Origin: Dioscorea cayenensis subsp. rotundata
Lineage: Eukaryota; Streptophyta; Magnoliopsida; Dioscoreales; Dioscoreaceae
DNA: 64,000 nt
Direction of reading: 5' to 3'
NCBI RefSeq assembly: GCF_009730915.1
Contig: NC_052489.1
Span: 25,847,916 to 25,911,915 of the forward strand
This document shows positions 1-64,000 of this stretch, piece after piece. How positions within the stretch are numbered: the first letter of the stretch is position 1; the number at the start of each line of letters is the position of its first letter. The notes under the pieces are model-generated. The model worked only from the letters and a program-made list of their open reading frames with translations. It had not been told where the DNA came from and did no database searches. The position numbers were made by a program, and so were the translations under genes.

Positions 1-390
1 TAAATTGTTTAGTTAATACCTTATAATCTGAATGTAAAACTTATGTAATTAAAGAAATACATGAAAAACTTCTAGTATTATTTACTTAAAAAGCTTTTAC
101 TTGCATGTGATGAAAAGTTTTGGTGTTGGATCTTTACCTTCCAAGTCAGGTTGTCAAACTGTCACATTTACGTAAGAAAGAAATTGGTTGCCAAGTTTGT
201 CATTCTTATTGCATAATCAAACAGAAAGCAGGATTACTTGAGATGGTTGTCTCATCAATTTTGACACTTTGAGGGTTCATTCTTTCCATTTCCCATTTAA
301 AGTACATTTTACTCAGATTGACTGAATGCATGTCCTTGCTTTTTTCACTCTCTTAAACATTGTTAAGAAACTTTAGCTTATGTTGTGCAG

Positions 391-3300
391 GTCAGACATC
401 CAAATATCTTATCCTACCTTCATAGTACGGAGACTGAAGCTTTTGATGGGTCCTCCACCAAAATTACAATTTATATTGTAACTGAGCCTGTTATGCCACT
501 CTCTGAAAAGATAAAGGAACTAAAATTGGAAGGTACACAGAGGTATATGTACTATCTTTTGGGTGTTTCTATTGTACTCAGGTGCTTCCTACTAACATTT
601 GCAATTGCAGTTCTCTGTAAAATGTATCTGGAAGGCTGTTTTGCACCCTCTAATATCTTTTCTATGCATGCTAGCTTTCTGAGATCTTGTGACTGATCAC
701 TGCCTTCTCTGCGTTATTCACCTGTCACTTCTTCTTTGCTTTTGAACTTGCTCATTGATTGCCTAAAAGATAAGATTGTCATTGCAACTGCATGATAATG
801 TAGTGTTGCTATTTCTCATTGAACCTTAAGCGGTATCTTTAGCATGTGATGTAGCTGATAAACCTGTTTTAAACTTTTTGAGTTTGTTTGATTTAGAATC
901 CAAGTTTGGAATCAATCATTAATTTTATCATCTTAATGTATGCTCTTAGTAGTTATGACTATCTACTTCATGGTATGCCTAATGTTTAATGCAGGGATGA
1001 GTATTATGCATGGGGACTCCATCAAATCTCTAAAGCTGTGAGCTTTTTAAATAATGACTGCAAACTTGTACGGAATTCCTCTCCAAGACTCCGATGCGAC
1101 ATCTGATTCCATTTAGTACTGGCTTTTCAAAACATAATTGTTAATATGGCATGTGTACTCTCCAATATCTTTGTTAATTCATCTTGTCTGTTGATGTTTT
1201 GTATTATAATTGGGCATATGAGGAAATATAGTAGGCACTGAAATGATCAGAAATTCAGCCAAAAATGGATAAGAGAATGAAAACCAGTTTATCTAGATCC
1301 ATGGTAGATCAGATATGACAAAAAATAAAGTATTATAAAGACTTCCAAATTGTTTATTGCTACTTTTGATATTTGCCAGCAAATGTTTAAGTTCTTAGCA
1401 AACTCTGCAGCCTCTGTTGACATTGTCACTATTACAAAATCATCATTGTAGCAGTATGTGATCAGCTATATTAGTTAAACATAAATTTGATGGATGATTG
1501 CATGATATAGGTGTCATTTTACATGCTTTTATTTTTGGACAATCACTTATGAAAATCTAAAATGGAGAGAAGATGCTAATGAGAGAATGAAAGAGTTATG
1601 TTGCGACATATGCGCAACTTCAAATTTAAGAATGTCACTTGTACAACCCAATTATTCTAAACAGATTGATTTGCAAGAAAACCTTTTTTTTTGTTATTAT
1701 TTTCTGTGGTACATTCATGTCAAATTTCCAGTACATGCTGATGAGCATTGTTTCTGTTGAACTGTACCTTGTTGTCAACCAAATTAATTATGTTATTCTT
1801 GTAGCATATTGCTGACAAGATGGGATCACCATGTCGTTTAAAAGTATGCACTGACAATCTATAACCTCAGGTCCACGGTAATGTGTGCTTGGCCAGTGTC
1901 GTTGTAACACAAACATTGGACTGGAAGCTGCATGCCTTTGATGTCCTCTCAGAGTTTGATCAGAATAATGAAGCTTCAAACAGGCCAATGCTGGTATCTA
2001 TTCTCTTAATGCATGCTTGTTCCTTTCCTGTGGTCCTTTTCCTTTTTATTGTTTAATTTTGATTCACAATAGTTATCAAGTTTCTACCATTATATTTAGT
2101 TATCATGATATTTTATTCATGTTAGAATATTCAAGAGGCTCTTTGAGCCAATATTTTGATTGATTTCAAAATGACAAGTTAGTATTATAGAATGAGATTT
2201 CATAGAAGAAATCTTTATCATTTTACAGCCTTCTGTGTGCATAACACCAGCTCTCAAATAGCGTTGTTTTTACACGGTGAAGAACATTTCAACACACCTA
2301 AGAAAGTTAGAAGGTACTATGCATTATTGGTCCTCCCACTGGTGGTAAATGAAATTGTTAATCACCCTCTAAGTTCTGCTTGAAACCATGTTAATGCTAC
2401 TGAACATTTTTCGAGTGGGGAGTTGTTTTTGTGTAATATGAAAGGATGAAAAATGAATTCTTATACTCACAAGTTTCTTTGAAATTATTAGTTGAAGGTA
2501 AAACTTATCCTGATTTTGGTTGGCGTCAATATGGTAAGATGCAAGCCGCTCATCATACGTAGGCATAGCAACCAAGTTTTTGATTCCTTTTTCGTTTGTA
2601 ATAACTTCAAATGTCCAAGACACACGTGTGTTATCGCGTGCCTACACTGTAGGCCCACCTAAGAATTTTTGGTGAGATATGGAATTTGTTGAATATGGAT
2701 GGAAAGCTTGATCGCTTGGAATATTGTAATTCACTATTGGCATTAGCCATTAGTGTAGCATCCCTATGAGTGTTCATTTAATATACACCTTTTAGACAAC
2801 TTTTTTTCATTTGACAATTCAACGCCCAATTATAAATGAGGGTGTCAAGATCATCTATCTGCTGGAGTTATTTCTTTATAAAAATAGTGAGTATTTCATA
2901 CTTATTGTTTATTATGTTATGGGATCTTGCACCCCTATATATTCTATGCAAAGGCCTGCATACTATATTCTCTACAGGTAATTTTAATGAGTTTCTTTTG
3001 CTTTATTTCATATATTTGTCATATGCTTTGTGCATTTTGCTTGGTCACAAAAAAGTGATATCTCAGCTTCTCATTCCTTTTCATCTTGCTTGCTCACAAA
3101 ATGGTGATATCTTGACTTCACATACTTTTCATTTTGGAAATTAATTCAGCAATTTGAGTGGCTTGTGGGGTCACAATACAAACCTATGGAGTTAGCAAAG
3201 TCAGACTGGGCTGCAATTAGAAAATCACCTCCATGGGCTATTGATTCATGGGGGCTGGGTGAGTTGTTCTATTATTGTGTTTCTTAATTATACTGTATTT

Positions 3301-3448
3301 TTCCTCAATCTTGAGGCCGTTTTTACGACCGCAATTCTATGGCCACCATATGCTGTCTTAGATTTTTGTTCTGTTTTCTAATTGTATCTTGCAAGAACTT
3401 GGCTAACAATTCTCATCTAATAAAAGCTGTGTGGATTAAGTTTATGCG

Positions 3449-3485
<37 letters not shown>

Positions 3486-3891
3486 GCATAATGTTCTTTC
3501 ATTTCCGAACATCATCAACCATGCTTCTCGAGTGGGGTTGTTTTAATTGAAATCTTGAGGTTTTGGGAAACTAAGTAAGAGTTCCCAGTAGGCTTATCTA
3601 TAACAAAACATTCATTTAACTACTAAACAAGCTGAAGTTTTGTTTCCATGTATTGTAAATTCTTTTATTTGTTATGGATGTATTTTATCATTTTGCGGTA
3701 TTGGTGTTGGCTAATGGTTTTAAAATGTTTTATCAGGCTGCTTAATTTATGAGCTCTTTACTGGTTTGAAGTTAACCAAAACAGAGGAGCTACGTAATAC
3801 AGCTCACATTCCAAAGGTTATTCCTCCTCATTTACTGCAATGACTTAGTGATACATGTTTAATGATTTTATAGTTAATGTTTTTCTGCTAT

Positions 3892-3938
<47 letters not shown>

Positions 3939-6900
3939 ATATATATATATATATATATAAGCCAATTATCTGCACTATTAATAAATCTGATGTCCATGTG
4001 TTTGTCTGCAATATGGTTCATATATATATATATATGAGTAGCTTAATGATATTAATAAATCTAAAATCCATATCTCAATTGCCATTAGTTGAATAAAATA
4101 ATCTTCTAAACTCGCTTTTAATTCTTTGTATTTTATAAAGAATGTTTGCATTTTGCTAAATGAGCCATATGATCGTTTGCAATTATTCATTTTTTGTCTC
4201 ACAGTCTTTGCTTCCAGATTATCAGAGACTTTTGAGTTCTATGCCTTCACGCAGATTAAATTCTTCAAAGCTAGATAACAGTGGTAAGAGTTATATGCTA
4301 TCTTTTGTTGAGTACTTATATCAAACTCTCTTTATTCATAATGGGAAAACTTATTTCTTGTGATTTAGTGCTGAATGGTCCAAGCATATACCTATTACTC
4401 CTGTAAATTTCCTTTGGTCGTTGTTTGGTTGGGGGATATCCTGGAGATCCTAGGTTAGCCATCCCACCACATCCAACCAAGCACCCCAAGTTGGGTTAAA
4501 GTTCATCTCACCTGTTTTTTTTATAAGATTTAATAATTTAAATAAATTTAAATAGTAAGCAATTTAAAAATATTAATATTTGTGAACACCCATCATTAAT
4601 TAAACCAATCCTTTTGATCTCGGCATATTTATTTTAATTAATATTAATTAAGTGAAAGTTTGATCAACTTCAGGTAGAAGTTTCCCACCAAAAACAAATT
4701 CAATCAATTTATTGCAACCCAAACCAAACAAGACTTAGATTCTGTTTCATGTTCATAATTTATCTATAGTATCAGTTTTTTTTAGAATAATAATAAATTT
4801 TATGTACTAATTATCATTTCTTATAAGGAGATGGGTAGATATAACAACAATGGAGCATAATTTCTAGAGGTATGTGGGGTTTAGGAGACCAAGTCAAGCA
4901 TAGAATTTATGAAAGTATTTGGAAAATAGTCAAAATACTTACCTTATAAAATCCTGAACATCTTTGTCTTTGATATGACTTGTGATTCTACTTTATATGT
5001 GGCCATTATGTGGATGGTACGGCAAAATCCGATGCAATTTTCTCTTGGATTGATCTTTCCATGGTAGATTCCTTATTTGTCTTGGCTCTTACTTTCTGAT
5101 TAAGTCTGGGAAGAAAGAGTAATAAAGTGATGGTGAAACTATCCTCAGTATACAAATAATAACCGCTGGGTATCCTCATTTGACGCTGGGTAATCTGGTT
5201 AGCTGTGTTTTTCCTATGATGGTTGTTAATATTCATTCTGATCTGCAATGTTAAAATCACTCCCCTCCATCCCCCTCCACCATCACCCTGGGCGTTTCTT
5301 TCAGGACCTTGGTTTGTCACATGAGTCTGAATTTCATATTACATGCGATTCCACCAGTTGACTGGAGACTTTATTATTGGTATATCGATAGGTCCAGTAC
5401 GGATTGGGAAAAAACCAGAAGCAAAAAAATTCCCTTTTGTTTGATCTCCTCTTACTGATGGTCTAAAATATTCACAATTACTAATTCATATTTTTTTTTT
5501 CAGAATACTTTCAAAATAAATTAGTTGAAACCATACAGTTCATGGAAGTATTGAACTTAAAAGACAGTGTTGAGAAAGACGCCTTTTTCCGTAAGCTGCC
5601 AAACTTAGCTGAGCAGCTTCCCCGGCAGATAGTGTTGAAAAAGGTATATGAAATCTGCCTTTTAATGTGTTTATTCTGACACAATCTCTTTACACGCTCT
5701 GTATCTTCTTGTTATAGTTGCTTCCATTGTTGGCTTCTGCCCTAGAATTTGGGTCAGCTACTGCTCTTGCCTTAACAGCTTTGTTGAAACTGGGTTCCTG
5801 GCTTTCAACTGATGAATTCAATGCCAAGGTAATGTTAGCTCTTTATCATCAATTTCTGTTTTAGCTAGAGTCAGTGCTGCTATTTCCCTAGTTGACAGCA
5901 ATTTAGTACTGATTCACACTAAATATTTCCTGGGTTTTGATAGTTATTGCCAGCTATTGTGAAACTTTTTGCCTCTAATGACCGAGCAATTCGAGTTGGA
6001 CTTTTGCAACATATAGATCAATTTGGAGAATCATTAACAGCCCAAATTGTAGATGAGCAGGTATGTTATTGATTGCGACCATCTCCATAGCAATTTTGAA
6101 TCTTTTATCCTCATTGTCTCGTTTTGATTTTTTCCCTGGGTGACGTACTTTTGCAATTCTAATATATGTGAGAAACCTTTTAATAGGTTTTCCCTCATGT
6201 TGCCACTGGTTTTTCTGATACATCTGCCTTTCTTCGAGAACTGACACTGAAGTCCATGCTTGTTTTAGCACCAAAGGTATGCAACTTCATCAAAGATCTA
6301 AGTTAACTGGTGTATTCCCTTCAAAGATCTGAGTTTACTGATGTCTTCCCTTCAATTTTTCTGGACCAATTAGTTTTTGATGGTCCAAAAAATACTTTAG
6401 AAATTTGCAATTCTCATCTAGAAAATGTAACTTTCATTCATGTCTCCAACTTTACCACATTTAAATTATTGGCCATCATGTTTGAGTTTCTTTTGTTTTA
6501 AAATTGGCTTGTTAGGCTGAAGTAAAAATGGCACTTTAAGATCCATTTCTCCTAATTAAAATACATTATTTGTAATTAAATTATATATACTTTTTTAATT
6601 AGTGATTTGTTTATTGATAGTTAATTATTATATGTGTGTTTTTGTAAAGCTGTTTCTCAACATTGAAGTTTTTCCTGCACTACAGTTGTCCCAGCGTACA
6701 ATTTCAGGATCTCTGTTGAAGTATCTGTCGAAGTTACAGGTATATTTTATACTTTCTCCATCAAACCTGAGAAATCCTTTTGTTTTTGTATATTCTGTTT
6801 CCATCATGCATGCTCTATTGGTGGTCTAATGATGGTTTGTAGTCTTTATATTGGCAATATACATTTATGCTTATGTGCTTAGGTGATTTAACAGTTTATG

Positions 6901-9900
6901 TGATCATCATGTATACAGGTGGATGAAGAACCAGCTATTAGGACAAACACCACAATCCTTCTTGGGAATATAGCAAGCTATTTGAATGAAGGGGTCAGTT
7001 TTCAAGCTGTGATTATGGTCATTGTTAAGAAATGTCTATATTATGTTTTCAGCTATATAGCGTAAGGATTTTCAGACAAATGTCATCCATAATTTATATG
7101 CTTATAATTCTGGAACGGCAAACCATTTTGGGCTTTCAGAACTGTGGCCTTATGTATCTATTTTTCTGTGACCTGCTCATGCCAATGGTTTATGTTGATT
7201 AATGCATGATACAGACTAGGAAAAGAGTATTGATCAACGCGTTCACTGTGCGTGCATTAAGAGACAATTTTTCTCCAGCACGAGCTGCAGGTATTCAACC
7301 TTCCTAGTTCGTGAGCTTCACCACTTGGCTCCTTTTTTGTGGTGTCCCCATGTCTTGGATTAATTGTGTCTTCCTTTAAGTCATGTTATCAAGTGAAATA
7401 GATTTATATGTCACTGTTTATGTTGTTTAATTATTATCTGCATCATGCCATTATGGCAGGAATTATGGCTCTGACTGCTACGAGTTCATATTATGACATG
7501 ACTGAAATAGCAACTCGCATCCTGCCGAACATTGTTGTACTTTCCATAGATCCAGACAGGTAAATTCACATGACTTTTTTCTTTTCAAGCTTAAGAACTA
7601 ATGGAATCAATTGTTGTGTACGTTTTGGGCATGGAAGTTATATTGCCAGATAAGACTGGATGCAATAGATTGTGTTGTCTCACAAATCAAAGAAATAGGT
7701 ATAATTGGTACATCCCATTCACATATATTTGAGTGGGGCCTCTATGATTTTGCCAGATATTTAATGCATCTCATGATCATGTATCTCAAAATGCATCAAA
7801 TGCACTTCAATAAAGTTCTTTGGCAGACCCAATTAACATTGTGGTTTCATGAGGTATCTAAATGGCATAAATATGCATCTGTCTATGTGCCATTGACTTG
7901 TGAGCATATTTATAAGATAAAGGAATATAGCTACATATAAGGATTTTTGCATCATTATTTGTTAGTAAATTTACTCAATTTACCAGATGAGAAATATATA
8001 TGATGTAAACTTATCTAGAGGATTTTTCACCTGTTTCTAGGGTTAGAAGAGGAATTCTAATGAACATATGTTATCACTTATTTGTTAATATTTTCTGAAA
8101 CTCATACACAATACTCACCATATTTGACGGCATCTTTTTCTATACCGATTCAGTGGTGGAGGCAGAAAAAAGTATGTTTAGATTTTATTTTATTTTTAAA
8201 TTGAAATGGAAAAAGTATGTTTTAATTTACCATTTATTATTTTCTGATAAGTATTGAATTAATTGCTTCCTGATTTTGTTGTTCTCCAGTTTAGCTTTGA
8301 TCTACCATTGAAAGCATCGTTCTTTTATTTTTCTAGAAGAGGTTAGAAGATTATTAATTTAACAATAGCCACAAAAATGCTGTTGATGTCTTCATTTTTT
8401 TTTTTTGTTATGAAATTTCAGATGAGCATGAGTATTGAGAACATCTACAAATAGCGTAAGTAGGGAGAAAAAACTCTTCAGTGTTTGCTTCTTTAAATTA
8501 AAAAAAATCTATGTTTTAGTCCTTAGAAAGAACTGATAATAGTTCTGTTATATCACAGTTGAACAACACATGCATTTATCCATAAAGCTATTTTACCATC
8601 TTGGGCATGATATACTAAAGGATGGGTTGTCCAGGGAATATGGCAACATAAGCCATTCTTGCTTATGTTTTTTTGATAAGGTGATGCAAATTTCTCCCAG
8701 TTTCTCCAGGTTTGGGGTGAACACATTTTGTCATTGAGGATGAGAAGAGGAGAGTGGTAGAAGAAGTCAAGATAGGGGAGAAATGCAGTTTAGAAAATTT
8801 AGTGGAAAATTAATTTGAAAAGTTAGGATCTTATCTGTATTTTTTTTCTTGGTGTAGAGGACACTTAGGACAGGTGGTCAAGTGATGGAGGATTAATTCA
8901 TCATAGACATTTTTTTAGTACATTTTTGGAGACCTAATGTCGGTTTTAATTCTGTGAAGTCAGCCTTACAAATTTTAATTTTAGTATTTATTAATTTGCC
9001 TGTATAAAAATAAAAATCTGGTTAAAGTAATATGTGCCATTTTCAATCAAACAATTTATTTATCAAATTTGTTTGTGTAATTTTAAGTATTTCTGTGCGT
9101 TAAAGATTCATTCTTTCCACCTTTATAAATTCAAGTGTCCTTCTTCAGTGATGTAAGAACAAAGGCGTTTCAGGCTATTGATCAATTTTTGCTTATAGCA
9201 AAGCAATATCATGAAAAGGTAGGCACCTGTTACTTTATTTTTTTTTTGTTTTGAATTCTCCACCAAGTTTCCTCTTTTTTTTTTTCTTTTGTGAATTGCA
9301 AAATTTAGATGTTCTATTATATAGATTGGAGATAGCTTTTAGTGGCTTTTTACCTCTTTCCATCTTTTTAAAGTTGCATGATAGTGTACAACAACATCTT
9401 ACTGTTTTATATTTTTTCTTTTGTGAATTGCAAAATTTAGATGTTCTATTATATAGATTGGAGATAGCTTTTAGTGGCTTTTTACCTCTTTCCATCTTTT
9501 TAAAGTTGCATGATAGTGTACAACAACATCTTACTGTTTCATATATGCTGTCAGCAGGTGTGCTTAGTAAAGCTGTCCAAACATGTTATTCTTATTTATG
9601 CCCATTCTGATTTTGAATTATAGCCCTATGATAACATTCTAAGAGTAATTCATATGATGCTTTAGTTTCCTGTTTGACTTAATGTTTGCTCTTAAAATCA
9701 AGAGTAATATAAGATGCAGTGGTTCATTCTCAAGTTCAGGTCTTGTTTAAGCAGTACTGTTGTTAATTAGGAGCATTTCATGCACATGTATTTATTTATT
9801 ATGCATGAATTTCTGAAAGATTTCATATACTTTTGAGTATTAAGTTACAGTGCAGTAGTGAATTTCTATATATAATGATTCTGGTTGATTATTTTATTTA

Positions 9901-10096
9901 TTTAGTTATTTTTGGTCTTACTGTATTCATATTTTATGCACTTTTTCTTTGGTTAGCTTAATACTGGAGATACCAGTGGAAGTGCAAATGATGGAGCATC
10001 ATTAATACCTGGAAATGCCAGTCTACTTGGGTGAGTCTGATCATCCCTCATTATTTGTTATCCATGAATTTATGAGGCAACTGTGAAAATAGTAAT

Positions 10097-10136
<40 letters not shown>

Positions 10137-13100
10137 TATTATTATTATTATAACAAACTACTATATTTTACTGGATCTTCCACAACCCTACATCCTTAAA
10201 CAGAAAATTGGCATGAAAAAAAAAATTCAGAAACTCAGTTGCAAACATTCAAGCAGTCATGCTGTTGTTTACACATTAATTCTCTATAGTATTGTTTCAA
10301 TGGTGTTACCTGGCTAAATTTCACACCTTATGTTGTTTATATAATTGATTGATTTTGAATAGTTGAAGTCTTGTGAACTAGAATTAATGCTTGCTAACAA
10401 AATTATTTGTATGACCCTTCTATGAAAGAAAACTTTGTGATATTATGATAAAAAGCTCATAATTAATATGGTCTCTAGTTTAAGGCAACAAAGAATGCCT
10501 GGGTTGTATGTCGTAGGCATTTGTCCTTCAAAGCTCCAGGTTTCGTTCTTAGGTATCATGTTGGTTGTAAATCCTTCTTTACATCTGGGGCAGGTTAACA
10601 AATCGGATGAAAAAAAGTAGCTATATTAGTTCCAATATATGTTAGGTCAGGTCTCCTTATGTAACAAACAATTTTCTAGAATCAATGTTTACTTCCATTG
10701 ATTTATGATACAGTAATAATCAGATAACCAACTAAATTGTGTGCAGGTGGGCCATGAGTTCTTTGACACTGAAGGGAAAAGCTTCTGAACATGCTCCAGT
10801 TGCATCTGCAAATTCTAATACACCCATTTCTGCCTCAAATAACAGTTCAGGTGCTTGTTTAAATGTTTCCATTACAGTAATGCATTCTTTCAGAGTGTAA
10901 CTTAATTTTTACCTCTTTTTTTTTTATGTGATATAAATAATAGTTATAATTTTATGCACCAATTTTTGCCTTGGTTAAGGTAGATAATTCTCTAAGTTTT
11001 GGAAAAGGGTAGGTTCATTCTACAATGATTGCATCCCTAAGTATGACGACTCTAAAAAAAAACGTGATGGCAAATTTAAGAGGTCTCTCTTTTCTTTTAG
11101 AAGTATGTATTTCTATTCATCTTAACATTTCATACAAGTTCTCCCTTCAATAAATTCTTATTAAATGCTCAGACAGTGTCGGCAGTGTCCATGTGAAATT
11201 AGTACCCAGTAGTTCTTGTGTGCGTGAACTGTCAGTTAGGACATAACATCATAGGTGCAATGCCCAGTTATAAATGAGCTGAACTTGAGCAAGTTGGTTT
11301 GAGCTGATAGAACTGAGCTCAAACTTAAGCTTAGTGAGCCTCATTATCACAACTGCTCCAGCGGTCAGGTTTGCTGAGGCTGTCATGGTGTGTGGGTGTG
11401 TATACGAGCCATATTAAAATAAAATTTAGTATATGGTGCATTTATATAATACAGAATGCTAAACCCCTTTGTTAATGAAACTTGCAAATGAGTAATTCAA
11501 TGAATTATTATAAATTATTAACAAAAATAAATTGTTTTTATAAATATTATACAACTACAACCAAACTATATTTATAATTATATGTATTTTTAATGGAGCC
11601 TTATTGAGCTATATCAAACAATCCAAGGTGTGTTTTGAGTTCAGTCTGTTTACTTATAGAGCTTGAAATCTTGGCTGAAGTTTGGGTTGATTATAATTGG
11701 AAAAACTTGAATGAGCAAGACCTGAGACCCTCATTTGATTGGTGTAATGTAGTAGGAGTTTCTGAAACAGAGATTAATAAATTATTTTCATGGATATTAA
11801 CATTGTAACTGAGCCAAGTTATGTGTTGCAGTGATAGGGTCTAGCAGTAAAAATATACACTACCATATAGGCCTCTATTAAAGTGAACGTACGTGTATAT
11901 CAAATAAGCTTCTCAGTTAATCATATTGACAAGGTAAAATGCATTCAAGATTCAGACGCCTCATTGTGTCCTTTTTATTGAAGTCAATTTCCACTGACAC
12001 TGACAATCTGGGGCATTGGAATTCCAAATTGAAGACTTTTAGGCATCCATATTGAGTTAGTTGAGTTATACTAACATTTTGTCAATGTCAATGCTCAGCC
12101 AGAGCAGGTCAATTTTAGCACACTAGATTGAAATTAGGGTCTGGCTCCTCTAATATTATCGATTGAAAACATTTAATTTTTTAGGCCTTCATGACTTCAT
12201 TGGTTTTCCCATTTTGTGTAATGAATGATGTTTTTGCATTTGAGGAATGTTCTTTAGAATCTTAATAGATTGGTTTCTTAGCTTCAAGATTTTACTAGAT
12301 TTTTTTTTTAAATTTCTGGATTGTCAGAAGATAGTAGAGTTTTTTGGTATAAGAGGCATATTCCATGTTAAGGTTACTTTTGTTGATCCATTTGACTTCT
12401 CTCTTGTTTTGACTAGAAGCAATTTGGTTTTTGTGAATGTTTCCTTTTATTGATTAGCCTGTACTTTTGATGAAAATGTTATGTCATTAGATTGTAATGA
12501 GGTTATGCAAGCCATACACTTTAACCTTTTGTTCTTATGTCATTTTTATTATAGATACTCAAAACAACATAGTGCCTGTGAGTTCCAGCAGTGACCCACT
12601 TGATCAGCCTAGCCCTCCATCTCCAACATCTGTTGATGGTTGGGGTGAACTTGAAAATGGGCTTCATGAAGATCATGATAGTGATAAGGAAGGATGGGAT
12701 GACATTGATCCACTTGAGGAGCAGAAGCCACCTCCATCACTTGCAAGCATACAAGCTGCTCAAAAGAGGCCGGTCTTGCAACCAAAGCGATGTAAGTTCA
12801 TATAAAATTCTAATCCTAATAATTGTCCTGGATATGTATTGCAGCTTTGTGGATGTTTTTGATATATCTGGTGAAATGTTTTGTCCTCTCTCTCAATGGG
12901 CTGACAATATATCAAATAACTTTCTGAATTTACTTAAGTATACAATATTCATTGTCCTGGCCATTAGTTTTTGGTGACTTTTCCGATTTCACTTCTTCGC
13001 AGCTACAACCTCAGCAAAACCTAAAACTACTTTGAAGACATCAAATGCGGAAGATGATGATTTGTGGGGTTCTATTTCTGCACCAGAACCAAAAACTGCT

Positions 13101-13373
13101 GCAAAATCACTGAATGTCAAGCCTGCATCTTCACAGAATGACGATGATCTTTGGGACACTATTGCTGCACCACCGCCAAAATCAGCCTCCAAGCCTCTGA
13201 CTGCAAAGTCCAGTGCGGCTTTTGATGACAATGACCCTTGGGCAGCCATTGCTGCTCCTCCTCCGACCACGAAAGCCAAGCCATTGTCTTTAGGCAGAGG
13301 CCGTGGAGCGAAACCTGCTGTCCAAAAACTAGGCGCACAGCGAATCGATAGGACTTCCTCTTCTGGAATGTAA
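391..13373 (+). CDS. SCYL1: SCY1-like pseudokinase (SCYL1/CTEXP type), 5' end outside window
   Basis: Predicted COPI- and tRNA-export-associated scaffold with a degenerate kinase domain, HEAT repeats and a disordered acidic tail. Exons: 391-542, 995-1067, 1871-1993, 3150-3258, 3737-3816, 4205-4283, 5504-5643, 5718-5828, 5944-6060, 6187-6276, 6686-6739, 6919-6993, 7215-7290, 7460-7559, 9149-9218, 9957-10030, 10747-10850, 12555-12791, 13003-13373. They sum to 2235 nt, exactly 745 codons with the stop, so all phases agree. The kinase part starts at [12 protein letters not shown]. The catalytic HRD is replaced by HGNVCLAS and the DFG region reads AFDVLSE, so it should be catalytically dead, as known for this family. 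Helical HEAT-like segments follow (exons 7-14). The last two exons encode an acidic, Pro-rich tail with DDDLW-type repeats, ending in SSSGM. Roughly 60 N-terminal residues are missing beyond the left edge. Arabidopsis At2g40730 is the counterpart I recall. Confidence 0.92.
3452..3480. repeat. (TA)n microsatellite in SCYL1 intron
   Basis: Uninterrupted TA dinucleotide run within an intron of the SCYL1 gene. Confidence 0.95.
3892..3958. repeat. Compound (CT)n-(TA)n microsatellite
   Basis: About 21 CT units (3892-3934) are followed by about 10 TA units (3939-3958) in an intron. Open frames read here are only Ser-Leu or Ile-Tyr translations of the repeat. Confidence 0.95.
4411..4738. mobile_element. 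Candidate MITE (PIF/Harbinger Tourist-like) in SCYL1 intron
   Basis: The segment begins near GTCGTTGTTTGGTTGGGG and its other end, read in reverse complement, is AGTCTTGTTTGGTTTGGG. This gives an imperfect terminal inverted repeat of about 18 bp around a 330-bp AT-rich body with no coding capacity. The TTGTTTGG core is common at ends of Tourist-like MITEs. I do not see a clean TTA target duplication, so the exact ends and family are uncertain. Confidence 0.5.
9276..9539. repeat. 132-bp tandem duplication in SCYL1 intron
   Basis: Two adjacent copies, 9276-9407 and 9408-9539, are essentially identical over about 125 bp. Open frames across this segment on both strands show the same repeated peptide and are not genes. 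Confidence 0.95.
10097..10151. repeat. (AAT)n/(ATT)n microsatellite
   Basis: An AAT-repeat run passes directly into its complement ATT, forming a simple foldback inside a SCYL1 intron. Confidence 0.9.
11260..11720. repeat. Degenerate GAGCTTGA-rich dispersed-repeat relic
   Basis: Both flanks carry GAGCT/AGCTC-rich words (TGAGCTGAACTTGAGC near 11276; TTGAGCTATATC near 11606; TTGAATGAGC near 11707) around an AT-rich core. This resembles decayed non-autonomous transposons common in plants. No target duplication or clean inverted termini could be fixed. Confidence 0.25.
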
Positions 13374-14270
13374 ATTTGTCCCAAAACTTATGTTGAGAGA
13401 GACACACTCTTTAAGAGAAGGTATAGGTTTTTTGTTATTGCCTCCAAATTGGGCAACCTCTGTAATATTCTTTCAAAACATCTATTATGATCATTAATTG
13501 TATGGGTGTATTTTAGGTTTCTCAAAGATACTCATCGACCTTTTTTGAGGAAAGGTGTAATTTTATGTTTGGTGTGAAAAATGTTCAATAAATAGTTGGA
13601 TTTTGGAATATACTTGGGAGAACTTTGATAAATCCTTCTCTTTGTTAGGTGTGTATGTTTGCATTTTAACTGTAGCAAAGATGGTTAAAGTTAAAAGGGC
13701 AATTCTGATGTGACGTGAACTTTCAAAGTCATCCGAGGATGTCATATGTGCACTTGGGCCAGCCTGAAACGTAATTGATGTTAATTTCTTCAATTAATAT
13801 CTGTGAGTGTTTATTAGTAAAATTATTAGTGTTAAATAATAAGTTTTTAATTCTATAAAATTTACAAATAAAGTTGTAATTTGTCATCAATTTTTAAATT
13901 TTTTTTTATCATTACTTACTGTTTATATTTTGAAAATAGAAAGTTTTCCTTCTCTGATAAAGGTAAGCCAGTACCAGCAGCCCAAATTTCGCATCGGAGT
14001 TGTTGGCTGAAAGGATGATGATACGTGTCAAAATCTAGTCCGTGAGATTTTAATCTTTCTCTCGTAGAATTCGTACCGTATTATATAAATTCATAAACAA
14101 GGCCTAGATTTCCTTCCTTCTCTTTCTCCATTCGACTCTTCTCTTGTTGTTTGCTAGGGTTTCTCTGCCCTTCCGTTGATCTCCTCTCGCTCTTCTCCCT
14201 CGATCGTATTTTTGGATCGATCTATCATTTTCTTTTCTGCTGTTCTTTGAGGTTTCGCCGCGTTGAATCC
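13374..14270. other. SCYL1 3' UTR, spacer and TFIIS 5' region
   Basis: Contains the SCYL1 3' UTR (AATAAA-like site near 13586), AT-rich spacer and the TFIIS 5' region. From about 14100 the sequence turns pyrimidine-rich with a CTAGGGTTT leader motif typical of plant 5' UTRs. No other gene is seen. Confidence 0.6.
14082..14089 (+). promoter_or_regulatory. Candidate TATA box for TFIIS gene
   Basis: TATATAAA-like octamer about 180 bp upstream of the TFIIS start codon, followed by a CT-rich leader. Position and sequence fit a plant core promoter. No experimental support. Confidence 0.45.
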
Positions 14271-14884
14271 ATGGAAAAGGAGCTCCTTGACACTTTCGCG
14301 GCCGTCAAAAAGGCGGCCGATGCTGCCGCTGGCGATGGTAGCCCCGCTGCGGCCGATCGCTGTGTCGATGCGCTTAATGAGCTTAGAAGGATTCCTGTTA
14401 CCATGAAGGATCTCGTGAACACGCAGGTGCTTACTAATTTCTCTTTTACTTCAATCCGATTAAAGTTCATTTTTTTTGGTCTATTTATTGGTTAATTTTG
14501 ATTGTAATTTCTTGCGGTGTTTGGTTTTCCTAGAAACTCTGAAAGAAAAGGGTTCTGTTATTATGATTGTCATGCTCATCTAATCAAGATGAGTTTTTGG
14601 ATCTGATAAAAGGAAAATTTCTTGAAAATTTCTTGTTATCTAATGATAATTTTTCCTGCGATGGTCGATGATCCATGTATGTTGGTTCCGAATAAGTATC
14701 TCCTGATTTTCTCTCTTCCTGTTATTTTCAATTGTGTGTATTTCTGTTTGATGTGTGGTTTTATTTTGGGTCCCGGTGGATGGTAGGAAAGGTAAAGCTC
14801 AACTCTTGCTGGGAGAGCAAGCAAGTGTCTCTACTTTCAGATGCATCACTTTAGATTCCTTCTTGCTTTTTGGTAACCTTTTTA

Positions 14885-14919
<35 letters not shown>

Positions 14920-17900
14920 ACTTGCAAGTTTATTGCTTTCTCTCCATACATTCATGGGCAATGTTGTGCATTTTCTTTATTTAATCTTACATTTCTATGG
15001 TGGAATCTTGTTGAAAATTAGTTTACCAATAATGAAGTTTTTTTGGTGGTTAGATGAAGTGACAGCTTTAACAAATCAAGACTAGTCCTTTTTGATACAT
15101 GAATATGATATATTTTTCTACTTGCTCTTGAGACAGTCTATTTGCGTACATTCATTTTTTTATTTTTTTGTGACAAATGACTATTGATTTTACGTTAAAG
15201 TCGTACATTGCCTTTTTGTACAAGATTGTTTTGTTGTCATTTTATATAGAGTCATGATGGAAGGAGTTAACTAGATAAGAGTATTATGCGCTAATTGACT
15301 CTTTGTATCATATCTATTGCCTCTGAACTGGTTGAGCTTGTATAAGAGCTTACATTATCCTTTTATGGATTTTTTGAGCATATCATGCCATTTTTGTCTC
15401 AATCTTCTGTTTGGGCTGCCTTCAGTTTATAAAATTTTTAGATGTTTTCATACCTGTCTCTTGTCTATCTTTTATGTTCTTTTTAATTTGAATATGTTTC
15501 GGTGTTATATCATTGGAACACTTGATGATTCCACACCTGAATTGCTTTCATGCACTTGCTTGTTTTGAATTATTGAGTGACAACGGGGAAATTGAATTTT
15601 TTAAATCACAAATGCAAACTCATAGCATCAAACATAGATGAAAAGGGTATGCTTTTATAGGGCATTGCTAATTTTATCAGCAAGTTATATTTTAAAAAAA
15701 AATACATGCTGTTCATGAGCATTAGTAATTTTTTGTTCATCATGTGGCACATCTTGGAACCAAAGTATAAGTTGCATGACATACCTTTAAGGACCACCTG
15801 CAGTTGAAATGCGATATTATAACAACTTCGAGCCTTCAAATGTCCAAATATCAGGTACATAATAGAACTTTTTGGGATAACCGAAATAAATGTTACATAC
15901 CATCTACTTTAGAATTATTAGAGAATTAAAAACTGAAGTTTGATTACTTCAAACATGCAAATATGATGGATATGCATAGGACATCCCTCTTTGTCGTTTA
16001 ATATTGATGGACAGTTTTTGTTCTGGCTGGCAAGTCTCTGCATGTGTTATATCAGTGTGTTGATTTGATTTTAGGTATTTTTCAGGAACAACAAGAAGTT
16101 GTTGAACAATAAATGATTTGACTCTTGGATTCCTTGATTATTCTGAGACTGGATTCTTCTAATCCAATTTTCCAATTTGCTTTTACAATAAATTTTGTAG
16201 TTTTTTTTTAAAAATTTGGAATATGTGATGGTTCTTTTTGGCAAATGAATTTTTTTGTATTGTATCTTATATTTTGCTTTGGCACATACTGTGAAAACAT
16301 GACCTTCTCATACCTTGTTCTTGCAAAGTTGCAGTTTTATTGTCTTCCTCTTCAAGAAATTTTTTCATTTATATTGCAAATACTTTGAGTCACTGCACAC
16401 CTATTTTGACGTATTTTTCTCTCTCCAGTATGCTTACATGATCCATTTTTATTTGGAAATTTTGTATTTATCCTTTTTTTTTCTTTGTCATGTTGATGGA
16501 AGCTTATTTACCCACTATTACCTAGAAATCTTAAAGAGGTATACAAAAAAAATTTGCCACAAATCTGACACTGTGTTAGGGTCAGAAACATTTTGTGTCA
16601 CATTGTAAGCCTTCAGTGAAATTAGGTTGGCTGATTTATGTGGTTAATTGGTAACCAGTAAGTTTGGTCCCGCCACACGTTTTCTCTTATTTTTTTTCCT
16701 GTTAAATATGTTAATGAATATGTGAGTATGGGTTACATTGGAGCATCTGTATGTTAAAACTGCAAGGTTGTCCTGAAACTTTTACATGTCGTTTTAGTGG
16801 GAATTAATTTTCATTGTTCTTTTTATTGTGAGCACAAGACGAACAGAGTTTCAAAAAGTTATTTTTAGGAACTGTTCTGGCTAGATATTAAAGTTTTTGT
16901 TGTTTCTCTAGTCACAATATTTTAAGCAAGCAGTTGGAAGGTCATACCTGCCTGCAAGATGGGTGAAATTTCTTTAAAGTGGGCTTTCCTCTAAAATTGC
17001 ATATTGTTTCCATACATGTTTTTCCTTGATAATTCTTGCCTTATTAATTTGGATATTACTGTGAATCTGTTCTAATATTTGCCTTCTACAAGTGCCTTTT
17101 GAAATGGAAGCAATGACATCCTGTTGGTCATTTTCATTGAACATAAAAGGTTATCTTAGATTTCATATGCTTTTATTGTTGTGCTTGCATGTTTTTGCTT
17201 GCACGCGCACAATGTGGAATTGTTGTTGCTCGTTTTTGCTCCTGCTATGTTTGTGAAAGTGATCCTCTTTCTCACATGTTCTCCATTACATGTTCAGGTT
17301 GGCAAACGCCTTCGTGCTCTCAAAAAACATCCGAATGCAAGGATTCAAGCTGTTGCTACTGATGTATTGGAGTACTGGAAAACCAAAGTTATTGAAGAAT
17401 CAAGTGATAAGAAACTTGGTGTTTCAGATAATAAGAATGATTCAAGAACTGAAGCCAAGCCTGAAAGATCAGAGCAGAGGAAGGATGTGAAGACTTCAAA
17501 TGCTGCAACCGTGAAAGCTGATATGTCTTCAAAATCAGAAGGTAAGGCAGAAAAGACTACAAAGCCGGGGCCTATTAAAACCGAGAAGAATGCCAGGAGC
17601 GCAGTTGAACAAGCAAATGATGGTGAAAGAACACCGATTGGTGAGAAACATGCTTCTGTTGCAAAGAAGCCGTTACCATCCACTGTTGAACCTCCGAGGC
17701 TCACGAAGATGATCAAATGCAATGACCCTCAGCGTGATAAGGTTCGGGATCTTCTGGCCCAGTCGTTTGCAAAAGTTTCTGACGAGACCACCAAGAGCAA
17801 TCGGGAGGAAGTGAGAAACATTCTGGATGAAGTAGATGCTTGTGATCCCATCCGTGTAGCGGTTACAGTAGAGTCTGTGTTGTTTGAAAAGTTGGGCCAC

Positions 17901-18260
17901 TTCAACGGCGCCCAGAGAGTGAAACTTCGATCTATAATGTTCAATCTGAGGGATGATAAAAACCCTGATCTGAGAAGAAGAGTTCTCATCGGCGATGTTA
18001 AACCAGAGAGACTGATTGATATGCCAGCTGAAGAGATGGCCAGTGATGAGCGGAAACTCTCGAACAAACAGATCAAAGAGAAGGCTTTGTTCGAATGTGA
18101 GCGTGCAGGAGCTCCAAAAGCTTCAACTGATCAGTTTAAATGCGGTCGCTGCGGGCAGAGGCAGACAACATACTATCAATTACAAACTCGGAGTGCAGAT
18201 GAACCCATGACAACCTTTGTTACCTGTGTGAACTGCAATAATCATTGGAAGTTCTGTTAA
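14271..18260 (+). CDS. TFIIS: Transcription elongation factor TFIIS
   Basis: Nuclear factor that rescues arrested RNA polymerase II by stimulating transcript cleavage. Exons 14271-14426 (156 nt, 52 codons) and 17298-18260 give 372 residues. The 2871-bp intron splits the N-terminal LW domain between VNTQ and VGKRLRAL. Residues 1 to about 85 form the N-terminal helical bundle, then a charged linker (about 90-190), the central polymerase-binding domain starting near DPQRDKVRDLLAQ, and a C-terminal zinc ribbon with Cys334, Cys337, Cys362 and Cys365. The invariant acidic pair that acts in the polymerase active site lies in RSADEP (Asp353-Glu354). Length and domain order match plant TFIIS, so the gene looks intact. 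The intron contains only AT-rich DNA and a (TA)n run. Confidence 0.95.
14888..14917. repeat. (TA)n microsatellite in TFIIS intron
   Basis: About 15 TA units. Confidence 0.95.
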
Positions 18261-19582
18261 TTGCTCTTTTGACAGGGTAGGTAGCAATCTTCTTTATTGG
18301 GTATTTTCTTTCTTTTTTTTTCTTGCTCTTTTTGTTAGAAATTCAGATTTATGAACTAGTTTTTGTTGTAATTCCCTTTGCTCCTTGTGGACAAACAGTT
18401 GGAGGATTTAATTGGAAGTCAAATTTAAGATTTTCAAAATGTTTAATGTTATCTTTAAGATGGGCAAATTTTTGCATGATACCATTGTTTATTGTATTGC
18501 TGCAATATTGATTATAAGATGACATTGATAATCTGGTCCTGTTGTTCAACGAGTGCACTATGCACCGTGCTAGATTATTTAAAAAGTTGTAAAACAAAGA
18601 ACTTAGCCTAGTAAATGGCTCTATGAATAACTCTTCTTTCTTTGAAATTATTTTAGTATGTTACTATAACTCTGCTATTAAATTGAAAATAATAAAATTT
18701 GAATTTATTCAGAAAGGATAATTAAAGGCCATTTTGTGTATACCTCTATGAGATTTTCTTTGTTTTGCATGACATTTAAATTTCATTATATTTACACATG
18801 ACTCCTCCAAGGCTTTGTATTCTTAAAACCCATGACATTAGGTAAAAGCCTCTAACTCATAGTTAAGATTGATTTTAGCCAATTTTGTGTAGTATTTTAG
18901 TTATCTCCACACAAATAAAACCATGAGAGACTTTTCTTTAAGATGAAGGGCTTTTCTCAAAGTGAGAGTGAAGGGCTTCTATAGTTTTTTTCAATAAATT
19001 TTTAAATTAAAAAAATCTAAACATTAGGTTTAAGTCATATACACTTGTAAGTAGATTACTATTTTTTAAAAATGTTTATTTACAGCTATTGAATGATGAT
19101 CCAACAGCTATTATTTATATAGATACTGTACAGATTTATTGTTCATGATTACTATGCATGATTGTATAATATTATTTGATACTGTTTATCACTGTTTATG
19201 AATAAATTTTAACTCTCTGGATGATGGAACACCTCTAGATTTTAAAAAATTTATATATATTTTGTTTGCCTCCTTTCAATCTTACTAATCTAAAGATTAT
19301 ATACCAAAAAAACAGTTTAAGGAGTTGTGTAAGATTATGGAAAGTCAATGAGGTTTCCAAAAATAAATAAATAAATAAAATCTTAATTAATTAGTGAACA
19401 AATCAATAAGTCTAATCAACAAAATTTGTATTTAATTTTTTTTAAAAAAAAAAAAGATAAACCACGGTAGCATTAGCATACTGGCATTAAAAACAAATTA
19501 GGCAAAATTTGAATTTAATTAATGTTAATAAACTAAGTTTAAAATAAAAAAGGAACAAAACGGGGGCTGAATCATATTCATA

Positions 19583-19637
<55 letters not shown>

Positions 19638-19878
19638 GAAAACATCATCTAGGAACGTTTTTAGATTTTAAATCTATGGATGTTTTTAAATCTAAGCCGT
19701 TGGATTATCCGATGGTTGATTGATTATATAAACATTGTACACTTTTTTACTGATCACTGTACAACACTGTAGAACGCGGTTTCTACAGTTCATAATGATA
19801 AGAGCCGTCAGATTTTCATCCGATGATTACTATGGACATTCCTAGATTTGAAATACAGGGATGTCCCTAGATGATGGG

Positions 19879-19917
<39 letters not shown>

Positions 19918-20151
19918 TTGTGAATTGATTGTGTTTCTGGTGGTCTGTGAGAGATTTCCTCGTTGAGGGAGGGTGTGCCCTAGGACTACGTTCTTAACCA
20001 TCGCCGGCGAACCGGAGGCCGGTGGCGGAGAGGGAGCCATTAGCGGCTCTAGCTTTGTGAAGCGGCGGAGGCTGAGACGCAGAGGACTCTATCGAGCATC
20101 TGTTTTCTCTCTTAAGCTGCATAAAGTTCCGATCTTTGGAGAATAGGGGCC
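18261..20151. other. AT-rich spacer containing a MITE
   Basis: Holds the TFIIS 3' UTR, AT-rich non-coding DNA, the MITE at 19636-19879 with its flanking TA runs, and from about 19920 a GC-richer 5' leader of the next gene (GCCGGCGAACCGG near 20002). No coding sequence recognised. Confidence 0.6.
19583..19914. mobile_element. MITE embedded in a (TA)n microsatellite (Micron-like arrangement)
   Basis: A roughly 244-bp body (19636-19879) is bracketed by TA runs at 19583-19635 and 19880-19914. Its ends form an imperfect inverted repeat of about 40 bp: the left end contains CATCATCTAGGAACGT, and the right end in reverse complement contains CATCATCTAGGGACAT. There is no coding capacity. Rice Micron elements are the known case of MITE-like elements flanked by TA microsatellites. 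Whether this one belongs to that family or only shares the niche is inference. Confidence 0.7.
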
Positions 20152-21612
20152 ATGAAGGCTGGGAGAAAGAACCTGAAGAAGGCCGTGGAAGAAGACGGGC
20201 TCGCTCTCCAGGAAGGTCAGAGCATCATGCAAGTCGTATCTCTTCGAGGTTCCAATCTCATTGAGGTCTAACATCTGCTTCCTAGATTCATGCAGAGGAG
20301 TATTTTTGTTCCTTATCCGTGATAAAAATACAGAATTTCATATGCTTGTTCTTATGTGGAGTATTATGAATTTGTCACCTATTTTTGCTGATTGAATTGG
20401 TAGAAGTATTCGGAGAGGTTTCTTTTCCTTGGTTGAACTCCAAAAGCTTTTTTTGCCAACTGGGACTGTTCTCTTTTACTATGGTCTTGTTTTGATAAAT
20501 TTGATTGATTGATTGATTGATTGTTAATGCGTATTCTTTTTATTGTTCATCTCTTAGGTCATGGATGCAAAAGGTGTAAAATCTTTGGCTCTATTCCCAG
20601 CCAAATTTCAGAAAAGCTTCTGGATTAAGAGAGGTTATTTCTTAACACGAAAGTTTCTTGTTTTGCTATCCAGTTTTAGAACATTCACATTTGTGGGTTG
20701 ATGGTGTATGTTTATCTAGGAGAATTATACTCCCATGAATTTGTTGTAACAGAGACTTGATTTTTTATTGTGAAATGATGATGTTTCAATTTTTGTTTAG
20801 GGAGTTATGTTGTGGTAGATGACAGTGGGAGGGAGAAGGCTCTTGAATCTGGTAGCAAAATAGCATGTGTGGTTTCGCAAGTTCTTTTTCATGAGCAAGT
20901 TCGGGCCCTTGAAAAATCTTCCCAGTGGTGAGATTCCTGATGCTTTCTTCTTCTTCTTATCATTTCTTTTACTTGTCATTTTGTCATAACATAGTATCAA
21001 ATAGTTCATGTCTCCTATGATGCTAATGACTCGAAAATTTCAACTAGTTTTTATGTTTCTGCATTTAGACCCAGAAATGTTTTCTTTAAAGAAGGACAAA
21101 ATATATATATATATATATATATATTTGGACAAGCAGTTGGAGTAATCAATCACTAGAAGGCATTTATTCTTTAGGTAGTCAGTGCTCTCTTTTGTTGAGG
21201 AGATTTTACTAATTTGATTGACCTCGAGATATTGGTGATGTTTAAACATTGAGGGAATACTTTAATATGAAATTGTGGCTTTGGCCATGGAAAATCTAGT
21301 CCCAATTTGTTCTGGTATGGTTTCCTGTATGTTTAATAATGGGCTCATGCAGTTCTCATGTATTTGAATAACTTCTGTTCTTTGTCTATGTAATAATATG
21401 TTTGATGTGATCATCACAGGCCAACAATCTTTCAAACAAAAACTGCCAATGAATGTAAGGACCTTCCAGAACCGTCAAGATCAGAGATTGATCACGAATT
21501 AAGTTCTGACGATGAGGATGGCCTTCCTCCACTTGAGGCAAATTTGAACAGAAACAATCCTTTAGAGCTATACTCAGATTCTGATTCTTGCGTAGATTCA
21601 GATGGCTCCTAA
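20152..21612 (+). CDS. EIF1AD: EIF1AD-type OB-fold protein (S1-IF1 domain)
   Basis: Small RNA-binding-fold protein related to translation factor eIF1A. The family is nuclear or cytoplasmic with a poorly defined role. Exons 20152-20265, 20558-20633, 20801-20927 and 21420-21612 total 510 nt, giving 169 residues, and every junction keeps frame. The start MKAGRKNLKKAVEE is basic, as in plant homologues. Residues about 20-105 form the OB fold (IMQVVSLRGSNLIEVMDAKG, then ALFPAKFQKSFWIKRG, then the VLFHEQVRALEK helix). The tail is acidic and Ser-rich (LSSDDEDGLPPLE; YSDSDSCVDSDGS). The N-terminal block and length match Arabidopsis At2g40780 as I recall it. The gene is convergent with the EDR4-like gene. 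The first intron contains a short (ATTG)n run near 20507. Confidence 0.92.
21101..21124. repeat. (TA)n microsatellite in EIF1AD intron
   Basis: About 12 TA units in the third intron. Confidence 0.9.
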
Positions 21613-22296
21613 GTAGCCGAAAATTTGATTGTCGATGGGTCTGACTGATCTTGGAGTAATCTTGGAGAGGGGAAGAGGTATACCAGGGAGTTCAATCTGA
21701 ACCAGAATGAGAGTCATATCATTTGAACAGAAGCACAAAGCACTGGTTCATCTGTGATTGTTGTTTTACTTTTCAACTGTGACCTATTTAAGGGCCTTTT
21801 TTTGTTCTTGTCATTCTTTTACTCTATTTTGAATGGATATCTTGTTTTCGTAGGGGACTCCTTGAACCATGCTGAGGTTCACTTGTGTGTCCACTGAAAG
21901 GCAAAGTGACAGTTAGCTATGTTGTTCTTATTAGCAAATCATGCAAGGTTCTGGATTTTGTTGGAATAAGTGGTTTGGTTTTTCTCAATGCTTGTGTAAA
22001 ATTGAGAGTCTATTTATCAAAATTAACACAATCCATTTCTGTTTGGGTTACCGAGTCTCCTTTACAACTGCCAATGAAATGTGATCTTTAGATATCTCAT
22101 AAGTGCAACAGAAGTATCATAATTTATTTGCACAACAAATTACAGAAATAATAATAATAAAAATAATAAACAATAGTTTCTTAATAACTACATGAACAGC
22201 TGGTTTTCAAGCAATCGTGTGAAAGGAAAACAACATGAACAAAAGCCATCTTTATCATCTATACATCATAAAGTGTAAGAACTATAAACAAACCAA
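21613..22296. other. Convergent 3' region between EIF1AD and EDR4-like genes
   Basis: Contains the two 3' UTRs facing each other. Nothing else is recognised. A short open frame at 21885-22091 has no protein-like features. Confidence 0.6.
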
Positions 22297-25286
22297 TCAA
22301 TGCCAATTACCATCTGTCTGCAATTGATTTTTTTGAGGAGCAGGAGCAGTTCTTCTACTGGCATTAATTTTGATCTTCAAATTCTCCAATCCATGATTCA
22401 ATTCCCTCACTCCCCTCTTCATTATTCCTTGCAGTGGAGCACCAGCCTTTCTAGTTTTAAACTTCTTTGGAGACTGATCTTCCTCATATTTTTGCATGAA
22501 ACTTGGAGAAGCTTCATCTGCAGAATGCCTGTTCAGAATTGATGCTCCCTTCCCTCTATGTCTCTCCTGCAGATTTCCATAGACATCTTGCATCGGTTGT
22601 TCGAACAATCGCGTTTTCAGTAACTCCCTCGCTGAATGGTACCCCATGAGCCTATGAAGAGGCGAAGCAGCCCTTTGCTTATCACTACCAGTGCTCCTCC
22701 GATCAGTATTCTGCACAATCTCAATCTCAGTCGAACAGCTATTATCCAAAGAGAGATCATACTCTTCGGTATAAGAAATCGGGTCTCCCTGAAGAACATC
22801 ATCATTATTGTCAATTTCACTTGGTGGATGGATTGCCTCAGCAGAAGTCAGAGGATCAGTATAAGCTCTCCTGTTAAACAGAAACACAATAACTTCAGAG
22901 CAGTCACCACACCGCAGCTTCTGCTTGCTTCCTGAAACAAGAATATCTGCTGGCAGCTGAAGCAATCTTGAACAATTTGTACAAACAACAAATGGTGCAC
23001 CTCCCAACATCGGAAGGCAATGGCGCTTGGCCCGTGGCTTCTTGTCCTTGCCATGAGTCTTCTCCGACTCATAGCCATCACCTCTCTGTGAATTGTGATA
23101 GCATGGAACCTCTGAAGATTGGCTACTCATACTGTGAGAACTAGAGTAACATGGTCCACTATGGCAGCAGGACTGAGGGGGTAAACAATGGAGGCAGGAA
23201 CTGCAGGGCTGACCGGAGAACGGTATTCTTGAGAACTGGCACTGTTGTGGCATGCAACACACTTGATGTCCAGAATAATGGGGGTGCATCATCGGCTGAC
23301 TATGTGCATTGCTGCTGAGATGAGCACTGTGTTTCATTTTCTGATCATACAATCCACCCAGTTGATATCTTAGCTTACTAACTTTCCATAGTAACTCCTC
23401 TCGTTCATTTTTGACACTCTTCAACTTGGTGCCAGAAATGCCATTCTGATATTGGAGTGAATCAGGATAGAAGTTTGAACCTCTTGAAGTCGATCGAGAA
23501 GGCCCACCATTTTCTGATTCAAGCCAATTCCGGACGGAATAAAATTCATCTGAGTCAAATGAACTTCTCCACCCTTGTCCATGAGTTCTGATTTCTGAAG
23601 ATAATTCATCTGCATTTGAATCAGAGGTACCATCAATAGCTGAGTCAGGACCGTCTTTTAATGGGTTTGATGCAAGGCTTTTGCCTTCAAGATGCCGTTC
23701 AGAACTGCTAGACATGTGCCGTTTGTGATGGACATCCGAAGTGCTAGTCATGCCATTTGTTCCTGTGGCATCATCTCCTTTGTGATGTTCATCCAAAGTA
23801 CTAGTCATGACACTCGCTCCTATCAAACTGTCCCCTTCACAATGTTTATGGAAAGTGCTACTCATATAATTTGCTCCTATGGCATTGCCGTCATTGTGAC
23901 GTTCATCAAAAGTACTAATCATGTCATTTGCTCCTATGAAACTGTCATTGTTATCGCAATGTCCACGGGAAGGGCTACTCATATCATTTGTACTTATGAC
24001 ATTGTTGCCTTTGTGATGTTCATCCAAAATTCTGTTCATGCCATTTGCTGCTATGAAATTGTCCCCTTCACAACGTTCATAAAAAATGCTACTCATATTA
24101 TTTGCTCCTACGACAGTGTCCCCTTTGCGATGTTCATCAAAAGTGCTACTCATGCCATTCAATTCTCTGGCATTGTCAACTTTGCAATGTTCATTGAAGG
24201 TGCTAACAATGGCATTTGAGTCTATGACACAACCCCCTTGAAGATGTTCTTCAGAACCACTAGCCGTGTCATTTGATTCAATAGCATTCTCTTGTTCCTC
24301 CTCTTTAGCATTAGCAGAATGCAGAATTCTTCGTCTTCTGTAAGCTCTTCGGGAAATTACTTCAAGGTTCTCTTCAGCATCATTAGTCATACCATTTGTT
24401 CCCAAGGCATCAGCTCCTTCCCTTCCTTCAATATCAGATGAATAAAGAAATCTTCGGTCTCTGTAAGTAGTAACATTTGTTACCACGGCGTCTGCCTTTT
24501 CTTCCTCATCAGCTGAATCAAGAACAATCTGGTGCCCAATAGTTCTTCGAGATAAGCTCGAATGTCTATTCCAAACACGATCACTGTATCCATCATCTGA
24601 GGAAGAGACACTACCATCATAAGTTTGATAGCTTCTAGCAGATGGGGATCTTGAGCCACCAGTAAGCTCATCATGAACTGCTGTTTTGCCAACCTTATTC
24701 TGCTCTGATGAAACACTTGGGCTATCAGAGCCTTGCTTTCCAGGTTTCAGAGACTTCTCCAATTCTTCATTCAAAGAAGAATCAGGACCAGTATTATTTC
24801 TCATGCTATGATTTTGTCCAACATACTCTGAATCATCCTTCTGAACATTTTGTCCAGCGTTTGTGGAAGTGGACTTGAGATTTGAAACTATTATCTCTTC
24901 TTCTACTTGGCCTTCTTCAACCTCTGATGACTCTGCATTCGAAGAGCAAGGTACTGATTGTTTCACAGAACTTATGGACACATCATTTGAAGATTCAATT
25001 CTCGGTCTGGTATGAGCCTGATTTGCATCAACTGATCCAGAGATGACATTACCCCCATTAACATTGTACAACTTTGCTGCGCACCAGAAGACATTAATTG
25101 TGTAAATTTCATATCTAACAAGACCATCAAAACATGAAGGAAAACTAAAACTATGATATGTTGTTTACATTGAAGAACTTTCCCGCATCCACCACACTTG
25201 TATACTGGAATATGATCAAATTCCATGAGAAGCTTGAGACATTTTGGGCATTTGACGTAGCGAAATTTAGTGGCATAACTGCCCAT
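22297..25286 (-). CDS. EDR4-like zinc-ribbon protein with internal repeat array
   Basis: Homologue of plant ENHANCED DISEASE RESISTANCE 4-like proteins, which limit salicylic-acid-dependent defence and link to clathrin-dependent trafficking; that role is family knowledge. Coding exons 25169-25286 and 22297-25076 give 965 residues. The N-terminus has a C4 zinc ribbon (Cys13, Cys16, Cys31, Cys34). A long acidic, Ser-rich disordered stretch follows, including about ten degenerate 19-20-residue units around residues 298-500. Near residues 720-780 sits the plant-specific probable zinc-ribbon domain (DUF3133): LPMLGGAPFVVCTNCSRLL followed by LRCGDCSEV. The C-terminus is basic (RGVRELNHGLENLKIKI). 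A 5' UTR intron is likely, with donor near 26097 and acceptor near 25333 on the minus strand, placing the promoter beyond 26290. Confidence 0.9.
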
Positions 25287-25330
25287 GGCTGCCCGATGTA
25301 ACTAGAATATGATGATGCCAAGGTCTGTAA

Positions 25331-26097
25331 CTAAAACAAAAGACACTATTGAACAATTAGAAAGCACTTATTGCTTGCAAACCTATATACATCTTTGGTA
25401 AAGAAAAATTAAAAGATAAAAAACCATGCCAGCCATTAGATAAGCCATTTAGAAATAAACTTCTCATTGAACATGGAATAGTTAATGGAAATTCAGTGGG
25501 ATCTTTGTAAATTGGTTGAAAATATTACAAAAAGCATCCAAATTGAATCCAAATGCATTCAACCGATAAGCTCCCTCTGTTCTCTAATCACAGAAATTGT
25601 TAGAAACTTGTACAAATGAATTCTCAGTTCAAAGATCCAAGCTTTTCATGCAAGGAAAGAAGAAGATAGACCAAAGAAATTGAACAATTACTAAATTAGA
25701 AACTACAATCAGACACCCATCAAATCAGATCAACAAAATTAGCAAACTACAACCAAAAAGACCCCCCAAATGAACCGAATGGCATCTAAAACCCCAACGT
25801 TTCCAACAAATTCATCAATTCCATCAAAAACATCAAATCAGATCCAACACCACATCCAGCAACACCAGAAACAGTAATCAAAGGCCAAAAACAACACCAA
25901 AAAAAGTCATAAGAAAACAAACCTCAGAGAATGAAGCCTTCTATTCCATTACAAAACAGAGGCATAAACATTCAAAAAGGAAAACCCAAAAAGAACAATG
26001 TCAGCTCAAAATGATGAGTTGAAAGGGAAAGAAGAAATTTTAGGAAAAATAAAACAAGCACATAAATGGAATTAGCTGCAAATTTTGTTCACTCATT
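25331..26097 (-). other. Probable 5' UTR intron of EDR4-like gene
   Basis: On the minus strand a consensus donor (CTTGGCAG before GTAATG) at 26097-26098 pairs with an acceptor (TTTTAGTTACAG) near 25333. The enclosed DNA is AT-rich and non-coding. The leader exon beyond 26098 carries a (GGA)n-like run. Splicing is inferred from the signals alone. Confidence 0.5.
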
Positions 26098-26290
26098 ACC
26101 TGCCAAGAACTCTGACCAACTCCTCCTCCTCCTCCTCCTCCAGTCAATGCCGCGGATTTCAAGCTGCTTTGTTCCAAACTTCCAATGAACACTTCGATCC
26201 TTTCCTCTCCTTCTGTCTCTGTTCTTATTTATTGTTCTTATTTTTCCGTATGCCTCTTTAGTCAACGCTGTTGACTTTGAACCCAACCAC

Positions 26291-27356
26291 ACAACAATAT
26301 GAGTTAATTATTTTTAGTGATAATAATTAGCATGAATGATACGCGAAAAGAATCGTTGACATTCTCATTTATCATCCTCTATTTTCTTAATTTCGTTGTA
26401 TGCAATGCTCTGAATCTCTAATTCTATCACTTTTTAGAAAATTCTGAACTCAGAATGCAATTTTATATTTTTTGTACTTGAAAATAGTTATCAAGTTGAA
26501 ATGTTTGAAGATAAGTGTCACACTGTCTTTTTATTGTTAATAATATGGCAATATCTACTAGATTAGTCCATATATAACAATAATATGATTGGTATGTTCT
26601 TTCCCTATTGATGTCATATATATATATATATACATTAAAGAGCAATTTTAATTTATAATTCCAACTGCCAACTCTCCCGGGCGTTTACTTTAAAAAGAGC
26701 AATTTTTCAGAGCCAGATTAATTACAATTAATTTTAAATCATAGTATGAAATGGAGTAACAAAATTGGTTTATTGGTGAGCATTTAAGTTCCCTCAGCAG
26801 CACGGATGGAGATCTTTACAAGCATCACGTGTCAATGGGGCCCACGAACACAACTGCTATGTCTGGATTCCACAAGTCCCAGTTGTTGAAAGGTTGCACG
26901 CCCACGTGTCAGAGATTCACCCGCGTAACGCGTGGCCACAGCCCGCTACTAAACGGCGTGAAATGTTAGGATGAAGACCAAACTGCAACCAATGACATCA
27001 TGCCATGTCATCACTTTGAAAGTAATGATGTCATGTCAAAAGTTTGACTTTGACCTTTGGTGAGTGAGAGGTTGGAACGGTGGAACTTCATTGACCAAAA
27101 GGGACACGCGTACTTTAGGATTCGTGCGATTAACACCCGTGATAGATGTGGATGAATATTATGGTAAGTTATGTTATTGCCAATTGGTGTGTACGTATAA
27201 ATGTAGTTTATGTTTAATCCAATTCTTCAAAGTTCTATTTTAACTGTAATAATAATTAAATTATGATTAGATCAACACATTGCCTGCCTTCTGATTAAAG
27301 ATGTAGAATAGCTAGAATGCATACTATATACATATGCAAGGCCAAATGGCAAAATT

Positions 27357-27397
<41 letters not shown>

Positions 27398-27670
27398 ATA
27401 ATAAAGAATTCACCAACTAGCGTGAAATGTATAGAAATAATATTATAATGCATGGTTTGCTTCATTCTAAAAGCTGCATGCATGGAGGCAAAAACTATAA
27501 GATGAAGTACTACTATGCTGTAGGCTATACCCATCTGATCAGAAAAAGAACACGCAAGTCAGTCTAAATCAACATTGGGAAATTCACCATGACTTGGTTC
27601 AAAATCTTCAAAAAACTATGCAAATTCCCCATTAATTTAAAAAGAATTATGCGACAAAACATCATTCTCA
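26291..27670. other. Intergenic, probable upstream regulatory DNA
   Basis: No gene recognised. A GC-richer block at 26800-27150 has several ACGT-core elements, including CACGTGTCA near 26827, CCACGTGTCAG near 26903 and a CGCGTGGCC near 26930, which resemble G-box/ABRE motifs. A (TA)n run lies at 27358-27392. Confidence 0.4.
27358..27392. repeat. (TA)n microsatellite
   Basis: About 17 TA units in spacer DNA. Confidence 0.9.
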
Positions 27671-27875
27671 TGTTAAACAAAGTGAACATGCTTGTGAATA
27701 TCCTCCCTGAAGACTCGTTCTACTGTCATGTTCTTTCAGTTAACAAGTTAGTGGCTAAAATTAAGGATATGTAAAACTTCCATGAAGAATTCTCACTTGT
27801 AACCGTCAATATTAGACTTATATAAAGAAATATAGGCCAGTATGGCTGTATGTGTGGAAAACATTAATTCTTTCA
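27671..27875 (+). repeat. Left LTR of copia element
   Basis: 205 bp, identical by eye to the right LTR at 32087-32291. Contains a TTATATAAAG promoter-like box. Confidence 0.97.
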
Positions 27876-27887
27876 TGGTATCAGAGC
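27876..27887 (+). other. Primer-binding site of copia element
   Basis: TGGTATCAGAGC, complementary to the 3' end of initiator tRNA-Met, immediately after the left LTR. Confidence 0.95.
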
Positions 27888-30800
27888 CTTTATCTCTTAA
27901 TTCTTCATCATGGCATCCTCCACGAACACAGTAGTTTCCGCATCCACACAAAATTCCACTGTTGGCCTTCTTCCAACACCATCTTTTAGTCATGCCATCA
28001 GTGTTAAGTTAAACCGAGAGAATTATCTTATGTGGAAGGCACAGATGATGCCTTATCTCAAAGGGCAATCCCTACTTCAGTTTGTTGATGGTTCGTATCC
28101 GTGTCCAAAGGATACTATTATTTCCTTGAGTGAAGAAGGGGCATCACAAGAGCCTAATCCAGAGTATCATGCATGGTGCCAGCGTGATCAACAGGTGCTG
28201 AGTGCCATTCTATCCTCTCTGTCTGAAGAAGTTCTGGCACATGTACTTTTTCTTTCGACTTCAGCCGAAGTATGGAACGCACTGGACAAGATGTTTTCTT
28301 CAAGATCAAGAGCAAGAATCATGCAGATTCGTCTCCAACTAACTAATCTGCAGAAGAAAGAAACAACAGTGTCTGATTATTTTCGCCGGGTTAAGAATCT
28401 GGTGGACACTCTCTCAGCTATCGGACAACCTCTCCAGGATGAAGAGGTAATTTCATATATGTTGGCAGGTCTAGGATCTGAATTTGATCCTCTGGTTACT
28501 TCGATCTCTACTAGAAGTGAGCCAATTACTTTAAATGACCTGTATGCTCATCTGCTAAGCTTTGAAATGAGACTTGAGCATCATAGCTCAGTTCTTCAGA
28601 TGAATTCCTCTGCAAATATTGTCTCTAGAAATCAAGGTGGAAATTCAAGGGGGAGAGGCCGTGGTAGAGGTGGCAGAGGACCACCTCAAAGAGGCAACAA
28701 CAATTTCTACAACTCCTCTAGCAACCTTGGAAGAAGAGGCAATTATCAAGGGTCAAGACCCAAATGCCAAGTTTGTGGCAAAGATGGACACTCAGCTCTC
28801 AAGTGTTATCATCGTTTTGACCATTCTTATCAAGCTGAGGACACAAATTTTGCTGGTGTAGCAACTACAACATCATACCAAGTTGATCCAAACTGGTACA
28901 TGGACTCGGGAGCAACAGATCATATCACAAGTGATCTTGATCGACTCACAATCAAGGACAAATATGGAGGAGGAGACCAGGTTCAAGTCGGCAATGGTTC
29001 AGGTTTGCATATTTCTCATGTTGGTCATTCTAGTATTCACACTCCTCAAACTACTCTTTTGTTAAACAATGTGCTTCATGTTCCTAAGATTTCCAAACAT
29101 CTTGTGTCTGTCCATAAATTCACTAAAGATAACAATGTTTTCTTGGAATTTCACCCTTACCATTTTGTTGTGAAGGAACAAGCAACGAGGAGAAAACTTT
29201 ATCAAGGCAAATGTGAAGGAGGGTTGTATCCACTCAAGTTTAGTTACAATGCCCAAAAGACTGCCTTCTTAGGAAATAGAAACTCTCAAGACTTTTGGCA
29301 CCAAAGACTTGGTCATCCCTCAAAATCAGTTGTTCAGCTTGTTCTTCAGCAAAACAATCTTCCTTTTCTTAAGAATGATGTTGAAAATGTTTGTAATGCT
29401 TGTCAATTAGCTAAAAGTCATCAACTTCCCTACTCCAAGTCTACACATATTTCTGAAGCTCCTCTCCAACTCATCTTTTCAGATGTTTGGGGACCAGCTT
29501 TTCAATCCTCTAGTGGTGCAAAGTACTATGTAAGCTTCATTGATGATTATAGCAAATTCACTCGGATCTATCTCTTAAACAACAAATCGATGTTTATACC
29601 ACATTTTTTTCAATTCAAAAAAATCATGTTGAAAGACTTCTAGGCAAGGAAATTAAAAAGTGTTCAAAGCCCGATCGGGGGCGAATATCGAAACTTCATA
29701 AGTTCTTTAATCAAATTGGCATTCAACATAAAATCTCTTGTCCTCACACACATCAACAAAATGGTTCAGCAGAAAGAAAACATAGACACATTGTAGAAGT
29801 TGGATTAGCACTTTTAGCTCAAGCTTCTCTACCAATTAAATTCTGGGGTGAAGCCTTCCTGACATCTTGCTATCTTATAAATAGAATACCCAGTCGTGTG
29901 ATCAATAACAAAACTCCTCTAGAACAACTTCTTAGTAAGAAACCTAATTACTCTCTACTTAAAGTTTTTGGTTGTGCTTGTTGGCCAAATCTGAGACCCT
30001 ACAATGCCCACAAACTTTCATTTAGATCCAAACAATGTGTCTTTATTGGTTACAGTTCTCATCATAAAGGATACAAATGCCTTCACATTGAAAGTGGTAG
30101 AGTTTATATTTCCAGAGATGTAATCTTTGATGAAAATGTGTTTCCCTTCACTTCAAAACAACCCACTACTAAACAACAATCTGATTCCTCAACTCTTTTA
30201 CCCTCTTTTATTAATACTAGCACTATTTCAGAAACTCAACTGCACCCAAACATTGTTCCTTATAATCTCTCTAACTCATCTATTAGCAGTGACCAACTAG
30301 AGAATTATGAACAAAACCTTGTCCAGTCTGACTTTTCTCCCTGCAGATACTTTCGAATTTTCAACTCCCCGGTATAGCTTCCGAGACATATTTGGAGCAA
30401 CAAACAAAAATTTCGAGTCGAACAAGCACCAAGACACTCAATGAAAACCGGACTAAAAAGATAACATTAGAAAACCCAAGATTTTTCGGTGATGGCACTG
30501 CTTTATTCCGAGCACGCTCATGGCATCTTCCCGAACCTTCCACTCATCATCGAAGCTCTTCAAGTACCTTCTTTCGGAGACAAGCCATGGACATTGAGTT
30601 TGAAGCTCTTACGACGAATCAAACATGGGATCTGGTTCCCCAGAAGAAGGGTCTTAATCTTATTGATTGCAGATGGATTTTCAAACTCAAAAAGAAAGCA
30701 GATGGTTCTATTGATAGATATAAAGCTAGACTAGTGGCAAAAGGGTTCAAACAAAGGCATGGAGTGGATTATGATGACACATTTAGTCCTGTTGTCAAGT

Positions 30801-32086
30801 TTTCAACAGTCGGACTAATTACGTCTCTAGCGATGATCAAGGAACCGGATAATGAAAGCAGTTGATATCCAAAATGCCTTTTTACATGGGTTTCTGGAAG
30901 AAGAAGTATATATGAGGCAGCCTCCAGGGTTTGAAAGTAAAACACAGCCTCATCATGTGTGTAAACTGAAGAAAGCTCTCTACGGACTCAAACAAGCACC
31001 CAGAGCTTGGTTTTCACGGTTGAGTACTAAACTGCAAGAATTAGGCTTCTCTCCCTCAAAAACAGACACTTCTCTCTTCATATACAATCAGAATGAAATC
31101 ATTGTGTATATACTGGTGTATGTAGATGACATCATTATAGTCAGCTCATCAGATGATATGATCAAAACCTTGATTGACAAGTTAAAATTATCATTTCCTG
31201 TCAAGGATCTTGGTGAACTGAGCTATTTTCTGGGCATCAGTGTCAACAAAACACAAAGGGGAATAGTTTTAAATCAAAGAAAGTATATTTCTGAACTTCT
31301 TCATAAGGCACATATGTCTAATTGCAAGCCCTGTCATACACCCATGTCGGTTTCTGAGAAGATATCTAGAACCACTGGTACTCCTTTACCAGATGCAGAG
31401 ATTACTAAGTACAGAAGCATTGTTGGTGCCCTTCAGTACTTAACCTTAACTAGACCAGACATCTCTTTTTCTGTGAACAAAGTATGTCAGTACATGCACT
31501 GTCCTACAGAGACTCACTGGTGTGCAGTAAAAAGGATTTTAAGATATTTGCAACACACTCTCAACTATGGGATAGCAATCAACAAATCTTCCTCAACTTT
31601 GATCAGTGCTTTTACTGATTCTGATTGGGCCGGATGTGCAGATGACAGAAGATCTACAGGAGGCTATGCAGTTTTCTTCGGAGAAAATCTTGTATCTTGG
31701 AGCTCTAAGAAACAACCTACAGTATCAAGGTCAAGCACTGAAGCTGAATATAAGGCTCTGGCAAATGCAGCTGCTGAAATAATCTGGTTCCAGTCATTGT
31801 TAAAGGAATTGAATATATTTCAGTCAAGATCCCCTGTCCTTTGGTGTGATAATATTGGAGCAACATATCTTTCTGCCAACCCCGTTTTTCATGCCAGAAC
31901 AAAACACATTGAAGTAGATTTTCATTTTGTAAGAGAAAGAGTTGCTCGAAAACTTCTGGATGTTCGATTCATATCTTCTCAAGATCAACTGGCGGACATT
32001 CTGACCAAGCCTCTTTCAGTCCAAGTCTTTCATTCACTTTGCAACAATCTCAATATAGTATCTACACCATTGAGATTGAAGGGGAC

Positions 32087-32291
32087 TGTTAAACAAAGTG
32101 AACATGCTTGTGAATATCCTCCCTGAAGACTCGTTCTACTGTCATGTTCTTTCAGTTAACAAGTTAGTGGCTAAAATTAAGGATATGTAAAACTTCCATG
32201 AAGAATTCTCACTTGTAACCGTCAATATTAGACTTATATAAAGAAATATAGGCCAGTATGGCTGTATGTGTGGAAAACATTAATTCTTTCA
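32087..32291 (+). repeat. Right LTR of copia element
   Basis: 205 bp with the same termini as the left LTR, followed by the TCTCA target duplication. Its promoter-like TATATAAAG lies near 32235, about 300 bp upstream of the methylesterase start codon and on the same strand. Confidence 0.97.
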
Positions 32292-32539
32292 TCTCAATGC
32301 ATTGGAATATTCACTGTTTGAACAATCTTAATTTGCTCATCTTTTTCTTTCTGAATTCTAAGCTTAAACAACTTACCACCTTTGTGAGAACCGCCATTTG
32401 TCAAACTCCCTGAATCTCAAGAAGGCTAGATTGTATTGTATAAAAAGAGGAAGACCCCAGAGGAAGCCTAGAAAGAAGGATGAGTAATAAAATAGGTAGA
32501 AGAAATCAGTAAGAATACTAGTTTTTCAGAGAAGAAATA

Positions 32540-33768
32540 ATGGATAAGAAGAAGCAGCACTTTGTTATGGTGCATGGGGTGGGGCATGGTGCATGGTGTT
32601 GGTTCAAACTGCAGCATCTCCTGGATAGCTCCGGCCACAAAGTATCTTGCTTAGACCTCGCTGGGGCCGGAATCAGCACCAAGGATCCAAACTCCATTCT
32701 TTCCTTTGATGAATACCATCAACCTCTCTATGATTTCATGTCTGCTTTGCCACTTGATGAAAAGGTAAATTATCTAGATAGATAAGGAACTTTCTATATG
32801 AAGAGAACTGTATATAATCAGTTTAGTAACTACGTAAGTAATTCGCGCGTATTCAACTCTTAATTTGATATATAAGATAATAATCTCATATGTAATGTGT
32901 GTACATATATATATGCGGTGATTTCTAACTCTAAAAGAGTGAATATTAATTACTTATAATTTTTATTTAAAGGCTAACTTTGAATGAACATAATTAATTA
33001 GATATATGTAAATAACTGTTTCAGGTGGTTTTAGTGGCGCATAGTGCAGGAGGGCTTAATGTTACAAAGGCCATGCATGAATTCAGCAACAAGATCTCAC
33101 TTGCCATCTTCATTGCTGCAACAATGCTCCCATCAGGCTTTGTATCTGATCAAGACCTCATTGATGTATATCTCTGTCTTCACTAAACAAATGCATCTAA
33201 CGTGGTATCAGAGCTGATACTGATTGCCGACTATTTTTTAACTGCAGGGAATACCAAACTTATCTGAATTCGGAGATGTATATAAACTAGAATTCAGTTT
33301 AGGACCTGAGAATCCCCCAACAAGCATCGGTCTGAAGAAGGAATTCCAGAGAAGAATCTTATATCAAATGAGCCCGAAAGAGGTAATATTTTTATATACA
33401 TATATATAGCATCCTAATTATTTACAAAGTTTATAATAATCAGTAGTTATTAATAAATTAATTAAGACTGCAAGATTTGGCTTAATTATAATTAGGATTC
33501 ATCACTGGCATCTATGCTGTTGAGGCCATGGCCATATGCAATATCAAAAGCAAGATTCGGAAGAGACAAAGAAATTGATGTGAAGAATGTGAGAAGAGTG
33601 TATATAAAGACAATGTATGATAATATGATGAAGCCTGAACAACAGGATGCAATGATCAGAAGATGGCCTCCAAATGAAGTGATGATCATCAACACTGATC
33701 ACAGCCCTTTCTTCTCTGCTTCTCATGAGCTCTTCAATCTGATAATCAAAGCTTCAAGCTCTTGTTAA
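32540..33768 (+). CDS. Methylesterase (MES/SABP2-like alpha/beta hydrolase)
   Basis: Hydrolyses small methyl esters such as methyl salicylate, methyl jasmonate or methyl-IAA in the cytosol. The family also includes hydroxynitrile lyases, and the substrate cannot be told here. Exons 32540-32764, 33025-33165, 33248-33382 and 33496-33768 are all phase 0 and give 257 residues, the usual size. The oxyanion motif VHGVGHGAWCW is near residue 10. The nucleophile is Ser82 in VAHSAGG, with Ala where the usual GxSxG has its first Gly. Probable acid Asp209 (TMYDN) and catalytic His236 (NTDHSPFFS) sit where the SABP2 triad lies. Residues CLDLAGAGIS match the family LDLAASG block. The nearest upstream feature is the young copia element 248 bp away. 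Intron 2 contains an isolated tRNA-Met primer-site-like 12-mer at 33203-33214. Confidence 0.93.
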
Positions 33769-34590
33769 TTAAGTTGTTTCGGATGATATTGATTTGAGTT
33801 CTTATCAACATTGTTAATTTGATGATATACATTTGCTCAAATAATTGAAATGCACAAGATGTTATTTCTGCAAAATCTTTTCTTTTTTGCTGGAATGAAT
33901 CAGTAGCAGTGAATGTGGATTTGTGACTCCTATTCCTTTGCATTTATTTATTTATTTAATTTTCACAAAACTCCTTTGTAATTTTGCAATTTTTGTAAAG
34001 TACTAAGATATAACATATATATATTTAAACTTTCAACGGAAATATATATATATATATATATACATATATTTCTGAAACAAAAATTTCTTTTATACACACC
34101 ATTGCAAAGCCTTTGCACACACAAACCAAAAAAAAATAGTTTAATGCTTACATTTATGTTGCATATTATTACCTTTGATATCTGATTTTTTCCTTAATTA
34201 TTTATACTCTATTCTAAATTTAAATTTACATATACATACTTTAAAAAAAAATAGATAAACCACTTAAAAAAAAAAAAAGCTATTGTTGATAGTTGCACAC
34301 ATTCACATACATACACACACAAAATTATGCACATTATAGTTTGGGTTTTGCATAAGGTTTGAAAGAATCTATAGGTTTTGCAGTGATATTTATATATACA
34401 ATTTGTCAAATAAATATATAATCAATTATAGATATCTTATATAAAATATACTATCAAATAATTAAAATTTTTATAAAATGTTATGATTTAAAGTTGAATG
34501 GACTAAAATTTATATTATAACATTAGAATAATTAAAAAAAAATATATTAATAATATATATAAATATATAATAAAGAAACACCAATAAATT
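33769..34590. other. AT-rich spacer before tRNA-Ile
   Basis: Holds the methylesterase 3' UTR and strongly AT-rich DNA with (TA)n near 34043-34062. No gene seen. Confidence 0.6.
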
Positions 34591-34664
34591 GGCCTATTAG
34601 CTCAGTTGGTTAGAGCGTCGTGCTAATAACGCGAAGGTCGCAGGTTCGAGACCTGCATGGGCCA
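34591..34664 (+). tRNA. tRNA-Ile (anticodon AAU)
   Basis: 74 nt with the complete cloverleaf and no intron. The acceptor stem GGCCTAT pairs with ATGGGCC (one G-U pair). A-box-like TAGCTCAGTTGGTTAGAGCG forms the D arm. The anticodon loop is CTAATAA. The T arm GCAGG-TTCGAGA-CCTGC is perfect. The discriminator base is A and CCA is not encoded. Flanking DNA is AT-rich, with a T run at 34668 serving as a Pol III terminator. Confidence 0.97.
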
Positions 34665-34680
34665 AAGTTTTTTATTATTT
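34665..34680 (+). terminator. Pol III terminator of tRNA-Ile
   Basis: TTTTTTA run immediately after the tRNA 3' end, the standard Pol III stop signal. Confidence 0.75.
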
Positions 34681-34883
34681 TTTCCAAATTTTATATTCTA
34701 AAACCAAGAAATTATTATTTATAGTTTCAAGTACCAAAATGCAAAAACAGCCGGATAACAAACCCAGATTCGCGGCGTGGCTCCATGGCAACCTCTGCTG
34801 ACTTACATACACATCTTTCTCCTTTGAACTCACTCAGAACAAACTAAACCAACAAGCCTCACTCAACATTCCCAAGCTCATCC

Positions 34884-36944
34884 ATGGCTTCTTCTCTCCT
34901 CCCTCCAACCCCTGCACCCACTACACCCAACAACAAGCACTCCACACTCCCATGGATCACCTCTTCTTCAAAACCAACTTCACTCATCCACTTCAACCCA
35001 CCTTCATACAAATCCAAAAGAAACAGACCAACTTCATGCTGCAATGCCATCCTTGGCACTGAATTCCCTGAAGATTTCCTCACCAACACTCTCCATTTGG
35101 ATGAATCCAGTCCTCTGTTTCCAGTTTTGCAGTATGGTTTCTCTCAGTTTGAAGAAACATCTTCAACCAATTGGGGGGTCCTTCTTCTTCTTGGACTGAG
35201 TTGGGTGTACTTGACTGCAAGGCCAGGAGTTCTGATTGGTGCCATTGATACCTATGTTTTTGCTCCATTGCAGCAGGGCCTTGATAGCTTGTTAGGGAGG
35301 AGGAATTTGAAGATGAGTGATTTTGTTGTTGGGGAGAGATTGGGTGAGGGATCATTTGGAGTTGTTTATGCAGGAGCCATTGTTCCCAAGAATGTCATTG
35401 TGGAGGATAGGATTAAGAAGAGTGCTAGAAGATTGCAAATGGATGGCAGGTTCAAAGAGAAAGTTATTCTCAAAAAGGCAACTTTGTTTTGCTTGATCAA
35501 TTCAATGCCATTTTTTTCTTTTATAAATACCTGTATGTCAAAATTTTAATTTAGATTCTTTGATTTCATCAGGTGAAGGTTGGAATAATTGGAGCTGAGG
35601 AATGTGGAGATTATGAGGAGTGGTTTAATTACAGAGTATCGCGAGCAGCTCCGGATTCATGTGCTGAGTTTCTTGGGAGTTTTATTGCTGATGAGAATAG
35701 TATGCAGTTTACTAAAGGTGGTAAATGGCTTGTGTGGAAGTTTGAGGTAAATTTAACAGAGTTTTATTAGATAAATTTTTGTTGTAGTTTCACATGTAAC
35801 TATCTATAATTGAAATGAATAGGTGAATATCTATGAATATATTTGATTTGCAATGAAACAGAAAAAGAAAATATATGCTTACTGTCATATCGAATTATAT
35901 CTTCACAAACTTTGGTAGTACATTAAGTACCGCAGGAACAATATAATTAATCATCATCTCTTTTATTAATTATTGCAAACCTATGTAAAATTATAGAATT
36001 AAGCCATTGGTATCATACCTTGTGTTCATCAATGGTGACTCATGTTACTGACTGGTTCCAATTTGATAATATAGGGAGATAGAGACCTGGCTGATTACAT
36101 GAATGATCGCAGCTTCCCATTGAACTTGGAAAAGATCATGTTCGGACAAACACTTCAAGGATTAGATTCAGTTAAAAGGAATGCGCTTATCATTAAACAA
36201 ATCATGAGACAAATAGTAACTTCACTTAAGAAGATCCATGACACTGGAATAGTCCATCGAGACATTAAGCCGGCCAATTTAGTTGTGACAAGGAAGGGAC
36301 AAATCAAACTCATAGATTTTGGAGCTGCCACAGATCTTCGTATCGGCAAAAATTATGTCCCTAATCGTGGTTTGCTCGATCCCGACTATTGCCCCCCTGA
36401 GCTTTATGTTCTTCCTGAGGAAACACCCACTCCTCCACCTGAACCTATTGCTGCAATTCTTTCTCCAATCCTTTGGCAGGTTTGAGACTCCATGCCATTT
36501 GTCTTTTAATTTAATAATTTTTGAAAAGCTAATAGGCACATTTGATGCTGACATTTAGTCTTCCTTGTTGGTTTTCTGTGTCTGATGCTGCAGTTAAACA
36601 GTCCTGATCTATTTGATATGTATTCAGCTGGAATTGTGCTCATGCAAATGGCAGTTCCAAACTTGAGGTCTGCTGCAGGTCTGAAGAATTTCAACACACA
36701 ATTAAAGGGTGTTGGTTATGATCTGAAAAAATGGCGGGAATTTACGCGTACGAAACCAGATTTAAGCCTGTTAGATCTTGACTATGGTAGAGGATGGGAT
36801 TTAGCAACAAAGCTAATAGCAAAAAGAGGAATTCTCGGAAAGGGCCGGTTATCGGCATCTGCCGCTCTTCGGCATCCGTATTTCTTGCTTGGTGGTGATC
36901 AAGCAGCAGCCATTCTCTCAAAGTTGAGCTTGTCTAAATACTAG
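34884..36944 (+). CDS. STN8: STN8-like thylakoid protein kinase
   Basis: Chloroplast thylakoid Ser/Thr kinase of the STN7/STN8 family, which phosphorylates photosystem II core or antenna proteins. Exons 34884-35477, 35573-35746, 36075-36479 and 36594-36944 give 507 residues, all phase 0. The N-terminus is Ser/Thr/Pro-rich like a transit peptide (about 1-55). A membrane segment at about 98-118 (WGVLLLLGLSWVYL) precedes the kinase (about 147-500). The glycine loop is GERLGEGSFGVVY, the catalytic loop is HRDIKPAN (His317-Arg-Asp) and DFG is at 337-339, so it should be active. The family-specific segment YVPNRGLLDPDYCPPELYVL is present. The protein ends shortly after the kinase and lacks the long STN7 tail, favouring STN8. 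The first intron must start with GC (AAG/GCAACT) to keep frame. The gene is convergent with the mannanase. Confidence 0.9.
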
Positions 36945-37445
36945 TCCCTCAGGTACTCCACCTTTATTTATTTATTTTTTTATCCCAAATTCTATTTATT
37001 CATATATTCTTGATCAGTGGAAAGATGACTGACTGATATATGTTCATCTGAAATGCAGCAGAAGATCAGGGAGGTCAAAGTTTCATCGGAAGAACAAAGA
37101 AATAATTAAGTTCTGTATAGAGTAATTCACTGAATATGTGATTTATGATGACATTTTTATCTGGACATCCTTGACACATAAATATATATTTCATACGACT
37201 AATAACAAACTTCAGAGTTTGAAGTATATATACATCTCCAACAAGTGCAGATGCTCAGTTCCACCAAATAATTTTGGCAGATTGAATCTATAAACTAATT
37301 TTATACTATATACTTCCCAAACAGAAGGGAAGAATTAATAAATACATTTATAGAGTGGCCTTTAGCAAGCTAATAAATACTTAAAGGCCAACAACATATA
37401 TATAGTATATATTTCACTGTAAAACTATATCTATTTATCTTGCAC
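36945..37445. other. Convergent 3' region between STN8-like and mannanase genes
   Basis: Both 3' UTRs. A possible 3' UTR intron of the STN8-like gene has a donor at about 36955 (CTCAG/GTACTC) and an acceptor near 37059 (AAATGCAG). No other gene. Confidence 0.5.
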
Positions 37446-40400
37446 TTATTTCTGCGGCTCTTCATGATTGGTGGTAAACTTGTTCAACAGGTTTTTATTT
37501 TTGCCACTCCAAAACCATTTCCTGGAACTCTTGGTAACCAAGTTTTTTAGCCTCTTTGACTGGAGTGCAAGCATGTGTGATACTGATGGAGCTTTGGCAA
37601 GGTTCACAGCATAACCATCATCCATGTTCTCAGTACCTTCAGTAAATAGCTGCCAAAGGAGGGATCCTGCTCCACTCCCTCCTTTCTTTGTCGAACGCAA
37701 CAGTGTCTGATGTACCATATTAATGAAAGTATCACGGAAGGAGAAACTGAACCCTTCATGCTTCCTAGACACACCAAATTCTCCAAACACAACAGGCATT
37801 CCAAGTACATTATCTGCGTCGTCGATGTGGCTCTGCATCCATGTCCGGCCGAAGTTTAGGCGTGCTTTGGAATCTGGCTGCTTAATCCTTTCGAACATGA
37901 AATAGTATTATACGTGTTATGAATCTATTGATGATGGAATGACTGAATTGAATGTGCAAGAATCTGAACTCACCAAGAATCAGGATACATGTGAACAGAA
38001 GCGAAATCGATTCCTGAAGCTTGATGGTTTCTGATGAAATCAGTGCCTCCTTCTCCTGCACATCGACTGGGATTCAGAAGCATCTTGTCTGGGTTTGAAT
38101 AACCATAGAATCCCTCTTCTCCAATCTCAAGCAAATGAACTGGATCAATGGATTTCACATATGATGCCATTTCTTCTATCCATGCCTGCAAAATGTTCAG
38201 AAAGATATTCTGATTGATTTAATGTTCATTCATGCATTCTAGCAGTACTGATAATCAGATACCGAGAATTTAAAAATTGCAATGCAGTGGTGGCAAGTCA
38301 AATTATATTTCTTACATGTTATGTTTTATTATTATCAACTCTATCTAAGGATTTATAAGGTACTTCTTTTTTCAGGGAACTTTTGAAGGTAAACATCATC
38401 CATATATCATGAAGATTGTATATGATGACTAAAATGCACCACTGTTCCAAGACTATGAAGATTGTAGTCATCTTGCAGTGTGACAAATAAACCTCGGTTG
38501 ATGTATCAGTAACATGCTAAAAAGCAAGCCAGATATTAATCTGATGATGATGAAAAGAAATAATATCACACACACACATATCAAAGATATGCTAACCTGC
38601 AATTTATCACCCGAAGGATCAGAAGGGCATCGAGGTTCATTAATCAATTCCCATGCAAAAATAGTCGGATCATCTTTATACATCACATTGGTGATTGTGT
38701 TGACTCTGTTAAGGATTGCCTGCAAAAGCAATTGCGAGAGAACACAATCAACACATTTACTTAATACATAAGAAACAATAAAACTAAAAGCAACGAAAGG
38801 ATTACCTTAACATGAGCTTTATAGTAGCCCTTGATGGTTGGATCAGAGAAGAAGTCATCGTCACAAGTTATACTCAGGCCGGCATCTCTCCCCCAATTTA
38901 CATACTGAGCCTTGCCTCCAAATGCATTCCAATTATTAACAAAAGACAGTATCAGCCTGATTCCGAACCTCTTCGCCTCACTCAGTACGAAATCTAGTCC
39001 CTAGATGAAACATAAATATTTTCTCATTCACCAAAAACAATAGCTCTGATACCATATGTTAAGATACAACTATATAAAGCAACAATCTAATATGAATCAT
39101 ACAGATACATACAGATATAAAAAAATAAAAATAAAAATAAAAAGGTGAATACCTCAAACACTTTTTCATTGTAAACTCCAGGAGTTATCTGAAGAGCCCT
39201 AGAACCAGCATCATAGAAAGCCCAAGTTCGACAAACATTTAGACCAACAGAAGAAGCTTGGTGAAGAACTTTAGTGACCTCCTTCTTACGCTCATAAGCC
39301 GAAAGAACCATCAACCAGTAAGTATTGAATCCATTAATAAAGAAAGGCTTGTCTTCAACTACAAACTGGCATCCTCTCTTCCCCACCATTCCCCACTCCT
39401 TTTCCTCCATTATTTCCATTGCATGTGTCCTACCAGAATTCATTTAAAAACTAGAATTATACATCAATTGGCATAAGCATATATAATTCCTGAACTATAA
39501 AAGCTTTTAACAAATTCATACAATCTTTAGAATCATATTTCATGCCAATTACAAAGAAAACATTGTATACTTCCTCTTAACAAAGTTTAGAAAAAGAAAA
39601 TGACTGATTGATAACATGCTGCAGAAATTCCATTACCTCAAGGGGTGGACATGGGCCGGGCGACCCATGGGCTGGCCCGAACCCAGCCCAAAAAATACAG
39701 GGCTTGGGTTTAGAAAGTTGGCCCAAAAAACTGGGTTGGGCTCAAATGTTTTGGCCCGATTGAATTTCGGGCTGGGTTTGGGTCAGATGAATTTTGACCC
39801 GACCCGACCCGGCCCGACCCGAATAAATAAATAATATATATCATATATTATTTATAATATATATAATTATATACATATAATAGTAATAGGCTTGAAAAGA
39901 GTAAACATTTATAATACTTGTGTTGTATTTTTTTTTAAATGTTTGAAAAAAATTTAGGGGTTGTAGTAGTAGTTTTATTTAGTTATTTCAATTATTTCAT
40001 AAAAAAATTAATTATTTTTTGGGTCGGGTCGGGCTGGACCTGGGCCTAATAACAATCAAATGGGTCGGGTTTGGATCAAAACAATTTGGCCCGAACATGG
40101 CCCGGCCCAACCCAAATATATGGGTTGTATATTTGAGTCTAACCCAGCCCAGACCCGACCCAGCCCGGCCCATGTCCACCCTTACCTCAAAGTGGAGCAA
40201 AATGAAGATCAGATTTAAGGTACATAGGATTCCAGGATGCACAAGGTCAAGATAACAACTTGACTTTTTAATTTTTTTAATTTTGGTGTGTGTAATTTAG
40301 TTATATACCACCACCTATGAATTGTTCACACACTTTGGAACCGTTTGTGATCAGGTCTTGGCTGTTGCTTCAACTCGAAGTATGTTATAACTTCGGTGGA

Positions 40401-41318
40401 TCATGTAGTTGGCCACGTGGATAATTTTTTTTGTCAAATAATTTACATTTTTAAACAGTACCCAATTTTTGTCTGTAGTACAAGTTGGTATATTTTAAAA
40501 AGTAAAATTTATGAAATTTGAAAATTAGTTCCTTACAACTTTTTGTTTTTTACATTTCTCAATTCAAAATTCAAAATGGTTTGAATTTGCAACGCAATTT
40601 CTCTTTTATATGATTTTCATATTTTATTTAACAAAAAAAAAAAGTTTATCAAATTTGATCAGTTATTTATATTTATTTTTGCTTCATATATTAATTTTGT
40701 AGCCATATTATGTTTAATTGGCTATAATAATTTTTTAAAATTTATAATAAATAAATAAACCACAAATTCATCTTTTTATGTTTTATTTAATAAAATTATA
40801 ATTTATTTATTTATATTAAAAATATATATAGAAGGACATCTTCTACAACAGCTTTATCAAAAGCAATTATTAATGTAATAAATAATGTTTTATGAAGTAC
40901 TGCGCTACTCCTACGGGCCAAAACGCCTACTTTATAGCACTTGTATGATAAATGATAATATAATAAGAAAACAACAGAAGTAAATAGAAAAAAGCTTCGC
41001 TAATGACCAGATCGTTGTATAGTCCTAGTACTAATTATTATCATGTGAATAGTGCTTTCTTATAATGCAACTTGAAAGAACAAGAAAGGTTCAAGAAAGG
41101 GAATCAAAATGCATTCAAGAAATATACAATAATACCTGTTTCTCCCCTTGCTATTTGAAAAACAGCTGAGCATATTCATACAACAACACCTAAAAGCACA
41201 AAAAATAAAATAAAATAAAATAAAAACACATTTTGATTTGATAATATATATATATATATATATAAGTAAACTAATTTGAAAGAAAAAAGAAAGCTTACAT
41301 GAAAGAGCTGATTGCCAT
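37446..41318 (-). CDS. Mannan endo-1,4-beta-mannosidase (GH5)
   Basis: Secreted hydrolase cutting beta-1,4-mannan in cell walls or seed reserves. Minus-strand exons: 41299-41318, 41136-41189, 39153-39429, 38806-39000, 38597-38719, 37974-38185, 37446-37887. All phases agree, giving about 440 residues. The core is well supported: [11 protein letters not shown], the acid/base Glu210 in [16 protein letters not shown], and the nucleophile Glu330 in VVFGEFG. The last five exons are certain. The two leader exons (a 20-nt coding exon giving MAISSF plus 2 nt, then 54 nt) are inferred from consensus splice sites and frame, and supply a short Cys/Met-rich N-terminus. The alternative is a start at 39443 within exon 3, reading [11 protein letters not shown]. 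Neither N-terminus is a classic signal peptide. The intron at 39430-41135 holds a hAT-type MITE. Confidence 0.88.
39634..40190. mobile_element. Non-autonomous hAT-type MITE in mannanase intron
   Basis: The element spans 39642-40182 (541 bp). Its ends are inverted repeats: left GGGGTGGACATGGGCCGGGC, right in reverse complement AGGGTGGACATGGGCCGGGC, matching at 19 of 20 positions. It is flanked by the perfect 8-bp duplication TACCTCAA (39634-39641 and 40183-40190), the size made by hAT transposases. Subterminal regions are packed with GGGTCGGG/CCCGACCC words around an AT-rich core. Open frames here are artefacts of those words. Confidence 0.9.
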
Positions 41319-42406
41319 TGTTGAGCAGAGAGGCAGCCACTTCTCCTCTTTCACTGCTTTTTAGAGGTGAATGCAGTGAATGGAGAAATAAATAAACACA
41401 TGCATATGTATATATAGCAATATAACTTTGTCTCTATATGAAATTTCCCTGTAAGAAATGATTTTGAATTATAGGGGACGTCTCAAAAGACAGACGCTCC
41501 ATTGGATGACAAAAGGAGAAACATTCCATTATTTGATTTGAATTGAGAGAGGGCGCCAGAAAATGGTAACAAGAAAGTAAGAGACGGTGAATTCTTTGGA
41601 GAATTGTCTTCGATGGAGGCATTCACATTTTCATAGAAGAGGAAAGATGAGCTAGCTGACAAAACGGTACAATAAGTTTAAGAAAGATGGCTAAGTTCAT
41701 TTAAATTTTCAAAATTCAAATGTGTCCATAGATGATGAGCACGTGGTAGTTTTTATTTATTTATTTATTTATTTTTTTAACATTATACCTCTTGTTGGAT
41801 CATCCAATTTATGGAATAAATAAATGATGGTTATGAACATGGTAATGGAGAAATTACATGAAAAGTTGTCAATGATTGTACTTTGTATTGCAAAGCAAAT
41901 GAATTATTAAAGCAAAAAAAATAATATTTAAATACATTAAAACTGAAAGAAAATCTTTCAAGGATATATATTACATGGGTAAAAATTGAGCAAAAATGCA
42001 ATTATTTTAATATGTTTATAACAATGAGAACATATACAGATTGGAAATTTCGCCTTGATAAATAACACTTGGAGAGTCTTAAAATCATCAGAAATTTACA
42101 ACTGCGTTAAAACTTTATCTTGTGCACTTTCTGTGTACAAGTGTAACATCCCCAAATACCAGATGAAGGCCCTGAGGGACAACAACTCTGCAAGTGGTTA
42201 TTGAAGCTCCCTTAAACAAGATGGCCTGGACCAAGTCTAAGAATAAGCATACAATAACATATATAACAGGCAAAACAATTTGGATGATGACAAAGGAAAA
42301 TATCTTGACACAAAAATATTGCAATTGATATGTACGGAAATAAATTTTCCCATATAACTAAATAATTAAGGGCAACAAAAAAAAGTTATTACGATATTCA
42401 TGCAAA
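41319..42406. other. Mannanase 5' flank and AT-rich spacer
   Basis: Contains the probable mannanase leader and promoter (TATATATAC on the minus strand near 41408-41416), then AT-rich DNA with an (ATTT)n run near 41756. No gene recognised. Confidence 0.5.
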
Positions 42407-42486
42407 GAGGCCTCAGAATCATAGCAGATCATTATCATGGAAAGCATTCATGCAATGTAGGCAATATTTTGATCGTCACAGGCCTC
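42407..42486 (-). ncRNA. Box C/D snoRNA, copy 1
   Basis: On the minus strand a perfect 7-bp terminal stem GAGGCCT/AGGCCTC encloses a C box GTGACGA (42473-42479) and a D box CTGA (42413-42416). An internal ATGATAA-like C' box lies between them. The conserved guide TATTGCCTACATTGC (complement of 42452-42466) precedes a D'-like ATGA. The guide is complementary over 12 nt (CAATGTAGGCAA) to a conserved 25S rRNA segment I recall as ACAATGTAGGCAAGG, so a 2'-O-methylation guide for 25S is predicted. The box-plus-stem structure is seen; the target is from memory. Confidence 0.8.
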
Positions 42487-42642
42487 TAGTATTGCTAACA
42501 AATGCACATACTGATCCAGTTCAAAAAGAATCTCTTGATCTCAGAGAAAAACCAGTTGAGATGAGAACTAGGAAAACAAACGCAATAAACCATAATCTGT
42601 AAATATTAAAAGGGCAGGAGAAAACTCTGCATCCAAGCAAAA

Positions 42643-42719
42643 GGGCTTCAGAATATTTGCAGAATCATATCATGAGACGGCATCAAGCAATGTAGGCAAT
42701 ATTCTGATCATCCCAGGCC
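42643..42719 (-). ncRNA. Box C/D snoRNA, copy 2
   Basis: Paralogue of copy 1 with the same 15-nt guide (42687-42701) before a D'-like TTGA and a D box CTGA (42648-42651). The C box reads GGGATGA (42708-42714), one base off consensus, and the terminal stem is weaker, so it may be less efficient or decaying. The segment before the D box differs from copies 1 and 3. Confidence 0.65.
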
Positions 42720-42824
42720 ACTGTTATTGTTATTCAAATATTTATTGTGATCAAGTTCCTCATAAACAAAACAAAGCAAAACAGAACAACAAACAGAAAA
42801 CAAAAACTTTGGCATCCAAGCAAA

Positions 42825-42898
42825 AGGCCTCAGAAGAGCAATGTCTTATCACGAAAACATATCAAGCAATGTAGGCAATAAGCTGATCATCACAGGCT
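42825..42898 (-). ncRNA. Box C/D snoRNA, copy 3
   Basis: Third paralogue: C box GTGATGA (42887-42893, perfect), D box CTGA (42830-42833), terminal stem GCCT/AGGC, C'-like GTGATAA, and the same guide (42866-42880) before a TTGA D'-like box. Flanking DNA on the D-box side (CATCCAAGCAAAAGG) is shared with copy 2, showing local tandem duplication. Confidence 0.78.
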
Positions 42899-44059
42899 TG
42901 AAATAGAACATAATAAATAAATATAAAAAACCCAGGAAAACAACAACCGACTAATAAGCGCTATGCAACAACATAACTGCTTGTTAAGAAGATTAGAGAA
43001 AAAAATGGTTTTCATGACAGGAGATAGCTACTGGTGTGGATTAAAGCATAATTCATAAGTAGCCACCTTACTCAGACACCAGATGAAAACAAAATCAAGC
43101 ATGAAAAGATCACAAGGTCCCAGGACAAACAGCAACCTCAAAATAATCAGTAATCAGAATTAAATAGCACAAGAGAATGTCACCCAACTATAATTTTCTT
43201 CAAAGCCAGGGACAAATATTTTATATGGAATTCCATCAAGGCATATTTCTAATCATCATAACCCTCCCTGTCTTAAAAAAAATACAAAAGATGGTAGCAA
43301 AGGCAACAAATCAATTTGAGGATAGGGAACCGGGCCCTAATTTGCTTTTCATGAAAAACAAACCTAGTCATTAACAACAAAATCTACCTACACGCATACG
43401 AGAAATGAATGGGTTTATTCATTTGCAGACATGCATACTTCAAGATAAATGCACAACCAAATTATGACATAACCCAACAGAAAAAATCCACACGCATAGG
43501 ACGATCATTCAAATTCAATGATAAGAAATTACTCAGGACAGTTCTGTCAATGAAAATCTGAGAAAGTGCAAGTGAAAGTGGTAATATATTCACTGGCATA
43601 ACTCATAGAGTTGCCTCAAATTGTTTGCAAGCAAACCTTCCCTTAACTACAAACTCTGTTGCCCATCAGCGAATCTACAGGTTCACATTTCATCATCTGA
43701 AACCAAAGTTAAAAAAACTTCACCACACAAAACATGATCTAGGTCAGCATGTTATTATAGGAAGGCATAGATCACGCATGCATACATTTTGTCAATAAAA
43801 AAAATCTGTCAAGGGAAGCATAAATTACCTAAGCATTGGAGTGGAAAAAAAAAACATAGACCACTAAAAGTGAAAAACTTTAACCATATCTTTTCAATGG
43901 GATCTATCGATCCTGTCAAATAAGAGGAATTGTTGTGAACATAGCTAGGCATCAGAAGAATCATCAACAACCATTACTTGACAATAAAAAGATTTAACAA
44001 GAATATATTGGAACACGACATGTATAACACTAAACCACATCCCTCTTCAAACAGATAAT
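42899..44059 (-). other. Non-coding stretch between small gene and snoRNAs
   Basis: No protein-like ORF. On the minus strand this would be the 3' part of a transcript running from the 51-residue gene through the snoRNA cluster. Isolated TGATGA and CTGA words occur, but none is arranged as a further convincing snoRNA. Confidence 0.4.
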
Positions 44060-44634
44060 TCAGGCTTTGTTCTTCTCAATGATGATTCGCACAAGTCCAA
44101 GCACAATACCCTCTCCCAATTCTTCCTCTTGTATATAGAGAGCGTATTGTGCTAGTTTCCACCTAAACAACAAAAAAAACAGCAGCAGCAGCAGCAGAAG
44201 CAAAAATTAAAATCAACCTTTATGAATGTCCATACACAACCAAGACATTATATTATAATCACCGTGAAATTTACCAAATCAAGGTTGCCTATGTTAAGAA
44301 AACTACTCTCAAGCACATCACCCACTGCAGGACATGTGCACTGATAAGCATGGAAATCAAATGCCAACAAGAAATCCACCAAAAGTTTCAATCTTGGCCC
44401 TATAAACAACGATCATTTTGATGGCATAAGCTCTCAAACTTCTGAACCAGCTAAATAAACCTTCTCCACGGATTCCTTAACAACCAACTTCTTCTTTTAG
44501 CTTCAATGAAGATCAAAGGAAACAAACTAGCAAGGCAAAGAAGAGAAACATGAAACCACTTCCTCAGAAGAGAGCCAATACCTTCGCGGCCTCATCCTTC
44601 GTCCCAGCAATGACAATGAGATCTTCTCTTCCAT
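44060..44634 (-). CDS. Small two-exon gene, 51 residues, possible snoRNA host
   Basis: Exon 1 is 44582-44634, starting at ATG after a CTAGGGTTT-type leader, with a consensus donor (GCGAAG/GTATTG). Exon 2 is 44060-44162, with acceptor TTGTTTAG and a stop. Phases match and give a 51-residue protein with a basic N-terminus (GRRMRPRRWK) and an amphipathic, acidic-hydrophobic second half (ALYIQEEELGEGIVLGLVR, then IIIEKNKA). I do not recognise the family. The second exon looks coding, while the first could also be read in a frame giving DLIVIAGTKDEAAK, which lacks an ATG. A (CAG)n-like run at 44181-44200 lies in the intron. Its position upstream of three snoRNAs on the same strand suggests a snoRNA host transcript. 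Confidence 0.45.
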
Positions 44635-44775
44635 ATTGATGAAAAACAGAGGACTAAACCCTAGCAAGCAAGCACGCATCATAGTAACAAGACTGGACTA
44701 GAGTGGCGGCGTGTCCGCGAGATCGAGGATTTTTAAAACAAAACCCTAATTTTCGGTTTGAAATTTTGCAAAAAC

Positions 44776-44777
<2 letters not shown>

Positions 44778-44813
<36 letters not shown>
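44778..44813. repeat. (TA)n microsatellite
   Basis: About 18 TA units upstream of the small minus-strand gene. Confidence 0.95.
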
Positions 44814-44816
<3 letters not shown>

Positions 44817-44979
44817 CCGCCTTCCACGGACACAACTCAACAACATAAAACTTAAAAACAAAACCCTAATCCTCAATTTGAAATTTGAAATTCTGTAATA
44901 ATATATATATTTAGCACCGTTGGGTTATCCGGTTATGATCCCTAATATAAAATCTTGGGTGCATATAATATAATAGATC

Positions 44980-45084
44980 TTCATTATTCCATGTGTTACT
45001 CTGCCCTACATATTAAATTCGTATTCATATACGTAATAAAATAAATGCATTTGTAGAGCATGATAACACGTGGAATAATGAAAA
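44980..45084. repeat. Foldback (hairpin) element
   Basis: The left arm starts TTCATTATTCCATGTGTTAC. The right arm in reverse complement starts TTCATTATTCCACGTGTTAT. The arms match over most of about 42 bp, so the whole 105-bp segment can fold into one hairpin. It is non-coding and probably a small MITE or its relic. Confidence 0.75.
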
Positions 45085-45245
45085 CCTATAAATAATTTAT
45101 TCACTCTCGTTGTCTTGCATGCTGCCTTGCTTTTAAATAAGTGTATCTCAGTATTTTACCTTGTCTTACTTATTGACATTCTTAAAATAGTAGGTGCTTG
45201 TCGCCACTCATTAAAAAAAAGGTTTGAAAGGAGCTTTCACATAAT

Positions 45246-45912
45246 CTGTTACTTAATGTTGTTAAAAATCTAGTGGATTTGTATTTACAAAACTTTGTGT
45301 TTAAAAATTTAGGAGAGTCAAATCTAATATTTGATTAAATGTATTTGTAATGCTGGATCATAGAATTTTGTGTTTGATCGGAGGGATTTGTAAATTTGGA
45401 TTTTGAAAACATGTATTTGGTTTGATGTGTTTTTACCAGAATTACATGTTATTATAAATAATTAATATTTATTATAAAATATACAATTTTTTTTAATATA
45501 AATATGAATTCAAATTTCAAATATTACGAGTAATTAATATAATTAATATATCCTTAATTTATTATAATAAAATACAATATATTAATTATTTATTAAATTA
45601 ATTAATATAATATACTGATTATATATTATATTACTAATATTAATTACACTATAATTATATTTATAAAATATTTTATAAAATATAATTATAGTGTAATTAA
45701 TATAATTAATATAATATATTAATTATATTATATTAAGTCATGGGAGGGATTTACTATATGGAATTTTAGAATTCGGTCATTTTAGTCTAATTCCATAATC
45801 CCATGATTATTGGATTTAAAAATACAAAAAAAAAAAATTCAAATTTTTTGATACAAACAAAAAAATTCTCAAATCCATGAAAGTTTTAAATTCAGTCACA
45901 CAAACACCTCCT
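45246..45912. mobile_element. AT-rich foldback, possible MITE relic
   Basis: AATTTAGGAG near 45306 and CTCCTAAATT near 45907 form exact inverted 10-mers. Between them lies a long AT-rich region with a strong central palindrome (45639-45702, arms with TTACACTATAATTATA). GGATTTG/CAAATCC words occur in both halves. This looks like a decayed inverted-repeat transposon, but ends and target duplication are not certain. Confidence 0.4.
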
Positions 45913-45944
45913 AAATTGACAGCATTGGCACCGGAAATGAACAC

Positions 45945-46974
45945 ACTATAGTAACTTTTCAATCAAACTCCATGGGTTTGAACTTTGAAGCATCAGGCCA
46001 TTTCTCAAGGATTTCTCCATAAAATATCTCCACTTGCCTAGATGTTTTTTTTTTTTGGTCAAATATTGTTGCTGGACGGTATTTAGAAACAGTGAAAACT
46101 GCAGAAAGTACTGTAGCAATGCACAGGTCACTAACACTGTATTTAGAAACAATCAAATATTGGTTACTGTTCACGCACGGGCAGTGTGCGGCCCGCAAAA
46201 CTTCACTGGCAATTCTACGCGGCCCGCGCGGTTCACTGGCGATCCGCTGTGGTTCACAAAGAGGCTTGCTGCGGCTGCGTGCGACCAGCGCACTTCATTG
46301 GCGATCGGCACACTCCACTAACAACCTTGCGGCCGCGTGCGGCCGCGAACTCGGAAAAACACCTTCAATAGCTTCCTCGAGGCTTCAATGCTCCTCCCAA
46401 GGGTTCTCAAGGCTTCAAAGCTCCAACTCAAGCATAAAACACTACCAAACCCCTCAATTCTTGTTAGAATGGGATAAACAAACATACAACAATGCAAGAC
46501 AACGATTTAGCGTGGAATACCCTAGAGGGAAAAACCACGGGACTCCTTAGTCCTTAGAGCCTCTTAAACATGCTTCACTACATTAACAATGGGATACAAT
46601 GAGGTCTCTCTAGATACAACTAGAGGATAACAAAGAAGAAGGCACAATAACTCGAGAGCAAGCTCTTGGCACACATACATCATCAACACACATGATGGAT
46701 AACAAAGAGAGACATCAAGAAGAGATTAAGGAAGATCAAACCAGTAGGCTGGGAGAGCTACCCGCAAGGATTGACTACCCGAAGTTGGGGTGAAATCCGG
46801 CACTGATTTGCCGACCGATCATCTTGCTTTGCTTAACCCTAGCCTCCTTTGTCTTCCTCTTCTTCTTGGTTTCCTTGCCTTCAAACCCTCACATTTTTTT
46901 TTTTTCTTTTTTTTTCTTTCAACTTGGGCCAAGCCCAATTATTTCTTCTAGCCCAAATGGGCTGAAACCCAACA
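45945..46974 (-). mobile_element. LTR-retrotransposon fossil (probable copia LTR and adjoining sequence)
   Basis: Read on the minus strand, 46974-46462 begins TGTTGGGTTTCAGCCC and ends CATTCTAACA, so it has the TG...CA ends of an LTR. Inside is the GTGGTTTTTCCCTCTAGGG segment often found in plant copia LTRs. The adjoining GC-rich part (46180-46340), with repeated TTCACTGGCGAT/GCGGCCGCG words, probably belongs to the same fossil. No coding domains remain and no matching target duplication is evident, so it is an old, broken piece. Confidence 0.45.
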
Positions 46975-47449
46975 AATATTTATATACATGCATTAATATA
47001 TATATATATATATAGGTAGATAAAGATGAAGATAAAGATATATATCACAATGAGATTTATGCATCAGAATGTTATGCTTGCGGGTGAAACAGAATAATCA
47101 GTACTAAAGTCCCTTTTGGTGGAAATTTTCATAATTCAACTCAAGAAGATATGTACTCAATAATGTGAATATGCCTCTATGAAAACAACTTTCTTGATTA
47201 CATCTTTTGGTCTTTGATTGCTCAGTTCAACCTACTTAGTCGTCTCCAGCACTTGCTATATCTTTTCTTGCACATGTTATTAGATAGATATTCAAAGACA
47301 GGAAGAAACTGAACCTTTTTTCTTTTTCCTGTTTATATTCAATGCAAATACTAAATACTCATCAATCAAATCACAACACAATTAGCAGATAATTTAACAT
47401 AAATTAAAATTCTTGAGATTATGGCTTTTTTTTGTTGGTGGTAATTCAG

Positions 47450-47554
47450 GTTTCCAGCTCATCTATCATTCAACTGGTTGGAAGGGAGGAACTTTACTCA
47501 TTGATGCATTCATTCAGGCACTGTTATTTGGATGTGATTATAAGTGGATACAGG
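47450..47554 (+). pseudogene. Isolated exon-like fragment, unknown family
   Basis: A 105-bp segment with a good acceptor (GGTAATTCAG) and a strong donor (ACAGG/GTAAGTATG). In one frame it reads FQLIYHSTGWKGGTLL followed by IDAFIQALLFGCDYKWIQ, with no stop. Composition and splice signals look like a real exon, but no neighbouring exons were found. It may be a gene fragment, for example moved by a transposon. I do not recognise the protein. Confidence 0.3.
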
Positions 47555-49886
47555 GTAAGTATGAAGCAATGTAACTAGACAATCTTCAGGTCTTATCAGC
47601 AGAAAAGGTGAGAATTCTGTGGCTCTTCAGTTACTTGGGAAGTTTTGCCTTTTTATATCTAAATTAATTGTTTGCGCTACTTTTCTAATATATACATGTG
47701 TGTTTTCAAAATATAATTTTATATATGAGATTTTTTTTTTAATTAAACTTTTTATGTGTATCACATCGATGTCCCATTCGCTGATGTTACTGGTATTTGT
47801 AATAATGGTTTGGCTGGATTTGAAGCCGAAGGATTTAGTTGAGTGAAATTGGATCTTGGAGGTTTGGTGAATAATTGAGTTATTAACTCTCTCAGTGGAT
47901 AAAACATCACCAATTGCAAATTTAATCTACTCGAACTTCATTTTAATCAGGTGATAGGCTTCCAACAAGTACTCATATATCCATCCTAAATTGACAAGAG
48001 AATCCATCCAATTTGTGAGGCTTATCTACAAAATTTCATTTTGTTTTTATAAAAAATATTATGTGCAAACATGTCGCATCCAAGATGGCTCCCCCCACTT
48101 ATAGTTTTTTTTTATATAAATTAAATCACGAAATATTATGTCTATTTCTACACATTATTTTTGTTTTTACATGAATAAATCATATGTCAGATATTTACGC
48201 TCTCGTCCTAGATGAGCTGAAACTCGAATATAACACTTCAGTAGGACGTAAACATTCTATTAAAAAACTTGAGTACCAATAGACCAAAAAATTATTGCGA
48301 CATATTATCTTTTAATAAATATATTATTTTTTTAAAATAAATAAATAATGAATCAACTCATATATAACGTCAAATATATATATACATACACAAAATAAAT
48401 TAGCTGGACCAAGAACACAACATCAAATCATTCGAGATCTACAGCAACAGCGACAGTCACAATGTTCAATAAACCATGCTTTAACATGAAAATGCATAAC
48501 TAGCTTATATTTCAATCCAACCAGATACACATTAAAGTCAATTGGAATAAACACATAGGGACGGCAAACTCAGGCTCAGGTAAATACTAGGCTCCACTTC
48601 ATCCATCCATTCAGACTTGTCTTTAGATCAAGAAAAAAACCAACACAACATTTAGAAGCTGACATTTGAACAAATGTCTACCTTGAGTTTACAACAACGT
48701 GTGTATGTGTGCTTCCTGTAAATTATGTGATTAGTGCATTTAATATGTCATTAAAATAAAGTGTCACAAGATTATTCTCACTGACAACTGCGTGCACTGA
48801 TAGTTACCGTAAGGTTGCACAACTTTGCACTTTGCACAGAGTACATGTAGAGGGTGACAACAGCTGGGTTTTTTTTGGACAAAGTACCCCATAAAATGCC
48901 AGGGCAGCCCAACATGTTTTGTTCCCTTGGTTTTCTTTCTACTTTATAATTTTACAGAACATATCAATGTTATTTTTCATTGTTATTTATCGTTTAAGCA
49001 ACAGTTGTGCATTTACAAGAATATATATATATATATATACCTTAACTTTAGTTTGCACAACCACTTTTAATTAAAAACACTTCAAATAGAGAGACAAAAA
49101 AATCATAAAGATTCAAACTTTGTTACAGAATTTCCCAGAAAACACAGAAGCATATCCATATATTTGCAAAGCATGAATACACATACTCAAACACTTGTAT
49201 CTTTCATCAGGCTTCACTTCACCATCTCATTTTCTTTATACAACCAACTACAAGGAATTCCATTTGGTTTTATTCCTTTCAGACTATTGAATCAACACAA
49301 ACAAGAAAAAACATAGCAAATTCTGGACTTTGACTACAACCAACCTATCTTTCAAAAAGAAGAAAACACATGTACACATCATCACAAGTTCTTGTATTAC
49401 CTTCTTTTATGATATATATTATCTTCATGCCTACATCACCCGCCATAGTCCAGACCTTTCTCCCTTCCATCATCTGCCACGTGGCAATATCTTTCAAACA
49501 AAAAAATCACAGTAAACGCCATTTCAACAGATCCCCCCAACTTTATTTTTATTTTTTAATATTTCTTTTTTTATTTAATATCAAACTTCCACATGATATT
49601 ATTTATTGTCTTACATGGGCTAGATTACATATTTAATTTTCCCATCAAAAGGGAAAAAAAAAAAAGGAAAACAAATACAAAATAAAAATAAAAGAAAGAA
49701 ATCTCAAAACATTTTTTCCACGCCAAAGCCTTGGAGCTTACGGAAAGCTCTCTTATACCCCGCCCTTATTAATCCCCACTCATTACCCAAAAGTACCCTC
49801 TCCCCAAGATTTCTCTTTTCCGCCCATTTTTTTTTAAAATAAACCAATAAATATAACCCCTATTATTATAATAATAATTTTAACAC

Positions 49887-49927
<41 letters not shown>
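49887..49927. repeat. (TAA)n microsatellite
   Basis: About 13 TAA units, downstream of the CRF gene on its 3' side. Confidence 0.95.
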
Positions 49928-49929
<2 letters not shown>

Positions 49930-50046
49930 TGTAAAGATCCCGCCACTCACACTCACCGGTAAACCCAAAACCCCGCCTTACCACTAGGCGGAAAAACGAC
50001 CGAGAAAACAAAAAACAAGAGTCGAGGGTATTCACGTCTTTTCGTC

Positions 50047-50841
50047 TCAGAAGGTAACGACTTCCAGCGAAAAATCGGCGGCATCGAACTCGCTGAACTC
50101 GACCTCGCCCCAGCACTGTGATTTGGGCCACCCAAAGTTCGTCAAACTTAACGGCATCAGCATATCTTCTTCATCCAAGCTCAGCCCGAAAGCATCCACG
50201 TCTCCGAACGCCAGATAATCGAACGGCGCCTGATCGCCGCCGCTCCGGAGCACCGACGTCGGCGATGTGAACAGTAAGGACACATCCTCGTTGATTAGGT
50301 TCACTATGCTCTCCGCCGTTGTTGTTGTTGTCGTCGTCGTCGTCGTCATCGTCGCCGGCGTTACTGCCTTCGAGGTGGGGAAGTTGGTGATCGCCTTATC
50401 ACCCTTGAGCCTCAAGGCAGCGCTATCGTAAACGACAGCGGCTTCCTCGGCGGTGTCGAAAGTCCCGAGCCAGACTCGTTTTCGCTGGTACGGATCCCGG
50501 ATCTCTGCCGCCCACCGTCCCCACGGCCTCCGACGGACCCCACGGAACCTTTTTTTCTCGACCGGCCTCGTCGGAACCCTCTTTGACACCGGCCGCCGCC
50601 GCGGTTCTGAGGGGACAGAGGCCTGGATCCCGATCTCGTGCACACATCTCTTCACTCTCCGCCTCGGGGGGAAGACTCGACCCTCGTCGTCGCTGGAGGA
50701 CGAGTCCGTAGCTTCCGGATCCACGAAGGAGATGCGCACGAGCCTCGACTTCGCTAGACCTTTGCCGGAAATCATGCTCCTCGGGGATAACACCTGCTGG
50801 GAGAGTTCGCCGGAGATACAACCGTGGCCCTTGCGGTTCAT
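50047..50841 (-). CDS. Cytokinin response factor (AP2/ERF group VI)
   Basis: Nuclear DNA-binding regulator of the CRF clade, acting in cytokinin and stress responses. Intronless, 264 residues. Residues about 33-53 are the CRF domain ([15 protein letters not shown]), which mediates interaction with two-component signalling proteins. A basic stretch ([14 protein letters not shown]) follows. The AP2 domain spans about 98-156, from [19 protein letters not shown] to AITNFPTSK, with the ERF-type Ala and Asp (WAAEIRD) that favour GCC-box binding. A Thr run (166-175) is encoded by (GTC)n/(GTT)n trinucleotides. SPTSVL at 193-198 is the group-VI putative MAP-kinase site. The C-terminus is acidic. The start at 50841 is the first in-frame ATG; the frame is open further upstream but has no ATG. 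A 15-codon upstream ORF overlaps the start. Confidence 0.93.
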
Positions 50842-50888
50842 CAGGCAAGGCCACAGATCGAACGGCTCCGGGTGATCCGAGGTATCAT
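50841..50888 (-). promoter_or_regulatory. Upstream ORF overlapping the CRF start codon
   Basis: An ATG at 50888 opens a 15-residue frame ([15 protein letters not shown]) whose TGA shares a base with the main ATG (TGATG). This arrangement can permit termination-reinitiation and would lower or condition CRF translation. Seen directly; the regulatory effect is inference. Confidence 0.6.
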
Positions 50889-51022
50889 CTAACGGTGAAG
50901 ATTCGAGGTTTAGGGTTTTTGCACGATTCGAAGGGAAAACAGAGAGGGAGAAAGAAGAGGGTAGAAAAGCATAGAAGGTGGTGAAATGAAGCGCAGAAGG
51001 AAAGTATGAGAGGGAGTGAAGG

Positions 51023-51030
51023 GTATATAT
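51023..51030 (-). promoter_or_regulatory. Candidate TATA box of CRF gene
   Basis: ATATATAC on the minus strand, about 185 bp upstream of the CRF start codon and followed by a pyrimidine-rich leader. Confidence 0.45.
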
Positions 51031-52110
51031 GGGATATCAGATGGCATTTGGTACCATCATTTTGAATTACCATAATACCCCTCTTTCTTCGCATCCAGCT
51101 GGCTTCCTCTGACGCGTACCGGGTCCTTCTCCCAATTATACCCCTGAAACGCCTCACATTTCGCGAATCACAAGGAGGATCTTAACAAGATAAACGGTCG
51201 AGATCCCTCGTCTTTTGTTTTTCCAGGACTGAGATTTGACCGACTGTTTCCCTTTGGTGAAATCCGAGACCTGGCAGTAAAAATTCTAATAATCATAATT
51301 TATTTATATACTTTAAAAAAAAAAAAAAAAGGTTTAAGTCTGTTTTTGATGAGATAAGTGAGGGGGGTGTTTTGGTACTTTTGGTAGCTCACTCATATCG
51401 TGGCTGATTTCCCACTCACAGCCGCCTTTGCGGGTCCCCCACCAACGCTAGGCACGCGTCCGTCCCGCCCCATTATCTCGTAGACTTCTCTTGCTGGCAC
51501 AGTTTAAGTCACCGAAATCTCCTCCGTGCGCAAAGGATTCACCCATTCGCCTTTTTACGTGCTTTTTCCACCGTCCAAATTCCCTACTTGTTCGCGGATC
51601 ACTCGCGGGTGAGTTTAACGCTATCCTATGCCCCGGGCAATGTGAAATTCCTCGGCGAGGATAATGGCAATAGCGTCATTCACCACACTGGTCGTTACGG
51701 TCGTCCACGTCAGCTACTATGTCAGCGCTCACAGCTTGTTGCTTGGACAGAGAAGATGCTGCGGATGGTTGACACGTGTTAATAAAAATTCCTGACCGTT
51801 GGATCGGCGAGAGTTTGAGAGAAAGTTAAAAAGAAAGCGAGTGGGAAACCAAAGCCCGCCACAAAGCAGAGGAAGGGGGTGGGGTCCCTTGTCGGGCCTG
51901 GTACATGCTTTGCCGACCGCACGTGTGAGATCGCAAGCGGCAAATCAACGAAGATTGATCATAGCCGTCCATTTAGTGTACAGACAACAAGATCGTATGG
52001 GTCCTACTGAGTAAGCCTTGTGGGGCCCGGAGGGTTTTCACTGAAGAGTCACAGGAGTGGCCATGTGAATCAATGTAGTAATGTTCTATGGCGGACCGTG
52101 GTGGTGGATG
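51031..52110. other. CRF upstream region with GC-richer block
   Basis: The stretch 51360-52110 is GC-richer than the surroundings and carries CACGTGT-type elements (51773 area; CGCACGTGTGAG near 51919). Plus-strand open frames at 51588-51782 and 51799-52014 show no recognisable protein features. It may be distal promoter DNA or an unrecognised exon. Confidence 0.3.
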
Positions 52111-55100
52111 TAGGATAAATAGAATTTTTTATTTTATTTTATTTTATTTTATTTTGGTTTAGTGTGAGATTAGGAATTGTTTCTTTTGGTGCTCTTAATT
52201 GGTGTTATTTAATAGTAAAACTAATAAAACAAGCTTTTTGGTGATCTCTATTGTACCTTAGCTTTATCTTTTTTATGGAATCCCAACCTACCCTTGATAT
52301 CTCAACCAGGTTTTCTTTTCATATGATCCCTTGAAACATGTATATTTATATAATATATATACTGTCACATTTTTTACAAAGCATAACATAGCATCACATT
52401 TTACACTAGTTTGAATGTTTTCACAACTTTCAGTAAAAAATCAAAATATCTTTAATGAGCAAGAATATTAACTTCTCCTTCTATTTCAAAATAGTAAAAA
52501 TAAATAAATAAAAAATAACACTATTAATTTCTCTATTTTATAGTTATATAAACCAGTTAAAACTCTAGTAGCTCATGCAAAAGTATAAATTAGTTGTATG
52601 AGCTATAAACAAAATTATCATTCTTTTTAAAATAAAAAAATAAAAAATAAAATTTAGGTTTAGTTCAATTTGATAATTTGAAGTAACAAAGGCACCATAA
52701 CAAGGTTTGAACTCTTTCAACCCAATAAAACATCGCTATCATGTCATGTGATTAATTTATAAAGATAGTGTGTATAAAAAACACAAAGCTTGTTATTCAT
52801 TAATGCCACGTATGAACTTTGGCTCATGAGAAGTGGAAGAGACGAGAAGCTAATTAATTAATGGAACTCGGAGAAAAGGAATCCAAAATGATGATCCAAA
52901 TTAAATTGGGTTGGATTCGAATCTATTTGCTGGTTTTTGTGACTTCGGCTGCTTCTAGGCTCGCTCATCTCCCTGATTATGACCGCTTTATTTCTTTCTT
53001 TTTTATTTTTATTTTTAAATATGAAAACCCAGATGTACAACTGTAAAATTAATACCTTAATATATTTGTATTTTCATTTTATATGATCTAAAGTTTGAAA
53101 CCACTTTCTCAACACATAAACAAACACTTTAAATAAAAAATTTAATATCAATAGATCATGAAGTTATTGATCAATCAAATATCCAATAATTTTTTTTTAA
53201 TTTTTCTCAAAAAAAAATTTATATCTAATTTCATCTATCATAAATCCTATGTGTTTGAATTTTTTGGTGATTAGGATATTTAATTTTTACCAATATTAAT
53301 AAAAAATTATTCAATTTCCATATGATGAGCGAATTTTATATATACACATATTATTATAAATTTTAATACACTAATTATTTTAAAATATGTAACTATCTCC
53401 AAATTAGAAAAACAGTAATTTTTTCCATTATCACGTAAGAGCACTGATGACTGATGAGGTTAAAAATTAATTATTTCTCAAAATATTAATTGAGGTTGGT
53501 ACTGAGTTATTCATCTCCACAAACAAATCTAGTATGTACAAAGAATACTATAATATGCACAGGTAATTATCAAAATATATACAGGGGAGATGCGGAAATC
53601 AATATCCACCACTAATAAAAAGAACTATAAAAAAATTTAATAATTATATTATATATTACATGAATTTAAGAATATAATTTTTATATCAATTAAAAGTCAA
53701 TCTCTTTAAGAATATTTATTTATTAATAGATATTCCCTTTTTGTTAACTCCTGCCTTGAAAGAACCATCAATCAATAACTTATTTTTTTTTCTATACGGA
53801 CTTATTACTCTTTTTTTCGCTGTTTTTCTTTCATGTATTTTCTTTATCTTATTTACATTATCAAGAGCTTCTTTTGCTCTTCTTCATTACTTTTGATGGG
53901 AAAAAGATAAGAATAATTAAAAGATGGTGGATGGATTAGGAAAATGAAAATGTCAACTGATGTGTGAGAGAAGCTATAACCTTTATTTGGTGAATCAAAT
54001 CTATTCAACTTGTCTTCTTTATGACCATTTATTATTCTAAGTTTCCAACTCATTTAATTTGTCACATAATAATATGATCTCATCCAATTAACTCTTCTTT
54101 TATCTAAGTTTTCAACCTTGGTTTTATATTTATAAATCTTAATTTTGTGACTTGTTTAGAGTCCTGGTCATGCCTTGGTCCCCAAGTTTTGGGAATTTCT
54201 TGCCCTTCAATCTTATACACTTACTAGACAAGGGAGTCTAACATGTATAGTAACTTTGTATAGAGAGTTATTTGGTCATTTCAAGGCAAATAAATAAATA
54301 AATAAATTTTGAAAAACCACATAAAAAAGCCATTGTTGTATATGCTTTTAAAAATATCTATTTCCATTCATTTACATATTTATACATTTTAAACAGTATG
54401 TTTTGTTTTATTAATTTTTATATATCTAAAAAATTTTATATATGAAAAACACAAAAAAAAAAAAATCATTAAACATTATAAAAACAAAATTCTAACATAA
54501 ATAGAATAAAGATTTGTTCAACAGGAAACCACTAATAATCTATTGCTAACTCACAAAAAAAATCACAAAAAGACAAAGGGTTCCAAATTTGACTCCGACA
54601 ATATTATTTACTAATAATATAAACACTAAAATATATTGCTGTTCATAATATTGCTATTTCTGATGAAGTGTCTTATTAGATGAATAATATATTTTTTTTA
54701 TTTTTATAATTACATAATAGAATAATTTATCTTTATAGAGTTGTTCTTTTGTCAATTAAAAAAAAATTCACAAATGACCTTTTCATTTTCTCTTATCTAG
54801 AGCTTTCAGGCAATTTAATTAGCCAAAATTAACTCACCATCTTTTCCAGGAAATATTTGAATTAATTTAATAGAATATATATATATATATTTAATTGGGC
54901 AATGTTTTACTTTGGCCTTGAAAATGATATAAGAAAATTCAGTATCAATCATGTTACTTTCATGTAGTAAACATCAAGTTGGCGACCAAACTCAATAAGA
55001 GAATGAATTAAGTATTGCCACGTGTATCACTTTTGTATGCATGGGGCCTTCATTAAAGTCACCTTTCAATGTCCCGATTTGTTTGCGTGATAGTCCATGA

Positions 55101-57221
55101 TGAACAAACATTTCATTCAACTTTTGTTTTCTTCCATTTTAATAAATTTATGTGATGTTATAACTATTTTTTATGTTTAATTTAAACTTTTTTTATATTA
55201 TTGTTGATTTAAAAAAATTGATTTTTTTCTTTATAGAATTTAATTATTTTTTAAGTTTGAAAATACCATTTTGTAAAATAAGATATTAATTATTTGGAAA
55301 AACAACATGTAAAAGAAACTAACAGTGAAAGTTATTCTTAAAAAAGCATGATACATGCATTTGAGAGACTAATATATGTATTAATAAAAATCCCAAATTT
55401 AAACCCACAGAAGTTAATTTACTTTTATAATAAATTTATCAGTCATAAATATCAATATAATATTTAAAAATTATTAACAAATAATCAAATTTTTATCATA
55501 CGTATATAATTATTAAAGTTAACTTATGTGGGATGAAAATTAGATTGAAAAGTCAACTTATTTTCAAGTGGAAGAATATTAAGGACCTAAGAAATCACTT
55601 TCATTTACTAATTAATTAATTAATTAATTAGTTTATGGTCTTTTTCACAAGAAGAATTGGCCATATGTAACTTGACGTTCAAGGGAAAAGGAATTTTGAT
55701 GCTTTCACTAGAACTGATCCATTAATTGAACAATAAACCAATTGTAGTTTGAATTAGCTAGTTATAAAACAAATAAGTACATAAATATATATTTTAGTTT
55801 GAAATTGGAGACTTGGGTACACTGTTGGGCATTATTATGAGTTGCTACTTTTATTTTTTATTTTTTAATTATATAATAAAGTACAAGGTGTTGGATATAT
55901 ATGTGAAGCTCTTTCCTATATTAAATGCAATTAAATATAGTAAAGTTTTCAGCTTTAGACTATATATGCCAAACTATGCATGCTTATATAATTATTTTTT
56001 TTTTTCATCCTTGCTTAATGTGTTTATATGTTATCTCAAGTTAATTCTAACCAAGTTATTTTGAATTTCAATTCAATTAATATAAATAAAAATAAAATAT
56101 AACTCAAATTATATTATTATTGTTATAATTAAGTAATTATTTGATACGGTAGGATAATTTAATAGGGAAAATATCATAATTAAAATGAAAGATACAAAAT
56201 AATTTTCCAAAACCAGGACACTAATATTCACAAACTAAATAACTAATAAAAAATTCAATCATTGTTTAAAAAAAATCATAGTATTGGTCTTATGCAATTA
56301 AAAGTTTGATTTGGACCATGTTTAAACTCTAAATTTGTTAACATAAAAAAAATTAGGAAATTAATATATACATGGTAAATTACCAAAAGACCAAGTGAAG
56401 ATAAAGACAAATATTGAACTCAATACAACATGCTATGATTTAAACTATTTCATTTTATCTATTTTTACTTTTCATCAAATCAAAACCTTAAAAGTTACTA
56501 ATCTCTCATGGTCATAAACATACTCTTGCTTGCAAGAACCAACTCCTTGTTTTAGTGAAGCTTAAATGAATGACAACCATGAACCATCTCAAGTGATCAA
56601 AAGACTTAAAAATTTAAATGAAGGAATCCATGCTTGAAAGTGAAGCAAGTCCCCATTGGTCCCAAAATTATTGAAGTGTTAGTGATTGCAATCATGATGA
56701 AAAGAAGGGAAAGGATATTAATAAAAACATATATATATATATATATATATAAGATATTCTATAATCAAAGCTTAACCTCTCATTCCATGGCACATCATAA
56801 ATGCAAGCCTTATCTAAATATCTGTATCATCAATACCAAACAAAGATCCTTTTCCCAACTTTATGACTATTTCCTCTTTTTTTTTTTTTCTTTTTTTCTG
56901 AATATCAGTCAATTCATGATGTGCTACTTTCTTTATAATGGATTTTTTTTTTTTTCTTTTTTTGGATTTTGAAGTGATTATTGGAGCAACTTAATAACAC
57001 CATTGCCATAAAAAATATGTTACCACTAACCATACATTAACTTATCTAATGCTAGTGCTTGGGTGTAGTTGCTAAATATCTTGATTAATTGTTGAAAGGT
57101 GATATATTTATTTATTTATTTACAATTAGTGCTGTGTTGATTGTTACTAATTATTTTAATTTTATGGAGGAAATGGTTTTATTAGAATGAGAAATAGTTT
57201 GTTATAGGGAAGTATTAAAAA
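52111..57221. other. AT-rich gene-free spacer
   Basis: Highly AT-rich DNA with short homopolymer and (ATTTT)n runs (for example 52133-52155). I find no splice-supported coding exon, RNA gene or intact transposon. Short open frames are low-complexity. Confidence 0.55.
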
Positions 57222-57455
57222 AGGTTCAATGGGTTTTTGGTCTAGTGATATTAGCCCCAATATGAAAGGTTTTGGGGTGAGAAATTCAAGTTCCATTGGA
57301 CATGGTTATGACAGTGGATTTTCGATTGTGAGTGTAGATTTATAGCATAAATCCTATATTGGTTAAGTAGAAATATACAATTAAACGTTAAATTCCCAAC
57401 CATATGCATGTCTACATGTGTTTGTCACATTTGCCCAAAAAAAAAAATAATAATA
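57222..57455 (+). mobile_element. Candidate tRNA-derived SINE
   Basis: The head has a Pol III A-box-like TGGTCTAGTGATATTAGC (near 57239) and, about 45 bp on, a B-box-like AATTCAAGTTCC (near 57286), as in plant tRNA-derived SINEs. The unit ends in an A-rich tail (CCCAAAAAAAAAAATAATAA near 57435). Target duplications could not be fixed. Confidence 0.5.
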
Positions 57456-58887
57456 ATGATTTGATATAATTATATGAAATAATGAGGTAATATAAGGAAA
57501 AAAAAACTTTTTGACATTGTAGACATACTCCACAAAGTTAATTATATGCTAATGTTTGAAGCTTCAAGTACAAACTAATTAAATTAACAATGATTAGAAC
57601 ATAGCTTTTCAAATTTAACACTAATAGACATTTCACATTATTACCTCCTGTATAATAGTTTTGATGTGAATTCAATAAAGTTAATATATAATATTTAATT
57701 TAGTTTAATTCTTTCCAAGTTTTAGATTCATCTCCAAAAGTTAAGGGAGAAATGAAAGTAGGATGGTTAGTCTAAAAAGATAAAAGAAGCTTCCTAACAA
57801 ATCACAAGTGGATGGTTTAGCTCCTTGTGCTTATCATAAACACAGTAAAAGCAGTATTGTCATAATATTTTCATAAAATATTAACAATAGATAATCTCTT
57901 TCCATATTCCACTCATGTTTTTTATTTGTTTTTTTTTTCTAACATATTCCATAGACCTTATCTTTTATGACAAGTGTAAAACAATTAACTAAATTAACTA
58001 GGAAAAAAAATCTCACTATAAGTCTAATGATATTGACTAGTTTGATGTTCAATCATGCAGATGGTTTTATATTTTCCTTTATTTATTTATTCCTTCAAAA
58101 ATTAAGGTTTTTGAGGTTTTGGAAGGGAGATTTGAACAACAAATAAGTTTATGTTCATGATGATTAAGATTGAAAATCATGTATAATAATGTATTTGATG
58201 GGAATACTTCTTCCAAACTGTGGTAGAAGCATAGGATATTTAAATACAAATGCAAATGAATATGACCGTACTACCTTTAAGAATATATATATGACTCATA
58301 TGTACAGGAGTATTTTGGTAAATTACACCGATATGGTTTATATATATATTTATGTAATATGTAATCCTAATTCAATTCTAATATAAAAATCGATAGCAGC
58401 TCCGCATATGAGGACACATACATACTTTATCAAATTCTGTTAAATCTCGTATTTTTGTGTGATTGCTTTCGGATTTTTCTTTTTCATCATTGTTCTATTT
58501 ATAAACATATATAAATGTATATATATATATATATAAAATAAGAAAAAACCACTAGTGCACAGTATACTGCCCAAGTAGATGTGTTTGTTGTACTTGTATC
58601 AATGATCAGTATTTTGCATGCATGAAAAGGCCCAAACTTCTAATGAACAAAAAATAAAATTTGCATTAAAAAATTTGCTGAAAATCAATCTCAAACATCA
58701 ACAAGCAGCAATTCAAGCTAAAATAGAAAAACATTGTCAATCTTGAAAGCAAAGCTCTCTTTGCTTCTCTGCATTTGAGATAATGAATCTCAGAACATGC
58801 ATGCAAATTAAAGCCTACAAATCTAGTGCAACAAAGTGATAGATTAATGAAAACCAGTAACATTTTCGGTAGTAGCACTCATCATCT
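57456..58887. other. AT-rich spacer and 3' flank of receptor kinase
   Basis: No gene recognised. Includes the 3' UTR of the minus-strand LRR kinase from about 58640 upward. Confidence 0.5.
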
Positions 58888-61442
58888 CTATCTTCTACCT
58901 TCAATCTTCTCTTCGGAAGCTGAGCGATTTCCGGAATTCGATTGCCTGATCTCCTCGATCAAATTAATCACTTCGTCGATATTTGGCCTTTGATCTGGAT
59001 TTCTAGCAACACATGACATTGCAATTTGAAGCATTTGAACCATCTCTTCTTCAATGTTTGGAAATCTCATCAATTCTGCATCAAACACCTCTGAAGTCCA
59101 CTCTTCGCGTACAACAGATTGGACCCATCTCGGCAAATCCAGTATTTCATCTTGTCTTGCAGATTGAAGTGGAGATTTTCCAGTTAGCATTTCAAGCAGC
59201 ATTACACCAAAGCTGTAAACATCAGACTTCTGTGTGAATTTCCGGGTTTCGACGACTTCAGGAGCTCTGTAGCCTACCATTATACGAGAACGAGTCACAG
59301 GGAAGTTCATCAGTGAACTCAGGCCGAAATCAGAGACACATGCTTCGTAGTTCCGGCCAACAAGAACATTGGAGGATTTTATGTTGCCATGAACAAACTT
59401 CCCATTGGATTCAGAGTGGATGTGTTTTATGCCATGTGCTGCTTCAAGTGAGATCTTTACTCTTGTGTCCCAGTCTAGTGGAGTTCTTCCACTTCCTCTA
59501 TTTCCTGTTGATCAAATATGAAAGGAGGTAGCAAAGATGCATCAGCAATTAACAATTTCTAACATGGAAAATGGCAATCTGAAAACAGTGAAAAATCTGA
59601 TGCTTAAAATGTGCGTTTAGAAAGATATTTGATTTCAAAATAATAATTGCTCAAAGATATCTTCGGAAGTTGTTAATTTTGCAGATGTTTATTGGAGCAT
59701 GGAAGCGTTAATGTTTTGTCACAGTTGCTGTATCTCAGAAAAGGAGTTTTTAACTCTGATACTAAATTTGTCAGTCATCAAGATGAATTCTAAATTTCTA
59801 AACAACCTAAACAACAATGTGTTTAATGAATGAATAAATCATTATTACAAAGTATGCAATTAGATTGGACAAAAGAAGCAGAGCATGACATCTTAGCAAT
59901 TGAAAATAAAATTTCTGTTTTTACATGATACAAACATGTCAGTCTTGCAAACAGATGGACACATATCAAGCAAGAATATAAAAGTTTTATAAATTGAGAA
60001 ATCTGAAACATAAAACAATAGACAATCTGTTCCTACAACAACCATTCCTAATTTTACATAGTGATGCAAATAACATTAGAACTCATAACAGGCGAAAAAC
60101 TGCTGAACTAATTGAGAGAAGCAAACACAAGTATGTTTTATCAATGAATTTTTGGCAAGAACATACCATGCAAGAGAGCTGAGAAGCTGCCATCAGGAAC
60201 AAAATCAGAAACCACAAGCTTCTCATCCTTGGAGTAGTAATAAGCACGAAGCGCTGCGACATTAGGATGCTTCCCTAGCCTCCCTATTATCTCCATTTGT
60301 TGTTCAAACTCTCTCTTTCCTGAGATCACCTCCTTTAATCTCTTCACCACAACCATAGTACCATCCTCAAGAACAGCCTTGTAAGACGTTCCACAACTTC
60401 CTTTTCCTAGTACTTCAGCAGAAGCTCTCAATAGATCTTCTAAATCAAAATTATCAAGAAAGCCCTCAAAAAATGTCAACTTATTCTTTTCTGCACCTTG
60501 AACACCACTAGTGGACTCATCTTTAGGCTTCACATTTTTACCAGCATAAGAACTCTTCTCCTTTGATGCTCCACCACCTTTACCACCCTTCTTCTTGAAA
60601 ATGAATAAAAAGAGAAGCATGATTAACATCAAGAAACCTGCCAGACCTCCGGCAATGGTTCCAATTGCGGCCCATGAACCTATTTTTTTGGCGAAATGTT
60701 TGTGCTTTGGAGGAAATGCTGATAGGTTTGCGACAGGTGGAAAAATGGGAGATGGTGAAGGAACTACTGAGCATTGCAGTAAAGGAGGTCCACACAAAAG
60801 AGAGTTTCCAGTGAATGACAAAGTAGGGAACTTTTGTAGAGATGAAGGAATGGAACCATCAAGATTGTTGTAACTCAAATTCAAATGTTTCAACTTTGAA
60901 AGTTTCAGGTCAGGAATAGGTCCAACGAGAGAATTGTTCTGCATATTCAATATGCTAAGTCTATCAAGCTTTTGAATTCCCACAGGAATTTTTCCAGTGA
61001 AGGAGTTGTAGGAAAAGTCAAGAACAATGAGGCCAGAAGAGAACAATGCAGGTAAATTTCCAGTAAGCTTGTTCTGTTGAAGATAGAGATATCGAAGAGA
61101 AGGAAGTGAGGAAATGTCAGCAGGAAGATTACCGATGAGGAGGTTCGATCTTAGGCTCAAGACTTGAAGTGAATCTAGCTTTCCTAGACTGTTTGTAGCA
61201 ATTGAACCGAAAAGGCCTTTTGCCGGTAGTCGAACAGCAAGAACATGAGACTGGCCTGCTGAACATTTGACACCAATCCAAGAGGAACACACTGAAGTGT
61301 TAGCCTCCCAATTCAGTCTATGACCATGGTGAAGTGCAGCAGCAAAGGCAAGCAGAGCTTGTTTGTCAGAATTCAAGTCAGCATCAATAACTAGAGCCTG
61401 AACACATAGGAGAAGGAAGAGGAAAGAAAGCAAAGAACACAT
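58888..61442 (-). CDS. LRR receptor-like pseudokinase (At5g58300-like, LRR III)
   Basis: Plasma-membrane receptor-like protein. Exons 60167-61442 (425 codons plus 1 nt) and 58888-59504 give 630 residues. A signal peptide (about 1-20, [14 protein letters not shown]) is followed by an LRR N-cap ([18 protein letters not shown]), about five LRRs (70-220), a Pro/Ser juxtamembrane stretch, a membrane helix (about 258-282, [19 protein letters not shown]) and a kinase fold (about 335-610). The glycine loop is GKGSCGTSY, the ATP lysine VVVKRL is kept and SDFGLSS is present, but the catalytic HRD is HGN ([11 protein letters not shown]), so it is predicted catalytically inactive, as annotated for this subfamily. 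The single intron position is typical of the clade. A 5' UTR intron (about 61561-62233) and a (GAA)n tract lie in the leader. Confidence 0.95.
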
Positions 61443-61492
61443 CTTGTAGTCAAAATCAAAATGATTGATACTTTGGGTGTCTCTATAAATGG

Positions 61493-61543
61493 TTCTTCTT
61501 CTTCTTCTTCTTCTTCTTCTTCTTCTTCTTCTTCTTCTTCTTC
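61493..61543 (-). repeat. (GAA)n tract in receptor-kinase 5' UTR
   Basis: About 17 TTC units on the plus strand, GAA on the coding strand, about 50 bp upstream of the start codon and inside the predicted leader exon. Confidence 0.93.
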
Positions 61544-61560
61544 TCCTCTTTGTCCTCCTG

Positions 61561-62233
61561 TAAATGTTTTAGTATTAGAAAGAAGAAGAGTAAGTTGCAA
61601 GAGTTGTGAGAATCAGAAATTAGTGTAAAGAAAAGCAAATGAGGTAATCAGATAGCATGAAATTCAAATGCTGAAGAATCACTTTCTCAACAAAAACAAA
61701 AGTATAGTACCAGAAAAGCAGAGATGGAGGAGAGAGCCTTCATTTTTACAAAAGCAAAGAGCAGAGAATGACCCCACTCTCTCTATATCATTCAAAAAGG
61801 AACTTATCTTCATTCCAAAAACAAAGCTTGAATTAAGCAAGACAATGCATTCCACTTCACAAGTCCCTTGATTTACACTAATTACAATTTGAACACATCC
61901 TTAGCTAACATGTTCATTTATGAGCAGGCAAACTTAAACACCTTTTTCACGTAATGAGGTTGATATGCTTAAACACTGTGTTTATAAATAAAGACAAACA
62001 AAACTTTAGACAAACAATGAAGCACTGTTCAACAATATAATTAATGGAAGAGACCTGAAAACAGCCACGCAGAAAAGCAAAAAAGCAAAAAAGCAAAAGC
62101 AGCAGCAATGATTCTACCCACCAGAGTAAGAAAACCTACACCACCAAATTTCTCAAAAATATACTAAATCTTTTTTTTTTTTTATAATTTTTTCTTCTTA
62201 AAAAGAGAAAAAAGAAAACCAGAAATTCAAACC
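61561..62233 (-). other. Probable 5' UTR intron of receptor pseudokinase
   Basis: On the minus strand the donor TAGTGCAG/GTTTGA (62233) and the acceptor AACATTTACAG/GAGG (61560) bracket AT-rich non-coding DNA. The upstream leader extends to about 62430. Inferred from splice signals only. Confidence 0.5.
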
Positions 62234-62439
62234 TGCACTATAACTGAGATGAAGAAGCTATATACTCCATAGCTTCAGTGAGAACCGAAGGCGTAGGAAA
62301 CAAAGCAAAGGAAATGGAACTGAGGTGAAGGAAGTGGAGAGAAGGTTGAGAAGAAGCAGAAGCTCAGATCTCAAGAGAGGGTGAAAGCGCCGAGAGCTCC
62401 ATTGAAAAGCTGGAAGCTTTGGAGGAGGTGCGCTATCCT

Positions 62440-64000
62440 CATACTACGGAGTTCGGTCCGCACAAGTGAAGGAAATATATCTGATTCATCTCCTTCTCTA
62501 CGAAATTACCGAAATGTCCCGAGAGAGATTTTTATATAGTTTAATATATGTATTTTTTTAATATATATATTTTTTGTACTGAAGTCAGAAAGGGTATGGA
62601 ACTTTTAACCAATAATTGATTTACATTGTTGTAATTTTCAAAAAAAACTTTTAAATAATAATTTAAGAAAATAAAAAAAATGTAGATAAAAAATAGTCCT
62701 TAACTTTAATAAAGAAGAGTTGTCTCTTTTGTTCTGGTCTTGGGACCATTTTTTTTTTAAAAAAAAACAAAATACTGTGACCATATGTCGCACAAGTAAA
62801 AAATAAAATATAACATTTAGGAAACACCACATATAAGTCACTTTAATTCAATATTTTAAATATTGTTTGTGAGCCCCTGTTTAATCCTAGGTGTTTGATG
62901 TTATATTTAGTCTTAGTCATTGAATTTTTTGTTTTAAGTTTTTTGAAATTCTAACCATCGCTTTGCTTACTTTTGATTTAGTCTCACCATTTAAAAAAAA
63001 AAATTAAAATCTATTCCCTTGTCACAACGTGATTCCGATAACAAAAAACGAGGAACTCACTTTCATATGTACTTGATTTCGACTGTTTGAGGGCATTTTG
63101 AAAAAACTTATTCGAGTTGGAATTTAAAATTTTTAGGTGTTAATTAGATAAATACATACATATAAATTACATTATATATAACTTGAAATTTGTGGATTTT
63201 TGGACTTCAAAATATCTTTAAAAGAAAAAAATATGTGCAATTATTACAATTATTATTGATACATTTGTACATATGATATATAATTATTGAAATATTATTA
63301 TTATTTTTATATATTTAATTATTTTATGTTGAAAATTTTGCGCAGAATGATGTAGTTGTTAATGAATTATTTTTTTTTGATTTATTTAATTATATATTAT
63401 TTGAATTACACTGTTAAATATTTTATTTTTGAAATAATTAAATATATTTTTATTAAAAATGGGATCACCTAAATTTTTGTATTTTGACTTTGTCAAATGT
63501 TTCAAACGGGAAATATTTTGACACAATACTTGTAGTCTCCAAATTAACTTTGTAATAACACCACTACTTTTGATTAAACATTGACCGTGTCAATATGTAC
63601 TCCGATATAAAAATTATAGTTTCCCACCGTTTTCCATCGATGAAAAATAACGGCCTCTATAACTCTAGCTGGGGTCACCGAGGGTAAAAATATAACATAT
63701 GATAATTCTGGCTCAGATTACCGAGGGTAAATATATGAATTTTGCTATTTTGTTTTGACAATAGTTGTTTGGGGACCTATATGCTCAGTTTTTGACATTT
63801 GTGTTCATTTGAAATAAATTTAATTTTTGATTTTGATAAATTATGAATTTTGCACAGAATGATGTAGTTTTTAATGAATTATTTTCTTTTTGATTTATTT
63901 AATTATATATTATTTGAATTACACTGTTAAATATTTTATTTTTGAAATAATTAGATATATTTTTATTGAAAATGGGATCACCTAAATTTTTGTATTTTGA
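62440..64000. other. AT-rich spacer with direct repeat
   Basis: No gene recognised. Contains the direct repeat listed at 63327-64000 and dispersed-repeat-like DNA (GATTTAGTCTCACCATT area near 62975). Confidence 0.5.
63327..64000. repeat. About 155-bp direct repeat spaced by 512 bp
   Basis: 63327-63488 and 63844-64000 are near-identical (for example AGAATGATGTAGTT and ATGGGATCACCTAAATTTTT in both), with only a handful of differences. The second copy is cut by the window edge, so this may be a tandem array with a period of about 512 bp or the two ends of an element. Confidence 0.9.

Follow-up and report, generated by a model that had tools for sequence, protein, structure and literature searches.

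The snoRNA U34 of Arabidopsis, AtU34, has been assigned to position Um1882, which corresponds to Um2824 of human U34 and to the site of yeast snR62 (PMC3511168, PMC8817022). The equivalent rRNA position in yeast is numbered Um1888 (PMC8817022) or printed as Um1886 (PMC3511168). snR62 is a fungal gene, and we liken it to the locus described here by its target site and not by sequence comparison. According to excerpts of the published accounts, the name U34 is linked to the rpL13a locus (PMC8575768), and the literature surveyed names no host for AtU34. Telo-boxes in either orientation, together with Site II elements, mark the promoters of plant snoRNA and ribosomal-protein genes (PMC4660826). 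The spread of snoRNA copies has been credited to retrotransposition and local recombination (PMC8178906, PMC4233971), and TTA or TAA target duplications are described for transposons of the PIF/Harbinger type (PMC8903248).

The 64-kb stretch of DNA analysed here, referred to as the window, contains three neighbouring units on the minus strand at 42406-42899. The units resemble SNORD34/AtU34 in boxes, size, D' guide and target, Um1882 (PMC3511168, PMC8817022). They differ from AtU34 in that three tandem copies are present within the apparent remains of a gene for eIF2-beta. The first-pass annotation had recognized a cluster of three minus-strand units at 42407..42898, with outer limits that are correct to within 1 nt. 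The number and strand of the units stand, whereas their length, given as 74-80 nt, has to be revised to 76, 82 and 82 nt by Rfam limits.

Family assignment and box structure of the three units

It is near certain from their sequences that the three units are box C/D snoRNAs of the known and ancient SNORD34/U34 family. The units were compared with the Rfam covariance model of the family (RF00147, gathering cut-off 38 bits), which bears out the class box C/D snoRNA proposed previously. Copy A (42824..42899, minus strand) scores 42.0 bits and copy C (42406..42487, minus strand) 43.7 bits. Both are above the cut-off, and the two E-values in the 64-kb window are 3.3e-5 and 9.4e-5. Copy B (42641..42722, minus strand) is just short of the threshold reached by the other two units, with 37.7 bits, 0.3 bit under the cut-off.

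Copy A has the best boxes of the three. Its C box is GUGAUGA, and it is the only unit with a canonical C box (RUGAUGA); the D' box UUGA is located at 42865-42862, the C' box reads GUGAUAA and the D box CUGA. The C box of copy B is GGGAUGA, in which the first U is changed, and that of copy C is GUGACGA, also with one change; the respective D' boxes are UUGA and AUGA. The D box CUGA is present in all three units, each of which has a C'-like box between D' and D. The C and D boxes claimed in the first-pass annotation are therefore present, with the C box changed by one base in copies B and C. The perfect terminal stem of 7 bp that had been attributed to one copy belongs to the 42406-42487 unit, copy C. 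The stem is imperfect in copy A and poor in copy B. Copy B is probably defective, as its sequence combines a changed C box with a poor stem, and the equal function previously implied for the three units is not supported. The position changed in the C box of copy B is also altered in the transposon-borne B copies described below. The folding energies of four units were no better than those of shuffled sequences (z -0.43 to -1.50).

The segment preceding the D box is diverged among the three units, as had been claimed. The accompanying proposal that selection holds the D' guide alone is not sustained, since the D', C' and D boxes are also largely kept across copies A, B and C. Furthermore, decayed transposon-borne copies keep the guide too, and guide identity alone is thus weak evidence of selection. 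The likeness between the units reaches past the RNAs; copies A and B share the 3' flanks TTTTGCTTGGATGC. This similarity outside the RNAs points to tandem duplication of the units.

The covariance models of SNORD91, snoR77Y and snoR117 also align to the 42406-42487 unit, yet all remain under their own cut-offs and were rejected. A match to snoZ247 (RF00321) elsewhere in the window (28429-28567, plus strand, 60.4 bits) was rejected as a snoRNA, since it is located inside a Copia gag frame (27901-29643). The genome contains at least 46 scored matches to snoZ247, all of them above the cut-off. The context of the window match, the one that was checked, makes this Rfam family look like retrotransposon coding sequence and not snoRNA.

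Guide sequence and predicted rRNA target

The 15-nt sequence TATTGCCTACATTGC, with a D'-like box directly after it, is identical in the three units, in agreement with the first-pass annotation. The 12 nt UUGCCUACAUUG common to the units are located on the minus strand at 42878-42867 in copy A, 42699-42688 in copy B and 42464-42453 in copy C. They are fully complementary to CAAUGUAGGCAA in the genome's own 25S rRNA sequences. The pairing beside the D' box, for which at least 10 nt had been anticipated, comprises 12 bp with 0 mismatches in all three units and 11 bp in the SNORD34 copy on C9.

The pattern CAATGTAGGCAAGGGAAGTCGGC, which we take to be plant 25S rRNA sequence, was found at four places in the same genome, compared with 0 for the reversed control. 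An earlier form of the pattern with one extra leading base had 0 matches in the genome. The scan for rRNA covered two of the four places, loci L043 and L046. In L043, the target site at 1501 falls within an LSU rRNA match at 935-2730, and the target that the first-pass annotation had given is thereby located in the genome. This match runs from one end of the 3401-position model to the other in just 1796 nt, and the L043 rDNA locus is therefore probably incomplete. In L046 (C2:12604501-12610500), the LSU match stops at 3789, 9 nt short of the U34 target site at 3798, the last aligned model position being 1888 of 3401. The rDNA unit of L046 is partial or divergent.

The target nucleotide was assigned by the D'+5 rule, and the count, read by eye, leads to the U of CAAUG in the CAAUGUAGG site. 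Given in Arabidopsis numbering, this predicted target is near certain to be the equivalent of Um1882 of AtU34. A search for targets of the second guide, before the D box, in five partly overlapping rRNA loci from four places identified no rRNA complementarity common to the copies, just scattered matches of 10-11 nt.

A complete eIF2-beta gene and remnants of a putative host

The genome-wide search for the SNORD34 family scored 68 of 107012 candidates, so that its counts are lower bounds, and returned at least 12 matches with E up to 10. Those above the cut-off are copies C and A and one copy on C9 (C9:2392350-2392435, corresponding to 4950-5035 on the minus strand of locus L028; 38.2 bits). 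The weak matches under the cut-off (9/12) were not counted as genes unless otherwise supported, and the same search gave sub-cut-off matches in 11 of the 14 prokaryote genomes that served as controls.

The C9 SNORD34 is located in the intron that separates exons 8 and 9 of a gene for a 272-residue eIF2-beta, the product of which matches Pfam eIF-5_eIF-2B with E 7.4e-41. The exon joins of this sequence-based model were placed by us at GT/AG-type borders. The D box of the C9 SNORD34 reads CAGA, not CUGA, despite the better-kept host gene. A genome-wide protein search with eIF2-beta resulted in eight matches, seven of which are pieces of the C9 gene and one of which is a weak match (28% identity) on C4. 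No second complete eIF2-beta gene was seen in this search. One of the C9 matches includes a stop, and overruns the exon edge.

The window contains candidate remnants of the same gene. A truncated remnant of exon 7, in which VVKGRFACKQFEATL is partly readable, was identified by local DNA alignment at 43606..43695 on the minus strand. It scores 41, compared with at most 16 across 60 simple shuffles, and has a weak E of 0.31 at the protein level. The DNA match of window 43512-43695 to C9 is 68% with E 8e-18, to be read against AT-rich stretches that reach about 1e-4 by chance in the same comparison. Local alignment also revealed a remnant of exon 5, EEELGEGIVLGLVR, at 44087..44130 on the minus strand (score 22 versus a shuffle maximum of 13, n=60; 79% over 14 residues; E 0.24 in the window). 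A possible, weak remnant of exon 2 at 44432..44526, on the same strand, scores 18 versus a shuffle maximum of 15 (n=60). The other six of the nine exons, 1, 3, 4, 6, 8 and 9, gave nothing in the window above 60 simple shuffles. The remnants of exons 5 and 7 are upstream of the window snoRNAs, in the right order and on the same strand.

Farther upstream of the exon remnants are three exact Telo-boxes AAACCCTA at 44656, 44741 and 44861 (44656..44868). Three of the five exact matches of the 64-kb window are located within these 213 bp. The window total of five is not unusual, since the shuffle mean is 2.39 and 9 of 100 shuffles reach five. No Site II element was found near the three clustered Telo-boxes. 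This cluster may represent a promoter region that was kept from the host. The surroundings of the two loci are also alike. A tRNA-Ile (93% over 91 bp) and an ERF-like gene (59% identity over 297 residues) flank both the window cluster and the C9 gene in the same order and orientation. The ERF-like protein was the only one of 12 window protein queries to match, and the other 11 had no match in 90 kb of C9; the collinearity therefore rests on few anchors. The reading of the window locus as a decayed eIF2-beta host is somewhat less certain than the family of the snoRNAs and their target.

Transposons with snoRNA cargo

A DNA search of the genome with window 42400-42900 resulted in ten matches. 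Copies of a single element, about 5.7-7.1 kb in length and equipped with terminal inverted repeats (TIRs), were identified on C4, C10, C5, C11 and C16. The flanking target duplications are TAA/TAA on C10 and C16, TCA/TCA on C5, and TAA/CAA, with one mismatch, on C4. The copy on C11 is represented by its 5' end, flanked by TTA, and no 3' TIR was found for it. Both ends with equal triplets are thus present in three of the five copies, and the triplet is TWA in two. The coding scan covered the C10 copy (1/5), in which three open reading frames match DDE_Tnp_4 (E 5.1e-10), Myb_DNA-bind_3 (E 5.3e-15) and no family, respectively; the transposase is in pieces. A DDE_Tnp_4 transposase accompanied by a Myb/SANT-like protein is the make-up of PIF/Harbinger elements.

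The sequence carried by the element is homologous, in whole or in part, to the stretch of the window that contains copies A and B (42649..43243, minus strand). This homology ends at the D box of copy B. The D box is consequently lost from the B copies of the cargo, except on C4, where CTG can still be read. The full box set of copy A is present on C4 only; its 5' half is replaced on C10, C5 and C11, and copy A is absent on C16. Six of the ten guides among the copies listed, which were those with at most three mismatches, have 0 mismatches over 13 nt. A PIF/Harbinger-type transposon captured copies A and B together with intron sequence, and the boxes of its cargo are mostly broken.

A search with the initial 321 bases of the element gave at least 51 matches in the genome (40 of 197 candidates scored); the family therefore extends beyond the copies with cargo. 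Two further relatives of the element were examined over 2.9 kb each. In this stretch, the relative on C17 is without cargo, and the one on C10 contains intron cargo (window 43243-43026) and no snoRNA. A 0.55-kb GGGCC-rich stretch of the window (39641-40184) shares 92% identity with DNA adjacent to the C16 transposon (L025), and is probably another repeat.

A second, non-autonomous element of 1.25 kb is present twice on C20 and once on C1823 (L026, L027 and L029). It has TIRs like GGGGCTGTTTGG and TAA or TTA target duplications, and these two properties constitute its likeness to PIF/Harbinger elements. Within this element is a relative of copy A, 77-78% identical to it over about 143 nt, in which the C, D', C' and D boxes are all intact and the guide before D' is a different one, ACAUUUGGCCCUCAUCG. 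A genome search with this piece gave five matches, which are the three elements and weaker relatives on C19 and C4. The core of the re-guided relative scores 28.9 bits on the SNORD34 model. Variable sites in the core number 0 of 66, versus 126 of 1107 elsewhere in the three copies, with a Fisher p of 7e-4 that is optimistic, because the core segment was chosen after the alignment had been seen. An identical run of 78 columns, as in the core, was reached in 258 of 20000 shuffles. Across these three copies the invariant core looks as if it were under selection. No convincing rRNA target beside D' of the re-guided relative was found in the incomplete rRNA loci searched. An older, separate paralogue may have been the source of the re-guided relative. 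The proposal that PIF/Harbinger-like transposons mobilize box C/D snoRNA genes in this genome and gave rise to a re-guided snoRNA is speculative, and we consider it improbable on the present sequences.

Discussion

Based on the sequences of the window, the C9 gene and the transposons, a history of the locus can be proposed. Copies A, B and C are very probably tandem SNORD34 paralogues with the U34 target and former passengers of eIF2-beta, the window copy of which would now be a putative non-coding host. This reading builds on the family assignment, the boxes, the rRNA complementarity, the two clear exon remnants and the single complete eIF2-beta gene found. The SNORD34 units would originally have been carried in an intron of the eIF2-beta gene. 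A chromosomal segment with the gene was presumably duplicated, with the protein and one SNORD34 preserved in the C9 duplicate. The window duplicate would have lost its protein coding, whereas the Telo-box region and SNORD34 were kept, and SNORD34 was multiplied, with tandem duplication giving rise to the three paralogous genes. A duplicate that retained the Telo-box region and the snoRNAs without the protein is most likely a non-coding snoRNA host. In the cell, the D'-associated guide would direct fibrillarin to 2'-O-methylate the U in CAAUGUAGG of 25S rRNA. We infer the duplication as such, as well as transcription, processing and methylation, and we expect function to be supplied by copies A and C, not B.

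An alternative but unlikely history is that the cluster is a dying relic, and that the C9 copy in its intact-looking gene supplies U34. The guides would then be alike since little time has passed. The damage to copy B and the one-base change in the C box of copy C agree with such decay, as does the placement of the C9 SNORD34 in an intact-looking host. Moreover, the decayed transposon cargo has kept its guide in the six of ten listed copies without mismatch. However, copies A and C outscore the C9 copy (42.0 and 43.7 versus 38.2 bits), the D box of which is CAGA, and the host exons have decayed much further than the snoRNAs. We therefore favour the retention of the cluster in a non-coding host.

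It is highly improbable that the window cluster was derived from the transposon and not the reverse, although five transposon copies with cargo from the A-B stretch could be cited for such an origin. In the C9 duplicate, SNORD34 is housed in an intron of eIF2-beta, and the surrounding 10 kb contain no terminal repeat of the large element (L028, at most 7/30 mismatches). Terminal repeats of either element are likewise absent from the vicinity of the window cluster (40000-46500; best 13/30 and 11/27 mismatches). Furthermore, the cargo is cut short in copy B, at its D box, and the C17 relative is free of cargo in 2.9 kb. The chance occurrence of box C/D-like sequence without snoRNA function, with which the ordinary single-strand folding energies would agree, has a negligible probability in view of E-values of 3.3e-5 and 9.4e-5 in 64 kb, the three copies, and the exact 12-nt match to the known rRNA site of the family.

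As snoRNAs, the three units are ordinary members of a known ancient family. What makes the locus interesting is its surroundings, with the transposon cargo and an eIF2-beta host that has apparently decayed. The apparent duplication and splitting of a gene for a protein plus a snoRNA offers a simple way in which a non-coding snoRNA host can arise. Titles and abstract openings surveyed contained no report of a plant snoRNA host that decayed following duplication, nor of snoRNA capture by elements such as those described here, which does not imply absence in print. The word snoRNA is absent from the main text of PMC8903248. Cut-and-paste transposons that pick up C/D snoRNA genes contrast with the published routes of retrotransposition and recombination, and the re-guided relative offers a cheap test of whether capture makes new guide RNAs.

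The elements can be compared with two described systems. The Pack-PIF and other gene-capturing DNA transposons of plants likewise have TTA/TAA duplications and carry pieces of host DNA (PMC8903248). In contrast to Pack-PIF, the cargo here consists of an intron that includes two snoRNA genes, located beside transposase-like and Myb/SANT-like coding pieces. In mammals, snoRNA genes were likewise spread by a mobile element, as snoRTEs (PMC4233971). The snoRTEs are H/ACA RNAs with retrotransposon parts, whereas the RNAs carried here are of the box C/D class and reside in plant TIR elements.
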